Source of the DNA: an uncultured Oscillospiraceae bacterium
Lineage (GTDB): Bacteria > Bacillota > Clostridia > Oscillospirales > Oscillospiraceae
Reading direction: 5' to 3'
NCBI GenBank assembly: GCA_947585425.1
Contig: CANPWZ010000009.1
Location: 1-61,855 of the forward strand
DNA length: 61,855 nucleotides
Notes under the pieces: model-generated
Seen by the model: the letters and a program-made list of their open reading frames with translations, nothing else
The model's database searches: none
Told to the model about the DNA's origin: nothing
Translations under genes and position numbers: made by a program
In this document: positions 1 through 61,855 of the stretch, piece by piece
How the letters are laid out: each line of letters opens with the position of its first letter
How positions within the stretch are numbered: position 1 is the first letter of the stretch

Positions 1-76
1 GAAGGGCCTCCGCTTCGCTATCCGCGAGGGCGGCCGTACCGTGGGTTCCGGCGTGGTCATCGAGGTCGACGAGTAA
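1..76 (+). CDS. tuf: Elongation factor Tu, C-terminal end (partial)
   Basis: The window opens inside a gene. The frame starting at base 2 gives 24 residues ending in FAIREGGRTVGSGVVIEVDE, the conserved last strand of EF-Tu domain 3, then a TAA stop. EF-Tu delivers aminoacyl-tRNA to the ribosome. Only the tail is visible, so nothing can be said about its promoter or its upstream partner genes. A strong hairpin terminator follows. Confidence 0.93.
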   Translation, partial: KGLRFAIREGGRTVGSGVVIEVDE

Positions 77-93
77 TTAAGCTCAAACCGCAT

Positions 94-127
94 AAAAAGG
101 CGGTCACCGCGAGGTGACCGCCTTTTT
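94..127. terminator. Bidirectional intrinsic terminator, tuf / azlD
   Basis: A 14-bp stem (AAAAGGCGGTCACC / GGTGACCGCCTTTT) with a GCGA loop is followed by a T run on the plus strand. The reverse strand also reads into a T-rich run, so it can end both tuf and the convergent azlCD transcript. Confidence 0.9.
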
Positions 128-142
128 TGCGCGTTTTTTGAT

Positions 143-469
143 TCAGAACACCGCCTGGACCAGGAACATATAGAAGATGGTGCCCCCCACGATGGAGAGC
201 ATGTCGTTCCGCTTCCACAGGTGGAGGATCAGCACCAGCGCCCCGGCCAGGAAGGCCGGCAGCCAGCCGCCCACGGCGGCGAAGGACACGCTGCGGTAGC
301 AGTACACGATGAGCATGGCGATGACCGCCGGGGGCAGGAACCTGCCCAGGTAGAGGATGACCTTCGGGGGCTCCTTGTCCCGGCCGAAGAGCAGGAAGGG
401 GAGGGCGCGGGTGAGGAAGGTCACCACGGCCATCACCGCCACGGACAGGGCGATCTGAAGGTTGGTCAC
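143..469 (-). CDS. azlD: AzlD-family branched-chain amino acid export subunit
   Basis: This 108-residue protein has about four hydrophobic segments, including TFLTRALPFLLF near the N terminus, typical of AzlD. In the family AzlD works with AzlC as a membrane exporter of branched-chain amino acids or analogues. The start is a GTG that overlaps the azlC stop (GTGA), so the two are translationally coupled. A longer upstream reading exists but runs through azlC and is Arg/Pro-rich, so it was not used. The exported substrate is inferred from family membership. Confidence 0.88.
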   Translation of the reverse strand: MTNLQIALSVAVMAVVTFLTRALPFLLFGRDKEPPKVILYLGRFLPPAVIAMLIVYCYRSVSFAAVGGWLPAFLAGALVLILHLWKRNDMLSIVGGTIFYMFLVQAVF

Positions 470-1188
470 GCTCCCTCGCCCCCTTTCAGGCCGGCGGCGG
501 GCGGGTCCAGCCTGGGCCGGGCCAGCAGCAGCCCGCCCACCAGGATCACCAGGGCGGGGATGAGGAACCGGCCTCCCTCCGGCCCCAGGAGCAGCAGGGA
601 CGCCAGGGTGGCCCCCGCCCCCAGGAACACGGGGAAGTGCCTGTCGTTGGACTGCCACTGCTCCACGGCGATGACGATGAACAGGGCGGTCATGGCGAAG
701 TCGATGCCCTCGGTATTGATGGTGATGAGGGCCCCCGCCACCGCTCCGATGATGGACCCCGCGATCCAGTAGATGTGGTCCAGCAGAGAGATGGTGAAAT
801 AGAAGTCTTTGGCCTCCACGCCCTCCGGGGGGGTCACCCCGGACAGCAGGGCGTAGGTCTCGTCGGTGAGGGCGAAGATCATGTATAGCTTCCTAAGGCC
901 CTTGATGTCGCGGAACTTCTCCAGCATGGACAGACCGTAGACCAGGTGCCGGAAGTTGATGATGAGGGTGAGGAAGGCCACGTCGGCCAGGGGGGAGGCG
1001 TTTGCCAGCAGGTCCACCCCCAGATACTGCCCGCTGCCGGCGTAGATGGTCAGCGACATGGCGGCGGACCAAAGGGGGACGAAGCCGGCGGCGGACATCA
1101 TCCAGCCGAACACGATGCCGATGGACAGATAGCCCATCAGCACCGGGACGGTGTGGGGGAAGGCGGCGGCCAGAGTCTTGCGGTTCAT
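466..1188 (-). CDS. azlC: AzlC-family branched-chain amino acid transporter
   Basis: About 240 residues, strongly hydrophobic, with the AzlC features PVLMGYLSIGIVFG near the N terminus, the central INFRHLVYGLSM segment and FALTDETYALLSG. With AzlD it forms a branched-chain amino acid exporter in the cytoplasmic membrane. The ATG at 1188 follows an AAGGAAG ribosome binding site. A 13-residue upstream extension lacks one. The gene has its own sigma-A promoter and a small GC hairpin in the leader next to the ribosome binding site. Natural substrate and inducer cannot be told from sequence. Confidence 0.9.
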   Translation of the reverse strand: MNRKTLAAAFPHTVPVLMGYLSIGIVFGWMMSAAGFVPLWSAAMSLTIYAGSGQYLGVDLLANASPLADVAFLTLIINFRHLVYGLSMLEKFRDIKGLRKLYMIFALTDETYALLSGVTPPEGVEAKDFYFTISLLDHIYWIAGSIIGAVAGALITINTEGIDFAMTALFIVIAVEQWQSNDRHFPVFLGAGATLASLLLLGPEGGRFLIPALVILVGGLLLARPRLDPPAAGLKGGEGA

Positions 1189-1236
1189 TGGGACACTTCC
1201 TTGCGCGAAAACGCGCCGTAAACTCAATTAGATATT

Positions 1237-1264
1237 ATTATACAGTTTTTTTGTCCCGTGGCAA
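1237..1264 (-). promoter_or_regulatory. Sigma-A promoter of azlCD
   Basis: Reading the minus strand, TTGCCA is separated by 16 bp from TATAAT. A GCGCG-tttt-CGCGC hairpin lies in the leader just before the ribosome binding site. Confidence 0.65.
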
Positions 1265-1287
1265 GGGCCACTTTTACAGTTTGTTCA

Positions 1288-1316
1288 TTGTATTGGGCCC
1301 GGAAGTTGGCTATAAT
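1288..1316 (+). promoter_or_regulatory. Sigma-A promoter of the lipid kinase gene
   Basis: TTGTAT, 17-bp spacer, TATAAT, about 40 bp before the ATG at 1356. Confidence 0.6.
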
Positions 1317-1355
1317 ATGCAGTACAGCTGAAAAGAACCAACGGGAGGGCGTCCT

Positions 1356-2279
1356 ATGAGCAAGCGGCTCCTTTACATCTATAACCCCCATGCCGGCCGC
1401 CAGCGGGCCAGAGGTTCCCTGGCCGAGGTGGTGGAGGTCTTCTCCGCCCGGGGCTGGGAGGTCACCGTCCACCCCACCGCCAAGGCGGGGGACGCCACCG
1501 CCGCCGTAGTTCGGATGGCGCCGCAGTTTGAGCGGATCGTCTGCTGCGGCGGGGACGGCACCCTCAACGAGGTGGTCCGAGGCATGATCCAGCTGCCCCC
1601 GGAGCAGCGCATCCCCATCGGCTACATCCCCACCGGCACCACCAACGACTTCTCCCGCACCCTGGATCTGCCCAAGACCACCGTCCCCCTGGCGGAGATG
1701 GCCGCCAGCGGGGTCCCCCTCCCGGTGGACGTGGGGGAGGCCAACCGGCACCCCTTTACTTATGTGGCCGCCTTCGGCCTGTTTACCGACGTATCCTACT
1801 CCACCCCCCAGGCCAGCAAGCAGGTGCTGGGCCACCTGGCCTACGTGCTGGAGGGGGCGAGCCACCTGGCCAACATCCCCAGCTACCACATGACGGTGAC
1901 CACCCCGGAGGGCCGCTCCATCGAGGGGGACTTCATCTACGGCATGGTGGGCAACACCGTGTCGGTGGGGGGCGTGGTCAATCTGTCCCGGGATCTGGTG
2001 AAGCTGGACGACGGCAGGTTCGAGGTGCTGCTGGTGCGGATGCCAAAGACCCCGGAGGACTGGCAGTCCATCCTGGCCGCCCTGAACCTCCAGGAGCTGA
2101 CCGAGACCGGCGCGGTGGTGAGCTTCACCGCCAGCGAGGTCACCTTCACCTGCGACGAGCTGGTGGCCTGGACGGTGGACGGCGAGTTCGGCGGCGCCCA
2201 GACGGTGACCACCGTGACCAACCACCCCAGGGCGGTGTCCATCGTCTACGGCCAGGCCGGGGACGAAGAGGCGGAATAA
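1356..2279 (+). CDS. Diacylglycerol/YegS-type lipid kinase
   Basis: This 307-residue protein has the diacylglycerol-kinase catalytic fold: N-terminal LLYIYNPHAGR, the nucleotide-binding motif CCGGDGTLNEVV near residue 65, and IPTGTTNDFSRTL near residue 90. Members phosphorylate diacylglycerol or related lipids at the membrane surface. In Gram-positives DgkB recycles the diacylglycerol released by lipoteichoic acid synthesis, and the next gene, convergent, is an LtaS-family enzyme. That link is suggestive but the two are not co-transcribed. A GGGAGG ribosome binding site precedes the ATG. A sphingosine-kinase-like role cannot be excluded. Confidence 0.87.
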   Translation: MSKRLLYIYNPHAGRQRARGSLAEVVEVFSARGWEVTVHPTAKAGDATAAVVRMAPQFERIVCCGGDGTLNEVVRGMIQLPPEQRIPIGYIPTGTTNDFSRTLDLPKTTVPLAEMAASGVPLPVDVGEANRHPFTYVAAFGLFTDVSYSTPQASKQVLGHLAYVLEGASHLANIPSYHMTVTTPEGRSIEGDFIYGMVGNTVSVGGVVNLSRDLVKLDDGRFEVLLVRMPKTPEDWQSILAALNLQELTETGAVVSFTASEVTFTCDELVAWTVDGEFGGAQTVTTVTNHPRAVSIVYGQAGDEEAE

Positions 2280-2287
2280 GGCATAAA

Positions 2288-2322
2288 AAGGGCGCCCGTT
2301 TCCATCGGAAACGGGCGCCCTT
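2288..2322. terminator. Intrinsic terminator between lipid kinase and LtaS-family gene
   Basis: A 16-bp stem (AAGGGCGCCCGTTTCC and its complement) with a 3-base loop. The T run follows on the minus strand, so it mainly serves the sulfatase gene but also ends the convergent kinase transcript. Confidence 0.85.
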
Positions 2323-2338
2323 CGTGTCTGACCGGGCG

Positions 2339-4483
2339 TTAGCCGAAGAGCGCCTTGTAGTAGTCCTGAGTGAGGATCAGCTTGGAGTAGTTGATCTTGC
2401 CGGCCACCAGGTTGCTCACCCGGCTGACGTACTCGTCGTCCACGGTGATCCCCTCGTTGGGGGTGAAGGTCTTGGTGGAGGCCTCGTAGGTGCCGGCGGC
2501 GGTGATCCAGGAGTTGCCCTGGCCGTGGTTGTTGGCGAACACCACCAGGGGCATGCAGCTGGAGTACTGGTCCGGCTCATAGTTGGTGGCGAACACGTCC
2601 CGGCCGATGAGCAGCCGGGAGTCGTACTCCAGGCCGAACAGGTTGGAGAGGGTGGGCACGATGTCGCAGGAGTAGCATGGGGTGTCCACGATCACCGGCT
2701 CCTCGATGCAGGCGGACCACATGATGAGGGTGTTGCGGTAGCGGGAGGTGACCATCTCGGAGTCCTTCACGCCCCGCAGCTCGTTGTAATAGTCCGCCCC
2801 GTCGGTGACCAGAGCGTAGGGGTAGTGGTCCGCCCCCAGGACGATGAGGGTGTCGTCGGCGATGCCGGCGGTCTCCAGCTTGTCCACCAGGTACTCCATG
2901 GCGTACTCCAGCTCCAGGTTGCAGGCGATGTAGGCCTGCACCGGCTCGGAGGCGTTGGGGTAGGCCGCCTCGGCCGTCTCCCGGTTCTTTTTGGACATGG
3001 CGTTTCCGCCGAAGTTGTAGTTGGCGTGGCCGCTCACCGACATATAATAGGCGTGGAAGTTTTTGCCGGTGTCCACATAGTCCTGGATATAGCCGTCCAC
3101 CGTGGCCTCCATCATCTCCAGGTCGGAGTTGGGCCAGGTGGTGTGGGGCAGCACCAGCCCGTTGCCGATGCCGTGATAGTCGTACCCGAAGGTGGCCAGG
3201 TACTGGTCCCGGTTGTAATAGGTGTAGGTGTGATCGTGCCAGGCGGGGACGCTGTATCCCAGCTTGGCGAACTGGTTGCCCAGGGTGAAGGGCATGGAGT
3301 TGCCGATGGCGGCGTTCACCGCCCAGCCGCCGTTGACCCAGTTGGGGATGATGCCGGTGTCGTTGGCGAACTCGCCGCCCACGGTGGACTGGGTCCAGTC
3401 GGGCTGGTAGTAGTTGTTGAACACGAAGCCCTCGTGGCTGAGCTTATACAAGGTGGGGGTCAGCTCCTCCGAGATGCAGTAGGGGGAGAAGGCCTCGGCG
3501 GTGATGAAGATCAGGTTCTTGCCTTTGAACATCCCGGTGTACTCGTTCTGCTGGGAGGGGGTCAGGCTGCCGAAGTACTCGTGCATGGACTTCAGATTGC
3601 CGGAGGAATTGGCGGCCAGCCCCTCAAAGTCGATGTCCATCACGTTGTAGCCGTATTCCTTCGGGGGCTCCGGGGTGGCGGTGACGGCGGGGTCCTCCGA
3701 GGTGTTGGGGTTCTGGCTGGTCCCGGGATCGCCGCTGGGCCCGTCGGAAGGCGGCGTGGGGGTGGGGTCCTCCTTAAAGCCGCTCAGATCGGGCTCAGGG
3801 GTGCCGAAGACGGCGTACTCCAGCTCCAGCCGGAAGGAGTTGATCACCCCGAACTCCGGGATGCCGTTGCTGACGGTGAAGTCGTAGGTGTAGAGGGGCC
3901 GGGCGGTGAGGAAGGACAGCAGGAAGCCCAGAAGCTGGCAGGCCACCACCGCCGCCGCCATCATGACGCGGACGGCGCCCTCCTGCTCCCGGTCGTTGAC
4001 GATGACGTCCCGCAGGAGGACAAAGACCACCAGTGGGACCAGGGACAGGATTACGAAGGGCAGGATGCCCACGAACACCTCAAAAACGGTACCGGCGAAG
4101 TCGCCCACCACGTCGCCCCCCATGGAGCCCATGGTGGTGAGGCCGTAATACACGTGGAACATGGAGCGGCAGCCCCGCTCGATACACACCAGCACTGTCC
4201 CAACGGCGATGAGGACGATCCCGATGGCCCGGCTCACCCCCCGGGCGGGGATGAGCTCCAGGATCAGGCCGATGAGCAGGCCGGCCGCCAGGGAGAAGAA
4301 GAGGATGCGGAGCAGGCCAAGGCCGAAGAAAGGGCTGTCGCCGTCGAACAGGCGGAGCAGCAGCTCGTGATAGAGGATGACGGCGGGGAAAAACAGGATG
4401 GACAGCAGGGGAGAGCCGGCAAAGCGGCGGTTCCGCCGGGAGCGCCGTTGTACGCGGGTGGGGCGGTAGGGTTGATAGGCCAT
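2339..4483 (-). CDS. LtaS-family sulfatase (lipoteichoic acid synthase-like)
   Basis: This 714-residue protein has five or so N-terminal membrane helices, a Pro/Thr/Ser-rich linker (PTPTPPSDGPSG, SQNPNTSEDP) and an extracellular alkaline-phosphatase/sulfatase domain. The domain contains NLIFITAEAFSPY, with the nucleophile position expected at the T of ITAEAF, and VLGADHYPY as the late metal-binding motif. Family enzymes transfer glycerol phosphate from phosphatidylglycerol to build lipoteichoic acid or modify surface polymers. ATG at 4483 has a GGAGGG site; the upstream extension would run over the promoter. Whether it is a polymerase or a phosphoglycerol transferase is open. Confidence 0.86.
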   Translation of the reverse strand: MAYQPYRPTRVQRRSRRNRRFAGSPLLSILFFPAVILYHELLLRLFDGDSPFFGLGLLRILFFSLAAGLLIGLILELIPARGVSRAIGIVLIAVGTVLVCIERGCRSMFHVYYGLTTMGSMGGDVVGDFAGTVFEVFVGILPFVILSLVPLVVFVLLRDVIVNDREQEGAVRVMMAAAVVACQLLGFLLSFLTARPLYTYDFTVSNGIPEFGVINSFRLELEYAVFGTPEPDLSGFKEDPTPTPPSDGPSGDPGTSQNPNTSEDPAVTATPEPPKEYGYNVMDIDFEGLAANSSGNLKSMHEYFGSLTPSQQNEYTGMFKGKNLIFITAEAFSPYCISEELTPTLYKLSHEGFVFNNYYQPDWTQSTVGGEFANDTGIIPNWVNGGWAVNAAIGNSMPFTLGNQFAKLGYSVPAWHDHTYTYYNRDQYLATFGYDYHGIGNGLVLPHTTWPNSDLEMMEATVDGYIQDYVDTGKNFHAYYMSVSGHANYNFGGNAMSKKNRETAEAAYPNASEPVQAYIACNLELEYAMEYLVDKLETAGIADDTLIVLGADHYPYALVTDGADYYNELRGVKDSEMVTSRYRNTLIMWSACIEEPVIVDTPCYSCDIVPTLSNLFGLEYDSRLLIGRDVFATNYEPDQYSSCMPLVVFANNHGQGNSWITAAGTYEASTKTFTPNEGITVDDEYVSRVSNLVAGKINYSKLILTQDYYKALFG

Positions 4484-4532
4484 ATAGATCCCTCCAAGTT
4501 CGAGTGGCAGCTTGACATTTACATAATATAAT

Positions 4533-4561
4533 ATGTTACCACAGGAGGAGGGAAAAAGCAA
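4533..4561 (-). promoter_or_regulatory. Possible promoter of the LtaS-family gene
   Basis: Minus strand TTGCTT, 17-bp spacer, TAACAT, in a short AT-rich stretch upstream of the ribosome binding site. Confidence 0.45.
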
Positions 4562-4603
4562 CACAACGGCGAAATTTAATCAGTTTTTAAGGGAGAGGCG
4601 CCC

Positions 4604-5638
4604 TCAGATCCACGTTTGGACGGTGACGCCGGTATAATAGTGCTCCACGATGTCCCGCCAGGACGCGCCCTCTTTCGCCATGGCGTTGGCTCCATACTGG
4701 CTGAGGCCCACCCCGTGGCCGTAGCCGGTGACGGAAAAAGTAAAGGAGCCGCCGTCATAGGCCACATCGAAGGCGGTGGAGCGCAGGGAGAACAGGGACC
4801 GGGCGGCCCCGCCGGTCATGGACACGCCGCCCAGAGAGAGGGAGGCCACCCGGCCGGAGGCGGTGCGGGTGAGGCCGCTGAACCACCCCGCCGGGTCGCC
4901 GGACAGATCGCAGCCCAGTCCGGCCCCCTCCGCCAGGGCCTTTACCTCGCCGGCGGACAGGGTGAGGCTGGAGCGGTAGTTGGGCACCTCGTCCCCCTCG
5001 GGGCTGTCCACCGACACCAGGTAGGGCAGGGCGCTGCCCCACACGGCGGCGGCGTCCTCGGTGGCGCCGGCGGCGGAGGAGAAGAACACCGCCTGGATCA
5101 GGGAGCCGCCGTAGGTGAGCACCTGCCCGTCGGTGTCCGCCACGGCGGAGGACAGCTTGGCGGCGTATTCCGACGCATGGACGCCCCAGCGGGCGGCGGC
5201 GTCGGCGGGGGAAATGTACGCCTGGCAGCAGGAGGAGTCGGCGCACACGTCGGCCCCGTCGGCGGCGTGGGAGCCGCCCTCCGCCCGGCGGAGGGCATAG
5301 GTCCGGGCGCATACGGCCTGGGCTCGCAGGGCCTCCGGCTCAAAGGAGGCGGGCATCTCGGCGGACACCACCCCCAGCAGATAGTCCGCCATGGAGATGG
5401 TCTGCACCGTGCCGTCCTTTTGCAGCACCCGGAGGGTCCTGCCTCCGTCCCAGCTCCCGGCGGGAGAGACGGCGGGAGAGGGCCCCGCCGCCGGGGTTGG
5501 CCTGGCGGGAAGGACGGCCACCGGCTCCGATCCCCCGCCGCCCAAAGCGGCCAAAGGCAGCAGCAGCAAAAACGCCCCCAGGGCCAGTCCCGTCAGAAAG
5601 GGCCGGCGGAGGGCCGCCCAGCGCTCCAACTTTTGCAA
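4604..5638 (-). CDS. spoIID: Stage II sporulation protein D (SpoIID), peptidoglycan hydrolase
   Basis: The protein carries one N-terminal membrane helix (FLTGLALGAFLLLLPLAAL) and the two SpoIID signatures: SAEMPASFEPEALRAQAVCA with the conserved Glu, and GYGHGVGLSQYGANAMAKEG near the C terminus. SpoIID is a lytic transglycosylase that works with SpoIIM and SpoIIP in forespore engulfment. I chose the TTG at 5638 because a GAGGGGGAG site lies 6 bases before it and the membrane helix then falls near residue 15, giving 344 residues, usual for the family. ATG codons further upstream (5752, 5782) would run through the citrate synthase promoter. It supports spore formation in this organism. Confidence 0.9.
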   Translation of the reverse strand: MQKLERWAALRRPFLTGLALGAFLLLLPLAALGGGGSEPVAVLPARPTPAAGPSPAVSPAGSWDGGRTLRVLQKDGTVQTISMADYLLGVVSAEMPASFEPEALRAQAVCARTYALRRAEGGSHAADGADVCADSSCCQAYISPADAAARWGVHASEYAAKLSSAVADTDGQVLTYGGSLIQAVFFSSAAGATEDAAAVWGSALPYLVSVDSPEGDEVPNYRSSLTLSAGEVKALAEGAGLGCDLSGDPAGWFSGLTRTASGRVASLSLGGVSMTGGAARSLFSLRSTAFDVAYDGGSFTFSVTGYGHGVGLSQYGANAMAKEGASWRDIVEHYYTGVTVQTWI

Positions 5639-5720
5639 GTTTTTCTCCCCCTCTTTCAAAATTCGTGTAATTTTCCCCAAAAAGCGGGGGATATGACGAA
5701 ATTCTTGCTCCAACTTTGCA

Positions 5721-5749
5721 TTGACGGCATTTTGAATATGCGCTATAAT
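5721..5749 (+). promoter_or_regulatory. Sigma-A promoter of citrate synthase
   Basis: TTGACG, 17-bp spacer, TATAAT, 58 bp before the ATG. Confidence 0.8.
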
Positions 5750-5806
5750 CATTTTTACACTGTAATGATGAAAGCCATCCACCTACGGCGGAAAAGGAGC
5801 TGGATC

Positions 5807-7225
5807 ATGGACTACGATATTATCAACTCAATGGTAGACGCGCGGAAGAAAGCAGTGGAGCAGTATAAGTCCTCCCTGAACTTTATTGAAGGACTATGCG
5901 GGGAATTTGAGAAATATACTCAGATCGAGCCCCGGTACTACGAGAAGTACAACGTCAAGCGCGGTCTGCGCAATGCCGACGGCACCGGCGTCATGGCGGG
6001 CGTCACCAAGATCGGCAACGTGAAGGGCTACATCATGGAGGACGGCGAGCGGGTCCCCATCCCCGGCCAGCTCTTCTACCGGGGCATCGACGTGCAGGAT
6101 CTGATCCGGGGCTTCACCTCCGAGGACCGGTTCGGCTTTGAGGAGACCGCCTATCTGCTGATGTTCGGCGCCCTGCCCACAAAAGCCCAGCTGGATCAGT
6201 TCCGCGGCATCATGGACTACTTCCACCAGCTGCCCCCCAACTTCACCGAGGATATGATCCTCAAGGCCCCCAGCCACGACGTGATGAACAAGCTGGCCCG
6301 CTCCGTGCTGGCCTTGTATTCCTACGATCCCGACCCGGACAACAACACCCTGCCCGTGGAGATGCTCCAGGCCCTGAAGCTCATCGCCCGGTTCCCGGTG
6401 ATCGTGGCCCATGCCTTCGCCGCCAAGCGGCACTATTACGACGGGGAGTCCCTCTACCTCCACCGGCCCCAGGAGGGCCTCAGCGTGGCCCAGAACTTCC
6501 TCTACTCCGTCCGGCACGACAACCAGTTCACCGACGAGGAGGCCAAGCTGCTGGACCTGTGCCTGGTGCTCCACGCCGAGCACGGCGGCGGCAACAACTC
6601 CGCCTTCGCCTGCCGAGTGCTGTCCTCCTCCGGCACGGACATCTACTCCGCCATCGCCGCGGCGGTGGGCTCTTTGAAGGGCCCCAAGCACGGCGGCGCC
6701 AATATGCGGGTCATGGATATGTTCACTAATTACATCGAGCCCGGCGTGAAGGACTGGAAGGACGACGAGGAGATCGAGTCCTTCCTCACCAGGATCCTTC
6801 ACAAGGAGACCGGGGACGGTTCCGGCCTGATCTACGGCATGGGCCACGCGGTGTACACCCTGTCCGACCCGCGGGCCGTACTGCTGAAAAAATTTGCCCG
6901 GAAGATGGCCGAGAAGAAGGGATACCTGGCGGAGTTCGAGCTGTTCGAGTCGGTGGAGCGTCTGGCCCCCGGCGTGTTCCACCAGGTCACCGGCCTGGAC
7001 AAGCCCATGTGCGCCAATGTGGATATGTACTCCGGCCTGGTGTACAGGATGATGGATATTCCCCCGGAGTTGTACACCCCCCTGTTCGCCATCGCCCGCA
7101 TCGTGGGCTGGTGCGCCCACCGGGTGGAGGAGATCTACAACCCCAACGGCCGCATCATCCGTCCCGCCTACAAGGCGGTGCTCCACAAGCGGCCCTTCGT
7201 CCCCATGGCCGAGCGGCAGAACTGA
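5807..7225 (+). CDS. gltA: Citrate synthase
   Basis: Condenses acetyl-CoA with oxaloacetate. The 472-residue protein carries the family histidines in LHAEHGGGNNSAF and in YGMGHAVYTLSDPRA, plus GSLKGPKHGGAN for CoA binding and a C-terminal GRIIRPAYK. The N-terminal region of about 60 residues before the core makes it longer than the usual 370-430 residues; similar long forms occur in anaerobic Firmicutes. ATG at 5807 has an AAAAGGAG site. With the aconitase-family gene and PFOR elsewhere in the window it probably feeds 2-oxoglutarate to glutamate synthesis rather than running a full oxidative cycle. Confidence 0.94.
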   Translation: MDYDIINSMVDARKKAVEQYKSSLNFIEGLCGEFEKYTQIEPRYYEKYNVKRGLRNADGTGVMAGVTKIGNVKGYIMEDGERVPIPGQLFYRGIDVQDLIRGFTSEDRFGFEETAYLLMFGALPTKAQLDQFRGIMDYFHQLPPNFTEDMILKAPSHDVMNKLARSVLALYSYDPDPDNNTLPVEMLQALKLIARFPVIVAHAFAAKRHYYDGESLYLHRPQEGLSVAQNFLYSVRHDNQFTDEEAKLLDLCLVLHAEHGGGNNSAFACRVLSSSGTDIYSAIAAAVGSLKGPKHGGANMRVMDMFTNYIEPGVKDWKDDEEIESFLTRILHKETGDGSGLIYGMGHAVYTLSDPRAVLLKKFARKMAEKKGYLAEFELFESVERLAPGVFHQVTGLDKPMCANVDMYSGLVYRMMDIPPELYTPLFAIARIVGWCAHRVEEIYNPNGRIIRPAYKAVLHKRPFVPMAERQN

Positions 7226-7236
7226 TACGATACGGA

Positions 7237-7273
7237 AAAAGCGTCCCGGCGGAGCTTCCGCCGGGACGCTTTT
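7237..7273. terminator. Intrinsic terminator between gltA and cysK
   Basis: A 16-bp GC-rich stem (AAAAGCGTCCCGGCGG and its complement) around an AGCTT loop, A-rich before and T-rich after, so likely bidirectional between convergent genes. Confidence 0.88.
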
Positions 7274-7288
7274 GCGTAGCTTTAGAGG

Positions 7289-8221
7289 TCAGTCCGCGAA
7301 CAGCGGGGTGGAGAGATACCGATCCCCGGTGTCGGGCAGCAGGACCACGATGGTCTTGCCCTTGTTCTCGGGGCGCTTGGCCAGTTCGATGGCGGCCCAC
7401 ACCGCCGCGCCGGAGGAGATGCCCACCAGCACGCCCTCGCTGCGGCCCACCCGCTTGCCGGCGGCGAAGGCGTCCTCGTTCTCCACGGCGATGATCTCGT
7501 CGTAGACTTGGGTGTTCAGCACCTCGGGCACGAAGCCCGCGCCGATGCCCTGGATCTTATGGCTGCCCGCGGTGCCCTTGGACAGCACCGGGGAGGAGGC
7601 GGGCTCCACCGCCACCACCTTGACGGCGGGGTTTTTCTCTTTGAGGTACTCCCCCACGCCGGTGACGGTGCCGCCGGTGCCCACGCCGGCCACGAAGATG
7701 TCCACCTGCCCGCCGGTGTCATCCCAGATCTCCGGGCCGGTGGCGGCCTTGTGGGCGGCGGGGTTGGCGGGGTTGACGAACTGGCCGGGGATGAACGCGT
7801 TGGGGATCTCTTTCGCCAGCTCGTCGGCTTTGGCGATGGCCCCCTTCATGCCCTTGGCCCCCTCGGTGAGGACCAGCTCGGCGCCGTAGGCCTTCATGAT
7901 CTGCCGGCGCTCCACGCTCATGGTCTCGGGCATGACGATGATGATGCGGTAGCCCCGGGCGGCGGCCACACTGGCCAGGCCGATGCCGGTGTTGCCGGAG
8001 GTGGGCTCGATGATGACGGAGCCGGGCTTCAGCAGGCCCCGGGCCTCCGCGTCGTCGATCATGGCCTTGGCGATGCGGTCCTTGACGCTGCCGGCGGGGT
8101 TGAAATATTCCAGCTTGGCCAGGACCCTGGCCTCCAGGCCCTCCTCCTTTTCGATGTGGGTCAGTTCCAGCAGGGGGGTGCGGCCGATCAGCTGGTCGGC
8201 GGACGTATAGATCTTGCTCAT
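7289..8221 (-). CDS. cysK: Cysteine synthase A (O-acetylserine sulfhydrylase)
   Basis: A PLP enzyme making cysteine from O-acetylserine and sulfide. The 310-residue protein has the PLP lysine in [13 protein letters not shown] near residue 45, the substrate loop [10 protein letters not shown], the phosphate-binding [15 protein letters not shown] and [13 protein letters not shown] at 8221 has a GGGAGG site. It is divergent from an Rrf2-family regulator, and a 21-bp dyad matching one in the regulator's own promoter lies directly downstream of the cysK -10 box, so it is probably repressed by that protein. The serine-forming genes serC and serA follow nearby. Confidence 0.95.
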
Positions 8222-8252
8222 GGTGACAGCCTCCCGAATAATGACGATTTAC

Positions 8253-8273
8253 AACCTATTTATCTGATAGGTT
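8253..8273. promoter_or_regulatory. Rrf2-type operator at cysK
   Basis: Perfect inverted repeat AACCTAT-N7-ATAGGTT. It begins a few bases after the cysK -10 box, over the expected transcription start. Confidence 0.75.
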
Positions 8274-8280
8274 TATGTGG

Positions 8281-8309
8281 ATTATACATCGTGGAAATCC
8301 TCCTGTCAA
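8281..8309 (-). promoter_or_regulatory. Sigma-A promoter of cysK
   Basis: Minus strand TTGACA, 17-bp spacer, TATAAT: a full consensus match, consistent with a strong promoter held down by a repressor. Confidence 0.88.
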
Positions 8310-8353
8310 GCAAAAAATCCACAGCCTTTCCGTGTGGAGGGAGAAAACTTTGG

Positions 8354-8382
8354 TTGAAATCCTATAAACCATGTTGTATAAT
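8354..8382 (+). promoter_or_regulatory. Sigma-A promoter of the Rrf2 regulator
   Basis: TTGAAA, 17-bp spacer, TATAAT. The -10 box lies inside the second operator copy. Confidence 0.8.
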
Positions 8383-8387
8383 AGGTT
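8367..8387. promoter_or_regulatory. Rrf2-type operator at the regulator's own promoter
   Basis: AACC-N10-ATAGGTT, 21 bp long like the cysK copy, with an identical right half ATAGGTT and a degenerate left half. It overlaps the -10 box, which suggests autorepression. Confidence 0.65.
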
Positions 8388-8407
8388 AGGCATAGGAGGG
8401 ATGTGTT

Positions 8408-8839
8408 GTGCTGGTTTCCACCAAGGGGCGCTACGCCCTGCGGGTGCTGGCCGATCTGGCGGAGCACCGGACCGAGGGGTATCTCCCCCTGAAGGAGATC
8501 GCCCGGCGGCAGGGCATCTCGGAGAAATATCTGGAGAGCATCCTGAAATCGCTGGTGAAGAACGGGCTGCTCACCGGCCTGCGGGGCAAGGGGGGCGGCT
8601 ATAAGCTGACCAGGGCCCCGGAACAGTATACCGTGTGGGACGTGCTCCGGCTGACGGAGGACTCCCTGTCCCCGGTGGCCTGCCTGGAGGAGGGGGCCTC
8701 CCCCTGCGAGCGGGCGGCCATCTGCCCCACCCTTGCCATGTGGCAGGGGCTGGACCGGGTCATCCGGGAGTACCTGAGCGGCGTCACCGTGGCCGACCTG
8801 GTGCGGCCGGGGGCCGGCGCGGGGGACTACGTCATCTGA
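8408..8839 (+). CDS. Rrf2-family transcriptional regulator (CymR/IscR type)
   Basis: The 143-residue protein begins MLVSTKGRYALRVLADLA and continues through a winged helix (LKEIARRQGISEKYLESILKSL, recognition helix, then GLRGKGGGYKLTR wing), standard for Rrf2 proteins. Three cysteines follow (ACLEEGASPCERAAICPT), spaced as in the IscR iron-sulfur site, so cluster or thiol sensing is possible, whereas CymR itself senses through CysK. The start is GTG with AGGAGGG seven bases upstream. Divergent placement from cysK with a shared operator indicates control of cysteine synthesis. IscR-like and CymR-like roles cannot be separated from sequence alone. Confidence 0.88.
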   Translation: MLVSTKGRYALRVLADLAEHRTEGYLPLKEIARRQGISEKYLESILKSLVKNGLLTGLRGKGGGYKLTRAPEQYTVWDVLRLTEDSLSPVACLEEGASPCERAAICPTLAMWQGLDRVIREYLSGVTVADLVRPGAGAGDYVI

Positions 8840-8851
8840 ATACGCGCGGAA

Positions 8852-8883
8852 GGCCGCCGGAGCCCTCTCCGGCGGCCGTTTTG
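8852..8883 (+). terminator. Intrinsic terminator after the Rrf2 gene
   Basis: An 11-bp stem (GGCCGCCGGAG / CTCCGGCGGCC) with a CCCT loop, followed by GTTTTG. Confidence 0.82.
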
Positions 8884-8969
8884 CCTCTTTTTGGGCCGGA
8901 GGAGCGGCTGGGACACAAGAATCCACAAAGAAACCGCCCCATTTGGGCCGTTTTTGTGCCCTTATGCCG

Positions 8970-8999
8970 TTGACAACCGGCCCAAACAGAACATATAAT
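8970..8999 (+). promoter_or_regulatory. Sigma-A promoter of serC-serA
   Basis: TTGACA, 18-bp spacer, TATAAT, about 50 bp before serC. Confidence 0.82.
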
Positions 9000-9050
9000 A
9001 CGGATACTACGCTAAAGCAGTAAAATTGTGCGAAACAGGAGGAAACCACC

Positions 9051-10133
9051 ATGGCAGATCGCGTCTATAACTTTTCCGCCGGGCCGTCCATGCTCCCCCT
9101 TGAGGTGCTGGAGCGCGCCGGCAAAGAGATCACCAACTACCAGGGCTCCGGCATGTCCGTGATGGAGATGAGCCACCGCTCCAAGGTGTTCCAGAAGATC
9201 TTTGACGACACCAAGGCCAACTTCATCCGGCTGTTCCATGTGCCCGACAACTATAAGGTGCTGCTGCTCCAGGGCGGCGCCTCCAGCCAGTTCTCCATGG
9301 TCCCGCTGAACCTGATCGGCAAGACCGGCAAGGCGGACTACGCCGTCACCGGCAATTTCTCCAACATCGCCTATAAAGAGGCCAAGAAGTACGGCCAGAT
9401 CAACCTGTGTGCCTCCAGCGAGGACAGGAACCACACCTATATCCCCACCCAGGACCAGCTGAAGCTGGACCCTGAGGCCAGCTACTTCTATTACTGCGCC
9501 AACAACACCATCTACGGCACCGAGTGGCAGTACGTGCCCGACACCGGGGACGTGCCCATCGTGTGCGATATGTCCTCCGATTTCCTGAGCCGCGTGGTGG
9601 ACGTGTCCAAGTACGGCATCATCTTCGGCGGCGCCCAGAAGAACCTGGCTCCCGCGGGCCTCACCATCGCCGTGGTCCGGGAGGATCTGGCCGGCCATGA
9701 GCTGCCCTACACCCCGCTGATGATGAACTACAAGACCATGATCGACAAGGACTCCATGTACAACACCCCGCCCTGCTGGTGCATCTACATGCTGGGCCTG
9801 GTGCTGGAGTGGCTGGACGCCCAGGGCGGCGTGGAAGGCATGGAGAAGATCAAGCACAATAAGGCCCAGCTGTTGTACGATGTGCTGGACGACTCCCGCC
9901 TGTTCACCTGCGCCGCCGAGAAGGGCTCCCGCTCCGACATGAACGTGACCTTCCGCACCGCCGACCCGGAGCTGGACGCCAAGTTCGTGTCCGAGGCCAC
10001 CGCCGCCGGCTTCGTCAACCTGAAGGGCCACCGCAATGTGGGCGGCATGCGTGCCTCCATCTACAACGCCATGCCCACCGAGGGCGTGGAGAAGCTGGCC
10101 GACTTCATCAAGGCGTTCGACAAGAACAACTGA
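9051..10133 (+). CDS. serC: Phosphoserine aminotransferase
   Basis: Converts 3-phosphohydroxypyruvate and glutamate to phosphoserine. The 360-residue protein starts with YNFSAGPSMLPLEVLE, carries LLLQGGASSQFSMVP, the PLP lysine in FGGAQKNLAPAGLTI and the C-terminal GHRNVGGMRASIYNAM. The ATG has an AGGAGG site. The gene lies 14 bp before serA, so the pair is an operon for the first two steps of serine synthesis. No serB phosphatase is next to it. The product feeds the cysK reaction through O-acetylserine. Confidence 0.96.
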   Translation: MADRVYNFSAGPSMLPLEVLERAGKEITNYQGSGMSVMEMSHRSKVFQKIFDDTKANFIRLFHVPDNYKVLLLQGGASSQFSMVPLNLIGKTGKADYAVTGNFSNIAYKEAKKYGQINLCASSEDRNHTYIPTQDQLKLDPEASYFYYCANNTIYGTEWQYVPDTGDVPIVCDMSSDFLSRVVDVSKYGIIFGGAQKNLAPAGLTIAVVREDLAGHELPYTPLMMNYKTMIDKDSMYNTPPCWCIYMLGLVLEWLDAQGGVEGMEKIKHNKAQLLYDVLDDSRLFTCAAEKGSRSDMNVTFRTADPELDAKFVSEATAAGFVNLKGHRNVGGMRASIYNAMPTEGVEKLADFIKAFDKNN

Positions 10134-10147
10134 AAGAGGTTATCATT

Positions 10148-11314
10148 ATGTTCAACGTCAAGACCATGAACAAGATCGCGGCGGTGGGGCTCAACCGCCT
10201 GCCTGCGGATACGTTTACCGTCAGCGACAGCGCGGAGAACGAGGACGGCATCCTGGTCCGCTCCGCCAAGCTGCATGACTATCCCTTCCCCGAGAGCCTG
10301 CTGGCCATCGCCCGGGCCGGGGCCGGCACCAACAACATCCCCGTGGACAAGTGCGCGGAGGCGGGCATCGTGGTGTTCAACACCCCCGGCGCCAACGCCA
10401 ACGCCGTGAAGGAGCTGGTCCTCTGCGGCCTGCTGCTGGCCTCCCGGGACGTCATCGGCGGCACCGAGTGGGTCAAGGCCCAGGCCAAGACCGAGGGCGT
10501 GGACGTGGCCGCCGCCGTGGAGAAGGGCAAGTCCGCCTTCGTGGGCCCCGAGCTCTACCGCAAGACCCTGGGCGTGGTGGGCCTGGGGGCCATCGGCGCG
10601 CTGGTGGCCAACATCGGCCTGAACATGGGCATGGACGTGTACGGCTACGACCCCTTCCTGTCGGTGGACGCCGCCCTGCGGCTGGACCGCCACGTGAAGG
10701 TGGTCAAGGACGTGAACGAGCTGTATCGGAACAGCGACTATATTACCCTCCACGTCCCCGCCAACGCCAACACCAAGGGCTCCGTCAACGCCGCCGCCAT
10801 CGCCAACATGAAGGACGGGGTGCGCATCGTCAACATGGCCCGGGGCGAGCTGGTGAACGACGCCGACATGCTGGCCGCGCTGGCCTCCGGCAAGGTGGCC
10901 CGGTACGTCACCGACTTCCCCAACAACACCGTCACCCTGGCCGACGGCGTGGTGCCCACCCCCCATCTGGGCGCCTCCACCCCCGAGAGCGAGGACAACT
11001 GCGCGGTGATGGCCGCCGACGAGCTGCGGGACTATCTGGAGAACGGAAACATCCGCAACAGCGTCAACTACCCCAGCGTGGCCATGGACCGCTCCGGCGT
11101 CCAGCGGATCTGCGTCCTCCACAAGAACATCCCCAACATCCTGGCCTCGGCCACCGGCACCCTGTCCAAGGACGGCATCAACGTGGAGAACATGACCAAC
11201 AAGTCCAAGGGCGAGTACGCCTACACCATGCTGGACATCAGCGCCCCCGCCGCCGCTGACGCCCTGGCCCACATCAAGGCCATCGAGGGCGTGATCCGCG
11301 TCCGGGTCATCTGA
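10148..11314 (+). CDS. serA: D-3-phosphoglycerate dehydrogenase
   Basis: Oxidises 3-phosphoglycerate with NAD. The 388-residue protein is the short form: substrate domain, NAD-binding GVVGLGAIGALVANIG near residue 145, the catalytic-region motif VNMARGELVND, PHLGASTPESEDNCA, then a C-terminal ACT domain from about residue 315 (ICVLHKNIPNILASATG). The ACT domain is expected to bind serine for feedback inhibition. The intervening domain of longer SerA proteins is absent. Second gene of the serC operon and followed by a terminator. Confidence 0.95.
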   Translation: MFNVKTMNKIAAVGLNRLPADTFTVSDSAENEDGILVRSAKLHDYPFPESLLAIARAGAGTNNIPVDKCAEAGIVVFNTPGANANAVKELVLCGLLLASRDVIGGTEWVKAQAKTEGVDVAAAVEKGKSAFVGPELYRKTLGVVGLGAIGALVANIGLNMGMDVYGYDPFLSVDAALRLDRHVKVVKDVNELYRNSDYITLHVPANANTKGSVNAAAIANMKDGVRIVNMARGELVNDADMLAALASGKVARYVTDFPNNTVTLADGVVPTPHLGASTPESEDNCAVMAADELRDYLENGNIRNSVNYPSVAMDRSGVQRICVLHKNIPNILASATGTLSKDGINVENMTNKSKGEYAYTMLDISAPAAADALAHIKAIEGVIRVRVI

Positions 11315-11336
11315 GCGCCTCTCCTGTATATCCGTA

Positions 11337-11374
11337 AAAGCCTCCTGCGTGTTTGCGCGGGAGGCTTTCTTTTC
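11337..11374 (+). terminator. Intrinsic terminator after serA
   Basis: Stem AAAGCCTCC / GGAGGCTTT with an inner GCG/CGC pairing, followed by CTTTTC. Confidence 0.8.
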
Positions 11375-11395
11375 AAGAAAATAACATATCTTCTC

Positions 11396-11423
11396 TTGAA
11401 ATCCGGCCAGAAAACGGTATAAT
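11396..11423 (+). promoter_or_regulatory. Sigma-A promoter of the endogalactanase gene
   Basis: TTGAAA, 16-bp spacer, TATAAT. A GAGCCC/GGGCTC hairpin follows in the leader near 11435-11451. No clear catabolite-repression site was seen. Confidence 0.7.
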
Positions 11424-11495
11424 CTAATCATAGAGAGCCCCGACCGGGCTCAACGGATGGAAAGGCCGCCCCCGCGGGCGGGAAAAGGAGGAACT

Positions 11496-13565
11496 ATGAT
11501 GAAAAGATCAGCCTTGAGAAAACTGCTGGCCGCCCTTCTGGCGCTGGCCCTGTGCCTGGGACTGGCCGCCTGCGGCGAAAAGCCCCAGGAGTCGGCGCCC
11601 GTCTCCCCGGAGAGCACCCCCGGCACAGAGCCGACGGAGGTGCCCGGCGACGAGGACATGCCGCCCCAGCCGGTGGAGGCGGGCATCTATGTCCCCTATG
11701 TCACCGGCGACGAGGACTTCATCCGGGGGACCGACGTGTCCTCCCTGCTGGTGGTGCTGAACTCCGGGGCCCGGTTCAAGGACTGGGACGGCAACTCCCT
11801 GGGGGAGAGCGTGGAGGAGAACGGCGCCGGCTTTATGAAGCTGCTCCACGAGGCCGGCTGCAACTGGGTGCGCCTGCGGGTCTGGAACGACCCCTATGAC
11901 AAGGACAGCCACGGCTACGGCGGCGGCAACAACGACCTTCAGTCCGCCGTGACCATGGGCAAGTGGGCCACGGACGCCGGGATGCGGGTGCTCATCGACT
12001 TCCACTACTCCGACTTCTGGGCGGACCCCTCCCGCCAGCTGGTCCCCAAGGCCTGGGAGGGCATGGACATCGACGCCAAGGCCGAGGCCCTGGGCCAGTT
12101 CACCGCCGACAGCCTCAAGACCCTGCTGGACGCGGGGGTGGACGTGGGCATGGTCCAGGTGGGAAACGAGACCACCGTGGGCATCTGCGGCGAGACCGAG
12201 TGGCCCAATATGCTCAAGCTCTATAACGCCGGGTGCGACGCCGTCCACGCGGCGGGCGACATCCTGACCTGCGTCCACATGGAGTCCCCCCAGAGCGCGG
12301 ACTTTGACAGCATCGCCCAGCATCTGACGGACGGCGGCGTCAAGTTCGACGTGTTCGCCACCTCCTACTATCCCCAGTGGCACGGCTCCATGGAGGACAT
12401 GGCCGCCAAGCTCAAGGGAGTGGCGGACAAATTCGGCGTGAAGGTCATGGTGGCCGAGACCCGGGCCCCCTATACCGCCGACGACGGCGACGGCTCCAAC
12501 TCCAACGCCCCCGCCGAGTACGCCATCAGCCCCCAGGGGCAGGCCCTGGAGTACGCCGAGGTGGCCAAGGCCGTCCATGACATCGGCGACGCCGGCATCG
12601 GCCTGTTCTACTGGGAGAACGCCTGGATCCCCGTGCGGAACATCTCTAACCTCACCGGCGCGGAGCGGGACGCCGCCATTGAGGAGAACAGGCGCATCTG
12701 GGACGAGTGCGGCTCCGGCTGGGCCTCCAGCTACGCCCAGGACTACGACCCCAACGCCGCCAACGGCGGCTACGGCGGGCCGGATATGAACAACAAGGCC
12801 ATGTTCGACTTTGACGGCAAGCCCCTGGAGTCCCTCAATGTGTTCAAGTACATGATGACCGGCACCACGGGCTACGCCGACCACATCGTGGACGTCCCTA
12901 CCACCAGCCTGGAACTGACCATGGGCGATGCGGTGGAGCTGCCCTCTACCCTGGAGGTGGGCCGCCTCAGCGGCAAGCGGGAGACGGTGCCCGTCACCTG
13001 GCAGGATACCAGCTACGCCACTACCGACGGCCCCGGCTACTGGGAGGTCAAGGGCTGGGTGGACGACGACGGCCAGAAGGTGTGGACCTTCACCTATGGG
13101 ACGGTGAAGCGCCCCGCCCTCCCGTCTCTGCTGCCCAACGGCGGCTTTGAGAGCGGCGACGAGGGCTACACCGTGGAGAACTGGCCCGGCGACGGCATCA
13201 ACGACCTGAGCTCCAACGCCGGGAACGTCCACGAGGGAAGCTGGTGCCTGCACTTCTGGAAGGACTCCGCCTTTGAGGGCGCCGTGACCACCACTACCGT
13301 GAGCCTGGAGCCGGGGACCTATACCTTCTCTCTCTACGGCCAGGGCGGCGACATGGGGGACCACGACACCTACATCTTTGTCAAAACCCCCGACGGCAGC
13401 GAGACCAAGGAGCCCTTTGAGCTGGACGGCTACCTCAACTGGCAGCAGCCGGCCATCGAATTTACCCTGGCGGAGGCCGGCGACGTGACCCTTGGCGTGT
13501 CCGTCTCCGCCGGCGCGGGCGCCTGGGGCGCCTTCGACGACTGGGCCCTCTCCAAAGCGGACTGA
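11496..13565 (+). CDS. Secreted endo-beta-1,4-galactanase (GH53) lipoprotein
   Basis: A 689-residue lipoprotein: signal peptide ending in the lipobox LAAC near residue 24, a Pro/Glu-rich spacer, then a glycoside hydrolase family 53 barrel (residues about 60-450). The barrel shows IRGTDVSSLL, NWVRLRVWNDP, VLIDFHYSDFWADP, the acid/base Glu in VQVGNETT and the nucleophile Glu in VMVAETRAPY. An Ig-like domain (ELPSTLEVGRLSG) and a C-terminal carbohydrate-binding-like beta domain starting at LLPNGGFESG follow. It should cleave pectic arabinogalactan at the cell surface. ATG at 11499 would place the AGGAGG site at better spacing. No transporter or regulator accompanies it. Confidence 0.9.
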   Translation: MMKRSALRKLLAALLALALCLGLAACGEKPQESAPVSPESTPGTEPTEVPGDEDMPPQPVEAGIYVPYVTGDEDFIRGTDVSSLLVVLNSGARFKDWDGNSLGESVEENGAGFMKLLHEAGCNWVRLRVWNDPYDKDSHGYGGGNNDLQSAVTMGKWATDAGMRVLIDFHYSDFWADPSRQLVPKAWEGMDIDAKAEALGQFTADSLKTLLDAGVDVGMVQVGNETTVGICGETEWPNMLKLYNAGCDAVHAAGDILTCVHMESPQSADFDSIAQHLTDGGVKFDVFATSYYPQWHGSMEDMAAKLKGVADKFGVKVMVAETRAPYTADDGDGSNSNAPAEYAISPQGQALEYAEVAKAVHDIGDAGIGLFYWENAWIPVRNISNLTGAERDAAIEENRRIWDECGSGWASSYAQDYDPNAANGGYGGPDMNNKAMFDFDGKPLESLNVFKYMMTGTTGYADHIVDVPTTSLELTMGDAVELPSTLEVGRLSGKRETVPVTWQDTSYATTDGPGYWEVKGWVDDDGQKVWTFTYGTVKRPALPSLLPNGGFESGDEGYTVENWPGDGINDLSSNAGNVHEGSWCLHFWKDSAFEGAVTTTTVSLEPGTYTFSLYGQGGDMGDHDTYIFVKTPDGSETKEPFELDGYLNWQQPAIEFTLAEAGDVTLGVSVSAGAGAWGAFDDWALSKAD

Positions 13566-13574
13566 ACACAGTGG

Positions 13575-13608
13575 AAAGGGGCCGCTCCCCGCGGGGAGCG
13601 GCCCCTTT
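13575..13608. terminator. Palindromic terminator between galactanase and rfbA-like gene
   Basis: An uninterrupted 34-nt palindrome of 17-bp arms (AAAGGGGCCGCTCCCCG) between convergent genes. There is no long T run on either side, so efficiency is uncertain. Confidence 0.7.
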
Positions 13609-13620
13609 GACTTGATCTGC

Positions 13621-14475
13621 TCACAGCTCCAGCAGATGCCGCCCGTAGGCGGTCATCTTCAGCTCCTCCCCCAGCTTGCGGAGGTGGGCCCGGTCGATCC
13701 AGCCCTCCCGGTACGCCTCCTCTTCGATGCAGCCCACATAGGCGCCGCCGCTCTGGAGGTCGTGGATGGTCTGGGCGGCGGACAGCATGCTGTCGGCGTT
13801 GCCCGCGTCCATCCACACGTAATGGTCGTCCAGGGGGACCACCCGCAGCCGGCCCTGGCGCAGGAAGGCCAGGTTCACGTCGGTGATCTCCAGCTCCCCC
13901 CGGGCGGAGGGGGTAAGGCTCGCGGCGATGTCCAGCGCCTCCGCCTTGTAGAAGTACAGGCCGGGGACGATATAGTTGGATCTGGGCCGCTCCGGCTTTT
14001 CCTCGATGGAGATGGCCCGGCCGTCGGGGCCGAACTCCACCACGCCGAAGGGCCGGGGGTCGTCCACCTTGCAGCCGAACACGGTGGCCCCGGGGTTGCC
14101 GTCGGCGGCCCGCTTCAGCATGCCGGCGAAGCCCTCCGCCCAGAAGATGTTGTCCCCCAGCACCAGGCAAACGTCGTCCCCGTCCAGAAAGTCCCTCCCG
14201 ATGAGCAGCGCGTCGGCGATGCCCCGGGCCACCGGCTGGACGGTGTAGTGGATGTTCATGCCCAGCTGCATCCCGTCCCGCAGCAGGGTATAGAAGGTGC
14301 CCTCCTCGCCGGGGGGGACGATGACCAGCACCTCCCGGACGCCGGCCTGGATCAGCACCGACAGGGGATAGTAGATCAGCGGCTTGTCGTACACCGGCAG
14401 CAGAGGCTTGCAGACCGGGCGGGTCATGGGATAGAGCCGGGTCCCTCTCCCGGCGGCCAGGATGATGCCTTTCAT
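13621..14475 (-). CDS. rfbA: Glucose-1-phosphate thymidylyltransferase
   Basis: The 284-residue nucleotidyltransferase starts MKGIILAAGRGTRLYPMT, the signature of the family, followed by CKPLLPVYDKPLIYYPLS, LGDNIFWAEGF and VFGCKVDDPRPFGVVEF. RmlA/RfbA couples dTTP to glucose-1-phosphate, the first step to dTDP-rhamnose for surface polysaccharide. ATG at 14475 has a GGAGG site; the 45-residue upstream extension is poor coding sequence that crosses the promoter. It stands alone, without rfbB, C or D, so the rest of the pathway must lie elsewhere. Confidence 0.92.
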   Translation of the reverse strand: MKGIILAAGRGTRLYPMTRPVCKPLLPVYDKPLIYYPLSVLIQAGVREVLVIVPPGEEGTFYTLLRDGMQLGMNIHYTVQPVARGIADALLIGRDFLDGDDVCLVLGDNIFWAEGFAGMLKRAADGNPGATVFGCKVDDPRPFGVVEFGPDGRAISIEEKPERPRSNYIVPGLYFYKAEALDIAASLTPSARGELEITDVNLAFLRQGRLRVVPLDDHYVWMDAGNADSMLSAAQTIHDLQSGGAYVGCIEEEAYREGWIDRAHLRKLGEELKMTAYGRHLLEL

Positions 14476-14527
14476 CGGTAGACCTCCATGCGCCCAAGGG
14501 CGCGCGTCATTTGAAAATACTGTGACG

Positions 14528-14556
14528 ATTATACAGACATGCGGGGGAAATGTCAA
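14528..14556 (-). promoter_or_regulatory. Sigma-A promoter of rfbA
   Basis: Minus strand TTGACA, 17-bp spacer, TATAAT: a full consensus match. Confidence 0.85.
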
Positions 14557-14598
14557 CGGCGGGGGGACAAAGGCGGGGGCGGCGTCCACCCTCACCCC

Positions 14599-14627
14599 TT
14601 GACTTTGCATAAGTCCGGGGGTAAAAT
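14599..14627 (+). promoter_or_regulatory. Sigma-A promoter of the G3E GTPase pair
   Basis: TTGACT, 17-bp spacer, TAAAAT. I found no convincing Zur or Fur operator here. Confidence 0.65.
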
Positions 14628-14664
14628 AAGGCCAAATCCATTACAAAAAGGAAATGATGCTATC

Positions 14665-15774
14665 ATGACCAAGATCGACATTTTCTCCGGCTTTTTGGGG
14701 GCCGGCAAGACCACCCTCATCAAAAAGCTGCTGGCGGAGGCCTACCAGGGCGAGAAGCTGGTGCTCATCGAAAACGAGTTCGGCGAGATCAGCGTGGACG
14801 GCGGCTTTTTGAAGGAGACCGGCGTGGAGATCTCCGAGATGTCCTCCGGCTGCATCTGCTGCTCCCTGGTGGGGGACTTCGGCGACGCGCTGAAAAAGGT
14901 GCTGGCCCAGTTCCATCCCGACCGCATCCTCATCGAGCCCTCCGGCGTGGGCAAGCTGTCCGACGTGATCGTGGCGGTGCAGAACGTGGCCGACCAGGAG
15001 AGCGAGCTGCGCCTGAACAGCTTTGTCACCGTGGTGGACGCCACCAAGGTGAAGGGCTATATGAAGAACTTTGGCGAGTTCTACAACAACCAGGTGGAGT
15101 CCGCCGGCACCCTGATCCTCTCCCGGACCCAGAACCTGTCCCAGGACCGGCTGGAGCAGATGGTGGCCCTGCTGCGGGAGAAGAACCCCAAGGCCGCCAT
15201 CATCACCACCCCCTGGAGCGACCTGGACGGCAAGACCATCCTGGCCGCCATGGAGGAGCCCTCCCTGGAGGAGGAGATGCTGGCCCATATGCGCGCGGAG
15301 CATGAGGCCCATGAGCATGAGCATCACCACCACCACGACCATGATGACCATGAGGAGGGTGAGGAGCACGAGCACCACCATCATCACGATCATGATGAGG
15401 AGGACCACGAGCATCACCACCATCATGACCACGGGGACCACGACGAGGAGTGTTCCTGCGGCTGCCACGACCACGACCATCATCACCACCATCACGACGC
15501 CGACGAGGTGTTCACCAGCTGGGGCCGGGAGACCGTGAAGCCCTTTGAGAAAGCGGAGCTGGAGAAGATGCTGGCGGATCTGGACATCGGCGAGTGCGGC
15601 GCCATCCTGCGGGCCAAGGGCATCGTGCGCAGCGCCGGCGGCGGCTGGCTCCACTTCGACTACGTGCCCGAGGAGTGGTCCGTCCGGGAGGGCCCCGCCG
15701 ACTTCACCGGCCGGCTGTGCGTCATCGGCGCCGATTTGAAAGAGGACCGGCTGGCCGCCCTGTTCGGCCTGTAA
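14665..15774 (+). CDS. G3E-family (CobW/COG0523) metallochaperone GTPase with His-rich tract
   Basis: A 369-residue protein with Walker A GFLGAGKTTLI at residues 8-18, ENEFGEISVDGG, the metal-binding CICC motif of COG0523 (SGCICCSLVGDF) and the effector stretch ILIEPSGVGKL. Residues about 213-278 are almost entirely His, Asp and Glu with two or three Cys (ECSCGCHDHDHHHHHH), a metal-storage or buffering segment. The C-terminal CobW_C domain follows. COG0523 proteins insert or deliver metals, often zinc, sometimes cobalt or nickel. The next gene is a second G3E GTPase nine bases downstream. The metal is not decidable from sequence. Confidence 0.9.
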   Translation: MTKIDIFSGFLGAGKTTLIKKLLAEAYQGEKLVLIENEFGEISVDGGFLKETGVEISEMSSGCICCSLVGDFGDALKKVLAQFHPDRILIEPSGVGKLSDVIVAVQNVADQESELRLNSFVTVVDATKVKGYMKNFGEFYNNQVESAGTLILSRTQNLSQDRLEQMVALLREKNPKAAIITTPWSDLDGKTILAAMEEPSLEEEMLAHMRAEHEAHEHEHHHHHDHDDHEEGEEHEHHHHHDHDEEDHEHHHHHDHGDHDEECSCGCHDHDHHHHHHDADEVFTSWGRETVKPFEKAELEKMLADLDIGECGAILRAKGIVRSAGGGWLHFDYVPEEWSVREGPADFTGRLCVIGADLKEDRLAALFGL

Positions 15775-15783
15775 GGAGAAAAC

Positions 15784-16713
15784 ATGGACATCCCTGTATA
15801 CCTGTTCGCGGGGTTTCTGGACAGCGGCAAGACCACCTTCATCAACGGCGTGCTCCAGGACGGCTTCGCCCTGGAGGACCCCACCCTCCTCCTCTGCTGC
15901 GAGGAGGGGAACGAGGAGTACGACAAGCACGCCCTGCAAAACGTCACCGTGGTGAACGTGGAGGGGGAGGTCTATCTGACCCGGGACTTCCTCAAGAAGT
16001 GCGAGAAGCAGTATAAGCCCAGGCAGGTGCTCATCGAGTTCAACGGCATGTGGTCCCTCCAGAAGCTCTATCAGGAGGCCCTGCCCAACAACTGGGTGCT
16101 CTATCAGATCATGACCATGGTGGAGGCCTCCACCTTCGACGTGTACGCCAAGAACCTGGGCCAGCTGATGATGGAGAAGCTCACCAACGCGGACATGATT
16201 ATCTTCAACCGCTGCGATGAGGCGCTGCGGGCCTCTCTCCGGGCCCGGAACCTGAAGCTGGTGAACCGACGGGCCTCCATCTACCTGGAGAACAGCGACG
16301 GCACCAGCGAGGAATATGACGACGGCAGCGTCTGTCCCTTCGATCTGGACAAGGAGACCATCGACATCCCGGACGACGACTTCGGCGTGTGGTATGTGGA
16401 CGTGATGGACCACCCGGAGCGGTATGTGGACAAGATGATCCACTGCAAGGCGGTGGTGGCCCACCTGAAGCAGTACCCCGGCGAGGTGGTCCTGGGCCGG
16501 TTCGCCATGACCTGCTGCGCCGCCGACATCAGTTTTCTGGGCGTGGTGGCCCGGGGCGGCGGCTTCAATTCCTTCGGCAACCGGGCCTGGGTGGAGATCA
16601 CCGCCCGGGTGGCCCTGGAGCCCCACAAGGCCTACGAGGACAAGGGGCCCATCCTGTACGTCACCGAGCTGCTGCCGGCCAAAAAGCCGGAGCAGGAAGT
16701 GCTGTCCTTCTGA
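15784..16713 (+). CDS. Second G3E-family GTPase
   Basis: A 309-residue protein with P-loop FAGFLDSGKTTFINGVLQ at residues 8-25, LLLCCEEGNEEY in the place of the usual CxCC motif, VLIEFNGMWSL as the G-motif stretch and a terminal domain ending in VLYVTELLPAKKPE. It is related to the upstream gene but diverged and lacks the His tract. It starts 9 bp after its neighbour with an AAGGAG site, so the two are co-translated and may form a complex or act in sequence in metal transfer. Similar two-gene sets are seen in clostridia. The client enzyme is unknown. Confidence 0.85.
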   Translation: MDIPVYLFAGFLDSGKTTFINGVLQDGFALEDPTLLLCCEEGNEEYDKHALQNVTVVNVEGEVYLTRDFLKKCEKQYKPRQVLIEFNGMWSLQKLYQEALPNNWVLYQIMTMVEASTFDVYAKNLGQLMMEKLTNADMIIFNRCDEALRASLRARNLKLVNRRASIYLENSDGTSEEYDDGSVCPFDLDKETIDIPDDDFGVWYVDVMDHPERYVDKMIHCKAVVAHLKQYPGEVVLGRFAMTCCAADISFLGVVARGGGFNSFGNRAWVEITARVALEPHKAYEDKGPILYVTELLPAKKPEQEVLSF

Positions 16714-16727
16714 ATCTGACATCCCTC

Positions 16728-16756
16728 AGGGGGCGCCGAAAGGCGCCCCCTCATTT
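16728..16756 (+). terminator. Intrinsic terminator after the G3E pair
   Basis: A 10-bp stem (AGGGGGCGCC / GGCGCCCCCT) with a GAAA tetraloop, followed by CATTTT. Confidence 0.85.
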
Positions 16757-16823
16757 TGCCCGCGCATGAAACGGGACCTGCCCGCATAGATTGTACCATC
16801 GCTCAAAACGGGAGGGTCCGCCT

Positions 16824-17633
16824 ATGGACTGGAAGGAACGGCTGACAAAATGGCTGAAGGGGACGAAAATACTGTATCTCCGCCGGAGGCTGGTGGTGGC
16901 GGGAGCGTGCCTGCTGGCCGCCGCCCTGATGCTCACCGTGGTGAATAGCCCCGCGGTGGTGGGGGCCGCCGCCACCACAAGACAGCTTCCCATCTACTGC
17001 GTACAGAAGGACTACAAGGTGCTGTCCATCAGCTTTGACGCCGCCTGGGGCAACGAGGACACCCAGGCCCTTATCGACATCCTGGGCAAATATAACGTGA
17101 AGGCCACCTTTTTCGTGGTGGGGGAGTGGGTGGACAAATATCCCGAGTCCGTCAAAGCCCTCCATGACGCCGGCCATGAGGTCATGGGCCATTCCAACGA
17201 CCACGCCCACTTCAATTCCCTCACCACCAAACAGATCATCGACGACGTGAATGCCTGCAACGACAAGATCGAGGGAGTCACCGGTGTGCGGCCCGCCCTG
17301 TTCCGCTGCCCCTACGGGGAGTACGACGACCACGTCATCACCGCCGTCCGCTCCCTGGGCATCGAGCCCATCCAGTGGGACGTGGACAGCCTGGACTGGA
17401 AGGACCTGTCCGCCGCCGACATCACCAAGCGGGTCACCGGCAAGGTCCAGCCAGGGTCCATCGTGCTGTTCCACAACGCCGCCCTCCACACCCCGGAGGC
17501 CCTGCCCGGCATCATCGAGACGCTGCTCCGGGAGGGCTACACCTTCGTGCCCATCTCAGAGCTCATCCTGCCGGGGAAGTGCGGCCAGGACTACCGCATC
17601 GACCACACCGGCCGCCAGTGTCCCTGCCAGTGA
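16824..17633 (+). CDS. PdaB-like polysaccharide (peptidoglycan) deacetylase
   Basis: A 269-residue protein with an N-terminal membrane helix (VVAGACLLAAALMLTVV) and a carbohydrate esterase 4 domain: VLSISFDAAWGNEDT near residue 65, ATFFVVGEWVDKYP, the metal histidines in EVMGHSNDHAHFNSL, FRCPYGEYDDHV and the late SIVLFHNAALHTPE. The DAAWGNE wording and the anchor are typical of the PdaB sporulation branch. PdaB acts on spore cortex peptidoglycan. A GGGAGG site precedes the ATG. A vegetative peptidoglycan deacetylase role remains possible. Confidence 0.86.
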   Translation: MDWKERLTKWLKGTKILYLRRRLVVAGACLLAAALMLTVVNSPAVVGAAATTRQLPIYCVQKDYKVLSISFDAAWGNEDTQALIDILGKYNVKATFFVVGEWVDKYPESVKALHDAGHEVMGHSNDHAHFNSLTTKQIIDDVNACNDKIEGVTGVRPALFRCPYGEYDDHVITAVRSLGIEPIQWDVDSLDWKDLSAADITKRVTGKVQPGSIVLFHNAALHTPEALPGIIETLLREGYTFVPISELILPGKCGQDYRIDHTGRQCPCQ

Positions 17634-17673
17634 GGGGGAGGACCGCCCGCCCGCCCGAAATGTCAATAATCAC

Positions 17674-17710
17674 AAAAAACGGGTTTCGACATAGGCGAAA
17701 CCCGTTTTTT
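17674..17710 (+). terminator. Intrinsic terminator after the deacetylase gene
   Basis: A 15-bp stem (AAAAAACGGGTTTCG / CGAAACCCGTTTTTT) with a 7-base loop ending in a T run. Confidence 0.92.
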
Positions 17711-17742
17711 GCACTAAAATTTTGCATCTGTGCAATTTCAGG

Positions 17743-17770
17743 TTGACAAAAGGACGCTTCGTGCTATACT
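17743..17770 (+). promoter_or_regulatory. Sigma-A promoter of glnA
   Basis: TTGACA, 16-bp spacer, TATACT. A TTGCA-N4-TGCAA dyad lies just upstream at 17722-17735 and could be an activator or repressor site. Confidence 0.8.
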
Positions 17771-17786
17771 AAGTGCAGAAACGAGA

Positions 17787-17832
17787 GAACAATGACGTTC
17801 CGATTCCCTGGGGGGACGGAGCGCCTTTTTTG
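17787..17832 (+). promoter_or_regulatory. glnA leader attenuator with ANTAR-type hexaloop
   Basis: The leader contains GAAC-AATGAC-GTTC (17787-17800), a 4-bp stem closed by C-G with a six-base loop having A at position 1 and G at position 4, the hallmark of ANTAR protein targets. The following sequence folds as an intrinsic terminator: CGTTCCG (17796-17802) pairs with CGGAGCG (17816-17822) around an inner CCC/GGG stem, then CCTTTTTTG. The GTTC arm is needed by both structures, so they are mutually exclusive. A clear second hexaloop, present in classical two-loop targets, was not found. Confidence 0.7.
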
Positions 17833-17905
17833 TTACTCGTGACGAAAACCAGAAGATCATAGATCTGCGCCCGGCGGAGGCCGGCGCGGGAAAGGGGAAG
17901 TCAAT

Positions 17906-19237
17906 ATGGGATACACCAAGGAAGACATCATCCGCATGGTCAAGGAAGAGGACGTCAAGTTCATCCGCATGCAGTTCACCGACATCTTCGGCCAGCTGAA
18001 GAACGTGGCCATCACCGCCTCCCAGATCGAGAAGGCGGTCAACAACCAGATCATGCTGGACGGCTCCTCCATCGAGGGCTTCGTCCGCATCAACGAGTCC
18101 GACCAGTACCTCTATCCCGATCTGAACAGCTTTGTCATTTTCCCCTGGCGGCCCCAGCACGGCAAGGTGGCCCGCCTGATCTGCGACATCCACAATCCCG
18201 ACGGCTCCCCCTTCGTGGGCGACCCCCGGGGCGTGCTGGAGCGGGTGCTGGAGAAGGCCAGGGCCATGGGCTATGACGACTTCAACGTGGGCCCCGAGGC
18301 CGAGTTTTTCCTGTTCCAGACCGACGAGGAGGGCAAGCCCACCACCAAGACCAACGACGAGGCCGGCTACTTCGACCTGGGCCCCCTGGACCACGGCGAG
18401 TCCACCCGGCGGGAGATCTGCCTGGACCTGGAGCAGATGGGCTATGAGATCGAGGCCAGCCACCACGAGGTGGCCCAGGGCCAGCACGAGATCGACTTCA
18501 AGTACGCCCCCGCCCTGGAGTGCGCCGACAAGATCATGACCTTCAAGCTGGCGGTCAAGACGGTGGCCCAGAAGAACGGCCTCCACGCCACCTTTATGCC
18601 CAAGCCCATCTTCGGCATCAACGGCTCCGGCATGCACACCAATATGTCCCTGTTCCGCAAGGGCAAAAACGTGTTTTACGATCCCAAGGGCGACAAGGGC
18701 CTGTCCAAGGAGTGTTACAGCTTCATCGCCGGCCTGCTCCACCATATGAAGGGTATGGCCGCCATCACCAACCCGCTGGTCAACTCCTACAAGCGGCTGG
18801 TGCCCGGCTACGAGGCCCCCTGCTACATGGCCTGGTCCGCCTCCAACCGCTCCGCCCTGATCCGCATCCCCGCCGCCCGGGGCCAGTCCACCCGCGTGGA
18901 GCTGCGCTGCCCCGACCCCGCCTGCAACCCCTATCTGTCCCTGGCCGTGTGCCTGGCCGCCGGCCTGGACGGCATCGAGAAGGGCATGACCCCGCCCCCG
19001 GAGATCACCGAGAACATCTTTGACATGACCCCCGCCACCCGGCGCCGCCGGGGTATCGACGCCCTGCCCGGCTCCCTGGAGGAGGCCCTGGCGGCCATGA
19101 AGAAGGATAAGCTGGTCATGGAGACCCTGGGCCAGCACGTGAGCAGCCAATATATCGCCGGCAAGGAGGCCGAGTGGGACGAGTACCGCACCCGCGTCTC
19201 CAGCTGGGAGCGCGACAAGTACATGATCAACTACTGA
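17906..19237 (+). CDS. glnA: Glutamine synthetase, type I
   Basis: Makes glutamine from glutamate, ammonia and ATP. The 443-residue protein shows the GSI signatures: [11 protein letters not shown] near the N terminus, [19 protein letters not shown], the ATP-binding [14 protein letters not shown] and [19 protein letters not shown]. At the position of the adenylylated Tyr of enterobacterial enzymes the sequence reads ENIFDM, with Phe, so regulation by adenylylation is not expected. This fits the feedback-inhibited GSI-alpha group. An AAAGGGG site precedes the ATG. Expression is probably controlled by leader attenuation. The ANTAR gene follows at 44 bp. Confidence 0.96.
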
Positions 19238-19281
19238 TCCGCGGCCTCTGTCCCCACGGAATATCAAAGGAGTGAGGGACC

Positions 19282-19824
19282 ATGTGGAAGGTGATCGTGG
19301 CCTTCGAGAACAGCGCCAACGCCGTGCGCATCAAGGAGGTCCTGGAGAGCGGCGGCGACTTCTCCTGCATCGTCTGCCGCAGCGCCGCCGGGGTGAAGCG
19401 CACCGCCCGGAAGCTCCGCATCCGCACCGTGGTGTGCGGGTTCAAGCTGCCGGATCAGTCCTGCGAGAGCATGTACCACGACCTGCCGGAGGGCTGCTCC
19501 GTGCTGATGGTGGCTCCCCAGACCCGGCTGGAGCTGTGCGAGACGGAGGGCATCTTCAAGCTCCAGTCCCCCGTCCTCCGGGGGGAGCTGCTGGCCTCGG
19601 TGCGGATGCTGGCCCAGTTCCAGCGCACCGCCCCCAGGGGGAAGGGCAAAGGGCCCGCCCAGCGCTCCGAGGAGGAGCTGGCCCTGGTGGCCAGGGCCAA
19701 GGCGGTGCTCATGGACCGCCACGGCATGACCGAGGAGCAGGCCCATCGGTTCCTGCAAAAGCAGAGCATGGACGCCGGCGCGAAGCTCACCGACACGGCA
19801 AAACTGATCCTGTCCCAGGAATAA
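19282..19824 (+). CDS. ANTAR-domain RNA-binding antiterminator (nitrogen regulator)
   Basis: A 180-residue protein with an N-terminal receiver-like domain (MWKVIVAFENSANAVRIKEVLESGG) that lacks the usual paired acidic residues and phospho-acceptor Asp, and a C-terminal ANTAR helical domain from about residue 125 (LVARAKAVLMDRHGMTEEQAHRFLQKQSMD). ANTAR proteins bind paired hexaloop RNA stems and prevent terminator formation; in clostridia they sit beside glnA, gltB and amt. The missing Asp means the signal is probably protein binding (for example to GlnA or PII) rather than phosphorylation. Co-transcribed with glnA, whose leader holds a matching target. Confidence 0.9.
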   Translation: MWKVIVAFENSANAVRIKEVLESGGDFSCIVCRSAAGVKRTARKLRIRTVVCGFKLPDQSCESMYHDLPEGCSVLMVAPQTRLELCETEGIFKLQSPVLRGELLASVRMLAQFQRTAPRGKGKGPAQRSEEELALVARAKAVLMDRHGMTEEQAHRFLQKQSMDAGAKLTDTAKLILSQE

Positions 19825-19829
19825 GACGA

Positions 19830-19859
19830 GGCGGCGGCCCGACCGGGCCGCCGCCTTTT
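19830..19859 (+). terminator. Intrinsic terminator after the ANTAR gene
   Basis: An 11-bp stem (GGCGGCGGCCC / GGGCCGCCGCC) with a GACC loop, followed by TTTTC. Confidence 0.88.
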
Positions 19860-19927
19860 CGCGCTTTCGCGGGCAAATCCCATAGCGGGACGCCGATTTT
19901 GCAAGTGAAAACCTATCAACTTGCCGA

Positions 19928-19956
19928 TTGACGGGGAAAGAGCCGTATTGTACAAT
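19928..19956 (+). promoter_or_regulatory. Sigma-A promoter of gltBD
   Basis: TTGACG, 17-bp spacer, TACAAT. The motif TTTTGCAAGT occurs before the promoter (19897-19906) and again in the leader (19970-19979). Confidence 0.75.
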
Positions 19957-19965
19957 AAAGAAAAC

Positions 19966-19994
19966 GCATTTTTGCAAGTAAAGACGAAAAATGC
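19966..19994 (+). promoter_or_regulatory. Stem-loop at the 5' end of the gltB leader
   Basis: GCATTTTT (19966-19973) pairs with AAAAATGC (19987-19994) across a 13-base loop, directly after the predicted transcription start and just before the ribosome binding site. It is not a terminator. It could stabilise the mRNA or be a regulator site. Confidence 0.5.
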
Positions 19995-20011
19995 AAGAAG
20001 AGGGTGACCCC

Positions 20012-23000
20012 ATGAGAGGAAACGGACAGGAGCGGCCCCAGGCGCCGCTGTACGATCCCAAATTCGAGCACGACAACTGCGGCATCGGCGCGGTGGTGGA
20101 CATCAAGGGCCGGAAGAGCCACGACACGGTGGACGCGGCCCTGAAGATCGTGGAGAAGCTGGAGCACCGGGCCGGAAAGGACGCCGAGGGCAAGACCGGC
20201 GACGGCGTGGGCGTGATGATGCAGATCTCCCACAGGTTCTTCGCCAAGGCGGCCCGGGAGTGCGGCTTTGAGCTGGGCGGCGAGCGGGACTACGGCGTGG
20301 GGATGTTTTTCTTCCCCCAGGAGACCCTCCGCCGGATGCAGGCCATGAAGATGTTTGAGCTGATCGTGGCCAAGGAGGGCATGGAGTTCATCGGCTGGCG
20401 GCAGGTGCCGGTGGACCGGGCGGTGCTGGGCCACAAGGCCCTGGCCAAGATGCCCTGCATCATGCAGGGGTTCGTCCGCCGGCCCGCCCATCTGGACAAG
20501 GGCCTGCCCTTCGATCGGCGGCTGTACATCGTCCGCCGGGAGTTCGAGCAGTCCAACGACAACACCTATGTGGCCTCCCTGTCCAGCCGGACCATCGTCT
20601 ACAAGGGGATGTTCCTGGTGGGCCAGCTGCGGCAGTTCTATCAGGACCTGCAAAGCCAGGACTACGAGACGGCCATCGCCCTGGTCCACTCGCGGTTCTC
20701 CACCAACACCAACCCCTCCTGGGAGCGGGCCCACCCCAATCGGTTCATCCTCCACAACGGGGAGATCAATACCATCCGGGGCAACGCCGACCGCATGCTG
20801 GCCCGGGAGGAGACCATGCACAGCCCCGTGTGGGCGGACGACATCGACAAGGTGTTCCCCGTCATCGACGAGAGCGGGTCCGACTCCGCCATGCTGGACA
20901 ACACCCTGGAATTTCTGGTGATGAGCGGCATGGAGCTGCCCCTGGCGGTGATGATCTGCATCCCCGAGCCCTGGATGAACAACGAGAACATCAGCCGGGC
21001 CAAGCGGGATCTGTACCAGTATTACGCGGTGATGATGGAGCCCTGGGACGGCCCCGCCTCCATCCTGTTCTCCGACGGGGACCAGGTGGGCGCGGTGCTG
21101 GACCGAAACGGCCTGCGCCCCTCAAGGTACTACGTCACCGACGACGGCAAGCTCATCCTCTCCTCCGAGGTAGGGGTGCTGGACATGGACCCCGCCCGCA
21201 TCGTGAAGAAGTCCCGGCTGGAGCCGGGGCGGATGCTGCTGGTGGACACGGTGAAGGGCCGCATCATCGACGACGACGAGATCAAGGAGACCTACGCCGC
21301 CCGAAACCCCTACGGCGAGTGGCTGGATCGGAACCTGGTGCGGCTGAAGGACCTGCCCATCCCCAACAGGCGGGTGGAGCACTACTCCCCGGAGCGCCGC
21401 ACTCAGGTGCAGAAGGCCTTTGGCTACACCTATGAGGATCTGAAAAACACCATCCTCCCCATGGCCAAAAACGGGGCGGAGGACACCGCCGCCATGGGGG
21501 TAGACATCCCCCTGGCCGTGCTGTCCGACCACGACCAGCCCCTGTTCAACTACTTCAAGCAGCTCTTCGCCCAGGTGACCAACCCGCCCATCGACGCCAT
21601 CCGGGAGGAGATCGTCACCGACACCACCGTGTACGTGGGGGACGACGGCAACCTGCTGGAGGAGACCGCCGACAACTGCCGTGTGCTGCAAATCCACAAC
21701 CCGATTTTGACCTCGGTGGACCTGATGAAGATCAAGGCCATGGACAAGCCGGGGTTCCATGTGGAGACGGTGTCCCTGCTATACTTCAAGAACACCCCCC
21801 TGAAGCGGGCCCTGGACCAGCTGAAGATCGCCGCCGACCGGGCCTACCGCAACGGGGCCAACATCATCATCCTGTCCGACCGGGGGGTGGACGAGAACCA
21901 CGTGGCCATCCCGTCCCTGCTGGCGGTGTCCACCCTGGAGCAGCATCTGGTCCGCACCAAAAAGCGCACCGCCGTGTCGGTCATCCTGGAGTCCGCCGAG
22001 CCCAGGGACGTCCATCACTTCGCCACCCTGCTGGGCTACGGCGCCCGGGCCATCAACCCCTATCTGGCCCAGGAGACCATCGGCCAGCTCATCGACGAGG
22101 GGCTGCTGGACAAGGAGTTCGACGCCGCCGTCAACGACTACAACAGCGCCATCCTCCACGGCATCGTGAAGATCGCCTCCAAAATGGGCATCTCCACCGT
22201 GCAGTCCTACCAGTCGGCCCAGATCTTCGAGGCCATCGGCATCTCCAAAGCGGTGGTGGACGAGTATTTCACCAACACCGTGTCCCGGGTGGAGGGCATC
22301 GGCCTGAAGGAGATCGAGGCCCTGGTGGACCGGAACCACACCCGGGCCTTCGACCCCCTGGGCCTGGGGTGCGACGCCACCCTGGACTCCCGGGGCGCCC
22401 ACAAGGCCCGCGCCGGCCAGGAGGACCACATGTACAACCCCCAGACCATCCATCTCCTCCAGGAGTCCACCCGCCGGGGGGACTATGAGCTGTTCAAGCA
22501 GTACACCGCCCTGGTGGACGACGAGACCAAGCCCCACACCCTCCGGGGCCTCATGGAGATGAAGTATCTGGACGAGCCCATCCCCATCGACGAGGTGGAG
22601 AGCGTGGACTCCATCGTCAAACGGTTCAAGACCGGGGCCATGAGCTACGGCTCCATCTCCCAGGAGGCCCACGAGTGTATGGCCGTCGCCATGAACATGC
22701 TGGGGGGCAAGTCTAACTCCGGCGAGGGGGGCGAGCGGCCCGAGCGGCTGAAATCGGACAAATGCTCCGCCATCAAGCAGGTGGCCTCCGGGCGGTTCGG
22801 CGTCACCAGCGAGTATCTGGTGAGCGCGAAAGAGATCCAGATCAAGATGGCCCAGGGGGCCAAGCCCGGCGAGGGCGGCCACCTCCCCGGCAAAAAGGTG
22901 TACCCCTGGATCGCCAGGACCCGGTACTCCACTCCCGGCGTGGCCCTCATCTCCCCGCCGCCCCACCATGACATCTACTCCATCGAGGATCTGGCCCAGC

Positions 23001-24553
23001 TCATCTACGACCTGAAGAACGCCAACCGGCAGGCCCGCATCTCCGTCAAGCTGGTGAGCGAGGCGGGGGTGGGCACTATCGCCGCCGGCGTGGCCAAGGC
23101 CGGGGCCCAGGTGGTCCTCATCTCCGGGTACGACGGCGGCACCGGCGCCGCCCCGAGGACGTCCATCCACAACGCCGGACTGCCCTGGGAGCTGGGGCTG
23201 GCCGAGACCCACCAGACCCTCATCCAGAACGACCTCCGCTCCCGGGTGGTGGTGGAGACGGATGGCAAGCTCATGTCCGGCCGGGATGTGGCCATCGCCT
23301 GCATGCTGGGGGCGGAGGAGTTCGGCTTCGCCACCGCGCCGCTGGTGACCATGGGCTGCGTGATGATGCGGGTGTGCAATCTGGACACCTGCCCGGTGGG
23401 GGTGGCCACCCAGAATCCCGAGCTGAGGAAGCGTTTTAGAGGCAAGCCGGAGTACGTGGTGAACTTCATGCGGTTCATCGCCCAGGAGCTGCGGGAGCAC
23501 ATGGCCAAACTGGGCGTGCGCACCGTGGAGGAGCTGGTGGGCCGCACCGACCTCTTAAAAGTGAGAGAACACGCCGTCAACGAGCGGGCGGCCACGGTGG
23601 ACCTGTCCGCTATCCTGGGCAACCCCTACATCGGCCCGGAGTACAAGACCCACTTTGACCCCGCCGACGTGTACGACTTCCAGCTGGAAAAGACGGTGGA
23701 TATGTCCGTGCTGCTCTCCAGGCTGGGGACCGCTCTGAAAAAGGGCCAGAAGAAGGACATCTCCCTGGAGGTCAGCTCCACTGATCGGACCGTGGGGGCC
23801 ATCTTCGGCTCGGACATCACCCGGCTCCACGGGGACGCTCTGCCGGAGGACACCTTCACCGTCCGCTGTACAGGCGGCGGCGGGCAGTCCTTCGGGGCCT
23901 TCATCCCCAAGGGCCTCACCCTCACCCTGGAGGGGGACTCCAACGACTACTTCGGCAAGGGGCTGTCCGGCGGCAAGCTGGCGGTGTTCCCGCCGAAAGA
24001 CGCCAAATTCAAAGCGGATGAGAACATCATCATCGGCAATGTGGCCCTGTACGGGGCCACCAGCGGCAAGGCGTTCATCGCCGGCGTGGCCGGGGAACGG
24101 TTCGCCGTGCGCAATTCCGGCGCTTACGCTGTGGTAGAGGGCGTAGGCGACCACGGCTGCGAGTACATGACCGGCGGACGGGTGGTGGTCCTGGGCCCCA
24201 CCGGCAAGAACTTCGCCGCCGGCATGTCGGGGGGAATCGCCTACGTGTGGGACCCCAAGCGGGACCTGTATCTGCGGGTGAACAAGGAGCTGGTGTCCAT
24301 CGAGCCCCTGGAGAGCCGCCACGACATCGAGGAGCTGCGCTCCCTCATCGAGCAGCACGTGGCCGCCACCGGCTCGGAGAAGGGGAAGGCCATCCTGGCC
24401 GACTTCCCCGCCGCCGTGGGCAGCTTCAAGAAGATCCTGCCCAGAGACTACGACCGCATCCTGAAGGCCATCGCTCAGTGTGAGGAGCGGGGCCTGACCC
24501 ACGACGAGGCGGAGGTCGAGGCGTTCTACGCCGTGACGGGAGGTGCCCACTGA
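20012..24553 (+). CDS. gltB: Glutamate synthase (GOGAT) large subunit
   Basis: Transfers the amide of glutamine to 2-oxoglutarate. The 1513-residue protein has an Ntn-type glutaminase domain whose nucleophile should be the Cys in [12 protein letters not shown] near residue 24, exposed after removal of a short propeptide. Then come the central and FMN-binding synthase domains ([36 protein letters not shown]), the 3Fe-4S cysteines ([15 protein letters not shown]) and the C-terminal glycine-rich beta-helix. ATG at 20012 has an AGAGGG site; an in-frame ATG at 19991 lies inside the leader stem-loop. Its stop overlaps the gltD start. Confidence 0.96.
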
Positions 24554-26016
24554 TGGGAAAACCCACTGGATTCTTAGAGTATGACCGCCGGGGCCATCCC
24601 GGCGAGGCCCCGCTGGAGCGCATCCGGCACTGGAACGAGTTTCACCCCATGCTGCCCGAGGAGGAGCGGAGAAAGCAGGGCGCCCGGTGCATGGAGTGCG
24701 GCGTGCCCTTCTGCCAGTCCGGGGTGCAGCTGGCCGGGATGTTTACCGGCTGTCCCCTCCACAACCTGGTGCCCGAGTGGAACGACCTGGTGTACTCCGG
24801 CAACATGGGCCACGCCCTGAGCCGCCTCACCAAGACCAACAACTTCCCCGAGTTCACGGGGCGGGTGTGCCCCGCTCTCTGCGAGGCGGCCTGCACCTGC
24901 GGCCTCCATGGGGACCCGGTGACGGTGAAGGAGAACGAGCTGGCCGTCATCGAGGAGGGGTTCGCCTCCGGGGCGGTGAAGCCCCGTCCCCCCAAGGTCC
25001 GCACCGGCAAGCGTGTGGCCGTGGTGGGGTCCGGCCCGGCGGGCCTCGCCGCCGCCGACCAGCTGAACCGCCGGGGCCACTCGGTCACCGTGTACGAGCG
25101 GGAGGACCGCCCCGGGGGATTGCTCATGTACGGCATCCCCAACATGAAGCTGCAAAAGGAGATCGTGAAGCGCCGGGTGGACCTGATGACCGCCGAGGGG
25201 GTGGAGTTCGTCACCTCCTGCGAGGTGGGGAAGGATATTTCCGCCGGCGAGCTGCTGGGCCGGTATGACGCCGTCCTCCTGTGCTGCGGGGCCAAAAAGC
25301 CCAGGAGCATGGGGCTGGACGGGGCCGTCTTCGCGGTGGACTACCTCACCGCCGCCACCAAGGCCCTGCTGGACGGGACGCCCGTGGACGGCCCCATGGA
25401 CGCCGCCGGGAAGGACGTGATCGTCATCGGCGGCGGCGACACCGGCAACGACTGCGTGGGCACCGCCATCCGGCAGGGGTGCAGGTCCGTGACCCAGCTG
25501 GAAATGATGCCCAAGCTGCCCGACAGCCGCTCGGAGAACAACCCCTGGCCCCAGTGGCCCCGGGTGTGCAAGACCGACTACGGCCAGGAGGAGGCCATCG
25601 CGGTGTTTGGCCGCGACCCCCGGCGGTATCAGATGACGGTGAAGGCCGTTCAGACCGACGGGGAGGGCCGGCCGGTGTCGGTCACCGCCGTGAGGCTGGA
25701 GCCCAAACAGGAGAAGGGCCGCACCGTCATGGCCGAGATCCCCGGCTCGGAGGAGGAGCTGCCCTGCGGCCTCCTGCTCATCGCCGCCGGGTTCCTGGGC
25801 CCGGAGGACGGGGCGCCCGAGGCTTTCGGCCTGGACCGGGACGGCCGCTCCAACGTGGCCACCGCCCCCGGCGGCTACGCCGCCAGCGCCCCCAAGGTGT
25901 TCGCCGCCGGCGATATGCGGCGGGGGCAGTCCCTGGTGGTGTGGGCCATCGCCGAGGGCCGGGGCGCCGCCCGGGAGGTGGACGAGTACCTGATGGGGTA
26001 TACCAATCTGACCTGA
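24553..26016 (+). CDS. gltD: Glutamate synthase small subunit
   Basis: Supplies electrons from NAD(P)H to the large subunit. The 487-residue flavoprotein has N-terminal iron-sulfur cysteines ([14 protein letters not shown] and [12 protein letters not shown]), an FAD-binding [21 protein letters not shown] near residue 155, an NAD(P)H-binding [15 protein letters not shown] near residue 293 and the C-terminal [18 protein letters not shown]. The ATG shares its A with the gltB stop (TGATG), so the subunits are coupled for equal synthesis. A strong terminator follows. Confidence 0.96.
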
Positions 26017-26032
26017 ACCGCGTAAAGGCGAA

Positions 26033-26065
26033 CGGGGCGGCCTCATAGAGGCCGCCCCGCGTTTT
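26033..26065 (+). terminator. Intrinsic terminator after gltD
   Basis: A 12-bp stem (CGGGGCGGCCTC / GAGGCCGCCCCG) with an ATA loop, followed by CGTTTTG. Confidence 0.88.
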
Positions 26066-26087
26066 GCCGTGTGGGGACGAAAAGAGC

Positions 26088-26116
26088 TGGAAATTCCCGC
26101 CGTCCTGTGGTATGAT
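26088..26116 (+). promoter_or_regulatory. Possible promoter of the acetyltransferase gene
   Basis: TGGAAA, 17-bp spacer, TATGAT. Confidence 0.45.
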
Positions 26117-26146
26117 GGGACTCACCAAAGCGGGGAGGGGAGCGCC

Positions 26147-26584
26147 GTGGAACTGCATATCAAAACCTTCGGCGAATTGTCGGGCCGGGAGGTCTACGAG
26201 ATATTGAAGGCCCGGTCGGCGGTGTTCATGATGGAGCAGCGCATCTACTATCTGGACATGGATGACACCGACTATGACAGCCTCCACCTGTTCTATGAGC
26301 AGGGCGGCAAAGTGACCGCCTACCTCCGGGCCTACCGGGTGGAGGGGGACGGCGAGGCCGTCCACATCGGCCGGGTGCTGACGGCGGAGCATGGCCGGGG
26401 CCTGGGCGGGAAATTCCTCACCGCCGCCGTCGACGCCCTTCGGGCCCGGACGGGATGTAAGTACATCCGGCTGGATTCCCAGGTCCCGGTGGTGGGATTC
26501 TATGAGAAGTACGGCTTCCGTGTGACCTCCGGGGAGTTTCTGGAGGCCGGTATCCCCCACGTGAAAATGGAATTGGAGCTGTAA
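26147..26584 (+). CDS. GNAT acetyltransferase, ElaA family
   Basis: A 145-residue GNAT-fold protein. It has the ElaA-like opening MELHIKTFGELSGREVYEILKAR, FMMEQRIYYLDMDDTD, the acetyl-CoA-binding region IGRVLTAEHGRGLGGKFLTAAV around residue 80 and VVGFYEKYGFRVTSGEFLEAGIPH at the end. The start is a GTG with a GGGGAGGGG site. It sits among nitrogen genes but has its own promoter and terminator, so a link to nitrogen control is not shown. The acceptor substrate is unknown. Confidence 0.85.
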   Translation: MELHIKTFGELSGREVYEILKARSAVFMMEQRIYYLDMDDTDYDSLHLFYEQGGKVTAYLRAYRVEGDGEAVHIGRVLTAEHGRGLGGKFLTAAVDALRARTGCKYIRLDSQVPVVGFYEKYGFRVTSGEFLEAGIPHVKMELEL

Positions 26585-26592
26585 ACGACGAA

Positions 26593-26616
26593 AGGGGCGG
26601 CCCCGGGGCCGCCCCT
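26593..26616. terminator. Palindrome between acetyltransferase and amt genes
   Basis: A 12-bp self-complementary stem (AGGGGCGGCCCC / GGGGCCGCCCCT) between convergent genes, without a long T run. Confidence 0.7.
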
Positions 26617-26636
26617 CTGCTGTGTATTCGGTTGGA

Positions 26637-28418
26637 TCAGTCTTCGCCCTGCAAGGCGTCGTAGCCGAGCTCGCCGGTGCGGACCTTGACCACCTGTTCC
26701 ACGTCGTAGACGAAGAACTTGCCGTCTCCCACGTGGCCGGTGTAGAGGGCCTTGCGGGCCGCGTCGATGACCGTCTGCACGGGCACCTTGCTGACCACGA
26801 CCTCCACCTTCACCTTGGGCAGCAGCTTCACGCTGTCCAGCTTGACGCCGCGGTAATAGGTGTCGTGGCCCTTCTGGGTGCCGTAGCCCAGGACCTGGGT
26901 CACCGTCATGCCGGTGACGCCGATGTCGTTCATGGCCTTCTTCAGGCCCTCCAGCCGCTCCTGGTTGAACACCATGGAGACCTTGGTGAGCTTGGGCTCG
27001 CCGGGCTCCTTGGCGGCGGGGGCGGAGGCGGCGGGGATGGTCACCTCGGCCGGGGCGGGGACGGAGGCCTCGGGGGCGATCTCGGCCATCACATCGTGGG
27101 CGTTGGTGTCGATGATGCTGAAGCCCGCGTAGGCGGAGGACAGGCCGTGCTCGGTGACGTCCAGGCCGGTGATCTCCTCCTCCTGGCCGGCCCGGAGGCC
27201 CACCAGCGCCCGGATGATCAGGAAGGTGACGGTGATGGTCACGGCGGTGAAGGCGGCGGTGGAGAGCATCCCGATGAGCTGGAGGCCCAGCTGGCGGAAG
27301 CCGCCGCCGTAGAACAGGCCCTTGCCGGCGATCTGGTTGGCGCCGAAGGTGACGCCGTCGCCGATGCCCCGGGCAAAGGCGGGGGCGGTGTCGGTGGCGA
27401 AGAGGCCCACGGCGATGGTGCCCCAGATGCCGTTGAGACAGTGGACCGCCACCGCGCCCACGGGATCGTCCACATGGAGCTTGTAGTCCAGCAGCCACAC
27501 GCCGAACACCACCAGCACGCCGGACACCGCGCCGATGACGATGGCGCCGAAGGCGTCGGTCACGTCACAGGGGGCGGTGATGGCCACCAGCCCCGCCAGG
27601 GAGGCGTTCAGGCACATGGACACGTCGGGCTTGCCGTACTTGAGCCAGGTGAACACCATGCATACCACGGTGGCCACGGCGGGGGCGATGGTGGTGGTCA
27701 GGAAGATGCTGCCCATCTCAGCCACGGACACCGCGGCGGCGCCGTTAAAGCCGTACCAGCCCAGCCAGAGGATGAACACGCCCAGGCAGCCCAGGGGCAG
27801 GCTGTGGCCGGGGAAGGCGTTGACCTTGATCACCTTGCCCTTGGCGTCCCGGACGAATTTGCCCAGCCGGGGCCCCAGGATGGCCGCCCCCACGAAGGCG
27901 CTGATGCCGCCCACCATGTGGATGCAGTTGGAGCCGGCGAAGTCGTGGAAGCCCAACTGGGCCAGCCAGCCGCCGCCCCAGGTCCAGTGGGCCTCGATGG
28001 GGTAGATGATGGCGGAGATGACGGCGGAGTAGATGCAGTAGGACAGGAATTTGGTGCGCTCCGCCATGGCCCCGGACACGATGGTGGCGGTGGTGGCGCA
28101 GAACACCAGGTTGAACACGAAGCCGGAGAAGTCAAAGTTGGCGTAGTCGGTAAAGATGTCGAACCCCGGCTTGCCGATGATGCCGAGCATATCCTCGCCC
28201 AGCAGCAGGCTGGCGCCGATGAGGATGAATACGATGGTGCCGATACAGAAGTCCATCAGGTTTTTCATCAGGATGTTGCCGGAGTTCTTGGCCCGGGTGA
28301 AGCCCGTCTCCACCATGGCGAAGCCGGCCTGCATCCAGAACACCAGCGCGGCCCCGATCAGGAACCACACGCCGAACAGTTCGCCGTGTACGGCGCTCAA
28401 TACTTCTTCCACTGACAT
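26637..28418 (-). CDS. amt: Ammonium transporter fused to a PII signalling domain
   Basis: A 593-residue fusion. Residues 1 to about 420 are an Amt channel with eleven helices, the pore histidines in GFHDFAGSNCIHMVGG and VHCLNGIWGTIAVG, and the opening FWMQAGFAMVETGF. An Ala/Pro/Glu-rich linker (about 440-480) leads to a complete PII domain (about 483-593) with VLGYGTQKGHDTYYRG in the T-loop and the nucleotide-binding TGHVGDGKFFVYDVEQVVKVRTGE. The T-loop Tyr that is uridylylated in proteobacterial PII is not present at its usual place. The PII part should gate or report ammonium flux according to 2-oxoglutarate and ATP/ADP. Confidence 0.94.
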   Translation of the reverse strand: MSVEEVLSAVHGELFGVWFLIGAALVFWMQAGFAMVETGFTRAKNSGNILMKNLMDFCIGTIVFILIGASLLLGEDMLGIIGKPGFDIFTDYANFDFSGFVFNLVFCATTATIVSGAMAERTKFLSYCIYSAVISAIIYPIEAHWTWGGGWLAQLGFHDFAGSNCIHMVGGISAFVGAAILGPRLGKFVRDAKGKVIKVNAFPGHSLPLGCLGVFILWLGWYGFNGAAAVSVAEMGSIFLTTTIAPAVATVVCMVFTWLKYGKPDVSMCLNASLAGLVAITAPCDVTDAFGAIVIGAVSGVLVVFGVWLLDYKLHVDDPVGAVAVHCLNGIWGTIAVGLFATDTAPAFARGIGDGVTFGANQIAGKGLFYGGGFRQLGLQLIGMLSTAAFTAVTITVTFLIIRALVGLRAGQEEEITGLDVTEHGLSSAYAGFSIIDTNAHDVMAEIAPEASVPAPAEVTIPAASAPAAKEPGEPKLTKVSMVFNQERLEGLKKAMNDIGVTGMTVTQVLGYGTQKGHDTYYRGVKLDSVKLLPKVKVEVVVSKVPVQTVIDAARKALYTGHVGDGKFFVYDVEQVVKVRTGELGYDALQGED

Positions 28419-28445
28419 AATTATTTCCTCCCTTTCGCCGGACGC

Positions 28446-28484
28446 AAAAAGGCGGCCGATCCGCGCCCCCGCAGTGGGGCCGCC
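28446..28484 (-). terminator. Leader terminator (attenuator) upstream of amt
   Basis: On the minus strand GGCGGCC pairs with GGCCGCC, followed by TTTTT, some 28 bases before the amt start codon. A terminator inside a leader implies regulated readthrough. Its 5' arm shares bases with the second hexaloop stem. Confidence 0.75.
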
Positions 28485-28553
28485 GTCAGCCGCGTCCTTG
28501 TGCCTGACCCTTGAACAGAGAAAGACGCCGGGTGGGACCCCGACGCCTTTGTC
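28465..28553 (-). promoter_or_regulatory. amt leader with two ANTAR-type hexaloops
   Basis: On the minus strand the leader begins with GAC-AAAGGC-GTC (28553-28542), a six-base loop with A1 and G4 closed by C-G, and further on has GCCCC-ACTGCG-GGGGC (28480-28465), again A1 and G4 on a 5-bp stem that competes with the leader terminator. The first loop resembles the glnA one: both read ACAAwGrCGT. The first stem is only 3 bp, so folding needs confirmation. Confidence 0.6.
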
Positions 28554-28562
28554 TTGTGGCGT

Positions 28563-28591
28563 ATTCTACGCCCTCAGCCGGCCCCTGTCAA
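28563..28591 (-). promoter_or_regulatory. Sigma-A promoter of amt
   Basis: Minus strand TTGACA, 17-bp spacer, TAGAAT. It gives a leader of about 135 bases before the amt start. Confidence 0.75.
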
Positions 28592-28697
28592 GCGCTTTTC
28601 GGCAAGTTTGGCGGATGATATGAATTTTACATTTATACAACTTGCAAATTTCTTGCAATTTGACCGCTGGATTCCTGCCAAAATGCAGGATTGACGA

Positions 28698-28726
28698 TTG
28701 CAATTTCAGAACGGGCCGTTTATAAT
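28698..28726 (+). promoter_or_regulatory. Sigma-A promoter of purF
   Basis: TTGCAA, 17-bp spacer, TATAAT. The -35 lies in TGACGATTGCAA, a 12-mer repeated at the nifJ promoter. Between this and the amt promoter is an AT-rich stretch (28610-28690) with two more TTGCAA copies and no gene. Confidence 0.72.
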
Positions 28727-28786
28727 GGAATTACCGACAGCGGCGCCGGTATGGACGCCGCCTTGCGCGTTTTGGAGGGATGTGCC

Positions 28787-30163
28787 ATGGAACACAGCGT
28801 TTGGGGGCTCCACGAGAAGTGCGGCGTCTTTGGGGTGTACGACCCGGCGGGGGGCTGTGCCCAGACGACTTACTACGGGCTGTACGCCCTCCAGCACCGG
28901 GGACAGGAGGCCTGCGGCATCGCCGCCATCAACGACCGGGAGCAGTCCTTCTACAAGGACGTGGGCCTGGTCAGCGAGGTGTTCAGCAAGGATGTCCTGG
29001 ATAAGCTGAACGGCACCATGGCGGTGGGCCACGTCCGCTATGCCACCACCGGCGAGGGGGAGCGGGAGAACGCCCAGCCGCTGACCATCAAATACGTGAA
29101 GGGCACCCTGGCGGTGGTCCACAACGGCAATCTGGTGGACGTAGGGGACCTCCGCCGCCGGTATGAATACAAGGGGGCCATCTTCCACACCACCAGCGAT
29201 ACCGAGATCATCGCCTACGCCATCGCCCAGGCCAGGCTCAGGTGCGGCAGCGTGGAGGAGGCGGTGTGCCAGGCCACGGCGAACCTCCGGGGGGCTTTTT
29301 CCCTTTTGGTCATGTCGCCCCAAAAGCTCATCGCCTGCCGGGACCCCTGGGGCTTCCGGCCCCTCTGCATGGGCCGGAAGGGAGACGCGGTGCTGTTCGC
29401 CTCCGAGTCCTGCGCCATCGAGGCGGTGGGCGGCCATGTGGAGCGTGAGCTGGACCCCGGCGAGATCGTGGTGGTGAAGCAGGGGGAGGTGCGCTCCATC
29501 CGGGACAACTGCCGGGGGCTTTCCAACCTGTGTATCTTCGAGTATATCTACTTTGCCCGGCCCGACTCGGTGATCTGCGGCCAGTCGGTCCACCAGTTCA
29601 GGGTCAACGCGGGCCGGCTGCTGGCCCGGCGGCACCCGGTGGAGGCCGATCTGGTGGTGGGCGTGCCCGACTCCGGCCTGGACGCCGCCCGGGGCTATGC
29701 TCTGGAGAGCGGCATCCCCCTGGGGATGGGCTTCGTCAAGAACCGGTACGTGGGCCGGACCTTCATCACCCCGGACCAGACCAGCCGGGAGCAGGCGGTG
29801 CGCATCAAGCTGTCCGCCCTGGGCAGCGAGGTGGCCGGCAAGCGGGTGGTGATGGTGGACGACTCCATCGTCCGGGGGACCACCTGCCGGCAGATCATCA
29901 GCCTGCTGCGGGAGGCGGGGGCGAAAGAGGTCCACTTCCGGGTGTCCGCGCCCCCATACATCGCCCCCTGTTACTTCGGCACCGACATCCCGGACAAGGA
30001 AAATCTCATCGCCTGCCACCACACGGTGGAGGAGATCCGGGCCCTCGCCGGGGCGGACAGCCTGGCCTATCTGCCGGTGGAGGATCTGGACAGCCTGGCG
30101 CCGGAGGCCCAATGCGGCTTCTGCCGGGGGTGCTTCACCGAGCGATACCCCCTGGAGGTATAA
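28787..30163 (+). CDS. purF: Amidophosphoribosyltransferase (PurF)
   Basis: First step of purine synthesis: PRPP plus glutamine to phosphoribosylamine. The 458-residue protein has a catalytic-Cys glutaminase domain (CGVFGVYD, LYALQHRGQEACGIA), the PRPP site VVMVDDSIVRGTTCRQI near residue 365 and cysteines in the 4Fe-4S pattern of the Bacillus-type enzyme, ending CGFCRGCF. In that type a propeptide is cleaved before the catalytic Cys; here 11 residues precede it. A GGAGGG site lies before the ATG at 28787. No other purine gene is near; it follows glutamine-metabolism genes instead. Confidence 0.93.
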   Translation: MEHSVWGLHEKCGVFGVYDPAGGCAQTTYYGLYALQHRGQEACGIAAINDREQSFYKDVGLVSEVFSKDVLDKLNGTMAVGHVRYATTGEGERENAQPLTIKYVKGTLAVVHNGNLVDVGDLRRRYEYKGAIFHTTSDTEIIAYAIAQARLRCGSVEEAVCQATANLRGAFSLLVMSPQKLIACRDPWGFRPLCMGRKGDAVLFASESCAIEAVGGHVERELDPGEIVVVKQGEVRSIRDNCRGLSNLCIFEYIYFARPDSVICGQSVHQFRVNAGRLLARRHPVEADLVVGVPDSGLDAARGYALESGIPLGMGFVKNRYVGRTFITPDQTSREQAVRIKLSALGSEVAGKRVVMVDDSIVRGTTCRQIISLLREAGAKEVHFRVSAPPYIAPCYFGTDIPDKENLIACHHTVEEIRALAGADSLAYLPVEDLDSLAPEAQCGFCRGCFTERYPLEV

Positions 30164-30180
30164 ACGGAACAGAGCGCGAA

Positions 30181-30216
30181 AACGCGGCGGACCGCCTTCG
30201 GACGGTCCGCCGCGTT
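30181..30216 (+). terminator. Intrinsic terminator after purF
   Basis: A 14-bp stem (AACGCGGCGGACCG / CGGTCCGCCGCGTT) with an 8-base loop. The T run is short. Confidence 0.75.
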
Positions 30217-30228
30217 GGCGGTCACAGG

Positions 30229-30807
30229 TCAGTTCTGGGACAGATGGGGCTCCCCGTCCTCCCGCCGGAAGCGCACCACGCCGGTGCGGTCCAGGGCCAG
30301 CATCATCACGGGGATGAACACCAGCTGGAGGACGATGGCAGGCACGGCGTTGACAAAGCCGCCGGCCAGGAACATCTGCCAGGTGAAGGGCTCGTGGGAC
30401 ACGCCGGTCATCAGCACCCGGGCGATCCCCCACACCACCCGTCCCGCCAGCATGGCGGTGATGAGGGAGATGTAGACGGCGGCGATGTTCTGCTTTTTGA
30501 ACCGGCGGTAGAGGAAGCCCACCACCGCGCCGTAGGTGGCCAGCTCAAAGGTCATGACCACGGCGTCCAGCAGCATGGGCATCCCCAGGGTGAAGTGGCG
30601 GAACAGGGGTAGGATCAGCCCTACCGCCAGCCCCCAGGGCCAGCCGCAGATGAGCCCGCACAGCAGCACGGGCAGGTGCATGGGGGAGAGCAGCTTGCCC
30701 ACTTGGGGGATCTGGCCGGTGAAGTAGGGCAGGACCATGCCCACGGCGATGAACAGGGCGGACAGGACGAGATTGCGGATGTGAACGGAACGGTCGGTAC
30801 GGTTCAT
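30229..30807 (-). CDS. ECF transporter S component (substrate unknown)
   Basis: A 192-residue membrane protein with about six hydrophobic segments. The opening LVLSALFIAVGMVLPYFTG, then SPMHLPVLLCGLICGWPWG and ELATYGAVVGFLYRR, are characteristic of S components of energy-coupling-factor vitamin transporters. The S subunit binds the vitamin and uses shared EcfA, EcfA' and EcfT, which are not in this window. An AAAAGGAG site precedes the ATG. No riboswitch was recognised in the 130 bases upstream, although two small hairpins can be drawn there. The substrate cannot be named. Confidence 0.82.
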   Translation of the reverse strand: MNRTDRSVHIRNLVLSALFIAVGMVLPYFTGQIPQVGKLLSPMHLPVLLCGLICGWPWGLAVGLILPLFRHFTLGMPMLLDAVVMTFELATYGAVVGFLYRRFKKQNIAAVYISLITAMLAGRVVWGIARVLMTGVSHEPFTWQMFLAGGFVNAVPAIVLQLVFIPVMMLALDRTGVVRFRREDGEPHLSQN

Positions 30808-30938
30808 GCTTGGGTCTCCTTTTCAAAAGTCTTGGCGCCGTCCTTCGGGGCGGCAGCACCTTCATGGCTTTTTTCAAAGGCGCGGGGAAACGAGGACTCT
30901 GCCGCCTTCCTGGCGGCGGAACGGGACGGACGCGGGGC

Positions 30939-31340
30939 TCACACGCCCTCGGGCAGGACGGCGGTGACGGTCCCGGACACCACCGGGTCGCACTCGTCGT
31001 TGTTGATGACCACGTCCAGGGTGACGGTCCGGGCGGACACGTCCTTGTCCTTCACGGTGACGATGGCGGTGACGAAGTCCCCCGCGTACACCGGCCTGAG
31101 GAAGGTCAGCTCCTGGCCCGTCACGGCGGCGCCGTGGGCGGGGAGGGAAGTGCCGATCACGTCAAAGATGAGATCGGGGGACATGAGCCCCTGGGGGATG
31201 GGCTCGCCGAATCTGGTCCTGCGGTCCCCGCCGGGGACCACGGAGCCGTCTGCTGGCAGGGGGGACAGGTCCGCTTTGGAGACCGTCTTCCCCTGGCTGG
31301 CGAAGGAGCCGACCTGAAGTTTGTCCAGATAGCCGGCCAT
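30939..31340 (-). CDS. MaoC-like hotdog-fold protein
   Basis: A 133-residue single-hotdog protein. The MaoC-like pieces are FGEPIPQGLMSPDLIFDVIG, FLRPVYAGDFVTAIVTV and the following beta strands. Relatives are enoyl-CoA hydratases or thioesterases, but the canonical hydratase Asp/His pair is not obvious: the QGLMSPDL stretch replaces the usual HGML. It starts 3 bases after the aquaporin stop on the same strand, so the two are co-transcribed. Function is therefore left general: an acyl-CoA-binding hotdog protein. Confidence 0.68.
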   Translation of the reverse strand: MAGYLDKLQVGSFASQGKTVSKADLSPLPADGSVVPGGDRRTRFGEPIPQGLMSPDLIFDVIGTSLPAHGAAVTGQELTFLRPVYAGDFVTAIVTVKDKDVSARTVTLDVVINNDECDPVVSGTVTAVLPEGV

Positions 31341-31343
31341 GGC

Positions 31344-32045
31344 TCAGTCCTTGGAGGACAGGGCCTTGTAGACCACGGCGGCCAGGGCGCCGCCCACCAG
31401 GGGGCCGACGATGAACACCCACAGGCAGGCGATGGGGGCGCTGTTGCCGGAGAAGGCGGCCACCAGGGCGGGGCCGAAGCTCCGGGCGGGGTTGACGGAG
31501 GTGCCGGTGAGGCCGATGCCCAGAATGTGGACCAGGGTCAGGGTCAGGCCGATGATGAGGCCGCCGAAGGAGCCGTGGCCGGCCTTGCTGTCGGTGACGC
31601 CCAGGATGGTCAGCACGAAGATGAAGGTCAGCACGATCTCCACCAGCAGGCCGGCGATCACGCTGCCGTTGACGCCGCCCAGGCTGTTGGAGCCGAAGCC
31701 GCCGGTCATATCGGTGACGCCGCCCAGGCCGAAGATGGCGGCCAGGATGCCGGCGCCCGCCAGAGCGCCCAGACACTGGCTGATAACATAGCCCACGAAG
31801 TCGGTGACCGACATGCCGCCGCTGATCAGCACGCCCAGGCTGACGGCGGGGTTGATGTGGCAGCCGGAGATGTTGCCCACGCAGTAGGCCATGCCCACGA
31901 TGACCAGGCCGAAGGCCAGGGCGGTGAGGATGTAGCCGCCGCCGGCGGCTGCGTCGCACCCCACCAGCATGGCGGTGCCGCAGCCCATGACCACCAGGAC
32001 GCAGGTGCCGATAAATTCCGCGATGTACTTTTTGATCGAGCTCAT
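31344..32045 (-). CDS. Aquaporin / glycerol facilitator (MIP family)
   Basis: A 233-residue channel with six membrane helices and both NPA motifs, SGCHINPAVSLG near residue 64 and TSVNPARSFGPAL near residue 185. The Arg after the second NPA and the small residues nearby fit a water-type (AqpZ-like) selectivity filter, though glycerol transport is not excluded. Start at 32045 has an AAGGAGG site; an upstream extension of 30 residues is not needed. It heads an operon with the hotdog gene. Confidence 0.9.
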   Translation of the reverse strand: MSSIKKYIAEFIGTCVLVVMGCGTAMLVGCDAAAGGGYILTALAFGLVIVGMAYCVGNISGCHINPAVSLGVLISGGMSVTDFVGYVISQCLGALAGAGILAAIFGLGGVTDMTGGFGSNSLGGVNGSVIAGLLVEIVLTFIFVLTILGVTDSKAGHGSFGGLIIGLTLTLVHILGIGLTGTSVNPARSFGPALVAAFSGNSAPIACLWVFIVGPLVGGALAAVVYKALSSKD

Positions 32046-32094
32046 GATGAACTCCTCCTTTTTATCGCGGCGTTGCGCCGCGCTCTCTTGGTAC

Positions 32095-32123
32095 AGTTTA
32101 CCACAACTTTCGCCGCCGCGCAA
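32095..32123 (-). promoter_or_regulatory. Promoter of the aquaporin operon
   Basis: Minus strand TTGCGC, 17-bp spacer, TAAACT. Confidence 0.6.
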
Positions 32124-32141
32124 CCGCTTTGACAAAATCCT

Positions 32142-32170
32142 TTGACAGACGGGGAAAACCGTGGTAAGGT
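32142..32170 (+). promoter_or_regulatory. Promoter of ridA
   Basis: TTGACA, 17-bp spacer, TAAGGT, divergent from the aquaporin promoter. Confidence 0.65.
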
Positions 32171-32201
32171 TGGTGAAGATATTGGAAAGGGAGGCATCCC
32201 C

Positions 32202-32579
32202 ATGAAAAAGATCGTCAGCACCGCCGACGCGCCCGCCGCCATCGGCCCCTATTCCCAGGCCATCGACCTGGGCAGCCTGGTGTTCGCCTCCGGGCAGATC
32301 CCCATCGACCCCGCCACCGGCGCCATCGCCCAGGGCATCGAGGCCCAGGCCCGCCAGTCCCTCGCCAACGTGAAGGCCATCCTGGCCGCCGCCGGTGTTG
32401 AGATGGACCAGGTGGTCAAGACCACCGTGTTCCTGAAGGACATGAACGACTTTGCCGCCATGAACGCCGTGTACGCCGAGTTCTTTACGGGGGGGAGCTA
32501 TCCCGCCCGCTCCGCCGTGGAGGTGGCCCGCCTGCCCAAGGACGTGCTGGTGGAGATCGAGGCCGTGGCCGCCCGCTGA
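32202..32579 (+). CDS. ridA: RidA family reactive enamine/imine deaminase
   Basis: A 125-residue protein with the RidA pattern: [31 protein letters not shown], the Arg in [24 protein letters not shown], and [14 protein letters not shown]. RidA trimers hydrolyse enamines and imines released by PLP enzymes such as threonine dehydratase, protecting other PLP enzymes. A GGGAGG site precedes the ATG. It lies 21 bp before the exchanger gene and probably shares its transcript, with no obvious functional link. Confidence 0.94.
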
Positions 32580-32600
32580 TCGGATCGAGGAGATTTACCA

Positions 32601-33572
32601 ATGATAGTACCTGTACTGCTGTTCGCGGTGGGGCTGGTGTGCCTCATCAAGGGAGGGGACTGGTTCGTGGACGGGGCCACCGGCCTTGCCCGCCGGTTCC
32701 ACCTGCCCGAGCTGCTCATCGGGGCCACGGTGGTGTCTATCGGCACCACTCTGCCGGAGGTGATGGTGTCCGCCACCTCTGCCGTCACCGGCCACGGCGA
32801 GATCGCCTACGGCAACGCCATCGGCTCGGTGATCTGCAACACCGCCCTCATCGCCGCCATCACCATCGCCGTGCGGCCTGCCCCGGTGGACCGAAAGGCC
32901 CTCACCACCCCGGTGTGCTTCTTCTTCGTGGCGGCGGCCATCTACGCGGGCGTGGCCTACACCACCGGCTATTTCAGCCGGATCATCGGCATCATCCTGC
33001 TGGCGATGTTCGTCGTCTACATGCTGGTCACCGTCAAACAGATGACGGGGGACTCCAAGGCCGCCGCCCATGACGAGGGCGAGGAGGCCGGGGAGGAGAT
33101 GCCCCTCGGCAAATGCCTGCTCCTGCTGGTGGTGGGGGCGGTGCTCATCGCCGTGGGTGCCAAGCTGCTGGTGGACAACGGCACCCTCATCGCCCAGGCC
33201 TTGGGGGTCCCCGAGTCGGTCATCGCCCTGACCTTCGTGGCTCTGGGCACCTCCCTGCCGGAGCTGGTCACCGCCATCACCTCCCTGGCCAAGGGCCACG
33301 GGGCCCTGTCCCTGGGGAACGTCATCGGCGCCAACCTGTTCAACCTGGTGCTGGTGTCTGGCGTGTCGGTGACCCTGTCCCCCTTCACCATCCCCCAGAA
33401 CTCCACCCTCTTCGGCGTCAACGCCTCCCTGGTGCTGGACATCCCGGTGATGTTCGCCGTCATGCTGCTGCTCACCGTCCCCGCCCTGGCGAAGAAGAAA
33501 CTGTACCGGGCCCAGGGCATCGCCCTGCTGCTGATCTACGCGGCCTTTTGCGCGGTGCAGTTCATGATGTGA
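32601..33572 (+). CDS. Calcium/sodium antiporter, CaCA family (YrbG-like)
   Basis: A 323-residue membrane protein with two inverted halves, each carrying the alpha-repeat: GATVVSIGTTLPEVMVSATSA near residue 45 and LTFVALGTSLPELVTAITSLA near residue 211, the latter with the conserved Glu that binds the cation. An acidic cytoplasmic loop (HDEGEEAGEEMPLG) separates the halves. It exchanges Na+ or H+ for Ca2+ across the membrane. The ATG has a GAGGAG site and the gene follows ridA closely. Confidence 0.92.
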   Translation: MIVPVLLFAVGLVCLIKGGDWFVDGATGLARRFHLPELLIGATVVSIGTTLPEVMVSATSAVTGHGEIAYGNAIGSVICNTALIAAITIAVRPAPVDRKALTTPVCFFFVAAAIYAGVAYTTGYFSRIIGIILLAMFVVYMLVTVKQMTGDSKAAAHDEGEEAGEEMPLGKCLLLLVVGAVLIAVGAKLLVDNGTLIAQALGVPESVIALTFVALGTSLPELVTAITSLAKGHGALSLGNVIGANLFNLVLVSGVSVTLSPFTIPQNSTLFGVNASLVLDIPVMFAVMLLLTVPALAKKKLYRAQGIALLLIYAAFCAVQFMM

Positions 33573-33591
33573 GGATCTTTTCAGAACGAAA

Positions 33592-33620
33592 GGCCCCCGG
33601 CGCGTCGAGCGCCGGGGGCC
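33592..33620. terminator. Terminator between exchanger and aconitase-family genes
   Basis: A 12-bp stem (GGCCCCCGGCGC / GCGCCGGGGGCC) with a GTCGA loop between convergent genes, with short T/A runs on each side. Confidence 0.78.
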
Positions 33621-33631
33621 AGCCGTTTTCC

Positions 33632-35905
33632 TTACCGTTCCCGGTCCCGATTGTAGTTGATGAGGCACCCGGCCTTGACGATCTCCCGCTCATCGGCGGT
33701 CATATCGGCGATAAACAGGTCGATCTGTTCCACCTTTCCGCCCCTGATGACGTAGGCGGCGATGCGCTTCATGTCGCCGTCCAGGGCGGCGCGGACGCCG
33801 GGGACGTAGATGTAGTCCCCCACGTCGAAGTGGGGCTCTCCCTCCATCTGGAAGGGCAGCATGCCCCAGTTCATCACGTTGGAGCGGTAGCGCTTGGTGG
33901 CGTACTCTTTCGTGATGTTGGCAAGGCCCCCGATGACCCGCTGGCAGGAGGCGGCCTGCTCCCGGGCGGAGCCGTCCCCGGGCTTGACGGCATAGATCAC
34001 GGAGCCGATCTCGGTGGCGGCGGGGTCTACGTTCTCCTGGCCGGGGATGAGGCAGATGGCGGAGAACACGGCGGCCAGCTTCGGGTCGACGGCCAGCACG
34101 TCCCGGCCGGCTGCCCGGGCCTTTTCCAGTTTGTCCACCGCCTTGGAGCGGCCCACGTACTCCGGGTCCCGGCGGGACAGGGTGAACTCGGCCAGGCCCA
34201 GGGGGTTGGAGCGGAAGGAGGAGGTCTCCCCGGAGGGGATCAGCTCGTCGGTGGTGGTCACCGGGTCCATGATCTTGGAGCAGACCTTCAGCAGGATGTT
34301 GTCGGTGAGGGCGCTCATGTCGGGCCAGTCCTTGATGTTGGGGCCGTAGACCAGCTCCCCGGCCCCGGCCTTGCCGAAGCCCTGGTACACCCGGCGGTCG
34401 TAGACCGTCCTGTCAAAGTTGTAAGCGGGCACGTCCCCCCAGCAGTCCAGCGCCTCCGCGCTGGTGAGCACGCCGCCGTTGGCGGCGGTGGCGGCGATGG
34501 ACCGGGCGTCCATGAGGGCAACGGCGGCCATCTGGGCGTTGCCGGGCTTGGAGCCCTCCCGATTGGGGAAGTTGCGGGTGGCGTGGCGGATGGACAGGCC
34601 GTTGTTGCAGGGGGTATCCCCCGCGCCGAAGCAGGGCCCGCAGAAGGCGGTGCGGACGATGGCCCCGGCCTCCATCAGTTCGGCCACATAGCCTTTGCGG
34701 GTCAGGTCGAGAAACACCGGCTGGGAGGAGGGGTACACCGCCAGGGAGAACTCCCCGTTGCCGCAGCTCCTGCCCCGGAGGGCGTTTGCCGCCTCCACCA
34801 GATTGGTATAGCCGCCGCCGGCGCAGCCGGCGATGACCCCCTGCTGCACATGGAGCTTTCCGTCCTTCACCTTGTCCAGCAGGGTGTAGGGGGCCCGGCC
34901 GCCGCTGACTTTGGCAGCCTCTTTCTCCACTTCCGCCAGGATGTCGGTGAGATTGGCGTTGAGGGTGTCGATCTCATAGGCGTTGGAGGGGTGGAAGGGC
35001 AGGGCGATCATGGGCTTGATGGTGGACAGGTCCACATACACGCAGCCGTCATAGTACGCCACATCCGCCGGGTTCAGCTCCTTGTAGTCCTCGGGGCGGC
35101 CGTGGGCGGCGAGGTAGTCCCTGGTGGCCTCGTCGGTGCGCCAGATGGAGGTGAGGCAGGTGGTCTCGGTGGTCATCACGTCCACGCCGTTGCGGTAGTC
35201 CGCGTCCATGGAGGCCACGCCGGGGCCCACGAACTCCATCACCTTGTTCTTCACATAGCCGTTTTTGAACACGGCCCCGATGATGGCCAGGGCGATGTCC
35301 TGGGGGCCCACGAAGGGCCGGGGCTTGCCGGTGAGGTAGATGGCCACCACGCCGGGGTATTTCACGTCGTAGGTGTCCCGGAGGAGCTGCTTGACCAGCT
35401 CGCCGCCCCCTTCGCCGATGGCCATGGTCCCCAGCGCGCCGTAGCGGGTGTGGGAGTCGGAGCCCAGGATCATCTTCCCGCAGCCGGCGTGCATCTCCCG
35501 CATGTACTGGTGGATGACGGCGATGTGGGGGGGCACGTAGATGCCGCCGTACTTTTTGGCGGCGGACAGGCCGAACATATGGTCGTCCTCGTTGATGGTG
35601 CCGCCCACGGCGCACAGGGAGTTGTGGCAGTTGGTGAGCACGTAGGGGAGGGGGAACTCGGTCATGCCGGAGGCCTTGGCCGTCTGGACGATGCCCACGA
35701 AGGTGATGTCGTGGGAGGCCATGGCGTCGAACTTCAGGCGCAGGTTCTCCATATCGCCGGAGGTGTTGTGGGCGGCCAGGATATTGTAGGCCATGGTGCC
35801 CTTTTTGGCGTCCGCCTTGTTCACGGAGAGGGCGCCCGCCTCCGCCTCGGGGATCAGGTCGGTCCCGCTGCGCAGATAGACGCCGCCGTCGTACAGTTTG
35901 ATCAT
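33632..35905 (-). CDS. Aconitase-family hydratase
   Basis: A 757-residue iron-sulfur hydratase: [22 protein letters not shown] near residue 165, a cluster cysteine in [12 protein letters not shown], the CxxC pair [11 protein letters not shown], the swivel-domain motif [18 protein letters not shown], and the opening MIKLYDGG. Aconitase interconverts citrate and isocitrate. The overall wording differs from classical AcnA/AcnB, matching a branch common in gut Firmicutes often left as 'hydratase', so a related substrate is possible. It is divergent from the fumarase genes, and citrate synthase is also in the window, so citrate is the simplest reading. AAGGAGG precedes the ATG. Confidence 0.82.
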
Positions 35906-35945
35906 GGGGGTGTGCCTCCTTATCGCCGGTAAAATCACAGTCCTA

Positions 35946-35973
35946 TTGTATACGCTTTACCGGGGGAAAGTCA
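35946..35973 (-). promoter_or_regulatory. Promoter of the aconitase-family gene
   Basis: Minus strand TTGACT followed after 16 bp by TATACA, with the alternative TACAAT at 18 bp. Confidence 0.65.
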
Positions 35974-36015
35974 ACTGCAAAAGAGCCAAAATGAGGTCCG
36001 GCCCGGCCCTTTTGA

Positions 36016-36045
36016 TTGACAGAGAACAGGCTTCGGCCTTATAAT
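36016..36045 (+). promoter_or_regulatory. Sigma-A promoter of the fumarase operon
   Basis: TTGACA, 18-bp spacer, TATAAT. Confidence 0.82.
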
Positions 36046-36075
36046 ACGCTCAAAGAAACGGGAAGGAGGGGCCGT

Positions 36076-36909
36076 ATGCGGGAGCTGGACGGGAGCGCCA
36101 TCACCCAGGCGGTGGCCCGGATGTGCGTGGAGGCCAACGTAAATCTGCCGGAGGACGTGAAGGGGGCCATCGAGGCCGCCCGCCGGGAGGAGCGGTGGCC
36201 GGTGGCGAAGGACATCCTGGATCGGATCGCGGAGAACTACTCGGTGGGGGGCGGCACCCCCATTTGCCAGGATACGGGGGCGGCCTGCGTGTTTCTGGAG
36301 GTGGGCCAGGAGGTCCACATCGCCGGCGACGTGACCGAGGCGGTGAACGAGGGGGTCCGCAGGGGCTACAAAGAGGGGTATCTGCGAAAGTCCATCGTGG
36401 GCGACCCTCTGCGCCGGGTGAACACCGGGGACAACACCCCCGCCATGTTGTATACCGAGCTGGTCCCCGGCGACCGGGTGAAGATCACCGTGGCCCCCAA
36501 GGGGTTCGGCAGCGAGAACATGAGCCGCATCGCCATGCTGAAGCCCTCCGACGGGGTGGAGGGGGTCAAAAAGTTCATCCTGGAGACGGTGGAGCTGGCG
36601 GGGCCCAACCCCTGCCCCCCCATCGTGGTGGGGGTGGGCGTCGGCGGCACCTTCGACAAGTGCGCCCTGATGGCCAAAAAGGCCCTGCTCCGGGAGATGG
36701 GGAGCCACCACCCCGACCCCTTCTACGCCGATCTGGAGCGGGAGATGCTGGAAAAGATCAACGCCCTTGGCATCGGCCCCCAGGGGTTCGGCGGGCGGAC
36801 TACCGCGCTGGCCGTCCACATCGAGACCATGGCCACCCACATCGCAGGGCTGCCCTGCGCGGTGAACATCAACTGCCATGTGACCCGCCATGTGACGGAG
36901 GTGCTGTGA
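36076..36909 (+). CDS. Fumarate hydratase class I, alpha subunit
   Basis: The 277-residue iron-sulfur subunit carries ICQDTGAACVFLEVG with a cluster Cys, the stretch KGFGSENMSR, NPCPPIVVGVGVGGTFDKCALMAKKALL with a second Cys, and HIAGLPCAVNINCHVTRH with the last. Class I fumarase alpha binds the 4Fe-4S cluster that activates water for fumarate/malate interconversion. The ATG at 36076 has a GGAAGGAGG site. The beta subunit starts one base after its stop. Tartrate dehydratase has the same architecture and cannot be excluded by motif alone. Confidence 0.9.
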   Translation: MRELDGSAITQAVARMCVEANVNLPEDVKGAIEAARREERWPVAKDILDRIAENYSVGGGTPICQDTGAACVFLEVGQEVHIAGDVTEAVNEGVRRGYKEGYLRKSIVGDPLRRVNTGDNTPAMLYTELVPGDRVKITVAPKGFGSENMSRIAMLKPSDGVEGVKKFILETVELAGPNPCPPIVVGVGVGGTFDKCALMAKKALLREMGSHHPDPFYADLEREMLEKINALGIGPQGFGGRTTALAVHIETMATHIAGLPCAVNINCHVTRHVTEVL

Positions 36910-36910
36910 G

Positions 36911-37477
36911 ATGACGAAACGCGTGACCGCGCCCCTCGCCAAAGAGGCGGCGGCGGAGCTGAGAGCGGGGGACAGCGTGCTGTTGTCCGGGGTGGTCTAC
37001 ACCGCCCGGGACGCCGCCCACAAGCGGCTGTGTGAGCTGGCGGCGGAGGGGAAGCCCCTTCCCTTCCCGGTGGAGGGCTCCGTCATCTACTATGTGGGGC
37101 CCACCCCGGCCCGGCCCGGACAGCCCATCGGCTCCGCCGGGCCCACCACCAGCTACCGCATGGACGCCTACACCCCCACCCTGCTGCGGCTGGGGGAGCT
37201 GGGCATGATCGGCAAGGGCCGCCGGAACGGGGAGGTCATCGCCGCCATGAAGGAGACCGGGGCGGTGTACTTCGGGGCCATCGGCGGGGCGGGGGCCCTG
37301 CTGAGCCGGTGCGTCAAGTCCGCGGAGCTTGTGTGCTATGAGGACCTGGGGGCCGAGGCTGTCCGCCGGCTGGAGGTGGAGGACATGCCCCTGACGGTGG
37401 TCATCGACAGCCAGGGGAACAACCTCTACGAGACGGGCCGGGCGGACTATCTGGCCTCTCTGGAGGACAAAAACTGA
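36911..37477 (+). CDS. Fumarate hydratase class I, beta subunit
   Basis: The 188-residue partner subunit has VLLSGVVYTARDAAHKRL near residue 25, IYYVGPTPARPGQPIGSAGPTTSYRMD, IGKGRRNGEVIAAMKETGAVYFGAIGGAGALL and the C-terminal PLTVVIDSQGNNLYE. It completes the active site of the two-subunit class I enzyme. Translation is coupled to the alpha subunit by a one-base gap, and a very strong terminator ends the operon. Confidence 0.9.
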   Translation: MTKRVTAPLAKEAAAELRAGDSVLLSGVVYTARDAAHKRLCELAAEGKPLPFPVEGSVIYYVGPTPARPGQPIGSAGPTTSYRMDAYTPTLLRLGELGMIGKGRRNGEVIAAMKETGAVYFGAIGGAGALLSRCVKSAELVCYEDLGAEAVRRLEVEDMPLTVVIDSQGNNLYETGRADYLASLEDKN

Positions 37478-37486
37478 ATCGATACC

Positions 37487-37528
37487 GCGAAAAGCGCCTC
37501 TGTCCGCCCGGACAGGGGCGCTTTTCGC
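37487..37528 (+). terminator. Intrinsic terminator after the fumarase operon
   Basis: A near-continuous long stem (GCGAAAAGCGCC and CTGTCC against their complements) with a GCCC loop. Confidence 0.85.
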
Positions 37529-37604
37529 CGCCCGCGGCACCCTTTGGGCCGCCTCCGCATAGGAATGACCGGGGGCAGAACGGAGGACGAAAGGAGGGGG
37601 CGCC

Positions 37605-37799
37605 ATGAAAAAGCTGCTGGCCCGGCGGCTGGCCCGGCTGCTGTGCGTGAAGTCCATCGTGACCCTGGCGCTGACGGCGGTGTTCGCCGCGCTGGCCCTC
37701 CGGGGAGCGGTGAGTCAGGACTTTATGACCATCTACTCGGTGATCGTGGCCTTCTACTTCGGCACGCAGATCAAGGAGGGGACCAATGGAGACGCTTGA
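37605..37799 (+). CDS. Small holin-like membrane protein
   Basis: A 64-residue protein: a basic N terminus (KKLLARRLARLL), one hydrophobic segment (IVTLALTAVFAALAL), a short turn and a second segment (FMTIYSVIVAFYFG). The pattern and the wording SQDFMTIYSVIVAFYFGTQ match small proteins that precede endolysins in clostridial prophages. It overlaps the amidase start by 14 bases and has an AGGAGG site. I infer a holin or holin-like partner. No phage structural or integrase gene is nearby. Confidence 0.65.
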   Translation: MKKLLARRLARLLCVKSIVTLALTAVFAALALRGAVSQDFMTIYSVIVAFYFGTQIKEGTNGDA

Positions 37800-38613
37800 G
37801 TGCCTGCTTACCCAGAGCGACTGTTACAGGGCCGGACGGACCATCGTCCCCAAAGGGGTGATGGTCCACTCCACCGGGGCGGATAACCCCATGCTCCGGC
37901 GGTACGTCCAGCCGGCGGAGGATGACCCGGACCGGGCCGCCCTGCTGGCGCGGCTGGGAGTCAATCGGAGCGGGAACCACTGGAACCGGCCGGGGGTGGA
38001 CGCCTGCGTCCACGCCTTCATCGGCAGGCTGGACGACGGGACTGTGGCTTCCGTCCAGACCCTGCCCTGGGACCGCCGGGGCTGGCACGCCGGTACCGGC
38101 GCCTCCGGCGGGAGCGCCAACAACACCCACGTCAGCTTTGAGATCTGCGAGGACGATCTGACGGACGGGGGCTACTTCGCCGAAATCTACCGGGCTGCGG
38201 TGGAGCTCACCGCCGCGCTGTGCCGGCGGTACGGCCTGGACCCTTTGGCCGACGGGGTGGTCCTCTGCCACAGCGAGGGCTGGCGCCGGGGGATCGCCTC
38301 CAATCACGGGGATGTGGAACACTGGTTCCCCAGGTTTGGCAAGACCATGGACGAGTTCCGGGCCGACACGGCCCGCGAGCTGACGGGAGAGGAGGACGAC
38401 GGCATGACGCAGGAGCGGTTTGACGCCATGGTGGAGAGCTGGCTGGCGCGGCAGGGGCAAAGGGAGCCCGGGGACTGGTCGGCTGAAGAGCGGGCCTGGG
38501 CGGAGGCGGGCGGCATCCTCCGGGGAAACGGCGGAGATAAGCGCTATGGAGGCTTCGCCACCCGGGAGGAGCTGGCCGTGGCGCTGTACCGGCTGTACCG
38601 ACTGGACAAATAA
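37786..38613 (+). CDS. N-acetylmuramoyl-L-alanine amidase, endolysin-like
   Basis: A 275-residue protein with an Amidase_2/PGRP zinc domain over about residues 20-190. The metal-binding His is in GVMVHSTGADNP, HVSFEICEDDLTDGGYF holds the central strand, and VLCHSEGWRRGIASNHGDVEHWFP holds the late His residues. The C-terminal part (about 205-275) contains an Asp/Glu-rich linker and a helical region that may bind cell wall. No signal peptide is present, as expected for an endolysin released by a holin. It overlaps the holin-like gene and is followed by a terminator. Confidence 0.85.
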   Translation: METLECLLTQSDCYRAGRTIVPKGVMVHSTGADNPMLRRYVQPAEDDPDRAALLARLGVNRSGNHWNRPGVDACVHAFIGRLDDGTVASVQTLPWDRRGWHAGTGASGGSANNTHVSFEICEDDLTDGGYFAEIYRAAVELTAALCRRYGLDPLADGVVLCHSEGWRRGIASNHGDVEHWFPRFGKTMDEFRADTARELTGEEDDGMTQERFDAMVESWLARQGQREPGDWSAEERAWAEAGGILRGNGGDKRYGGFATREELAVALYRLYRLDK

Positions 38614-38617
38614 GAGA

Positions 38618-38646
38618 GGCCCCCGCTGTGAAAACAGCGGGGGGCC
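38618..38646. terminator. Terminator between amidase and PFOR genes
   Basis: An 11-bp stem (GGCCCCCGCTG against CAGCGGGGGCC) with an A-rich loop between convergent genes. Confidence 0.8.
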
Positions 38647-38671
38647 TTGACGGTCATTTGAAAATCGGAAC

Positions 38672-41600
38672 TCAGGCGTAGAGCTGGATGAGCTTCTGGA
38701 GATGCTCCCAGCGGGCCATGGCGGCCTGCTCATTCTCCTTGAACAGCTTTTCGGCGCGCTCGGGGAAGGAGCGGGTCAGGCTGGAGTAGCGGGCCTCGTT
38801 CATCAGGAACTCCTGATAGCCGCCGGCGGGCGCCTTGGAGTCCAGGGTGAAGGGGTTTTTGCCCTCGGCCTTGTTGGCGGGGTTGTAGCGGAACAGGTTC
38901 CAATAGCCGCAGGCCACGGCCTTCTTCATCTCCTGCTGGCAGTTGGCCATGCCGCCCTTGATGGAGTGCATCTCGCAGGGGGAGTAGCCGATGACCAGGG
39001 ACGGGCCGTGATAGGCCACCGCCTCACGGATGGCGGCCAGCGTCTGGTTGGGGTTGGCGCCCATGGCTACCTGGGCCACATACACGTAGCCGTACTGCAT
39101 GGCGATCTCCGCCAGGGACTTCTTGGCGACTTCCTTGCCGGCGGCGGCGAACTGCGCCACCTGGCCGATGTTGGAGGCCTTGGAGGCCTGGCCGCCGGTG
39201 TTGGAATAGACCTCGGTGTCGAACACGAACACGTTAACGTCCTCGCCAGAGGCCAGCACGTGGTCCAGTCCGCCATAGCCGATGTCGTAGGCCCAGCCGT
39301 CGCCGCCGAAGATCCACACGGCCTTCTTGTTCAGGTACTCCTTTTGGGCCAGGATCTGCTGCACCAGGGTGCAGGCGGGGCAGTCGCAGTACTTCTTGCC
39401 GGCGGCCTTCAGCTCGGCGGCGTGGGCGGCGAACTTGGGATTCTCTGCCAGCTCGTCCACGGTGGTGAGGGCCTGCTCCATCAGGGCGATGTACACCTCG
39501 GAGGCGGTCTGGTTGGCCTCGCTGTCGTCCATGGTGTCCAGCCAGTTCTGAGCGGCGTCCTTCAGGCCGGGCATGGCCCAGTCCACATTCAGCAGCTCGC
39601 GGGTCTTGTCGGCCAGACTGTTGCGGATGGCCTTCTGGCCCAGCAGCATACCCAGGCCGTGTTCGGCGTTGTCCTCAAACAGGGAGTTGGCCCAGGCGGG
39701 ACCCTTGCCGTCCTTGTTGACGGTATAGGGGGAGGTGGCGGCGGGGCCGCCCCAGATGGAGGAGCAGCCGGTGGCGTTGGAGATGTACATCCGCTCGCCG
39801 CAGACCTGGGTGACCAGGCGGGCGTAGGCGGTCTCGGCGCAGCCGGCGCAGGAGCCGGAGAACTCAAGCAGGGGCTGCTTGAACTGGCTGCCCACGGTGG
39901 TGGCGGTGGTGGCCACCTCGGGCTTCTCGGTGACTTTGGCCACCATGTAGTCGAACACGGGCTGCTTGTGGGCCTCCTGCTCCATGGGCACCATGGTCAG
40001 GCTCTTGGTGGGGCACACGCCCACGCACACGGAGCAGCCCATGCAGTCCATGGGGGAGACGGCCAGGGTGTACTTGTACACGCCCTTCCCCTTGCCGGCC
40101 TTGAAGTCCACCAGCTGGGCGCCCTCGGGGGCGTTCTTGGCCTCCTCTTCGTCCAGGGCGAAGGGGCGGATGGTGGCATGGGGGCAGACAAAGGCGCACT
40201 GGTTGCACTGGGCGCACTTGGAGGCGTCCCACGCGGGGACGGAGACGGCCACGCCCCGCTTCTCATAGGCGGCGGCGCCCTGGCAGAAGGTGCCGTCCAC
40301 GTGGTCGGAGAAGGCGGACACGGGCAGGGAGTCGCCGTCCATGCGGCCCACGGGCTCCATGATGGACTGGACCATCTTCACGGTGTCGGCCTTGCCCTCC
40401 AGGGCGGCGGCCTCCTTGTGGTCCTCGGCGCCGGCCCAATCGGCGGGCACGTCGAACTTCTTAAAGGCGGTGGCGCCCAGGTCGATGGCCTTGTGGTTCA
40501 TGTCCACCACGTCCTGGCCCTTCTTCAGGTAGGAGTGGGTGGCGGCGTCCTTCATGTACTCGATGGCCTGCTCGGCGGGGAGCACCTTGGCCAGGGCGAA
40601 GAAGGCGGACTGGAGGATGGTGTTGGTCCGCTTGCCCATGCCGATCTCCCGGGCCAGGTCGATGGCGTCGATGGTGTAGACCTGGATGTTATTCTTGGCG
40701 ATATACCGCTTGGAGGCGGCGTCCAGGTGGTGGCCCAGCTCCTCGTCGCTCCACTGGCAGTTGATGAGGAACACGCCGCCGGGCTTCACGTCACGGACGA
40801 TGGGGAAGCCCTTGGTGATGTAGGCGGGCACGTGGCAGGCCACGAAGTCGGCCTTGTTGATGTAGTAGGGGCTCTTGATGGGCTTGTCGCCGAAGCGCAG
40901 ATGGCTGATGGTCACGCCGCCGGTCTTCTTGGAGTCGTACTGGAAGTAGGCCTGGACGTACTTGTCGGTGTGGTCGCCGATGATCTTGATGGAGTTCTTG
41001 TTGGCGCCCACGGTGCCGTCGCCGCCGAGGCCCCAGAACTTGCACTCGATGGTGCCCTCGGCCGCGGTGTTGGGGGAGGGCTTCTCCTCCAGGGACATGT
41101 GGGTCACGTCGTCCACGATGCCGATGGTGAACTGGCGCTTGGGCGCGGCCTTGGTCAGCTCCTCATACACGGCGAACACGCTGGCGGGCGGGGTATCCTT
41201 GGAGCCCAGGCCGTAGCGGCCGCCGATGACGGTGACGTCGTTCTTCCCGGCGTTGGCCAGGGCGGTGATCACGTCCAGGTAGAGGGGCTCGCCCTGGGCG
41301 CCGGGCTCCTTGGTGCGGTCCAGCACGGCGATCTTCTTGCAGGTGGCGGGGATGGCGGCCAGCAGCTTGTCGGCCCGCCAGGGGCGGTACAGCCGCACCT
41401 TGATGAGGCCCACCTTCTCGCCGTGGGCGTTCAGGTAGTCGATGACCTCCTCGGCCACGTCGCAGATGGAGCCCATGGCGATGATGACCCGGTCGGCGTC
41501 GGGCGCGCCGTAGTAGTTGAACAGCTGATAGTCGGTGCCCAGCTTGGCGTTGACCTTGGCCATGTACTCCTCCACGATCTCGGGGAGGGCCTCATAGTAC

Positions 41601-42301
41601 TTGTTGGAGGCCTCGCGGTGCTGGAAGAAGATGTCGCCGTTCTCGTGGGAGCCCCGCATGGAGGGGGTATTGGGGTTGAGGGCGTGGGCGCGGAAGGCAG
41701 CCACGGCGTCCCAGTCCAGCATGTCGGCCAGGTCCTCATAGTCCCACACGGCCACCTTCTGGATCTCGTGGGAGGTGCGGAACCCGTCAAAGAAGTTCAG
41801 GAAGGGGACCCGGCCCTTGATGGCGGCCAGATGGGCCACGGCGCCCAGGTCCATGACCTCCTGCACGTTGCCCTCCGCCAGCATGGCGAAGCCGGTCTGC
41901 CGGCAGGCCATCACGTCGGAGTGGTCGCCAAAGATGTTCAGGGCGTGGGACGCCACGGTCCGGGCGGACACGTGGAACACGCCGGGCAGCAGCTCGCCGG
42001 CGATCTTGTACATGTTGGGGATCATCAGCAACAGGCCCTGGGAGGCGGTGTAGGTGGTGGTCAGGGCGCCGGCGGCCAGGGAGCCGTGGACGGTGCCGGC
42101 GGCGCCGGCTTCGGACTGCATCTCGATGACCTTCACCGTCTGGCCAAAGATGTTCTTCCGGCCCTGGGCGGCCCACTGATCCACGTTGTCCGCCATGGGG
42201 CTGGACGGCGTGATGGGGTAGATGCCCGCCACTTCGGTGAACGCATAGGAGACGTGGGCGGCCGCGGTGTTGCCGTCCATGGACTTGAATTTGCGTGCCA
42301 T
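38672..42301 (-). CDS. nifJ: Pyruvate:ferredoxin (flavodoxin) oxidoreductase
   Basis: Oxidises pyruvate to acetyl-CoA and CO2 with reduction of ferredoxin. The 1209-residue single-chain enzyme has the N-terminal domain I (YPITPSSPMADNVDQW), domain II/III with GLGGDGTVGANKNSIKI, a two-cluster ferredoxin domain (CAQCNQCAFVCPHA and CMGCSVCVGVCPTKS, residues about 690-760), the proximal-cluster Cys pair in SGSCAGCAETAYARL and TPP-binding IFGGDGWAYDIGYGGLDHVL near residue 1000. ATG at 42301 has a GAGGAGG site. It indicates fermentative anaerobic metabolism and supplies acetyl-CoA for citrate synthase. Confidence 0.97.
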   Translation of the reverse strand: MARKFKSMDGNTAAAHVSYAFTEVAGIYPITPSSPMADNVDQWAAQGRKNIFGQTVKVIEMQSEAGAAGTVHGSLAAGALTTTYTASQGLLLMIPNMYKIAGELLPGVFHVSARTVASHALNIFGDHSDVMACRQTGFAMLAEGNVQEVMDLGAVAHLAAIKGRVPFLNFFDGFRTSHEIQKVAVWDYEDLADMLDWDAVAAFRAHALNPNTPSMRGSHENGDIFFQHREASNKYYEALPEIVEEYMAKVNAKLGTDYQLFNYYGAPDADRVIIAMGSICDVAEEVIDYLNAHGEKVGLIKVRLYRPWRADKLLAAIPATCKKIAVLDRTKEPGAQGEPLYLDVITALANAGKNDVTVIGGRYGLGSKDTPPASVFAVYEELTKAAPKRQFTIGIVDDVTHMSLEEKPSPNTAAEGTIECKFWGLGGDGTVGANKNSIKIIGDHTDKYVQAYFQYDSKKTGGVTISHLRFGDKPIKSPYYINKADFVACHVPAYITKGFPIVRDVKPGGVFLINCQWSDEELGHHLDAASKRYIAKNNIQVYTIDAIDLAREIGMGKRTNTILQSAFFALAKVLPAEQAIEYMKDAATHSYLKKGQDVVDMNHKAIDLGATAFKKFDVPADWAGAEDHKEAAALEGKADTVKMVQSIMEPVGRMDGDSLPVSAFSDHVDGTFCQGAAAYEKRGVAVSVPAWDASKCAQCNQCAFVCPHATIRPFALDEEEAKNAPEGAQLVDFKAGKGKGVYKYTLAVSPMDCMGCSVCVGVCPTKSLTMVPMEQEAHKQPVFDYMVAKVTEKPEVATTATTVGSQFKQPLLEFSGSCAGCAETAYARLVTQVCGERMYISNATGCSSIWGGPAATSPYTVNKDGKGPAWANSLFEDNAEHGLGMLLGQKAIRNSLADKTRELLNVDWAMPGLKDAAQNWLDTMDDSEANQTASEVYIALMEQALTTVDELAENPKFAAHAAELKAAGKKYCDCPACTLVQQILAQKEYLNKKAVWIFGGDGWAYDIGYGGLDHVLASGEDVNVFVFDTEVYSNTGGQASKASNIGQVAQFAAAGKEVAKKSLAEIAMQYGYVYVAQVAMGANPNQTLAAIREAVAYHGPSLVIGYSPCEMHSIKGGMANCQQEMKKAVACGYWNLFRYNPANKAEGKNPFTLDSKAPAGGYQEFLMNEARYSSLTRSFPERAEKLFKENEQAAMARWEHLQKLIQLYA

Positions 42302-42368
42302 AAGCGTTTTCCTCCTCTTGATTCGCCGGAGCGGTCCGCCCCGGCGGAGTTGTTTCGCATACATGATA

Positions 42369-42397
42369 AATATATCACGGCCTCGTCCGTTTTGCAA
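42369..42397 (-). promoter_or_regulatory. Sigma-A promoter of nifJ
   Basis: Minus strand TTGCAA, 17-bp spacer, TATATT with an upstream TG. The -35 is part of TGACGATTGCAA, shared with the purF promoter. Confidence 0.72.
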
Positions 42398-42446
42398 TCG
42401 TCAGATTGTGTTTTTTTCAGCAAATCTCAGCAGTTTTTCATGCGTA

Positions 42447-42475
42447 TTGCGAAAGATAGAAAAGTGTGGTAAACT
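42447..42475 (+). promoter_or_regulatory. Promoter of comM
   Basis: TTGCGA, 17-bp spacer, TAAACT. Confidence 0.6.
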
Positions 42476-42506
42476 GTCGGAGGAAAACGAGAGGAGGGGA
42501 AGCCCC

Positions 42507-44033
42507 ATGGTGCGCAATGTGATGTCGCTGGGCCTGCAGGGGGTGGCGGGCTATCCCGTCACCGCCGAGTGCGCCCTGTCCGGCGGCCTGCCCGCCTTCG
42601 ACGTGGTGGGCCTGCCCGACGCCGCCGTGAAGGAGGCGAGGGAGCGGGTGCGCTCCGCCATCAAGTGCAGCGGGTTCGACTTCCCCGTGTCCCGCATCAC
42701 GGTGAATCTGGCCCCGGCGGACCGAAAAAAGGCGGGCACCGTGTACGACCTGCCCATCCTGGTGGGCATCCTGGCCGCCGGCGGGCAGATCTCCCTGAAA
42801 AAAGAGCAGCGGTCCGCCTTTATCGGGGAGCTGTCCCTGGACGGGCGGCTGCGGCCGGTGTCCGGGGTGCTGCCCATGGCCCTGGCCGCCCTGCGGGAGG
42901 GGATGGAGCGGCTGTACGTCCCCGCCGACAACGCCCCGGAGGCCACCCTGGCCGGGGAGGGGCTGGAGGTCATCCCGGTGAGCACCGTGGAGGAGCTGGC
43001 CGCCCATCTGTCGGGGGCCAGGCCCATCGACCCGGCCCCGGCCTGGACGCCGGAGAGCGCCGGCTACAACGGCCCGGACTTCAGCGAGGTCAAGGGACAG
43101 GAGCAGGCCAAGCGGGCCCTGGAGGTGGCCGCCGCCGGGGGCCATCACGTGCTGATGACGGGCAGCCCCGGCGCGGGCAAGTCCATGATGGCCAAGCGCC
43201 TGCCCTCCATCCTGCCCGATATGACGAGGGAGGAGGCCCTGGCCTGCACGGAAATCTACTCGGTGATGGGCATGACCAGCCGGGAGGAGCCCATGGTGCT
43301 GCGGCGGCCCTTCCGCTCCCCCCACCACACCATCTCCGCCGTGGCCATGGTGGGCGGCGGCGCCACCCTGCGGCCCGGTGAGATCTCATTGGCCCACAAC
43401 GGGGTGCTGTTCCTGGACGAGCTGCCCGAGTTCCACGCCGACGTGCTGGAGGTCCTCCGCCAGCCCCTGGAGGACGGCCAGGCCAACCTGACGAGGGTGT
43501 CCGGCGCGGTGAGCTATCCCAGCCGGTTCATGCTGGTGTGCGCCATGAACCCCTGCAAGTGCGGCTGGTACGGCCATCCCTCCGGCCGCTGTACCTGCAC
43601 CGAGCAGTCCATCCGGCGGTATCTGTCAAGGCTGTCGGGCCCCATGCTGGACCGCATCGACATCTGCGTGGATGTGCCCTCCCTGGAGTACGACGAGCTG
43701 TCCGGCGAGTCCGGCCCGGCGGAGCCCTCCAGCGCCATCCGGGCCCGGGTCAACGCCGCCAGGGCCATCCAGCGCCGGCGGTTCGGCCCAGACGGCCCCG
43801 CCTGCAACGCCCAGATGGGCCCCAAAGAACTGAAAGCTTACTGCGTCCTGGACGGAGAATGCCAGCAGCTCATCCGGGGGGCCTATGACCGGCTGGGCCT
43901 CACCGCCCGGAGCTATGACCGCATCCTGCGGGTGGTCCGGACCATCGCAGATCTGGACGGGGCGGAAAATATCGAAGTCCAGCATTTGGCGGAAGCATTG
44001 CAGTACCGGCCTCCCGAGCATCTCAGGGTATGA
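42507..44033 (+). CDS. ComM/YifB family Mg-chelatase-like AAA ATPase
   Basis: A 508-residue protein: an N-terminal Lon-like fold domain (LPAFDVVGLPDAAVKEARERVRSA), Walker A MTGSPGAGKSMMAKRLP near residue 218, Walker B VLFLDELPEF near residue 300, a zinc-type cysteine cluster (AMNPCKCGWYGHPSGRCTC) and the C-terminal helical domain with ARSYDRILRVVRTIADL. ComM is a hexameric helicase that promotes branch migration in natural transformation. GAGGAGGGG precedes the ATG. It stands alone with its own terminator. Confidence 0.9.
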   Translation: MVRNVMSLGLQGVAGYPVTAECALSGGLPAFDVVGLPDAAVKEARERVRSAIKCSGFDFPVSRITVNLAPADRKKAGTVYDLPILVGILAAGGQISLKKEQRSAFIGELSLDGRLRPVSGVLPMALAALREGMERLYVPADNAPEATLAGEGLEVIPVSTVEELAAHLSGARPIDPAPAWTPESAGYNGPDFSEVKGQEQAKRALEVAAAGGHHVLMTGSPGAGKSMMAKRLPSILPDMTREEALACTEIYSVMGMTSREEPMVLRRPFRSPHHTISAVAMVGGGATLRPGEISLAHNGVLFLDELPEFHADVLEVLRQPLEDGQANLTRVSGAVSYPSRFMLVCAMNPCKCGWYGHPSGRCTCTEQSIRRYLSRLSGPMLDRIDICVDVPSLEYDELSGESGPAEPSSAIRARVNAARAIQRRRFGPDGPACNAQMGPKELKAYCVLDGECQQLIRGAYDRLGLTARSYDRILRVVRTIADLDGAENIEVQHLAEALQYRPPEHLRV

Positions 44034-44035
44034 AA

Positions 44036-44066
44036 AAATCCCTCTCCGCTTTTCGGAGAGGGATTT
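44036..44066. terminator. Terminator between comM and secG
   Basis: A 13-bp stem (AAATCCCTCTCCG / CGGAGAGGGATTT) with a CTTTT loop, bounded by A and T runs, so usable from both sides. Confidence 0.85.
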
Positions 44067-44080
44067 CCTTTGCGCTGTTT

Positions 44081-44323
44081 TCAGGCGAACACGATGCCGA
44101 TGACCAGGGTCAGCACCATGAAGCCGATGGCCACCCACTTGGTGACGCGGGCCAGCTTGGCGTCGGCGGTCTTGGCCTTGTTCTTGGACAGGAAGGTGTC
44201 GGCACCGCCGGCGATGGCCCCGGACAGGCCGGCGCTCTTGCCGGACTGGAGCATCACGATGGCGATGAGGACCAGGGCCAGGATGAAGTAGATGATGGAC
44301 AGCACGATTTGAACAGGAGTCAT
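44081..44323 (-). CDS. secG: Preprotein translocase subunit SecG
   Basis: The 80-residue protein has two membrane helices (IVLSIIYFILALVLIAIVML and WVAIGFMVLTLVIGIVF) flanking the SecG loop QSGKSAGLSGAIAGGADTFLSKNKAKTAD. SecG assists SecYE protein export in the cytoplasmic membrane. Its length is typical. An AAAGGAAA site precedes the ATG and a TTGCAA-TAACAT promoter lies upstream. Confidence 0.94.
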   Translation of the reverse strand: MTPVQIVLSIIYFILALVLIAIVMLQSGKSAGLSGAIAGGADTFLSKNKAKTADAKLARVTKWVAIGFMVLTLVIGIVFA

Positions 44324-44388
44324 ATCGGATCGTTTCCTTTCGGTTTACAGTCTCAAATGGGCGCAATTCGCCCGCACAGGTAAACTGT

Positions 44389-44417
44389 ATGTTACCACAC
44401 TCTCCCGGAGATTGCAA
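44389..44417 (-). promoter_or_regulatory. Promoter of secG
   Basis: Minus strand TTGCAA, 17-bp spacer, TAACAT. The leader has a GGGCG/CGCCC hairpin. Confidence 0.6.
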
Positions 44418-44500
44418 GCACTTTTTTCGGCCCGCGCCCCGATTTTTTGCCGGTTTCCCGCCGGATGGGGGGCGGCAGAAAAATTTATCGAAAAAATTTG

Positions 44501-44512
44501 GAACAAATGTTT
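44501..44512. promoter_or_regulatory. LexA (SOS) box at lexA
   Basis: GAAC-AAAT-GTTT, one mismatch from the Gram-positive SOS core GAAC-N4-GTTC. It abuts and overlaps the -35 box, fitting autorepression by LexA. Confidence 0.65.
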
Positions 44513-44539
44513 GACAAAATAGAAAGGATGTTGTATACT
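44511..44539 (+). promoter_or_regulatory. Sigma-A promoter of lexA
   Basis: TTGACA, 17-bp spacer, TATACT. Confidence 0.82.
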
Positions 44540-44582
44540 GGGTCACAGAAGCAACCGTTGCATCGAGGGAAGGAGTATGACT

Positions 44583-45182
44583 ATGAGCAAGCTGACCCCC
44601 AAACAGCAGCAGATCTACGACTATATCCTGGCGTTCACCGATCAGCACGGCTATCCCCCCTCGGTGCGGGAGATCGCCGAGGCGGTAGAGCTGAAATCCC
44701 CCTCCACCGTCCACTTCCACCTGAAAGGGCTCCGGGAGGCGGGACTCATCTCCCAGGCCGAGGGCAAGACCCGGGCCATCACCATCACCGACGGGTCCCA
44801 CAACCGAAAGGACCAGGTGCCCCTGGTGGGCTATGTGGCCGCCGGCTCCCCCATCCTGGCCCAGGAGAACATCGAGGAGTATCTGACCTTCGATACCGAG
44901 GGCCTCACCGGGGAGCACTTCGCGCTGAAGGTCCGGGGCGAGTCCATGATCGAGGCGGGCATCCTGCCGGGAGACCTGGTGGTGGTCCACCAGCAGCAGC
45001 AGGTCCGGGGCGGCGACATCGTGGTGGCCCTGTTCGAGGACGAGGCCACCGTCAAGACCTTCCGCCGGGAGAACGGCCACGTGTGGCTGTACCCGGAGAA
45101 CTCCAGCCCGGAGTACCAGCCCATCGACGGGGAGGGCTGCTCTATTTTGGGCCGGGTGGTGGCGGTCATCCGCCGGTACTGA
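44583..45182 (+). CDS. lexA: LexA repressor
   Basis: SOS repressor and self-cleaving serine protease. The 199-residue protein has an N-terminal winged helix (LTPKQQQIYDYILAFTDQHGYPPSVREIAEAV, then SPSTVHFHLKGLREAGLI), the Ala-Gly cleavage site in GYVAAGSPILA, the catalytic Ser in RGESMIEAGILPGD and Lys in FEDEATVKTF. I chose ATG 44583 because the AAGGAG site is 7 bases upstream; ATG 44577 is only one base from it. A LexA box lies at the promoter. A terminator follows. Confidence 0.96.
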   Translation: MSKLTPKQQQIYDYILAFTDQHGYPPSVREIAEAVELKSPSTVHFHLKGLREAGLISQAEGKTRAITITDGSHNRKDQVPLVGYVAAGSPILAQENIEEYLTFDTEGLTGEHFALKVRGESMIEAGILPGDLVVVHQQQQVRGGDIVVALFEDEATVKTFRRENGHVWLYPENSSPEYQPIDGEGCSILGRVVAVIRRY

Positions 45183-45197
45183 TTTGTCCACAAGGGG

Positions 45198-45227
45198 AAA
45201 GAGCCGAAAATCGGCTCTTTCTTTTTT
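45198..45227 (+). terminator. Intrinsic terminator after lexA
   Basis: A 10-bp stem (AAAGAGCCGA / TCGGCTCTTT) with an AAA loop, then CTTTTTT. Confidence 0.9.
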
Positions 45228-45280
45228 GCTGTGTCTGTGGTATGATAGTGCCACTTTAGCGGAACAGAGAGGGAAAGACC

Positions 45281-46066
45281 ATGAAGATCGTCGTGAAGGT
45301 GGGCACCTCCACCCTGGCCCACGCCACCGGGCGGCTGAACATCCGGCGGGTGGAGGCGCTGGTGAAGGTGCTCTCTGACCTGAAAAACGCGGGCCACCGA
45401 CTGATCCTGGTGTCCTCCGGGGCCATCGGCATGGGGGTGGGCCGGCTGAACCTGCCGGGGCGGCCCGACGACATGCCCACCAAGCAGGCGGCCGCCGCCG
45501 TGGGCCAGTGCGAGCTGATGTACACCTACGACCGGCTGTTTGGACAGTACGGCCACACGGTGGCCCAGATCCTGCTCACCGCCGGGGACGTGGAGCTGCC
45601 CCAGCGGCGGCATAACTTTGAGAACGTCATGGGCCGCCTGCTGGAGCTGGGCGCCCTGCCCGTCATCAACGAGAATGACGCCGTGGCCACCGACGAGGTG
45701 GGGGTGTCCACCACCATCGGCGAGAACGACACCCTCTCCGCCATCGTGGCCGGGTGCGTGGGGGCCGATCTGCTGGTGATCCTCAGCGACATCGACGGGC
45801 TGTACACCTCCGACCCCCGGAAGGACGGGGGCGCGAAGCTCATCCCGGAGGTGAGGGCCATCACCCCGGAGGTGGAGGCCCTGGCCGGGGGGACGGGCTC
45901 GGCCCTGGGCTCCGGCGGCATGGCCACGAAATTGAAGGCCGCCCGGCTGGTGATGGAGCGGGGCTGCGACATGGTCATCGCCAACGGCCAGCGGCCCGAG
46001 GCGCTGTACGACATCGCGGCGGGGCGGCCCGCGGGCACCCGCTTTGTGGGGAGGAAGGACCAGTGA
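45281..46066 (+). CDS. proB: Glutamate 5-kinase (short form without PUA domain)
   Basis: First step of proline synthesis, phosphorylating glutamate. The 261-residue amino-acid kinase has [17 protein letters not shown] at the start, [28 protein letters not shown] and [18 protein letters not shown], with [20 protein letters not shown] for ATP binding. The usual C-terminal PUA domain of enterobacterial ProB (about 100 residues) is absent, as in some other bacteria. Its stop overlaps the proA GTG start. Proline feedback inhibition, which sits in the kinase domain, may still operate. Confidence 0.94.
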
Positions 46067-47319
46067 CCACACAAGAGCTGCTGCGGCGGGCCAGGGCCGC
46101 CAGGACGGCCATGGCTCTGGCTGATACCGACACGAAAAACGCCGCTTTGCGGGCCATGGCGGACGCCCTGGAGGCCCATACCGGGGCCATCCTGGCGGCC
46201 AACGCTCTGGATCTGGAGGCCTCAAAGGGGATCATCTCCGACGTGATGCTGGACCGGCTGGCCCTGTCCGGGGCGCGCGTCAAGGGTATGGCCCAGGGGG
46301 TCCGGGAGGTGGCCGCCCTGCCCGACCCGGCGGGGGAGGTGCTGTCTCGGACGGAGCGGCCCAACGGCCTCGTCATCGAAAAGACCGCCGTCCCCATGGG
46401 GGTCATCGCCATCATCTACGAGAGCCGGCCCAACGTCACCTCCGACGCGGCGGCCCTGGCCCTGAAGGCGGGCTCCGCCTGTGTGCTGCGCTGCGGGAAG
46501 GAGGCTCACCGCTCCGCCGCCGCCATCGTGGAGGCGTTGAAGGAGGGGCTGACCTCCGCCGGACTGCCCGCCGACGCCCTGGGGCTGGTGGAGGACACCT
46601 CCCGGGCCTCGGCAAACGAGCTGATGACCGCCTCCGGCTGTGTTGACCTGCTCATCCCCAGGGGAGGGGCGGGGCTCATCCGGGCCTGTGTGGAGAGCGC
46701 CACCGTCCCCGTCATCGAGACGGGCACCGGCATCTGCCATATCTATGTGGACAGGGACGCAAATCAGGACATGGCCCTGGACATCCTGGAGAACGCCAAG
46801 TGCTCCCGGCCCTCGGTGTGCAACGCCGCCGAGGTCTGCCTGGTCCACCGGGCCATCGCGGCGGAGTTCCTGCCCAAATTCAAAAAGCGCGTGGCGGACG
46901 ACCGGGCCGCCGCCGGCAAGCCCCCCGTGGAGCTGCGGCTGGACGGGGAGGCCGCGAAGCTCATCGGCGGCGCTCCGGCGGGGGAACGGGATTTCGACAC
47001 CGAGTTTCTGGACTATATCATGGCCGTGAAGATCGTGGACAGCGCGGAGGGGGCCGTGGCACACATCGCCGCCCACTCCACCGGCCACTCGGAGAGCATC
47101 GTCACGGAAAATGAGGAGACCGCCCGGAAATTCCTCCGGGGGGTGGACTCCGCCGCCGTGTACTGGAACGCCTCCACCCGGTTCACCGACGGGGGGGAGT
47201 TCGGACTGGGCTGCGAGATGGGCATCTCCACCCAGCGGCTCCACGCCCGGGGGCCCATGGGGCTCCGGGAGCTGTGCTCCTACAAGTACGTCGTCACCGG
47301 GGCGGGACAGATTCGATAG
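46063..47319 (+). CDS. proA: Gamma-glutamyl phosphate reductase
   Basis: Second step of proline synthesis, NADPH-dependent. The 418-residue aldehyde-dehydrogenase-fold protein has [38 protein letters not shown], the catalytic-Cys segment [16 protein letters not shown] and the C-terminal [22 protein letters not shown]. The start is GTG within the proB stop (GTGA), with GAGGAAGGA upstream, so the pair is translationally coupled. A strong terminator follows. Confidence 0.95.
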
Positions 47320-47329
47320 TACGATCAGG

Positions 47330-47357
47330 GCGGGGCCGAAAGGCCCCGCCGATTTTT
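47330..47357 (+). terminator. Intrinsic terminator after proA
   Basis: An 8-bp stem (GCGGGGCC / GGCCCCGC) with a GAAA loop, followed by CGATTTTTT. Confidence 0.88.
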
Positions 47358-47380
47358 TGCACGGATCTCCAAATTCCATG

Positions 47381-47409
47381 TTGACAGGGCGGCGACATTG
47401 TGATAACAT
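47381..47409 (+). promoter_or_regulatory. Sigma-A promoter of the metal efflux operon
   Basis: TTGACA, 17-bp spacer, TAACAT. Confidence 0.78.
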
Positions 47410-47427
47410 ATGAGCAGATGTTCAAAT
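47408..47427. promoter_or_regulatory. ArsR/SmtB-type operator
   Basis: Imperfect palindrome ATATGAGCAG-ATGTTCAAAT whose halves match at eight of ten positions, resembling the TGAACA-type dyads of SmtB/CadC/ZiaR. It begins at the -10 box, where a bound repressor would block transcription. Confidence 0.65.
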
Positions 47428-47451
47428 GTTTGTCCGAAAGGAGCGGGACCC

Positions 47452-47814
47452 ATGGAGGAGAATCTGGAGATCGAACGGTGCGGCTTTCTCTGCGTCCACG
47501 AGGACACGGTGGCCCAGGTGCTGTCCGAGATGCCCGGCGACGAGACCCTTTACGACCTGGCGGAGCTGTTCAAGGTGTTCGGGGACTCCACCCGGATCAA
47601 GATCCTCTACGCCCTGTTCGAGGCGGAGCTGTGCGTGTGCGACATCGCCCAACTGCTGGGCCTCACCCAGTCCGCCGTGTCCCACCAGCTGCGGGTCTTG
47701 AAGGGTTCCCGGCTGGTGAAGCCCCGAAAGGACGGCAAGACCGTGTTCTACTCCCTGGCCGACGACCACGTCCGCAAGATCATCGCCCAGGGCATGGACC
47801 ACATCACCGAGTGA
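47452..47814 (+). CDS. ArsR-family metal sensor repressor (CadC-like)
   Basis: A 120-residue winged-helix repressor. The helix-turn-helix reads ELCVCDIAQLLGLTQSAVSHQLRVLKGSRLV and the wing KPRKDGKTVFYSL. Two Cys pairs, CGFLC near the N terminus and CVC in the ELCVCD motif, match the four thiolates of the CadC cadmium/lead/zinc site. The C-terminal helix carries DDHVRKIIAQGMDHITE, suitable for a second zinc site. ATG at 47452 has an AAAGGAG site; an in-frame ATG at 47410 would place the start on the operator. It controls the downstream HMA protein and P-type ATPase. Confidence 0.9.
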   Translation: MEENLEIERCGFLCVHEDTVAQVLSEMPGDETLYDLAELFKVFGDSTRIKILYALFEAELCVCDIAQLLGLTQSAVSHQLRVLKGSRLVKPRKDGKTVFYSLADDHVRKIIAQGMDHITE

Positions 47815-47847
47815 CCGCGACACATATTTTAAGAGGGAGAGATCGAC

Positions 47848-48063
47848 ATGAAAAAGACCTACAAGCTCATCGACCTGGACTGCGCCAACTGCGCCCGCAA
47901 GATGCAGGACGCCATCCTCAAGCTGGACGGGGTGGAGGACTGCACCGTCAACTTCCTCACCCAGAAGCTGACCATCACCGCCGCCGACGTGGAGGCCCTC
48001 ATGCCTGCCGTGGTCAAGTGTGTGAAAAAGGTGGAGCCCGACTGCGAGATCGTGCTGAAATAA
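47848..48063 (+). CDS. Stand-alone HMA metal-binding protein (CopZ-like)
   Basis: A 71-residue protein with a single heavy-metal-associated domain. The metal motif is LDCANCARKMQDAILKLDGV (CxxC at residues 11-14). It ends just before the ATPase gene. In most CadA/ZntA pumps this domain is fused to the N terminus of the ATPase, which here lacks it, so the gene looks like a split-off domain acting as metal donor or regulator. Ribosome binding site: AGAGGGAGAG. Confidence 0.9.
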   Translation: MKKTYKLIDLDCANCARKMQDAILKLDGVEDCTVNFLTQKLTITAADVEALMPAVVKCVKKVEPDCEIVLK

Positions 48064-48065
48064 CC

Positions 48066-49994
48066 ATGACGAAAAAACAGAAGAAAATGCTGGCCCGCAT
48101 CCTCATCGCGGGAGCGCTGCTCATTGCCGCCTCGCTGGTCCCGGAGCGGATCTACCTGACGCCCACCTGGGTGCTGGACTTCGGCAACCTGCCCTTCCCG
48201 GAGGAGTGGGCTGCCACTGGCGGGACCATCTACTCCTGCCCGCGCATCCTGCTGTTCCTGCCCGCCTACCTCATCATCGGCTGGGACGTGCTGTGGAAGG
48301 CCGTCCGCAACATCGCCCACGGCCAGGTGTTCGACGAGAACTTCCTCATGTCTCTGGCCACCGTGGGGGCCCTGGCCCTGGGCGAGTACGCCGAGGCGGT
48401 GGGGGTCATGCTGTTCTACCAGGTGGGCGAGTTGTTCCAGAACTACGCCGTGGGCAAGTCCCGGCAGTCCATCGCCCAGCTCATGGACATCCGGCCCGAC
48501 GTGGCCAACGTGGAGCGGAACGGCGAGATCGAAGAAGTGGACCCGGAGGAGGTGGCCATCGGCGAGACCATCGTCATCCGCCCTGGCGAGAAGGTCCCCC
48601 TGGACGGTGTGGTCCTGGAGGGCATCTCCGCCGTGGACACCGCCGCCCTCACCGGCGAGTCGGTGCCCCGGGACGTGGCGGCGGGCGGCGAGCTGCTGTC
48701 CGGCTGCGTGAACCTCACCGGCCTTTTGAAGGTCCGGGTCACCAAGGAGTTCGGCCAGTCCACCGTGGCCAAGATCCTGGACCTGGTGGAGAACGCCTCC
48801 TCCAAAAAGGCCAGGGCCGAGAACTTCATCACCAAGTTCGCCCGGTACTACACCCCCGCCGTGGTGTTCGGGGCGCTGGCCCTGGCCATCATCCCCTCCC
48901 TGGTGGACGGCCGCTGGCAGATGTGGATCGGCCGGGCCCTGACCTTCCTGGTCATCTCCTGCCCCTGCGCCCTGGTGATCTCTATCCCTCTGTCCTTCTT
49001 CGGGGGGATCGGCGGGGCCTCCCGGAAGGGCATTTTGGTGAAGGGCGGCAACTACCTGGAGCTGCTGGCCGACGCCGGCGTCGTGGTGTTCGACAAGACG
49101 GGCACCCTCACCAAGGGGACCTTCGCCGTCAGCGAGGTCCATCCCGTGGGGGTGAGTGAAAGCGAGCTGCTGGAGCTGGCCGCCCTGGCGGAGCGGCACT
49201 CCAGCCACCCCATCGCCCAGTCCCTCCGCACCGCCTGGGGGAAGGAGTGCGACCCCCAGCGGGTGAGCGGCGTGACCGAGATCGCCGGCCAGGGGGTCAG
49301 AGCCCTGGTGGACGGCCGCGAGGTGCTGGCCGGCAACGCCAGGCTGATGGCCTCCCTTCCCGGCTGGACGGACGGGGCCGCCGGCGCGGTGGGCACCGTG
49401 GTCCACGTGGCGGCGGAGGGCAGGTACATCGGGTATGTGACGGTGGCCGACCAGATCAAGGAGACCGCCCCGAAGGCCCTGGCCGATCTGAAGGCCGCCG
49501 GAGTGCGGAGGACCGTCATGCTCACCGGCGACAGCGAGGCGGTGGGCCGGGCGGTGGCCGCGAAGCTCGGCATCGACGAGGTCCACGCGGGGCTGCTGCC
49601 CGGAGATAAAGTGGATCAGGTGGAGGCGCTGCTGGCCTCCAAGCGGCCCCGGGAGCAGCTCGTCTTTGTGGGGGACGGCATCAACGACGCGCCGGTGCTG
49701 TCCCGGGCCGACGTGGGGGTGGCCATGGGGGCCCTGGGGTCCGACGCCGCCATCGAGGCCGCCGACGTGGTCCTCATGGACGACGACCCGTCCAAGCTGG
49801 CGGCGGCGGTGTCCATCGCCAGGAAGTGCCTGCGGATCGTGCGGGAGAACATCGTGTTCGCCCTGGCGGTCAAGGGGCTGTTCCTGATCCTGGGCGCCAT
49901 CGGCAGGAGCACCATGTGGATGGCCGTCTTTGCCGACGTGGGGGTGGCGGTCATCGCCATCCTCAACGCCATGCGGGCGCTGCGGGTCAAATAA
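48066..49994 (+). CDS. Heavy-metal P1B-type ATPase (Cd/Zn/Pb exporter)
   Basis: A 642-residue membrane pump with no N-terminal HMA domain. Motifs in order: TGES (AALTGESVPRD), the transmembrane metal site SCPCALVIS, phosphorylation site FDKTGTLTKG, the SSHPIAQS ATP-binding motif, MLTGDSE, and GDGINDAPVLSRADVGVAMG. The C-terminal helix has DVGVAVIAILNAMRALR, whose Asp is typical of the Zn/Cd/Pb (P1B-2) group. The start follows the HMA stop by two bases without a clear ribosome binding site, so it relies on coupling. With the CadC-like sensor it forms a detoxification operon. Confidence 0.93.
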   Translation: MTKKQKKMLARILIAGALLIAASLVPERIYLTPTWVLDFGNLPFPEEWAATGGTIYSCPRILLFLPAYLIIGWDVLWKAVRNIAHGQVFDENFLMSLATVGALALGEYAEAVGVMLFYQVGELFQNYAVGKSRQSIAQLMDIRPDVANVERNGEIEEVDPEEVAIGETIVIRPGEKVPLDGVVLEGISAVDTAALTGESVPRDVAAGGELLSGCVNLTGLLKVRVTKEFGQSTVAKILDLVENASSKKARAENFITKFARYYTPAVVFGALALAIIPSLVDGRWQMWIGRALTFLVISCPCALVISIPLSFFGGIGGASRKGILVKGGNYLELLADAGVVVFDKTGTLTKGTFAVSEVHPVGVSESELLELAALAERHSSHPIAQSLRTAWGKECDPQRVSGVTEIAGQGVRALVDGREVLAGNARLMASLPGWTDGAAGAVGTVVHVAAEGRYIGYVTVADQIKETAPKALADLKAAGVRRTVMLTGDSEAVGRAVAAKLGIDEVHAGLLPGDKVDQVEALLASKRPREQLVFVGDGINDAPVLSRADVGVAMGALGSDAAIEAADVVLMDDDPSKLAAAVSIARKCLRIVRENIVFALAVKGLFLILGAIGRSTMWMAVFADVGVAVIAILNAMRALRVK

Positions 49995-50079
49995 AAGTGA
50001 AAACTTTATGAATTTGCCTGCAAAAAACGGAAAGAATGGCATATGATCGCCCCGTATTTGAGAGAAAGAGGGGAGCGCC

Positions 50080-52104
50080 ATGCCTGGAAAAAGACGGGGC
50101 GGAGGCTGGCAGGCGGCCCGATGGAAAAAGACCGGGGACCTTCTGGCCGACGCCTGGAGCAAGGCGAAGCCGGACGGCTCCGCCGCCTGGCGGCTGGCGG
50201 GGCGCTACCACGACGCCATCCGGAAGCGGGTGTCCGGCGGCATCAAGGGCCGGCCCACCGCCGCCCAGGGCAACGCGTGGCTGGGGGAATTCTTCGCTTT
50301 GGAGCGCCGGTGCAGCCCCAGACAGCTCCCCGAGCTGCTGCGGCACTTTATGCGGGCGGCGCCCATGATGACGGGGGACCAGCCGGAGGCGCGGGACCTC
50401 TGGGCCTTTGAGCGCTACCCCTTCACGCTGCACAACGCCGCCCGGCGGTCGCTGGAGGAGTTCGCCGCCGCCCACCCGGAGGCGGATGTGGACGCCCTGC
50501 TGGGGGCAAAGGGCTTCCCGGAGGGGATGCTCCTGTCCGACGGGCTGGAGGCCGTCTGGTCGGTGTGGTATGTGCCCCAGGCCATCCGCACCAGCCTCCG
50601 GCTGCTGGTGGCCCTGAACCCCAGGGACGAGTACCCGGAGGCCCGGGCCATGCGGCGGAGGTTCGTCCTCCACATCGGGGGCACCAACACCGGCAAGACC
50701 TATGAGGGCTTCCAGCGCCTGAAGCTTGCAAAGACCGGGGTGTACCTGGCTCCCCTGCGGCTGCTGGCCCTGGAGGGGCAGGAGACATTGCTGGACGCGG
50801 GGGTGAAATGCAGCCTCTCCACCGGCGAGGAGGAGGACATGCGGGAGGGGGACACCCATGTGGCCGCCACCGCCGAGAAGCTGGATATGAAGCGCCGGTG
50901 GGACGTGGCCGTCGTGGACGAGTGCCAGATGATCGCCGACCCCCAGCGGGGCTATGCCTGGACCAGGGCCATCCTGGGGGTGCTGGCCCCGGAGGTCCAC
51001 CTGTGCGCCGCGCCGGAGGCCAAAGATCTGCTCATTCGGCTCATCGAGAGCTGCGGCGACGGCTGGGAGGTGGTGGAGCACGAGCGCGCCACCCCCCTCA
51101 TCTGCATGGACCGCACGGTGGACTACCAGCGGTTCATGCCGGGGGACGCTCTCATCACCTTCTCCAAGGTGGGGGTGTTGTCGGTGGCGGAGGACCTGCG
51201 CCAGAGCGGCAAGGAGCCCGCCATCATCTACGGGGCGCTGCCCTACTCCACCCGGCGGAAGCAGATGGAGGGCTTTCTGGCCGGGGAGATGGAGTACGTG
51301 GTGTCCACCGACGCCATCGGCATGGGGCTGAACCTGCCCATCCGCCGGATCATCTTCATGGAGACGGAGAAGTTCGACGGGACGGAGCGCCGGGAGCTGC
51401 GGCCGGAGGAGATCAAGCAGATCGCCGGGCGGGCGGGGCGCTTCGGGATGTACAACAAGGGCTTCGTAGGGGCCACCCAGAACCTGCCGGCCATCCGGGC
51501 GGGGCTGGAGGCGGTGGTCCCGCCGCTGGAATACGCCGTGGCCGGTTTTTCCGACCTGGTGCTGCGGGTGGACTTCGACCTGCTGGAGGTGCTCACCGAG
51601 TGGAGCAAGATGCCCAGCCCGGAGCCCTACCGCAAGCTGGACGTGAGCCGCTATATCGCCGTCATCTCCAAAATGAGGGAGATGGGCTTCACCCTCACCA
51701 AGGAGCAGGAGCTGCGGGCGGCCAACATCCCCTTCGACGAGACGGAGGACGCCCTGCGGGACCTGTTTTTCCAGTTCCTCCGCCGTTGGCAGCAGGGGGA
51801 GCCCATCGACCAGCCGGGGCTGCCGGAGGGGGACCCTACCCTGCCCGAGCTGGAGCAGCACTACCGCAAGCTGGACCTGTATTTCTCCTTCGCCAGGGCC
51901 TTTGACTGCCCGGTGGACGAGGACAGGCTCTATGACAGCCGGGAGGAGGTGGCGGAGGAGATCAACGAGATCCTGCTCCACCGCCTGCGGAACAATATCC
52001 GCTTCTGCGACCGGTGCGGCAAGGCCCTGCCCCTCCAGCACCGGGGCAGGCTGTGCGACGCCTGCTACCGGGCCACCCGGCTTCGCTCCTTCCACAGACA
52101 ATAA
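50080..52104 (+). CDS. SUV3-like superfamily II RNA helicase
   Basis: A 674-residue protein. A helical N-terminal region (1-200) leads to helicase core motifs in the Suv3 style: motif I HIGGTNTGKTYEGFQRL near residue 198, motif II VAVVDECQMIADPQRG near residue 280, motif IV/V VVSTDAIGMGLNLPIRRIIF and motif VI EIKQIAGRAGRFG near residue 445. A zinc-ribbon-like tail follows (FCDRCGKALPLQHRGRLCDACY). Suv3 unwinds RNA for degradation in mitochondria with a 3' exonuclease partner; bacterial members are little studied. A GAGGGGAG site precedes the ATG. No nuclease gene is adjacent. Confidence 0.84.
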   Translation: MPGKRRGGGWQAARWKKTGDLLADAWSKAKPDGSAAWRLAGRYHDAIRKRVSGGIKGRPTAAQGNAWLGEFFALERRCSPRQLPELLRHFMRAAPMMTGDQPEARDLWAFERYPFTLHNAARRSLEEFAAAHPEADVDALLGAKGFPEGMLLSDGLEAVWSVWYVPQAIRTSLRLLVALNPRDEYPEARAMRRRFVLHIGGTNTGKTYEGFQRLKLAKTGVYLAPLRLLALEGQETLLDAGVKCSLSTGEEEDMREGDTHVAATAEKLDMKRRWDVAVVDECQMIADPQRGYAWTRAILGVLAPEVHLCAAPEAKDLLIRLIESCGDGWEVVEHERATPLICMDRTVDYQRFMPGDALITFSKVGVLSVAEDLRQSGKEPAIIYGALPYSTRRKQMEGFLAGEMEYVVSTDAIGMGLNLPIRRIIFMETEKFDGTERRELRPEEIKQIAGRAGRFGMYNKGFVGATQNLPAIRAGLEAVVPPLEYAVAGFSDLVLRVDFDLLEVLTEWSKMPSPEPYRKLDVSRYIAVISKMREMGFTLTKEQELRAANIPFDETEDALRDLFFQFLRRWQQGEPIDQPGLPEGDPTLPELEQHYRKLDLYFSFARAFDCPVDEDRLYDSREEVAEEINEILLHRLRNNIRFCDRCGKALPLQHRGRLCDACYRATRLRSFHRQ

Positions 52105-52126
52105 AAGAGGCCTGCCTTTCGTCAGG

Positions 52127-52138
52127 GAGTATACTCAA
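52127..52138. repeat. Left flank repeat of the restriction island
   Basis: GAGTATACTCAA. The inverted copy TTGAGTATACTC is at 54744-54755 on the other side of the AT-rich segment. The inner 10 bases GAGTATACTC are themselves palindromic. Confidence 0.5.
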
Positions 52139-52179
52139 AACGGCGGGAACCCTCTGTTTTCAAGGGTTCCCGCCGTTTT
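52137..52179 (+). terminator. Intrinsic terminator after the helicase gene
   Basis: A 17-bp stem (AAAACGGCGGGAACCCT and its complement) with a 9-base loop ending in TTTTC. It is the last GC-rich sequence before the AT-rich island. Confidence 0.85.
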
Positions 52180-52253
52180 CATATACCTATTTGCCGCTTA
52201 TTTGTCGCTTAAATCTGCAAGCCATTAATAACGGATAGTGAACGATAGTGCCG

Positions 52254-54500
52254 TTAATCGGACAGATTAGCTATATCCTGTGTTAACTGCTCCTGTGCTT
52301 TTCTATATTTCTTTTGAAGCGTTAAAAAGTCTTTCAACTTTGTTTGAACAAAAGCTCGCTGTTCTGTGTATGGGATATAGTCAATATAGTAGTCCTTAAA
52401 CATATCCGGCGATATAGTCAGCTTTGATGTTCCATCCGCTAAGTCAGAAATAATTTGCTTCCTCATGGACGCAAAATAACAATTATAAAATTCTAAGTCA
52501 ATCGGATATTGGGGGTCGCATTTGCTTGTTAAGACAAGGCATAGATTGCTCGCAATAAATTTGCCTTTGACATAGTGGCTACGCCCTAAAGAACCTGCCG
52601 CACTAACGGCATATACAATCGCCTCTGTATCAAGGGCGTATTCTGTATGCGATTTCCATTCTTCGCTTGCCGTCACAAAGGGATAGTCGCCGTCAATATT
52701 GCTTTCACTTGCAAGCGTCCCTTTAGTTACATGAAACAACGTGCTAACTTTTACCATTTCATAGTTGCTATTTCGCCGCTTTTGTACGCCCGCGCAGTTC
52801 AAAACGCCATCCTTATATATCTTTTTCTTTTGGCATACCCCCGGTATCTCTTTTGAATTGGAAATAGCGTCAAAGATTGTGTTCTCAATTTCAGGCCAAG
52901 TTCCATTTTTGTCGATCCGTCCTTTATGCTGAATGCTTACAAAGCCGTCGTCATCCAGATTATAAAATAGAACGTCATCGGATTGAATATGCGGGGTTTT
53001 TGTAAAGCCAAAAATAGACGTATTCACGGTTCGTTTCTGTTCTGAAAACAACTTATTTGGCATTTTAATAACATACTCCAGTTTTGCCATAGACAAAACT
53101 TTTTCCGTTAATCCCCCTTGATTATGTGTCAAGGTAGGTGTGGGCATGATTATAACAAGTTTCCCACCCGGTTCAAGGTAATTCAAGGCTTGAATCGTAA
53201 ATTTGATAGGGTTATTATTCTCATAAGGCGGATTGATAATAACCCTTGTGGGCTTCATGCTGCGTATATATTCAAGCAGTTCTTTATCGCTATTATTGAC
53301 TATACCACCTTGTGTTTCGTCAAGCAGGCTACTTCTGTATAGCAAACTGGTTCTTCCATCGCCATGCAGGAACATATTTGAACACGCAAGGGCAAAAAGG
53401 ACAGAATCTATTTCAAAGCCGATGAGTTGTTTTTCTTTGATGTTTGTAATTGCCGTTTCGCTGCCCTTTGCCAGTGCAATCATTGTTTCCATAGCTTCCA
53501 TTAGAAAGCCGCCCGAACCTGCACAAGTGTCTAATACTACATCCTTAACAGACAGCCGCGCTAACCTAACCATCAGTTCTTTTATATGGTCAGGCGTTAG
53601 GATAATATTTTTGTTGTCTACTTTTCCTGCGCGAGAAAGGAAGATTTTGTATGCTCGCCCTAAAATGTCCTGCTTTTCTTCATTTTGGAAAGGATAAAAT
53701 ATTTTTTCCTCAACGATGCCTATGATTTTCTTATATTCATCAAGAGTATAATCTATATTCTTGATGAAAGAAAATTTGTCGCGCCAACTAAACTCTTTAG
53801 ATAGACTGTTAATTTTGCTCTCAAGTTCAGTTGTTATAGCTTCAAGAATAGCTTTATTGAGATTATGTGCTTCAAGAACTGTTGCTTTTGTTGTCGCAAC
53901 TTCCTGCTTTGATGGGGCCTGAATGTTCTTGTATGTACTTCTAAAATTATTGTTTTTAAGTGCTATCATCAGACCAGAAAAGAACAAACTACGGTCGGTA
54001 TCACGAACCTTGTTATTATCGTTAAAACGCTTGTTCAAATCTTTTAATACCGTTATAAGGGCTTCCGTTGTTACGCTTTCCCCATACTTTGATTTTATAT
54101 ACTGCTTTTTGATTGCAGGAATTGAAAGCAATGTGTTTTCCTGCGGGAACGGTTTAATTTCAGTCATTCCCATAAGTTTCAGGTAATAGGACACGGAAAT
54201 ACTTTCCCGCGACTGTCCAGATACACTAATGCCGATAATATCCTTGTGTATCTTATTATTTATCATGTAATACTGTACTTCGTCCTGTGCTGCTGCATGG
54301 TCTGTTGCTTTAGCTTCAACTACAATACAATAGTCATCGCCGTCACAGAAAAAATCAGGATAGCCACTATAAGATGTGCCTTTTTTTGATGTAAAACCAT
54401 AGCCGGACGGTATAGCTGATTTCTCTATGAATGTATTTGCTCCATAAAAATCACGAAAAAGGTTTTCTGTTACCGTTTCGCTAACCTTTTTCCTTGCCAT
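52254..54500 (-). CDS. Single-chain restriction-modification enzyme (Type IIG-like, R-M-S)
   Basis: A 748-residue protein with three parts. Residues 1 to about 130 resemble the HsdR N-terminal nuclease: GYPDFFCDGDDYCIVVEAKATDH has the PD...ExK arrangement (Asp 49, Glu 62, Lys 64). Residues about 270-560 are an N6-adenine methyltransferase with motif I VVLDTCAGSGGFL and motif IV INPPYENN. From about 578 an HsdS-like target recognition domain follows (YEMVKVSTLFHVTKG, YPFVTASEEW) with a helical tail (LTLQKKYRKAQEQLTQDI). Such proteins methylate and cut asymmetric sites unaided. ATG 54500 has a weak AAAGG site. Codon use marks it as acquired. Confidence 0.86.
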   Translation of the reverse strand: MARKKVSETVTENLFRDFYGANTFIEKSAIPSGYGFTSKKGTSYSGYPDFFCDGDDYCIVVEAKATDHAAAQDEVQYYMINNKIHKDIIGISVSGQSRESISVSYYLKLMGMTEIKPFPQENTLLSIPAIKKQYIKSKYGESVTTEALITVLKDLNKRFNDNNKVRDTDRSLFFSGLMIALKNNNFRSTYKNIQAPSKQEVATTKATVLEAHNLNKAILEAITTELESKINSLSKEFSWRDKFSFIKNIDYTLDEYKKIIGIVEEKIFYPFQNEEKQDILGRAYKIFLSRAGKVDNKNIILTPDHIKELMVRLARLSVKDVVLDTCAGSGGFLMEAMETMIALAKGSETAITNIKEKQLIGFEIDSVLFALACSNMFLHGDGRTSLLYRSSLLDETQGGIVNNSDKELLEYIRSMKPTRVIINPPYENNNPIKFTIQALNYLEPGGKLVIIMPTPTLTHNQGGLTEKVLSMAKLEYVIKMPNKLFSEQKRTVNTSIFGFTKTPHIQSDDVLFYNLDDDGFVSIQHKGRIDKNGTWPEIENTIFDAISNSKEIPGVCQKKKIYKDGVLNCAGVQKRRNSNYEMVKVSTLFHVTKGTLASESNIDGDYPFVTASEEWKSHTEYALDTEAIVYAVSAAGSLGRSHYVKGKFIASNLCLVLTSKCDPQYPIDLEFYNCYFASMRKQIISDLADGTSKLTISPDMFKDYYIDYIPYTEQRAFVQTKLKDFLTLQKKYRKAQEQLTQDIANLSD

Positions 54501-54571
54501 ATCATCCGCCGCCTTTCTCTGCGTTGATCTATCTGTTCTGTATTGATCTCTTTGTAATGTGGCTATAAATA

Positions 54572-54624
54572 TACAGGATATATTATAGCACCTTCGGCAG
54601 AAAATGTCTATAAAATATCCTGTA
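54572..54624. promoter_or_regulatory. 17-bp inverted repeat around the restriction gene promoter
   Basis: Arms TACAGGATATATTATAG (54572-54588) and CTATAAAATATCCTGTA (54608-54624), 16 of 17 complementary, separated by 19 bases. The minus-strand -10 (TATAAT, 54587-54582) lies in one arm and the -35 (TAGACA, 54610-54605) touches the other, 17 bp apart. A regulator binding both arms would control the gene. Confidence 0.7.
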
Positions 54625-54743
54625 TCTACAATATAAATCATTTCTGCCCCGCCCGCCTGCGGCAATACAGGGTCAAATCCTCTTTATAGCCCTCGAATGT
54701 GTCAATGCGTATCGTATCATATCATACTATACATTGTGGTTAG

Positions 54744-54755
54744 TTGAGTATACTC
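54744..54755. repeat. Right flank repeat of the restriction island
   Basis: TTGAGTATACTC, inverted relative to the copy at 52127-52138. Confidence 0.5.
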
Positions 54756-54787
54756 TGTGCATAAAGACAGGGCTCTTTTCTGTTATG

Positions 54788-55009
54788 TCACCATTCCCGC
54801 TTGACGTCGGACTCGTCCGCGCCGCAGAGCCGCAGGAACTCATCCAGATCGGCCCTGTTGCGGATGGCCATGACCTCGCTGAATTTTTTGGTCTCCAGGT
54901 CCCGGACGCCCGCCACCTGTTCCCCGGTGCAGATACTGGAGCGGATCACCGGCTCCTTGCCGGTCATGTCGATGGGGGTCGGACCTCTCTTTTTATGGAA
55001 CGCGAACAC
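54788..55009 (-). CDS. Small conserved hypothetical protein
   Basis: A 73-residue soluble protein beginning MFAFHKKRGPTPIDMTGKEPV, then IRSSICTGEQVAGVRDLETKKF and ending NRADLDEFLRLCGADESDVKREW. I recall similar short proteins in clostridia, sometimes labelled 'aspartate dehydrogenase' without support; nothing here suggests an enzyme. The start is a GTG with GGGAGG seven bases before it. It has a possible own promoter and sits between the island and the symporter gene. Confidence 0.7.
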   Translation of the reverse strand: MFAFHKKRGPTPIDMTGKEPVIRSSICTGEQVAGVRDLETKKFSEVMAIRNRADLDEFLRLCGADESDVKREW

Positions 55010-55030
55010 GGGCTCACCTCCCTTGGCTCT

Positions 55031-55059
55031 ATTATACACGGGCCGGGGGAGAAAGGAAA
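55031..55059 (-). promoter_or_regulatory. Possible promoter of the small hypothetical gene
   Basis: Minus strand TTTCCT, 17-bp spacer, TATAAT. Confidence 0.4.
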
Positions 55060-55090
55060 CCCTTTTTTGCGGCGGAGGCGGGGAGAGCGG

Positions 55091-56629
55091 TCAGCGGCGG
55101 TTGGCCGCGTCGAACCGCGCTGTGACCTCCTGTTCCGGCGCGCCGGTGGCCAGGGACACCACAATGATGACCGCGCAGCCCACGATGAAGGCGGGCAGCA
55201 GCTCGTAGATGTCCCACGCGCCGCCCAGAGGCCGCACCAGGAACTTCCAGACGAACACCATCACGCCGCCGGCGGCCATGCCGGCCAGAGCGCCCCACTT
55301 GTTGCTGCGCCTCCAGAACAGGGCCATGAGCATCACCGGGCCGAAGGCGCCGCCGAAGCCCGCCCAGGCGAAGGACACCACCTGGAACACCGAGCTGTTG
55401 GGATCCCAGGCCAGCGCCACGCCGATGAGGGCGATGACGATGACCGTGCCCCGGGCGAAAAGCATGGACTGCTTTTTGCTGAGCTTGATGCCCAGGAAGT
55501 CCTGGATCAGGTCCTGAGACACGCTGGAGGCGGCGGAGAGGAGCTGAGAGTCGGCGGTGGACATGGTGGCGGCCAGGATGCCGGCCAGGGTCACGCCCGC
55601 GATGACGGCGGGGAGGATGCCGAAGGTGCTGAGGAGGTTGGCCAGCTGGATCACGATGGTCTCGGACTCGGCGGAGGTGGTGAGGAAGGGGATCTTCCCC
55701 GCCACGGACACGCTGTAGCCGATGACGCCGATGAGGATGGCCACCGCCATGGAGATCACTACCCAGATGGAGGCGATGCGCCGGGAGGTCTTGAGCTCCT
55801 TCTCGTCCCGGATGGCCATGAACCGCAGCAGGATGTGGGGCATGCCGAAGTAGCCCAGGCCCCAGGCCAGGGTGGACACGATGGGCAGGAACCCGAAGGA
55901 GCCCGCCTCCCCCGTGGCGGCGTTGTAGCCCTGAGTCAGGTTGAGAAAGCCGGAGAGGGCGGCGGCGTTCTCCACCACCGCGCTCCAGCCGCCGGCCTGG
56001 ACGATGCCGAACACCACGATCACCGCCAGGGCGATGGTCATGACGACGGACTGGATCAGGTCGGTGGTGGACACGGCCAGGAAACCGCCCAGCACCGTGT
56101 AGCCGATGATGACCGCCGCGCCCACGATCATGGCGGCGTGGTAGTCCGCCCCCAGCAGGGAGTTGAACAGGGTGCCCACGGCCTTGAAGCCGGAGGCGGT
56201 GTAGGGCACGAAGAACACCAGGATGATGACGGCGGCCAGGCAGGACAGCAGGTGCCGGTCGTCCTTGTAGCGGCGGGAGAAGAAGTCGGGGACGGTGATG
56301 GCCCCCAGATCGGCGGAGTACCGCCGCAGCCGCCGGGCCACGATGAGCCAGTTGAGATAGGTGCCCACCGCCAGGCCGATGACGGTCCAGCTCACCTCCG
56401 CCAAACCGGCCAGATAGGCCAGGCCCGGCAGGCCCATGAGCAGATAGCTGCTCATGTCGGACGCCTCCGCGCTCATGGCGGTGACGACGGGGCCCAGCTT
56501 CCGCCCGCCCAGGAAGAACTCATGGGAGGAGGAGCCGCTGCCCCTGCGGCTGAAGTAGACGCCTACGACGATCATACCGATCAGGTAGATCACGATGGCG
56601 GCAAGGATACAGATCTGTGCGCCGGACAT
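55091..56629 (-). CDS. putP: Sodium/solute symporter, PutP (sodium:proline) type
   Basis: A 512-residue membrane protein of the SSS family with about thirteen helices. Features include the sodium-site region SAEASDMSSYLLMGLPGLAYLAGL near residue 55, RRLRRYSADLGAITVPDFFSRRY, YTASGFKAVGTLFN, the late STADSQLLSAASSVSQDL and WAGFGGAFGPVMLMALFWRR, all as in PutP. It imports proline, probably with Na+. ATG at 56629 has a GGAGGG site. A 38-nt palindrome sits just upstream of its -35 and a TetR regulator gene lies beyond, so TetR control is possible. Confidence 0.88.
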   Translation of the reverse strand: MSGAQICILAAIVIYLIGMIVVGVYFSRRGSGSSSHEFFLGGRKLGPVVTAMSAEASDMSSYLLMGLPGLAYLAGLAEVSWTVIGLAVGTYLNWLIVARRLRRYSADLGAITVPDFFSRRYKDDRHLLSCLAAVIILVFFVPYTASGFKAVGTLFNSLLGADYHAAMIVGAAVIIGYTVLGGFLAVSTTDLIQSVVMTIALAVIVVFGIVQAGGWSAVVENAAALSGFLNLTQGYNAATGEAGSFGFLPIVSTLAWGLGYFGMPHILLRFMAIRDEKELKTSRRIASIWVVISMAVAILIGVIGYSVSVAGKIPFLTTSAESETIVIQLANLLSTFGILPAVIAGVTLAGILAATMSTADSQLLSAASSVSQDLIQDFLGIKLSKKQSMLFARGTVIVIALIGVALAWDPNSSVFQVVSFAWAGFGGAFGPVMLMALFWRRSNKWGALAGMAAGGVMVFVWKFLVRPLGGAWDIYELLPAFIVGCAVIIVVSLATGAPEQEVTARFDAANRR

Positions 56630-56661
56630 AAAAATCCCTCCGAACTCAAGAAATCCCGGGT

Positions 56662-56691
56662 ATCATAGCACAGAACGGAACAAGAACGCAA
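56662..56691 (-). promoter_or_regulatory. Promoter of putP
   Basis: Minus strand TTGCGT, 18-bp spacer, TATGAT. Confidence 0.6.
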
Positions 56692-56693
56692 CA

Positions 56694-56731
56694 CAGAACG
56701 GAGTACAGACGAAAGTCTGTACTCCGTTCTG
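56694..56731. promoter_or_regulatory. 38-nt palindrome between tetR and putP
   Basis: Perfect 17-bp arms (CAGAACGGAGTACAGAC and complement) around GAAA, 2 bp upstream of the putP -35 and about 60 bp after the tetR stop. No T run follows on either strand, so it may be a TetR operator (core GTACAGAC-N4-GTCTGTAC) or a terminator for tetR. Confidence 0.6.
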
Positions 56732-56792
56732 TATCAGTTGCATAAAAGCCGGACAGGACAAGCCTTTTCAGCTATACGATTTGAAAATAAAA

Positions 56793-57380
56793 TCAGGGAA
56801 GAAAACCGCTCAGGAAGGAGGGCAGCACCTGGGCGGCATAGTCTTTCAGGGAGTACTCCCCGCCGCAGAGGCACCAGTCGTACATCAGCGCCCGCTCGCA
56901 CAGGGCGTAGATCTTCACCAGCTCCCCGGCGCTGCGGGCGGCCGTCAGCTCTCCCGCGGCCTGGCCCGCCCCGATGATCTGCCGCAGCAGCCGGTAGTAA
57001 GTCCGATCCCGGTCCAGCAGATGGCGCTCGCCGGTGGTCACCAGCTGGGTGGACAGCAGCCGGGCCAGCAGGTCCCGGGACACGCTGTTCTCGATCATGG
57101 CGAACAGCTCCCGGTTCAAAAACAGCAGCTGCTCCATGGCGGACATGGCCCCCTCCGCCAGTTGGGGCCGGAGGGACTCGTACTTTTCGTCGAACAGGTC
57201 GCTGAGGGTGCTGAGCAGGGCGTCCTTGCCGTCGAAGTAGTGGTAGAAGGAGCCACGGGAGGTGTGGGATTCCTCGATGATCTCCTCCACGGTGGTGTCC
57301 TCGTAGCCCTGCTCATAGAACAGCCGCCAGGCGGCGTTGACGATGCGGCCCCGGGTGTTGCGGACGTTTTTCTTTGCCAT
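56793..57380 (-). CDS. TetR-family transcriptional regulator
   Basis: A 195-residue regulator with the TetR helix-turn-helix TRGRIVNAAWRLFYEQGYEDTTVEEIIEESHTSRGSFYHYFDGKDALL at residues 9-55 and a helical ligand/dimer domain after it. ATG at 57380 has GGGGAGGG upstream; the longer reading runs into the promoter. It sits upstream of and in line with putP, separated by a perfect palindrome. The promoters of tetR and putP share TTGCGTTCT at the -35. Target and ligand are unknown. Confidence 0.88.
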   Translation of the reverse strand: MAKKNVRNTRGRIVNAAWRLFYEQGYEDTTVEEIIEESHTSRGSFYHYFDGKDALLSTLSDLFDEKYESLRPQLAEGAMSAMEQLLFLNRELFAMIENSVSRDLLARLLSTQLVTTGERHLLDRDRTYYRLLRQIIGAGQAAGELTAARSAGELVKIYALCERALMYDWCLCGGEYSLKDYAAQVLPSFLSGFLP

Positions 57381-57402
57381 GGCGATCCCTCCCCATAAAA
57401 CT

Positions 57403-57430
57403 ATTATAGCGCGTTTCAGGGAGAACGCAA
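57403..57430 (-). promoter_or_regulatory. Promoter of the tetR gene
   Basis: Minus strand TTGCGT, 16-bp spacer, TATAAT. Confidence 0.65.
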
Positions 57431-57457
57431 GGGTGGAGCGGCCAACGGGAGCGGAAC

Positions 57458-57501
57458 CCAAACAGAAAGCGGCTTGTAAAAACAAGCCGCTTTCTGTTTG
57501 G
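57458..57501 (-). terminator. Terminator of the tRNA operon
   Basis: A perfect 20-bp stem with a 4-base loop directly after tRNA-Lys; the CCA of the tRNA is the first three bases of the 5' arm (minus strand). T content after it is modest. Confidence 0.75.
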
Positions 57502-57574
57502 TGACCCAGCGGGGACTCGAACCCCGGACCTTCGCCTTAAAAGGGCGTTGCTCTACCAACTGAGCTACTGGGTC
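57499..57574 (-). tRNA. tRNA-Lys (UUU)
   Basis: Minus strand GACCCAG acceptor arm, anticodon loop CTTTTAA (anticodon TTT), GGTTCGAGTCC T-arm, discriminator A and encoded CCA. Last of five tRNAs in transcription order. Confidence 0.96.
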
Positions 57575-57612
57575 GTGTTTATGGTGTTGTCCCAAAATCC
57601 GCAAGCGGATCA

Positions 57613-57727
57613 ATGGGGCCCCCGCCAAAACCGCCCTGCGGTTTTGGTGGGGAGAGGAGGCGCAGCGGAGTGAGCGAGACCCGCCGCTTGCGGCGGGGCG
57701 AGCGATACGGAGCTTGCGCCGACGACG
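57613..57727. repeat. Structured tRNA-spacer repeat, copy A (diverged)
   Basis: Lies between tRNA-Gln and tRNA-Lys, ending at the CCA of tRNA-Gln. It shares with copies B and C a first hairpin (CCCCCGCCAAAACCG with CGGTTTTGGTGGGG) and the core CCGCCGCTTGCGGCGGGGCG followed by AGCGATA-GGAGCTTG. It differs at paired positions, which suggests conserved structure. Confidence 0.7.
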
Positions 57728-57802
57728 TGGCTGGGATGGCTGGACTCGAACCAGCGAATGCGGGAGTCAAAGTCCCGTGCCTTACCACTTGGCTACACCC
57801 CA
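57728..57802 (-). tRNA. tRNA-Gln (UUG)
   Basis: Minus strand TGGGGTG acceptor, anticodon loop CTTTGAC (anticodon TTG), GGTTCGAGTCC T-arm and encoded CCA. Confidence 0.96.
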
Positions 57803-57853
57803 ATGTGGAGTGAGGCAAGGGCCGGAGCGGACGCCCCGGCCCTCAGCCTGATA

Positions 57854-57930
57854 TGGGGTGGGTAATGGGGCTCGAACCCACGACACCCGGAACCACAATC
57901 CGGTGCTCTCCCAGCTGAGCTATACCCACC
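57854..57930 (-). tRNA. tRNA-His (GUG)
   Basis: Minus strand anticodon loop TTGTGGT (anticodon GTG). The extra 5' G expected at position -1 of tRNA-His pairs with C73, and CCA is encoded. Confidence 0.96.
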
Positions 57931-57938
57931 ATATGAAG

Positions 57939-58059
57939 TTGTGCCCTTATGGGGTCCCCGCAAAGCCGTCCTCCAGGCTTTGTGGGGAAAGGAGGGGCAG
58001 CGGAATGAACGAGCCCTGCCGCTTGCGGCGGGGCGAGCGATATGGAGCTTGCCCCGACG
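57939..58059. repeat. Structured tRNA-spacer repeat, copy B
   Basis: About 121 bp between tRNA-Arg and tRNA-His, ending at the CCA of tRNA-Arg. Nearly identical to copy C; the last 80 or so bases match exactly. Confidence 0.85.
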
Positions 58060-58136
58060 TGGTACGCCTGAAGGGACTCGAACCCCCGGCCCGCTGCTTA
58101 GAAGGCAGCTGCTCTATCCACCTGAGCTACAGGCGC
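58060..58136 (-). tRNA. tRNA-Arg (UCU)
   Basis: Minus strand GCGCCTG acceptor, anticodon loop CTTCTAA (anticodon TCT), GGTTCGAGTCC T-arm and encoded CCA. Confidence 0.96.
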
Positions 58137-58139
58137 ATA

Positions 58140-58259
58140 TTGTGCCCTTTCGGGGCCCCCGCAAAGCCGTCCTTTGGCTTTGTGGGGAAAGGAGGGGCAG
58201 CGGAATGAACGAGCCCTGCCGCTTGCGGCGGGGCGAGCGATATGGAGCTTGCCCCGACG
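58140..58259. repeat. Structured tRNA-spacer repeat, copy C
   Basis: About 120 bp between tRNA-Gly and tRNA-Arg, ending at the CCA of tRNA-Gly. Hairpin CCCCGCAAAGCC / GGCTTTGTGGGG, then a GGGGCAGCGG...CCGCCGCTTGCGGCGGGGCG core. Confidence 0.85.
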
Positions 58260-58333
58260 TGGAGCGGGTGATGGGAATCGAACCCACGCGACCAGCTTGG
58301 AAGGCTGGGATTCTACCATTGAACTACACCCGC
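58260..58333 (-). tRNA. tRNA-Gly (UCC)
   Basis: Minus strand GCGGGTG acceptor, anticodon loop CTTCCAA (anticodon TCC), GGTTCGATTCC T-arm and encoded CCA. First gene of the tRNA operon. Confidence 0.96.
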
Positions 58334-58362
58334 ATGGCGGCTCCGAAAACGTCGGCCTAAGC

Positions 58363-58392
58363 ATAATAGCACAGCGGCCGGGAGCTTGTCAA
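58363..58392 (-). promoter_or_regulatory. Promoter of the tRNA operon
   Basis: Minus strand TTGACA, 18-bp spacer, TATTAT, about 30 bp before tRNA-Gly. Confidence 0.78.
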
Positions 58393-58416
58393 TCCCCACA
58401 TTGCAAAAAAACTTCC

Positions 58417-59184
58417 CTATGCCGGCCCAAAAATCTCCTCCAGACAGTCCTCTATCTCCGGGCCGGGGAGCACGGCGGCGCAGAGGCCCGCCCGCTCCGC
58501 CGCCGACAGTTTTTCCCGGACGGAGCGGGGGCTGTCGAACAGCACGAAATGGGCCTTGTCCCGGTCCAGATAGGTGTAGTAGTGGGCGCAGAGGCCCCGG
58601 TCGAAGAACACCGCCGGCTCCAGGCGTGCGATCTGTCCCTCCAGCGCCTCCCGGCTGACGGGGGCCCCCCGGCCGGCGGCAGGCAGGGGGAAGTCCTCCC
58701 GGACCCACTCCACCGCCAGGGCGGTCCGCTCCGGGCCATAGCGCTCCGCTGCGGCCCGGAGGCGGCGCTCCAGCGACCCGGCGGTGACGGCGGAGGGGAT
58801 GAGCACCCGGGCGGCCCGGACGAAGGGGGCGCAGCTCTCGGGGACGTACAGCGTCCAGCCCCGGGGTGGGCAGTTCCGATCCAGCAGTTCCACCAGCCGG
58901 GGCAGACAGCCGGAGGGCATCCCCTCGAAGTCGCAGACGATCCCCCGGTACTCCCGCCGCCGGCACTCCATGAGGATCTGACGGGCGCAGGGGAGGGGGT
59001 CGCCGTTCCCGTCGAACCCCTGGCAGTCCAGCAGCAGATACCCGCCCCGCAGACCGGCGGGCAGGCGGGCGGCCATCAGCCGGGGCCCCGGCCCCACCCG
59101 GTAGGCCATGTGAGCGGGGATGAGCCCCCACCGCCCCGATCGGGTGCGGCGTCCGGCGGGCAGGGCCAGCAAGCGTTCTTTCAT
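58417..59184 (-). CDS. Hypothetical protein, possible TIM-barrel (GH18-like)
   Basis: A 255-residue soluble protein not recognised with confidence. It opens MKERLLALPAGRRTRSGRWGLIPAHMAYRVG, has YLLLDCQGFDGNGDPL, then RGIVCDFEGMPSGCLPRLVELL, VLIPSAVTAGSLERRLRAAAERYG and a C-terminal FFDRGLCAHYYTYLDRDKAHFVLFD. The DFEG after a strand is reminiscent of the DxE end of glycoside hydrolase family 18 or spore-coat-type barrels, but the full DxxDxDxE motif is absent. There is no signal peptide. The gene lies just upstream of the tRNA operon on the same strand and is divergent from yqeG. Confidence 0.6.
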   Translation of the reverse strand: MKERLLALPAGRRTRSGRWGLIPAHMAYRVGPGPRLMAARLPAGLRGGYLLLDCQGFDGNGDPLPCARQILMECRRREYRGIVCDFEGMPSGCLPRLVELLDRNCPPRGWTLYVPESCAPFVRAARVLIPSAVTAGSLERRLRAAAERYGPERTALAVEWVREDFPLPAAGRGAPVSREALEGQIARLEPAVFFDRGLCAHYYTYLDRDKAHFVLFDSPRSVREKLSAAERAGLCAAVLPGPEIEDCLEEIFGPA

Positions 59185-59196
59185 GCGGTTTCCCCC

Positions 59197-59225
59197 TTGT
59201 GAGCGGCGGAAAGTTGTGGTATGAT
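59197..59225 (+). promoter_or_regulatory. Promoter of the yqeG-nfo-pepP cluster
   Basis: TTGTGA, 17-bp spacer, TATGAT. Confidence 0.55.
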
Positions 59226-59270
59226 ACTACCGATCTTATGCCGATCTCAGCGGGAATAGAAGGTGAGTCC

Positions 59271-59774
59271 ATGGCGCTGTTCCGGGCCGCGTATCTGGCC
59301 GATGACATTTATCAGGTGACCGGCGAGGCCCTCCAGCGCCGGGGCATCAAACTGCTCCTGGCGGACCTTGACAATACCCTGGTCCCCTACGGGGTGCCCC
59401 TGCCCGATGAGCGATTGAAGGCCTGGCGGGACGACCTGGCCGCCCACGGGGTCACCCTGTTCATCCTGTCCAACAACCGAAAGGAGCGCCGGCCCCGCGT
59501 TTTCTCCGAGGCGCTGGAGGCGCCCTACATCGGCCACGCGGGCAAGCCCAAAACGCCCTCCTTTTACAAGGCCATGGAGCAGATGGGGGTCACGAAAGAG
59601 CAGACCGCCATCATCGGGGATCAGGTGTTCACCGACGTGCTGGGGGGCAATCTGGCCGGGGTGGCCGCTATCCTGGTGAAACCCATCCGGCTGGGGGGCA
59701 ATCCGGGGCGGTATCTCCGCTACGCGGTGGAGGTCCCCTTCCGCCTGCTGAGCCGAAGGGGGGAAAAGCTGTGA
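59271..59774 (+). CDS. YqeG-family HAD IIIA phosphatase
   Basis: A 167-residue HAD-superfamily protein. The catalytic motif is LLADLDNTLVPYG near residue 28 (DxDxT), followed by FILSNNRKERRPRVF and GHAGKPKTPSFYKAM, with TAIIGDQVFTDVLGGNLAG as the last motif. YqeG proteins of Firmicutes are related to mitochondrial PTPMT1/Gep4-type phosphatidylglycerophosphate phosphatases, so dephosphorylation of phosphatidylglycerophosphate is a fair inference. ATG at 59271 has a GAAGGTGAG site. Its stop overlaps the nfo GTG start. Confidence 0.88.
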   Translation: MALFRAAYLADDIYQVTGEALQRRGIKLLLADLDNTLVPYGVPLPDERLKAWRDDLAAHGVTLFILSNNRKERRPRVFSEALEAPYIGHAGKPKTPSFYKAMEQMGVTKEQTAIIGDQVFTDVLGGNLAGVAAILVKPIRLGGNPGRYLRYAVEVPFRLLSRRGEKL

Positions 59775-60631
59775 GCGCCATCTTCGGCCCCGCCGGCAAC
59801 TGCGACAGCTTCTCCAAGGCCCACAAGTCCTCTCTGGACGCGCCCAAATGGATCGCGGACTTTGGCCTGGACTGCTACGAATACCAGTGCGGCAAGGGGG
59901 TCCACGTGGGGGAGGAGTCCGCCAAAAAACTGGGGGAGAACGCCCGGGCCGCCGGGATCGTCCTGTCCCTTCACGCCCCCTACTTCATCAACCTGGCCAA
60001 CCCGGACCCGGACAGCCTGCAAAAGACCATCGGGTACATCACCGCCGCCTGTCTGGCCGCCTCCTGGATGGGGGCAAACCGCGTTGTGGTCCACTCCGGG
60101 GCCCTCATGGGCCGGAGCCGGGGGGAGGCCTTGGCCATCGCGAAGAAGTCCCTGGCGGAGGTCCTCGCCGCCTGCGACGGTCAGGGCTTCGGGCATATCG
60201 CCCTGTGCCCCGAGACCATGGGAAAGATCAATCAGCTGGGGGACCTGGACGAGGTGCTGGAGCTGTGCACCCTGGATGAACGGCTGATCCCCTGCATCGA
60301 CTTCGGCCACCTGTACGCCCGGTCCCTGGGGGCGGACGACGGCGCCGAGGCCGCGGAGCGGATGCTGGACCGGGTGGAGGAGGTCCTGGGCCCGGAGCGG
60401 GCCGCCCGGTTCCACAGCCACTTCTCCCACATCGAGTTCACTCCCAAGGGGGGCGAGAAGTGCCACCGCACCTTCGATGACGACGGCGGCTACGGCCCCG
60501 CCTGGGAGCCCCTGGCCGCCGCCGTGGCCCGCCGGGGATGGAGCCCGGCCTTCATCTGCGAGTCCGCCGGCACCCAGGCGGAGGACGCCCTGACCATGAA
60601 GCGGATCTACCGGCGGTACGCCGCCGAATGA
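59771..60631 (+). CDS. nfo: Endonuclease IV (AP endonuclease)
   Basis: A 286-residue TIM-barrel zinc enzyme that cleaves abasic sites in DNA. Metal ligands appear in order: LSLHAPYFINLA (His near 69), VVVHSGALMG, LCPETMGKINQLG, PCIDFGHLYAR, RFHSHFSHIEFT and a final Glu in FICESAGTQAEDAL. The start is GTG inside the yqeG stop (GTGA). The family name is secure from the ligand set; the first strand wording is somewhat diverged from the E. coli enzyme. Confidence 0.88.
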   Translation: MSAIFGPAGNCDSFSKAHKSSLDAPKWIADFGLDCYEYQCGKGVHVGEESAKKLGENARAAGIVLSLHAPYFINLANPDPDSLQKTIGYITAACLAASWMGANRVVVHSGALMGRSRGEALAIAKKSLAEVLAACDGQGFGHIALCPETMGKINQLGDLDEVLELCTLDERLIPCIDFGHLYARSLGADDGAEAAERMLDRVEEVLGPERAARFHSHFSHIEFTPKGGEKCHRTFDDDGGYGPAWEPLAAAVARRGWSPAFICESAGTQAEDALTMKRIYRRYAAE

Positions 60632-60647
60632 AAAGGAGTGCATCGAT

Positions 60648-61712
60648 ATGAACCATTTTGAGAAGATCGCCGCCAGGCTGCCCGAGTACGGCCTGGACGC
60701 CATGCTGGTCAACTCCGAACCCGGCGAGTTCTACGCCGCCGGCTTCCACGGGGAGGGCGTGGCCCTGGTGACCCCCGGCAGGACCTGGTACTACACCGAC
60801 TCCCGGTACATCGAGGCCGCCCAGCAACTGGTGAAGGGCGCGGAGGTGGACCTGGGGCTGCGGGGCAAGAGCTACGCCGCCCTGATCGGCGAGCTGTGCG
60901 CCGCCCACGGCGTCAAAAAGCTGGGCTTTGAGGAGCAGTATATGTCGGTGGCCGCCTATGACCGCTGGACCGCCGCCGTGGGAGCGGAGTTCGTGCCCGC
61001 CTCCGCCCTGCTCGCCAGGCTGCGCGCGGTGAAGGATGAGGAAGAACTGGCCGCCATGAAGGAGGCCCAGCGCCTCACCGACGCGGCCTTCACCGAGATC
61101 TTGAATGACTTAAGGCCCGGCGTGGCCGAGTGCGAGATCGCCGCCAAGCTGACCTATTACATGGCCCGCATGGGGGCGGAGCGCAACTCCTTCGACCCCA
61201 TCGTGGCCTGCGGGGCCAACGGCTCCAGGCCCCACGCCATCCCCAGCCAGAAGAAGATCGAGAAGGGACACTTCGTCACCATGGACTTCGGCTGCGTGGT
61301 GGGGGGCTACTGTTCCGACATGACCCGCACCGTGGCGGTGGGGGAGCTCTCCGACGAGATGAAGCTGGTCTATGACACCGTGCTGAAGGCCCAGTTGGAC
61401 AGCATCGCCGCCGCCCGCGCCGGGGTGCCGGGGGCGGACGTCCACGCCGTGGCCGCCAGGGTCATCGGCGACGCCGGCTACGGGGACTGCTTCGGCCACG
61501 GCCTGGGCCACTCGGTGGGCATCGAGATCCACGAGGATCCCAGCTTCGCCCCCCGGTGTACGGAGCCCAACCCCGTGGGCGCGGTGATCACCGTGGAGCC
61601 CGGCATCTACCTGCCCGGGAAGTTCGGCGTGCGCATCGAGGACATGGTGCGCCTCACCGAAGACGGCTGCGAGGATCTGACCCATTCCCCCAAAGAGCTC
61701 ATCATCCTCTAA
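60648..61712 (+). CDS. Xaa-Pro aminopeptidase (M24 family)
   Basis: A 354-residue metallopeptidase with a creatinase-like N-terminal domain (1-125) and a pita-bread M24 domain. Metal ligands: Asp in TMDFGCVVGGYCSDMTRTV (two Asp), His in CFGHGLGHSVGIEIHEDP, Glu in ITVEPGIYL and Glu in GVRIEDMVRL. It removes N-terminal residues before proline in the cytoplasm. AAGGAG precedes the ATG. Its location directly before efp is the common Firmicute order pepP-efp. Confidence 0.93.
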   Translation: MNHFEKIAARLPEYGLDAMLVNSEPGEFYAAGFHGEGVALVTPGRTWYYTDSRYIEAAQQLVKGAEVDLGLRGKSYAALIGELCAAHGVKKLGFEEQYMSVAAYDRWTAAVGAEFVPASALLARLRAVKDEEELAAMKEAQRLTDAAFTEILNDLRPGVAECEIAAKLTYYMARMGAERNSFDPIVACGANGSRPHAIPSQKKIEKGHFVTMDFGCVVGGYCSDMTRTVAVGELSDEMKLVYDTVLKAQLDSIAAARAGVPGADVHAVAARVIGDAGYGDCFGHGLGHSVGIEIHEDPSFAPRCTEPNPVGAVITVEPGIYLPGKFGVRIEDMVRLTEDGCEDLTHSPKELIIL

Positions 61713-61718
61713 AATGTC

Positions 61719-61747
61719 TTGCATTTGTTCAGAATATAGGGTATAAT
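61719..61747 (+). promoter_or_regulatory. Sigma-A promoter of efp
   Basis: TTGCAT, 17-bp spacer, TATAAT. Confidence 0.78.
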
Positions 61748-61796
61748 GACTTGACAATATGTGTCTGCCAACTTTTTTATACGGGAGGAATTACCC

Positions 61797-61855
61797 ATGG
61801 CAATGATCACCGCAGGCGATTTCCGCAACGGCGTGACCTTCGAGATGGACGGCAA
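61797..61855 (+). CDS. efp: Elongation factor P, N-terminal start (partial)
   Basis: The window ends in this gene. The visible 19 residues MAMITAGDFRNGVTFEMDG match the start of EF-P, which helps ribosomes through polyproline stretches. GGGAGGA lies before the ATG. The neighbouring proline-specific aminopeptidase is its usual partner in gene order. The modified loop residue lies beyond the window. Confidence 0.92.
   Translation, partial: MAMITAGDFRNGVTFEMDG

Follow-up and report, generated by a model that had tools for sequence, protein, structure and literature searches.

A class of ANTAR target RNAs that precede glutamine synthase and glutamate synthase genes is already in print (PMC3369931). 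There, the target is defined as two loops, eutP is no longer induced once the first of them is deleted, and a single loop is bound more weakly. The leader of the glutamine synthetase gene, glnA, in an uncultured Oscillospiraceae bacterium raises the question of whether a single loop can do the work of two. We analyzed a 61,855 nucleotide stretch of this genome (contig CANPWZ010000009.1; hereafter, the window), for which a prediction made from the letters alone had placed one such loop near the 5′ end of the glnA transcript, and had allowed that the site was either a minimal one-loop form or one with an unusual partner loop.

The glnA leader and its operon

The features described below lie on the forward strand unless stated otherwise. 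A promoter scan placed a −35 hexamer, TTGACA, at 17743–17748 and an extended −10 hexamer, TATACT preceded by TG, at 17765–17770, with a spacer of 16 nucleotides and 11 of 12 consensus matches; TTGACA is also present in most relatives, and the −10 hexamer is likewise supported by the relatives' leaders. Transcription is predicted to start near 17777, approximately 7 nucleotides past the −10 hexamer, which leaves 10 nucleotides of predicted transcript 5′ of the hairpin, in keeping with the original prediction. The hairpin itself, GAAC-AATGAC-GTTC, occupies 17787–17800 (GAAC, 17787–17790; loop AATGAC, 17791–17796; GTTC, 17797–17800), and has the marks of an ANTAR loop that the original prediction had given it, namely six loop nucleotides with A1 and G4 and a C-G closing pair; its stem also reaches the minimum of 3 bp that defines such loops. 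Between 17640 and 17840, three loops combine A or G at position 1, G4, and at least 3 bp; 4 bp are reached only in the 17787–17800 hairpin. Upstream of the promoter, an inverted repeat with A- and T-run flanks (17674–17710, assigned to neither strand; the 17679–17716 fold is −15.0 kcal/mol) is a likely bidirectional terminator and may shield the glnA promoter from upstream transcription.

The 443-residue glutamine synthetase (17906–19237; PF00120, E 4.9e-138) is followed, after 44 nucleotides and on the same strand, by a gene for a 180-residue NitR-like ANTAR protein (19282–19824; PF03861, E 2.8e-16), the sole ANTAR detected in the genome (a 2.0-Mb assembly with a completeness rating of 98%). 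This is the NitR-type glnA–ANTAR operon layout; the Clostridium saccharobutylicum NitR gene, too, presumably adjoins glnA. That the ANTAR gene lies immediately downstream of glnA, as first predicted, extends to 105 of the 106 usable loci described below, all of them retrieved by ANTAR similarity. At the gathering score, Rfam (glutamine riboswitch, T-box, and others) returned only tRNAs in the window; nothing came near that score in the glnA leader, and five other loci likewise yielded no Rfam family.

Further downstream, gltB (glutamate synthase; 19991–24553, by profile match) has a leader in which no convincing hexaloop with terminator was found. Its promoter region, 19897–19994, holds a direct repeat, TTTTGCAAGT, at 19897–19906 and 19970–19979, and an inverted repeat, GCATTTTT...AAAAATGC; these repeats are perhaps the site of a DNA-binding regulator. 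Just downstream of gltBD, on the reverse strand at 26637–28418, lies the gene for a 593-residue protein that we read as ammonium-transporter-like; it ends in a P-II domain (PF00543, E 5.4e-24), and no other P-II match was found genome-wide.

The ANTAR protein comprises a degenerate receiver-like domain and an ANTAR domain at residues 127–177, with the PF03861 match scoring 59.5 bits against a cut-off of 27.3; Pfam names no receiver domain in it. The protein aligns with Rv1626 over its full length; its ANTAR region also aligns with NasR, EutV, and AmiR. The phospho-acceptor Asp of Rv1626 (IMDVKMP) aligns with Gly (VCGFKL), which is found in 15 of 16 rows of the alignment, with Ala in L030. Judged by its sequence, this is a pseudo-receiver ANTAR of the AmiR class in which the phospho-acceptor Asp is missing, and because Gly replaces that residue the protein is probably not phosphorylated. 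We also compared the EutV residues discussed in the protein:RNA interactions and Discussion sections of PMC8934654. Read from the alignment, Lys149, Glu160, and Met172 are kept (Lys140, Glu151, and Met163 here), while Lys147 is changed to Arg138, Arg142 to Leu133, Lys143 to Ala134, and Tyr164 to His155; the last three changes are evidence against attenuation through one loop.

An intrinsic terminator spans 17796–17831. Its main helix pairs CGTTCCG (17796–17802) with CGGAGCG (17817–17823), its upper helix pairs 17804–17808 with 17812–17816, and a U6 tract (TTTTTT) lies at 17826–17831. The terminator 5′ arm takes in hexaloop position 6 together with the hairpin strand GTTC that follows it; the original prediction had this 3′ hairpin arm doubling as the 5′ arm of a terminator that ends in TTTTTT, and the overlap is indeed found at 17796–17800. 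An automated terminator scan did not list the structure, probably on account of the scan's 8 nucleotide loop limit. In the full leader fold, an outer helix joins ACGAG (17781–17785) to CTCGT (17836–17840), its 3′ side lying downstream of the U-tract. When growing transcripts were folded, the hexaloop was optimal at the tested lengths of 26–42 nucleotides and the terminator from 46 nucleotides onwards; for the 52 nucleotide transcript, the enforced hexaloop reached −8.9 kcal/mol vs −17.1 kcal/mol for the terminator. The two structures are thus mutually exclusive in these folds, by which the ANTAR protein would have an interval of approximately 20 nucleotides in which to act.

Recurrence and covariation of the hairpin in relatives

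Taken alone, the window hairpin is modest evidence: when the 60 nucleotides after the −10 hexamer were shuffled by dinucleotide, an equivalent arose in 136 of 5000 rounds; relatives were therefore gathered, and the significance rests on them. Similarity to the ANTAR protein furnished 35 loci from named contigs and 80 regions from searches of the family, order, and class, 116 loci in all with the window. Ten were dropped for having no glnA or no glnA start in the stretch (L023, L032, L034–L036, L094, L101, L103, L105, and L142), and 106 had a usable glnA start and enough upstream sequence. Removal of loci with a promoter score below 9.3 left 98, and removal of leaders that were too short or duplicated in their first 40 nucleotides left 90. 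The strict test demanded a C-G-closed hexaloop with A or G at position 1, G4, at least 4 bp, and a stem start within 30 nucleotides of the −10 hexamer. It was passed by 62 of the 90 distinct glnA leaders, as compared to a mean of 1.77 and a maximum of 6 in 200 rounds of shuffling; the leaders share ancestry, and 62 is therefore not a count of independent events. Stems in the passing leaders start 3–26 nucleotides after the −10 hexamer. Two of the 62 are doubtful: L071, for which the promoter was wrongly chosen (as it was for L087), and L083, with the loop GGCGGG. In L081, the first loop match was wrong.

By reading, the 28 leaders that failed the strict test are of several sorts: i) short or interrupted stems with 2–3 contiguous bp (L030, L031, L085, L099, L145, L156, L157, L158, L171, and L172), ii) sites farther from the chosen promoter (L095, L144, L159, and L174), iii) altered loops (one of seven bases in L082, and one in L141 that has its G at position 5), iv) a miscalled promoter (L087), and v) leaders in which no hexaloop was seen despite the ANTAR gene (L017–L020, L070, L084, L088, and a few more). 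The loopless glnA leaders of close relatives that possess the ANTAR gene, L017–L020 together with L070 and L067 (from congeners G066 and G145, respectively), are real evidence against a universal rule.

A leader model built from 27 sequences, the window's included, picked out only the window site below E 0.2 in its own genome (E 2.7e-8, the next at 0.24; 150 of 3317 candidates scored). Across the genus, the model hit 27 of 37 genomes (own included) at E 0.01, with E below 1e-5 in 23; the other ten had nothing at that threshold. Outside the genus, 6 of 23 genomes from the order matched, all more weakly. Weak matches in other families of the order (G152, G155, G156, G157, G163, and G167; E 2.7e-5 to 0.0099) are possibly further ANTAR targets, or chance. 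A pattern search of the window's own genome gave one perfect match and, with up to three mismatches, 94 matches vs 49 for the reversed-pattern control, approximately twofold. A TAATC-AAGGGG-GATTA hexaloop accompanied by promoter-like and terminator-like matches lies at 53124 of the window on the reverse strand. Two NitR-like proteins per genome are encoded by G118 (L074, L089), G022 (L077, L091), G280 (L137, L138), and G087 (L081, L087), and each of these proteins is encoded next to a separate glnA copy whose leader has one loop (L087 by eye).

Leaders lacking an ANTAR neighbor were sought by searching with GlnA 48 genomes among those listed without a match to the NitR-like profile. From the 30 loci returned, 25 leaders with an intact GlnA N-terminus were kept, a small control in that close homologues (>60% identity) account for no more than 6 of them. 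The motif was present near the promoter in one of the 25, L181, where the contig ends inside glnA and the neighboring gene is not visible; four more (L177, L180, L198, and L199) had the loop elsewhere in 300 nucleotides. The L180 hairpin, TAAC-AAGGCA-GTTA, sits just after TAAAAT and looks like a genuine-type site.

Covariation of the GAAC/GTTC stem had been proposed as a check on the original prediction. For this analysis, sites were selected by loop and closing pair only, as the first C[AG]NNGNNG 6–45 nucleotides after the −10 hexamer, and 65 distinct 20-mers were aligned (alignment A2). As relatives were selected on the closing C-G pair, conservation there is not independent evidence; four false picks that were shifted by the aligner (L083, L088, L143, and L154) stay in the counts. 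For the closing pair and the next three, 91.4% of cells were paired vs 85.3% in shuffles, double changes were seen in 24 cells vs 10.9 ± 2.5, and the covariation score was 0.41 vs 0.29, with none of 500 shuffles reaching any of these values. Structures slid along the alignment were 33–56% paired and scored 0.07–0.29; slides of +1 and +2 keep 21–22 double-change cells. Of the two measures that relatedness inflates least, the number of pairs with double changes stood at 3 vs 2.8 shuffled, and that of further pair types at 9 vs 7.3 (reached by 50 of 500 shuffles, or by 21 of 500 when a fifth pair was added). Among 16 mutually divergent sites, pairs 2–4 were formed in 33 of 48 cells vs 23.9 (2 of 2000 shuffles reach), with corresponding values of 20 of 30 vs 14.4 for ten divergent sites (25 of 2000) and 16 of 24 vs 10.1 for eight (18 of 2000). 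Covariation of the hexaloop stem is present and comes mostly from pair 2; the check came out in favor of the stem by most measures, while the pair-count and pair-type measures are weak.

These data bear on a simpler reading, that of an ordinary attenuator or terminator in which GAAC belongs to an A-rich 5′ flank pairing with the U-tract side, the hexaloop is a by-product, and regulation is of another kind or absent. Full-length folds do pair the GAACAA region with UUGUU past the U-tract, the 5′ arm in L016 could lengthen the terminator stem, and the weakness of the count-based covariation measures points the same way. However, the 5′ arm is dispensable for the terminator, both stem arms change together in distant relatives (AAAAAC/GTTTTT, AAGGGC/GCTTTT, and GTAGAC/GTTTAC, for example), and the hairpin is kept in L160, L162, and L168, where no terminator was found. 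We regard this simpler reading as improbable.

The terminator recurs together with the hairpin. A terminator overlapping the hexaloop was present in 49 of the 62 leaders (the window and 48 others), as compared to a mean of 9.4 and a maximum of 13 with shuffled tails; under this test, 13 of the 62 have none. In 27 close leaders, 98.6% of terminator helix cells are paired, with 4 double changes vs 0.9 shuffled (2 of 500 reach). This overlap, with some compensatory changes, and a likely ribosome-binding site approximately 90 nucleotides downstream of the hairpin speak against RNA stability or translation, instead of termination, being the main output of the ANTAR site. Such an output would be in line with ANTAR translational repression in mycobacteria, as reported in PMC8164766, with the U-poor tails of several leaders, and with the strong 5′-terminal hexaloops of L160, L162, and L168 that have no terminator by the test; for the glnA leader we consider it very improbable. 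The hexaloop stems of these three glnA leaders are 7–11 bp long with no recognizable terminator, and translational or stability control is perhaps at work there.

One loop or two

Between the −10 hexamer and the stem, a second hexaloop was found in none of the 62 leaders. The stem starts 3–18 nucleotides after the −10 hexamer in 60 of the 62, leaving, given the predicted start, at most approximately 12 nucleotides of 5′ RNA. Second hexaloops downstream are not enriched either, with 4 of 62 vs a shuffle mean of 7.4, and the window's leader does not possess the tandem hairpins, joined by a short linker, of a dual-hexaloop target. The minimal one-loop form is borne out by these counts; the unusual partner loop, the other option originally allowed for, finds no support in them.

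As a positive control for two-loop sites, eutP loci gave no convincing site, and ANTAR loci of other Bacillota were used in their place. Their 16 sites were picked by hand because many scan matches lay inside genes; four of the 16 have a pair of hexaloops, and two of these four (in L242 and L256) precede glnA. One-loop sites precede glnA in other Bacillota as well (L237, L241, L244, L246, L250, L251, and the second glnA of L256). With upstream loops in 0 of 62 leaders from a scan that does find two-loop sites elsewhere, the one-loop form at glnA looks real and recurrent.

The gltB leaders of congeners G066, G331, and G145 (L258, L259, and L260) are organized otherwise, with two hexaloops and a terminator around them. 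The stem of the 5′ hexaloop is 5 bp long in G066 and 4 bp long in G145, and 3 bp were read by eye in G331; the downstream hexaloop sits in the apical region of the terminator and shows compensatory changes (CGGAC/GTCTG, CGGGC/GCCCG, and CGAAC/GTTCG). The gltB site of these congeners is a two-loop site with a differing layout. In L006–L016, a single GCCC-AA[CT]GGG-GGGC hexaloop (GTCC in L012) opens a terminator-like repeat before gltB.

The apical gltB hexaloop of the three congeners is one reason to ask whether the glnA target is also in two parts, with a second, non-canonical element: a loop of another size, the loop at the terminator apex, or one on a second nascent transcript to which the protein dimer would form a bridge. 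Canonical targets are dual (PMC3369931), the terminator loop of the window holds a weak CTG-GGGGGA-CGG, and L237, which belongs to another class, has ahead of its hexaloop a CCTA-AATTAA-TAGG hairpin whose six loop bases lack G4. The absence of upstream hexaloops, the scant predicted 5′ room, and the lack of downstream enrichment described above all weigh against a two-part target, and we judge it unlikely.

A model for one-loop attenuation and its relation to known systems

Taken together, we favor as likely a model in which the glnA leader is an attenuator, and the single A1/G4 hexaloop is the whole antiterminator, bound by the ANTAR protein that its own operon encodes. The hexaloop hairpin would form first, at the 5′ end of the RNA. 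By default, the terminator would displace it once the terminator 3′ arm is made, and transcription would end before glnA. Active ANTAR protein, most likely under nitrogen limitation, a signal suggested by the gene content and by the reported role of NitR (PMC6316151), would bind the loop in the short interval before the terminator is complete; holding the loop and the 3′ arm, it would allow the polymerase to read into glnA and into the ANTAR gene itself. Activity of the protein would probably be gated by a protein partner and not a kinase, given a receiver without the phospho-acceptor Asp and the precedent of AmiR (PMC8934654 and PMC7496416). The adjacency of the genes prompts the guess that GlnA itself is that partner.

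In PMC8934654, EutV binds isolated single hexaloops in vitro and one hexaloop is the minimal binding site. Both hexaloops are reported to be necessary for antitermination, for EutV in vivo (PMC8934654, PMC3369931), and NasR was seen to bind one hairpin only at about 12 μM (PMC3369931, PMC7496416); the EutV requirement for both hairpins and the weak single-hairpin binding of NasR are evidence against one-loop attenuation. PMC8934654 names the EutX RNA as possibly having just one loop, and poses the role of single hexaloops as a question.

A bolder proposal, which we put forward tentatively and at somewhat less than even weight, is that these leaders represent a separate and widespread ANTAR class whose lone hexaloop sits right at the 5′ terminus of the transcript and which needs no recruitment hairpin, in which the 5′ position and the same-operon protein would replace the first loop, and which would be partner-gated, possibly by glutamine synthetase. 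If glutamine synthetase is the partner, glnA would be the feedback sensor of its own transcript. The published searches in PMC3369931 and PMC8164766, which define the target as two loops, would tend to miss a one-loop class, and control of glnA may be under-annotated in many gut Clostridia. Searches of open papers turned up no account of a one-loop ANTAR attenuator before glnA. The glnA leaders thus offer candidates for naturally occurring attenuation through one loop at a gene central to nitrogen metabolism, and make the question raised in PMC8934654 directly testable.

Among known systems, NitR of Clostridium saccharobutylicum is an ANTAR-family antitermination protein that induces genes of the GS/GOGAT cycle under nitrogen limitation, according to the review PMC6316151, and the ANTAR gene of the window likewise neighbors GS/GOGAT genes. 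With AmiR the window's protein shares a receiver-like domain without the phospho-acceptor (PMC8934654 and PMC7496416) and, in the alignment, His at the position of EutV Tyr164; unlike for AmiR, the gene adjoining the ANTAR gene here is glnA. The leader resembles the dual-hexaloop targets EutV/eutP, NasR/nasF, and AmiR/amiE in its short C-G-closed stem, its six-base loop with A1 and G4, the overlap of the last hairpin with an intrinsic terminator, and its place upstream of nitrogen genes. It differs from them in that the first (recruitment) hairpin and the linker are absent and the loop lies where the transcript is predicted to begin; among the 65 distinct sites of the relatives, 18 have G as the first loop base, and at least three of those 18 are false picks. 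Since one defining feature, the two loops, is lacking, we class the glnA leader as a variant whose proposed action resembles that of the dual-hexaloop family.
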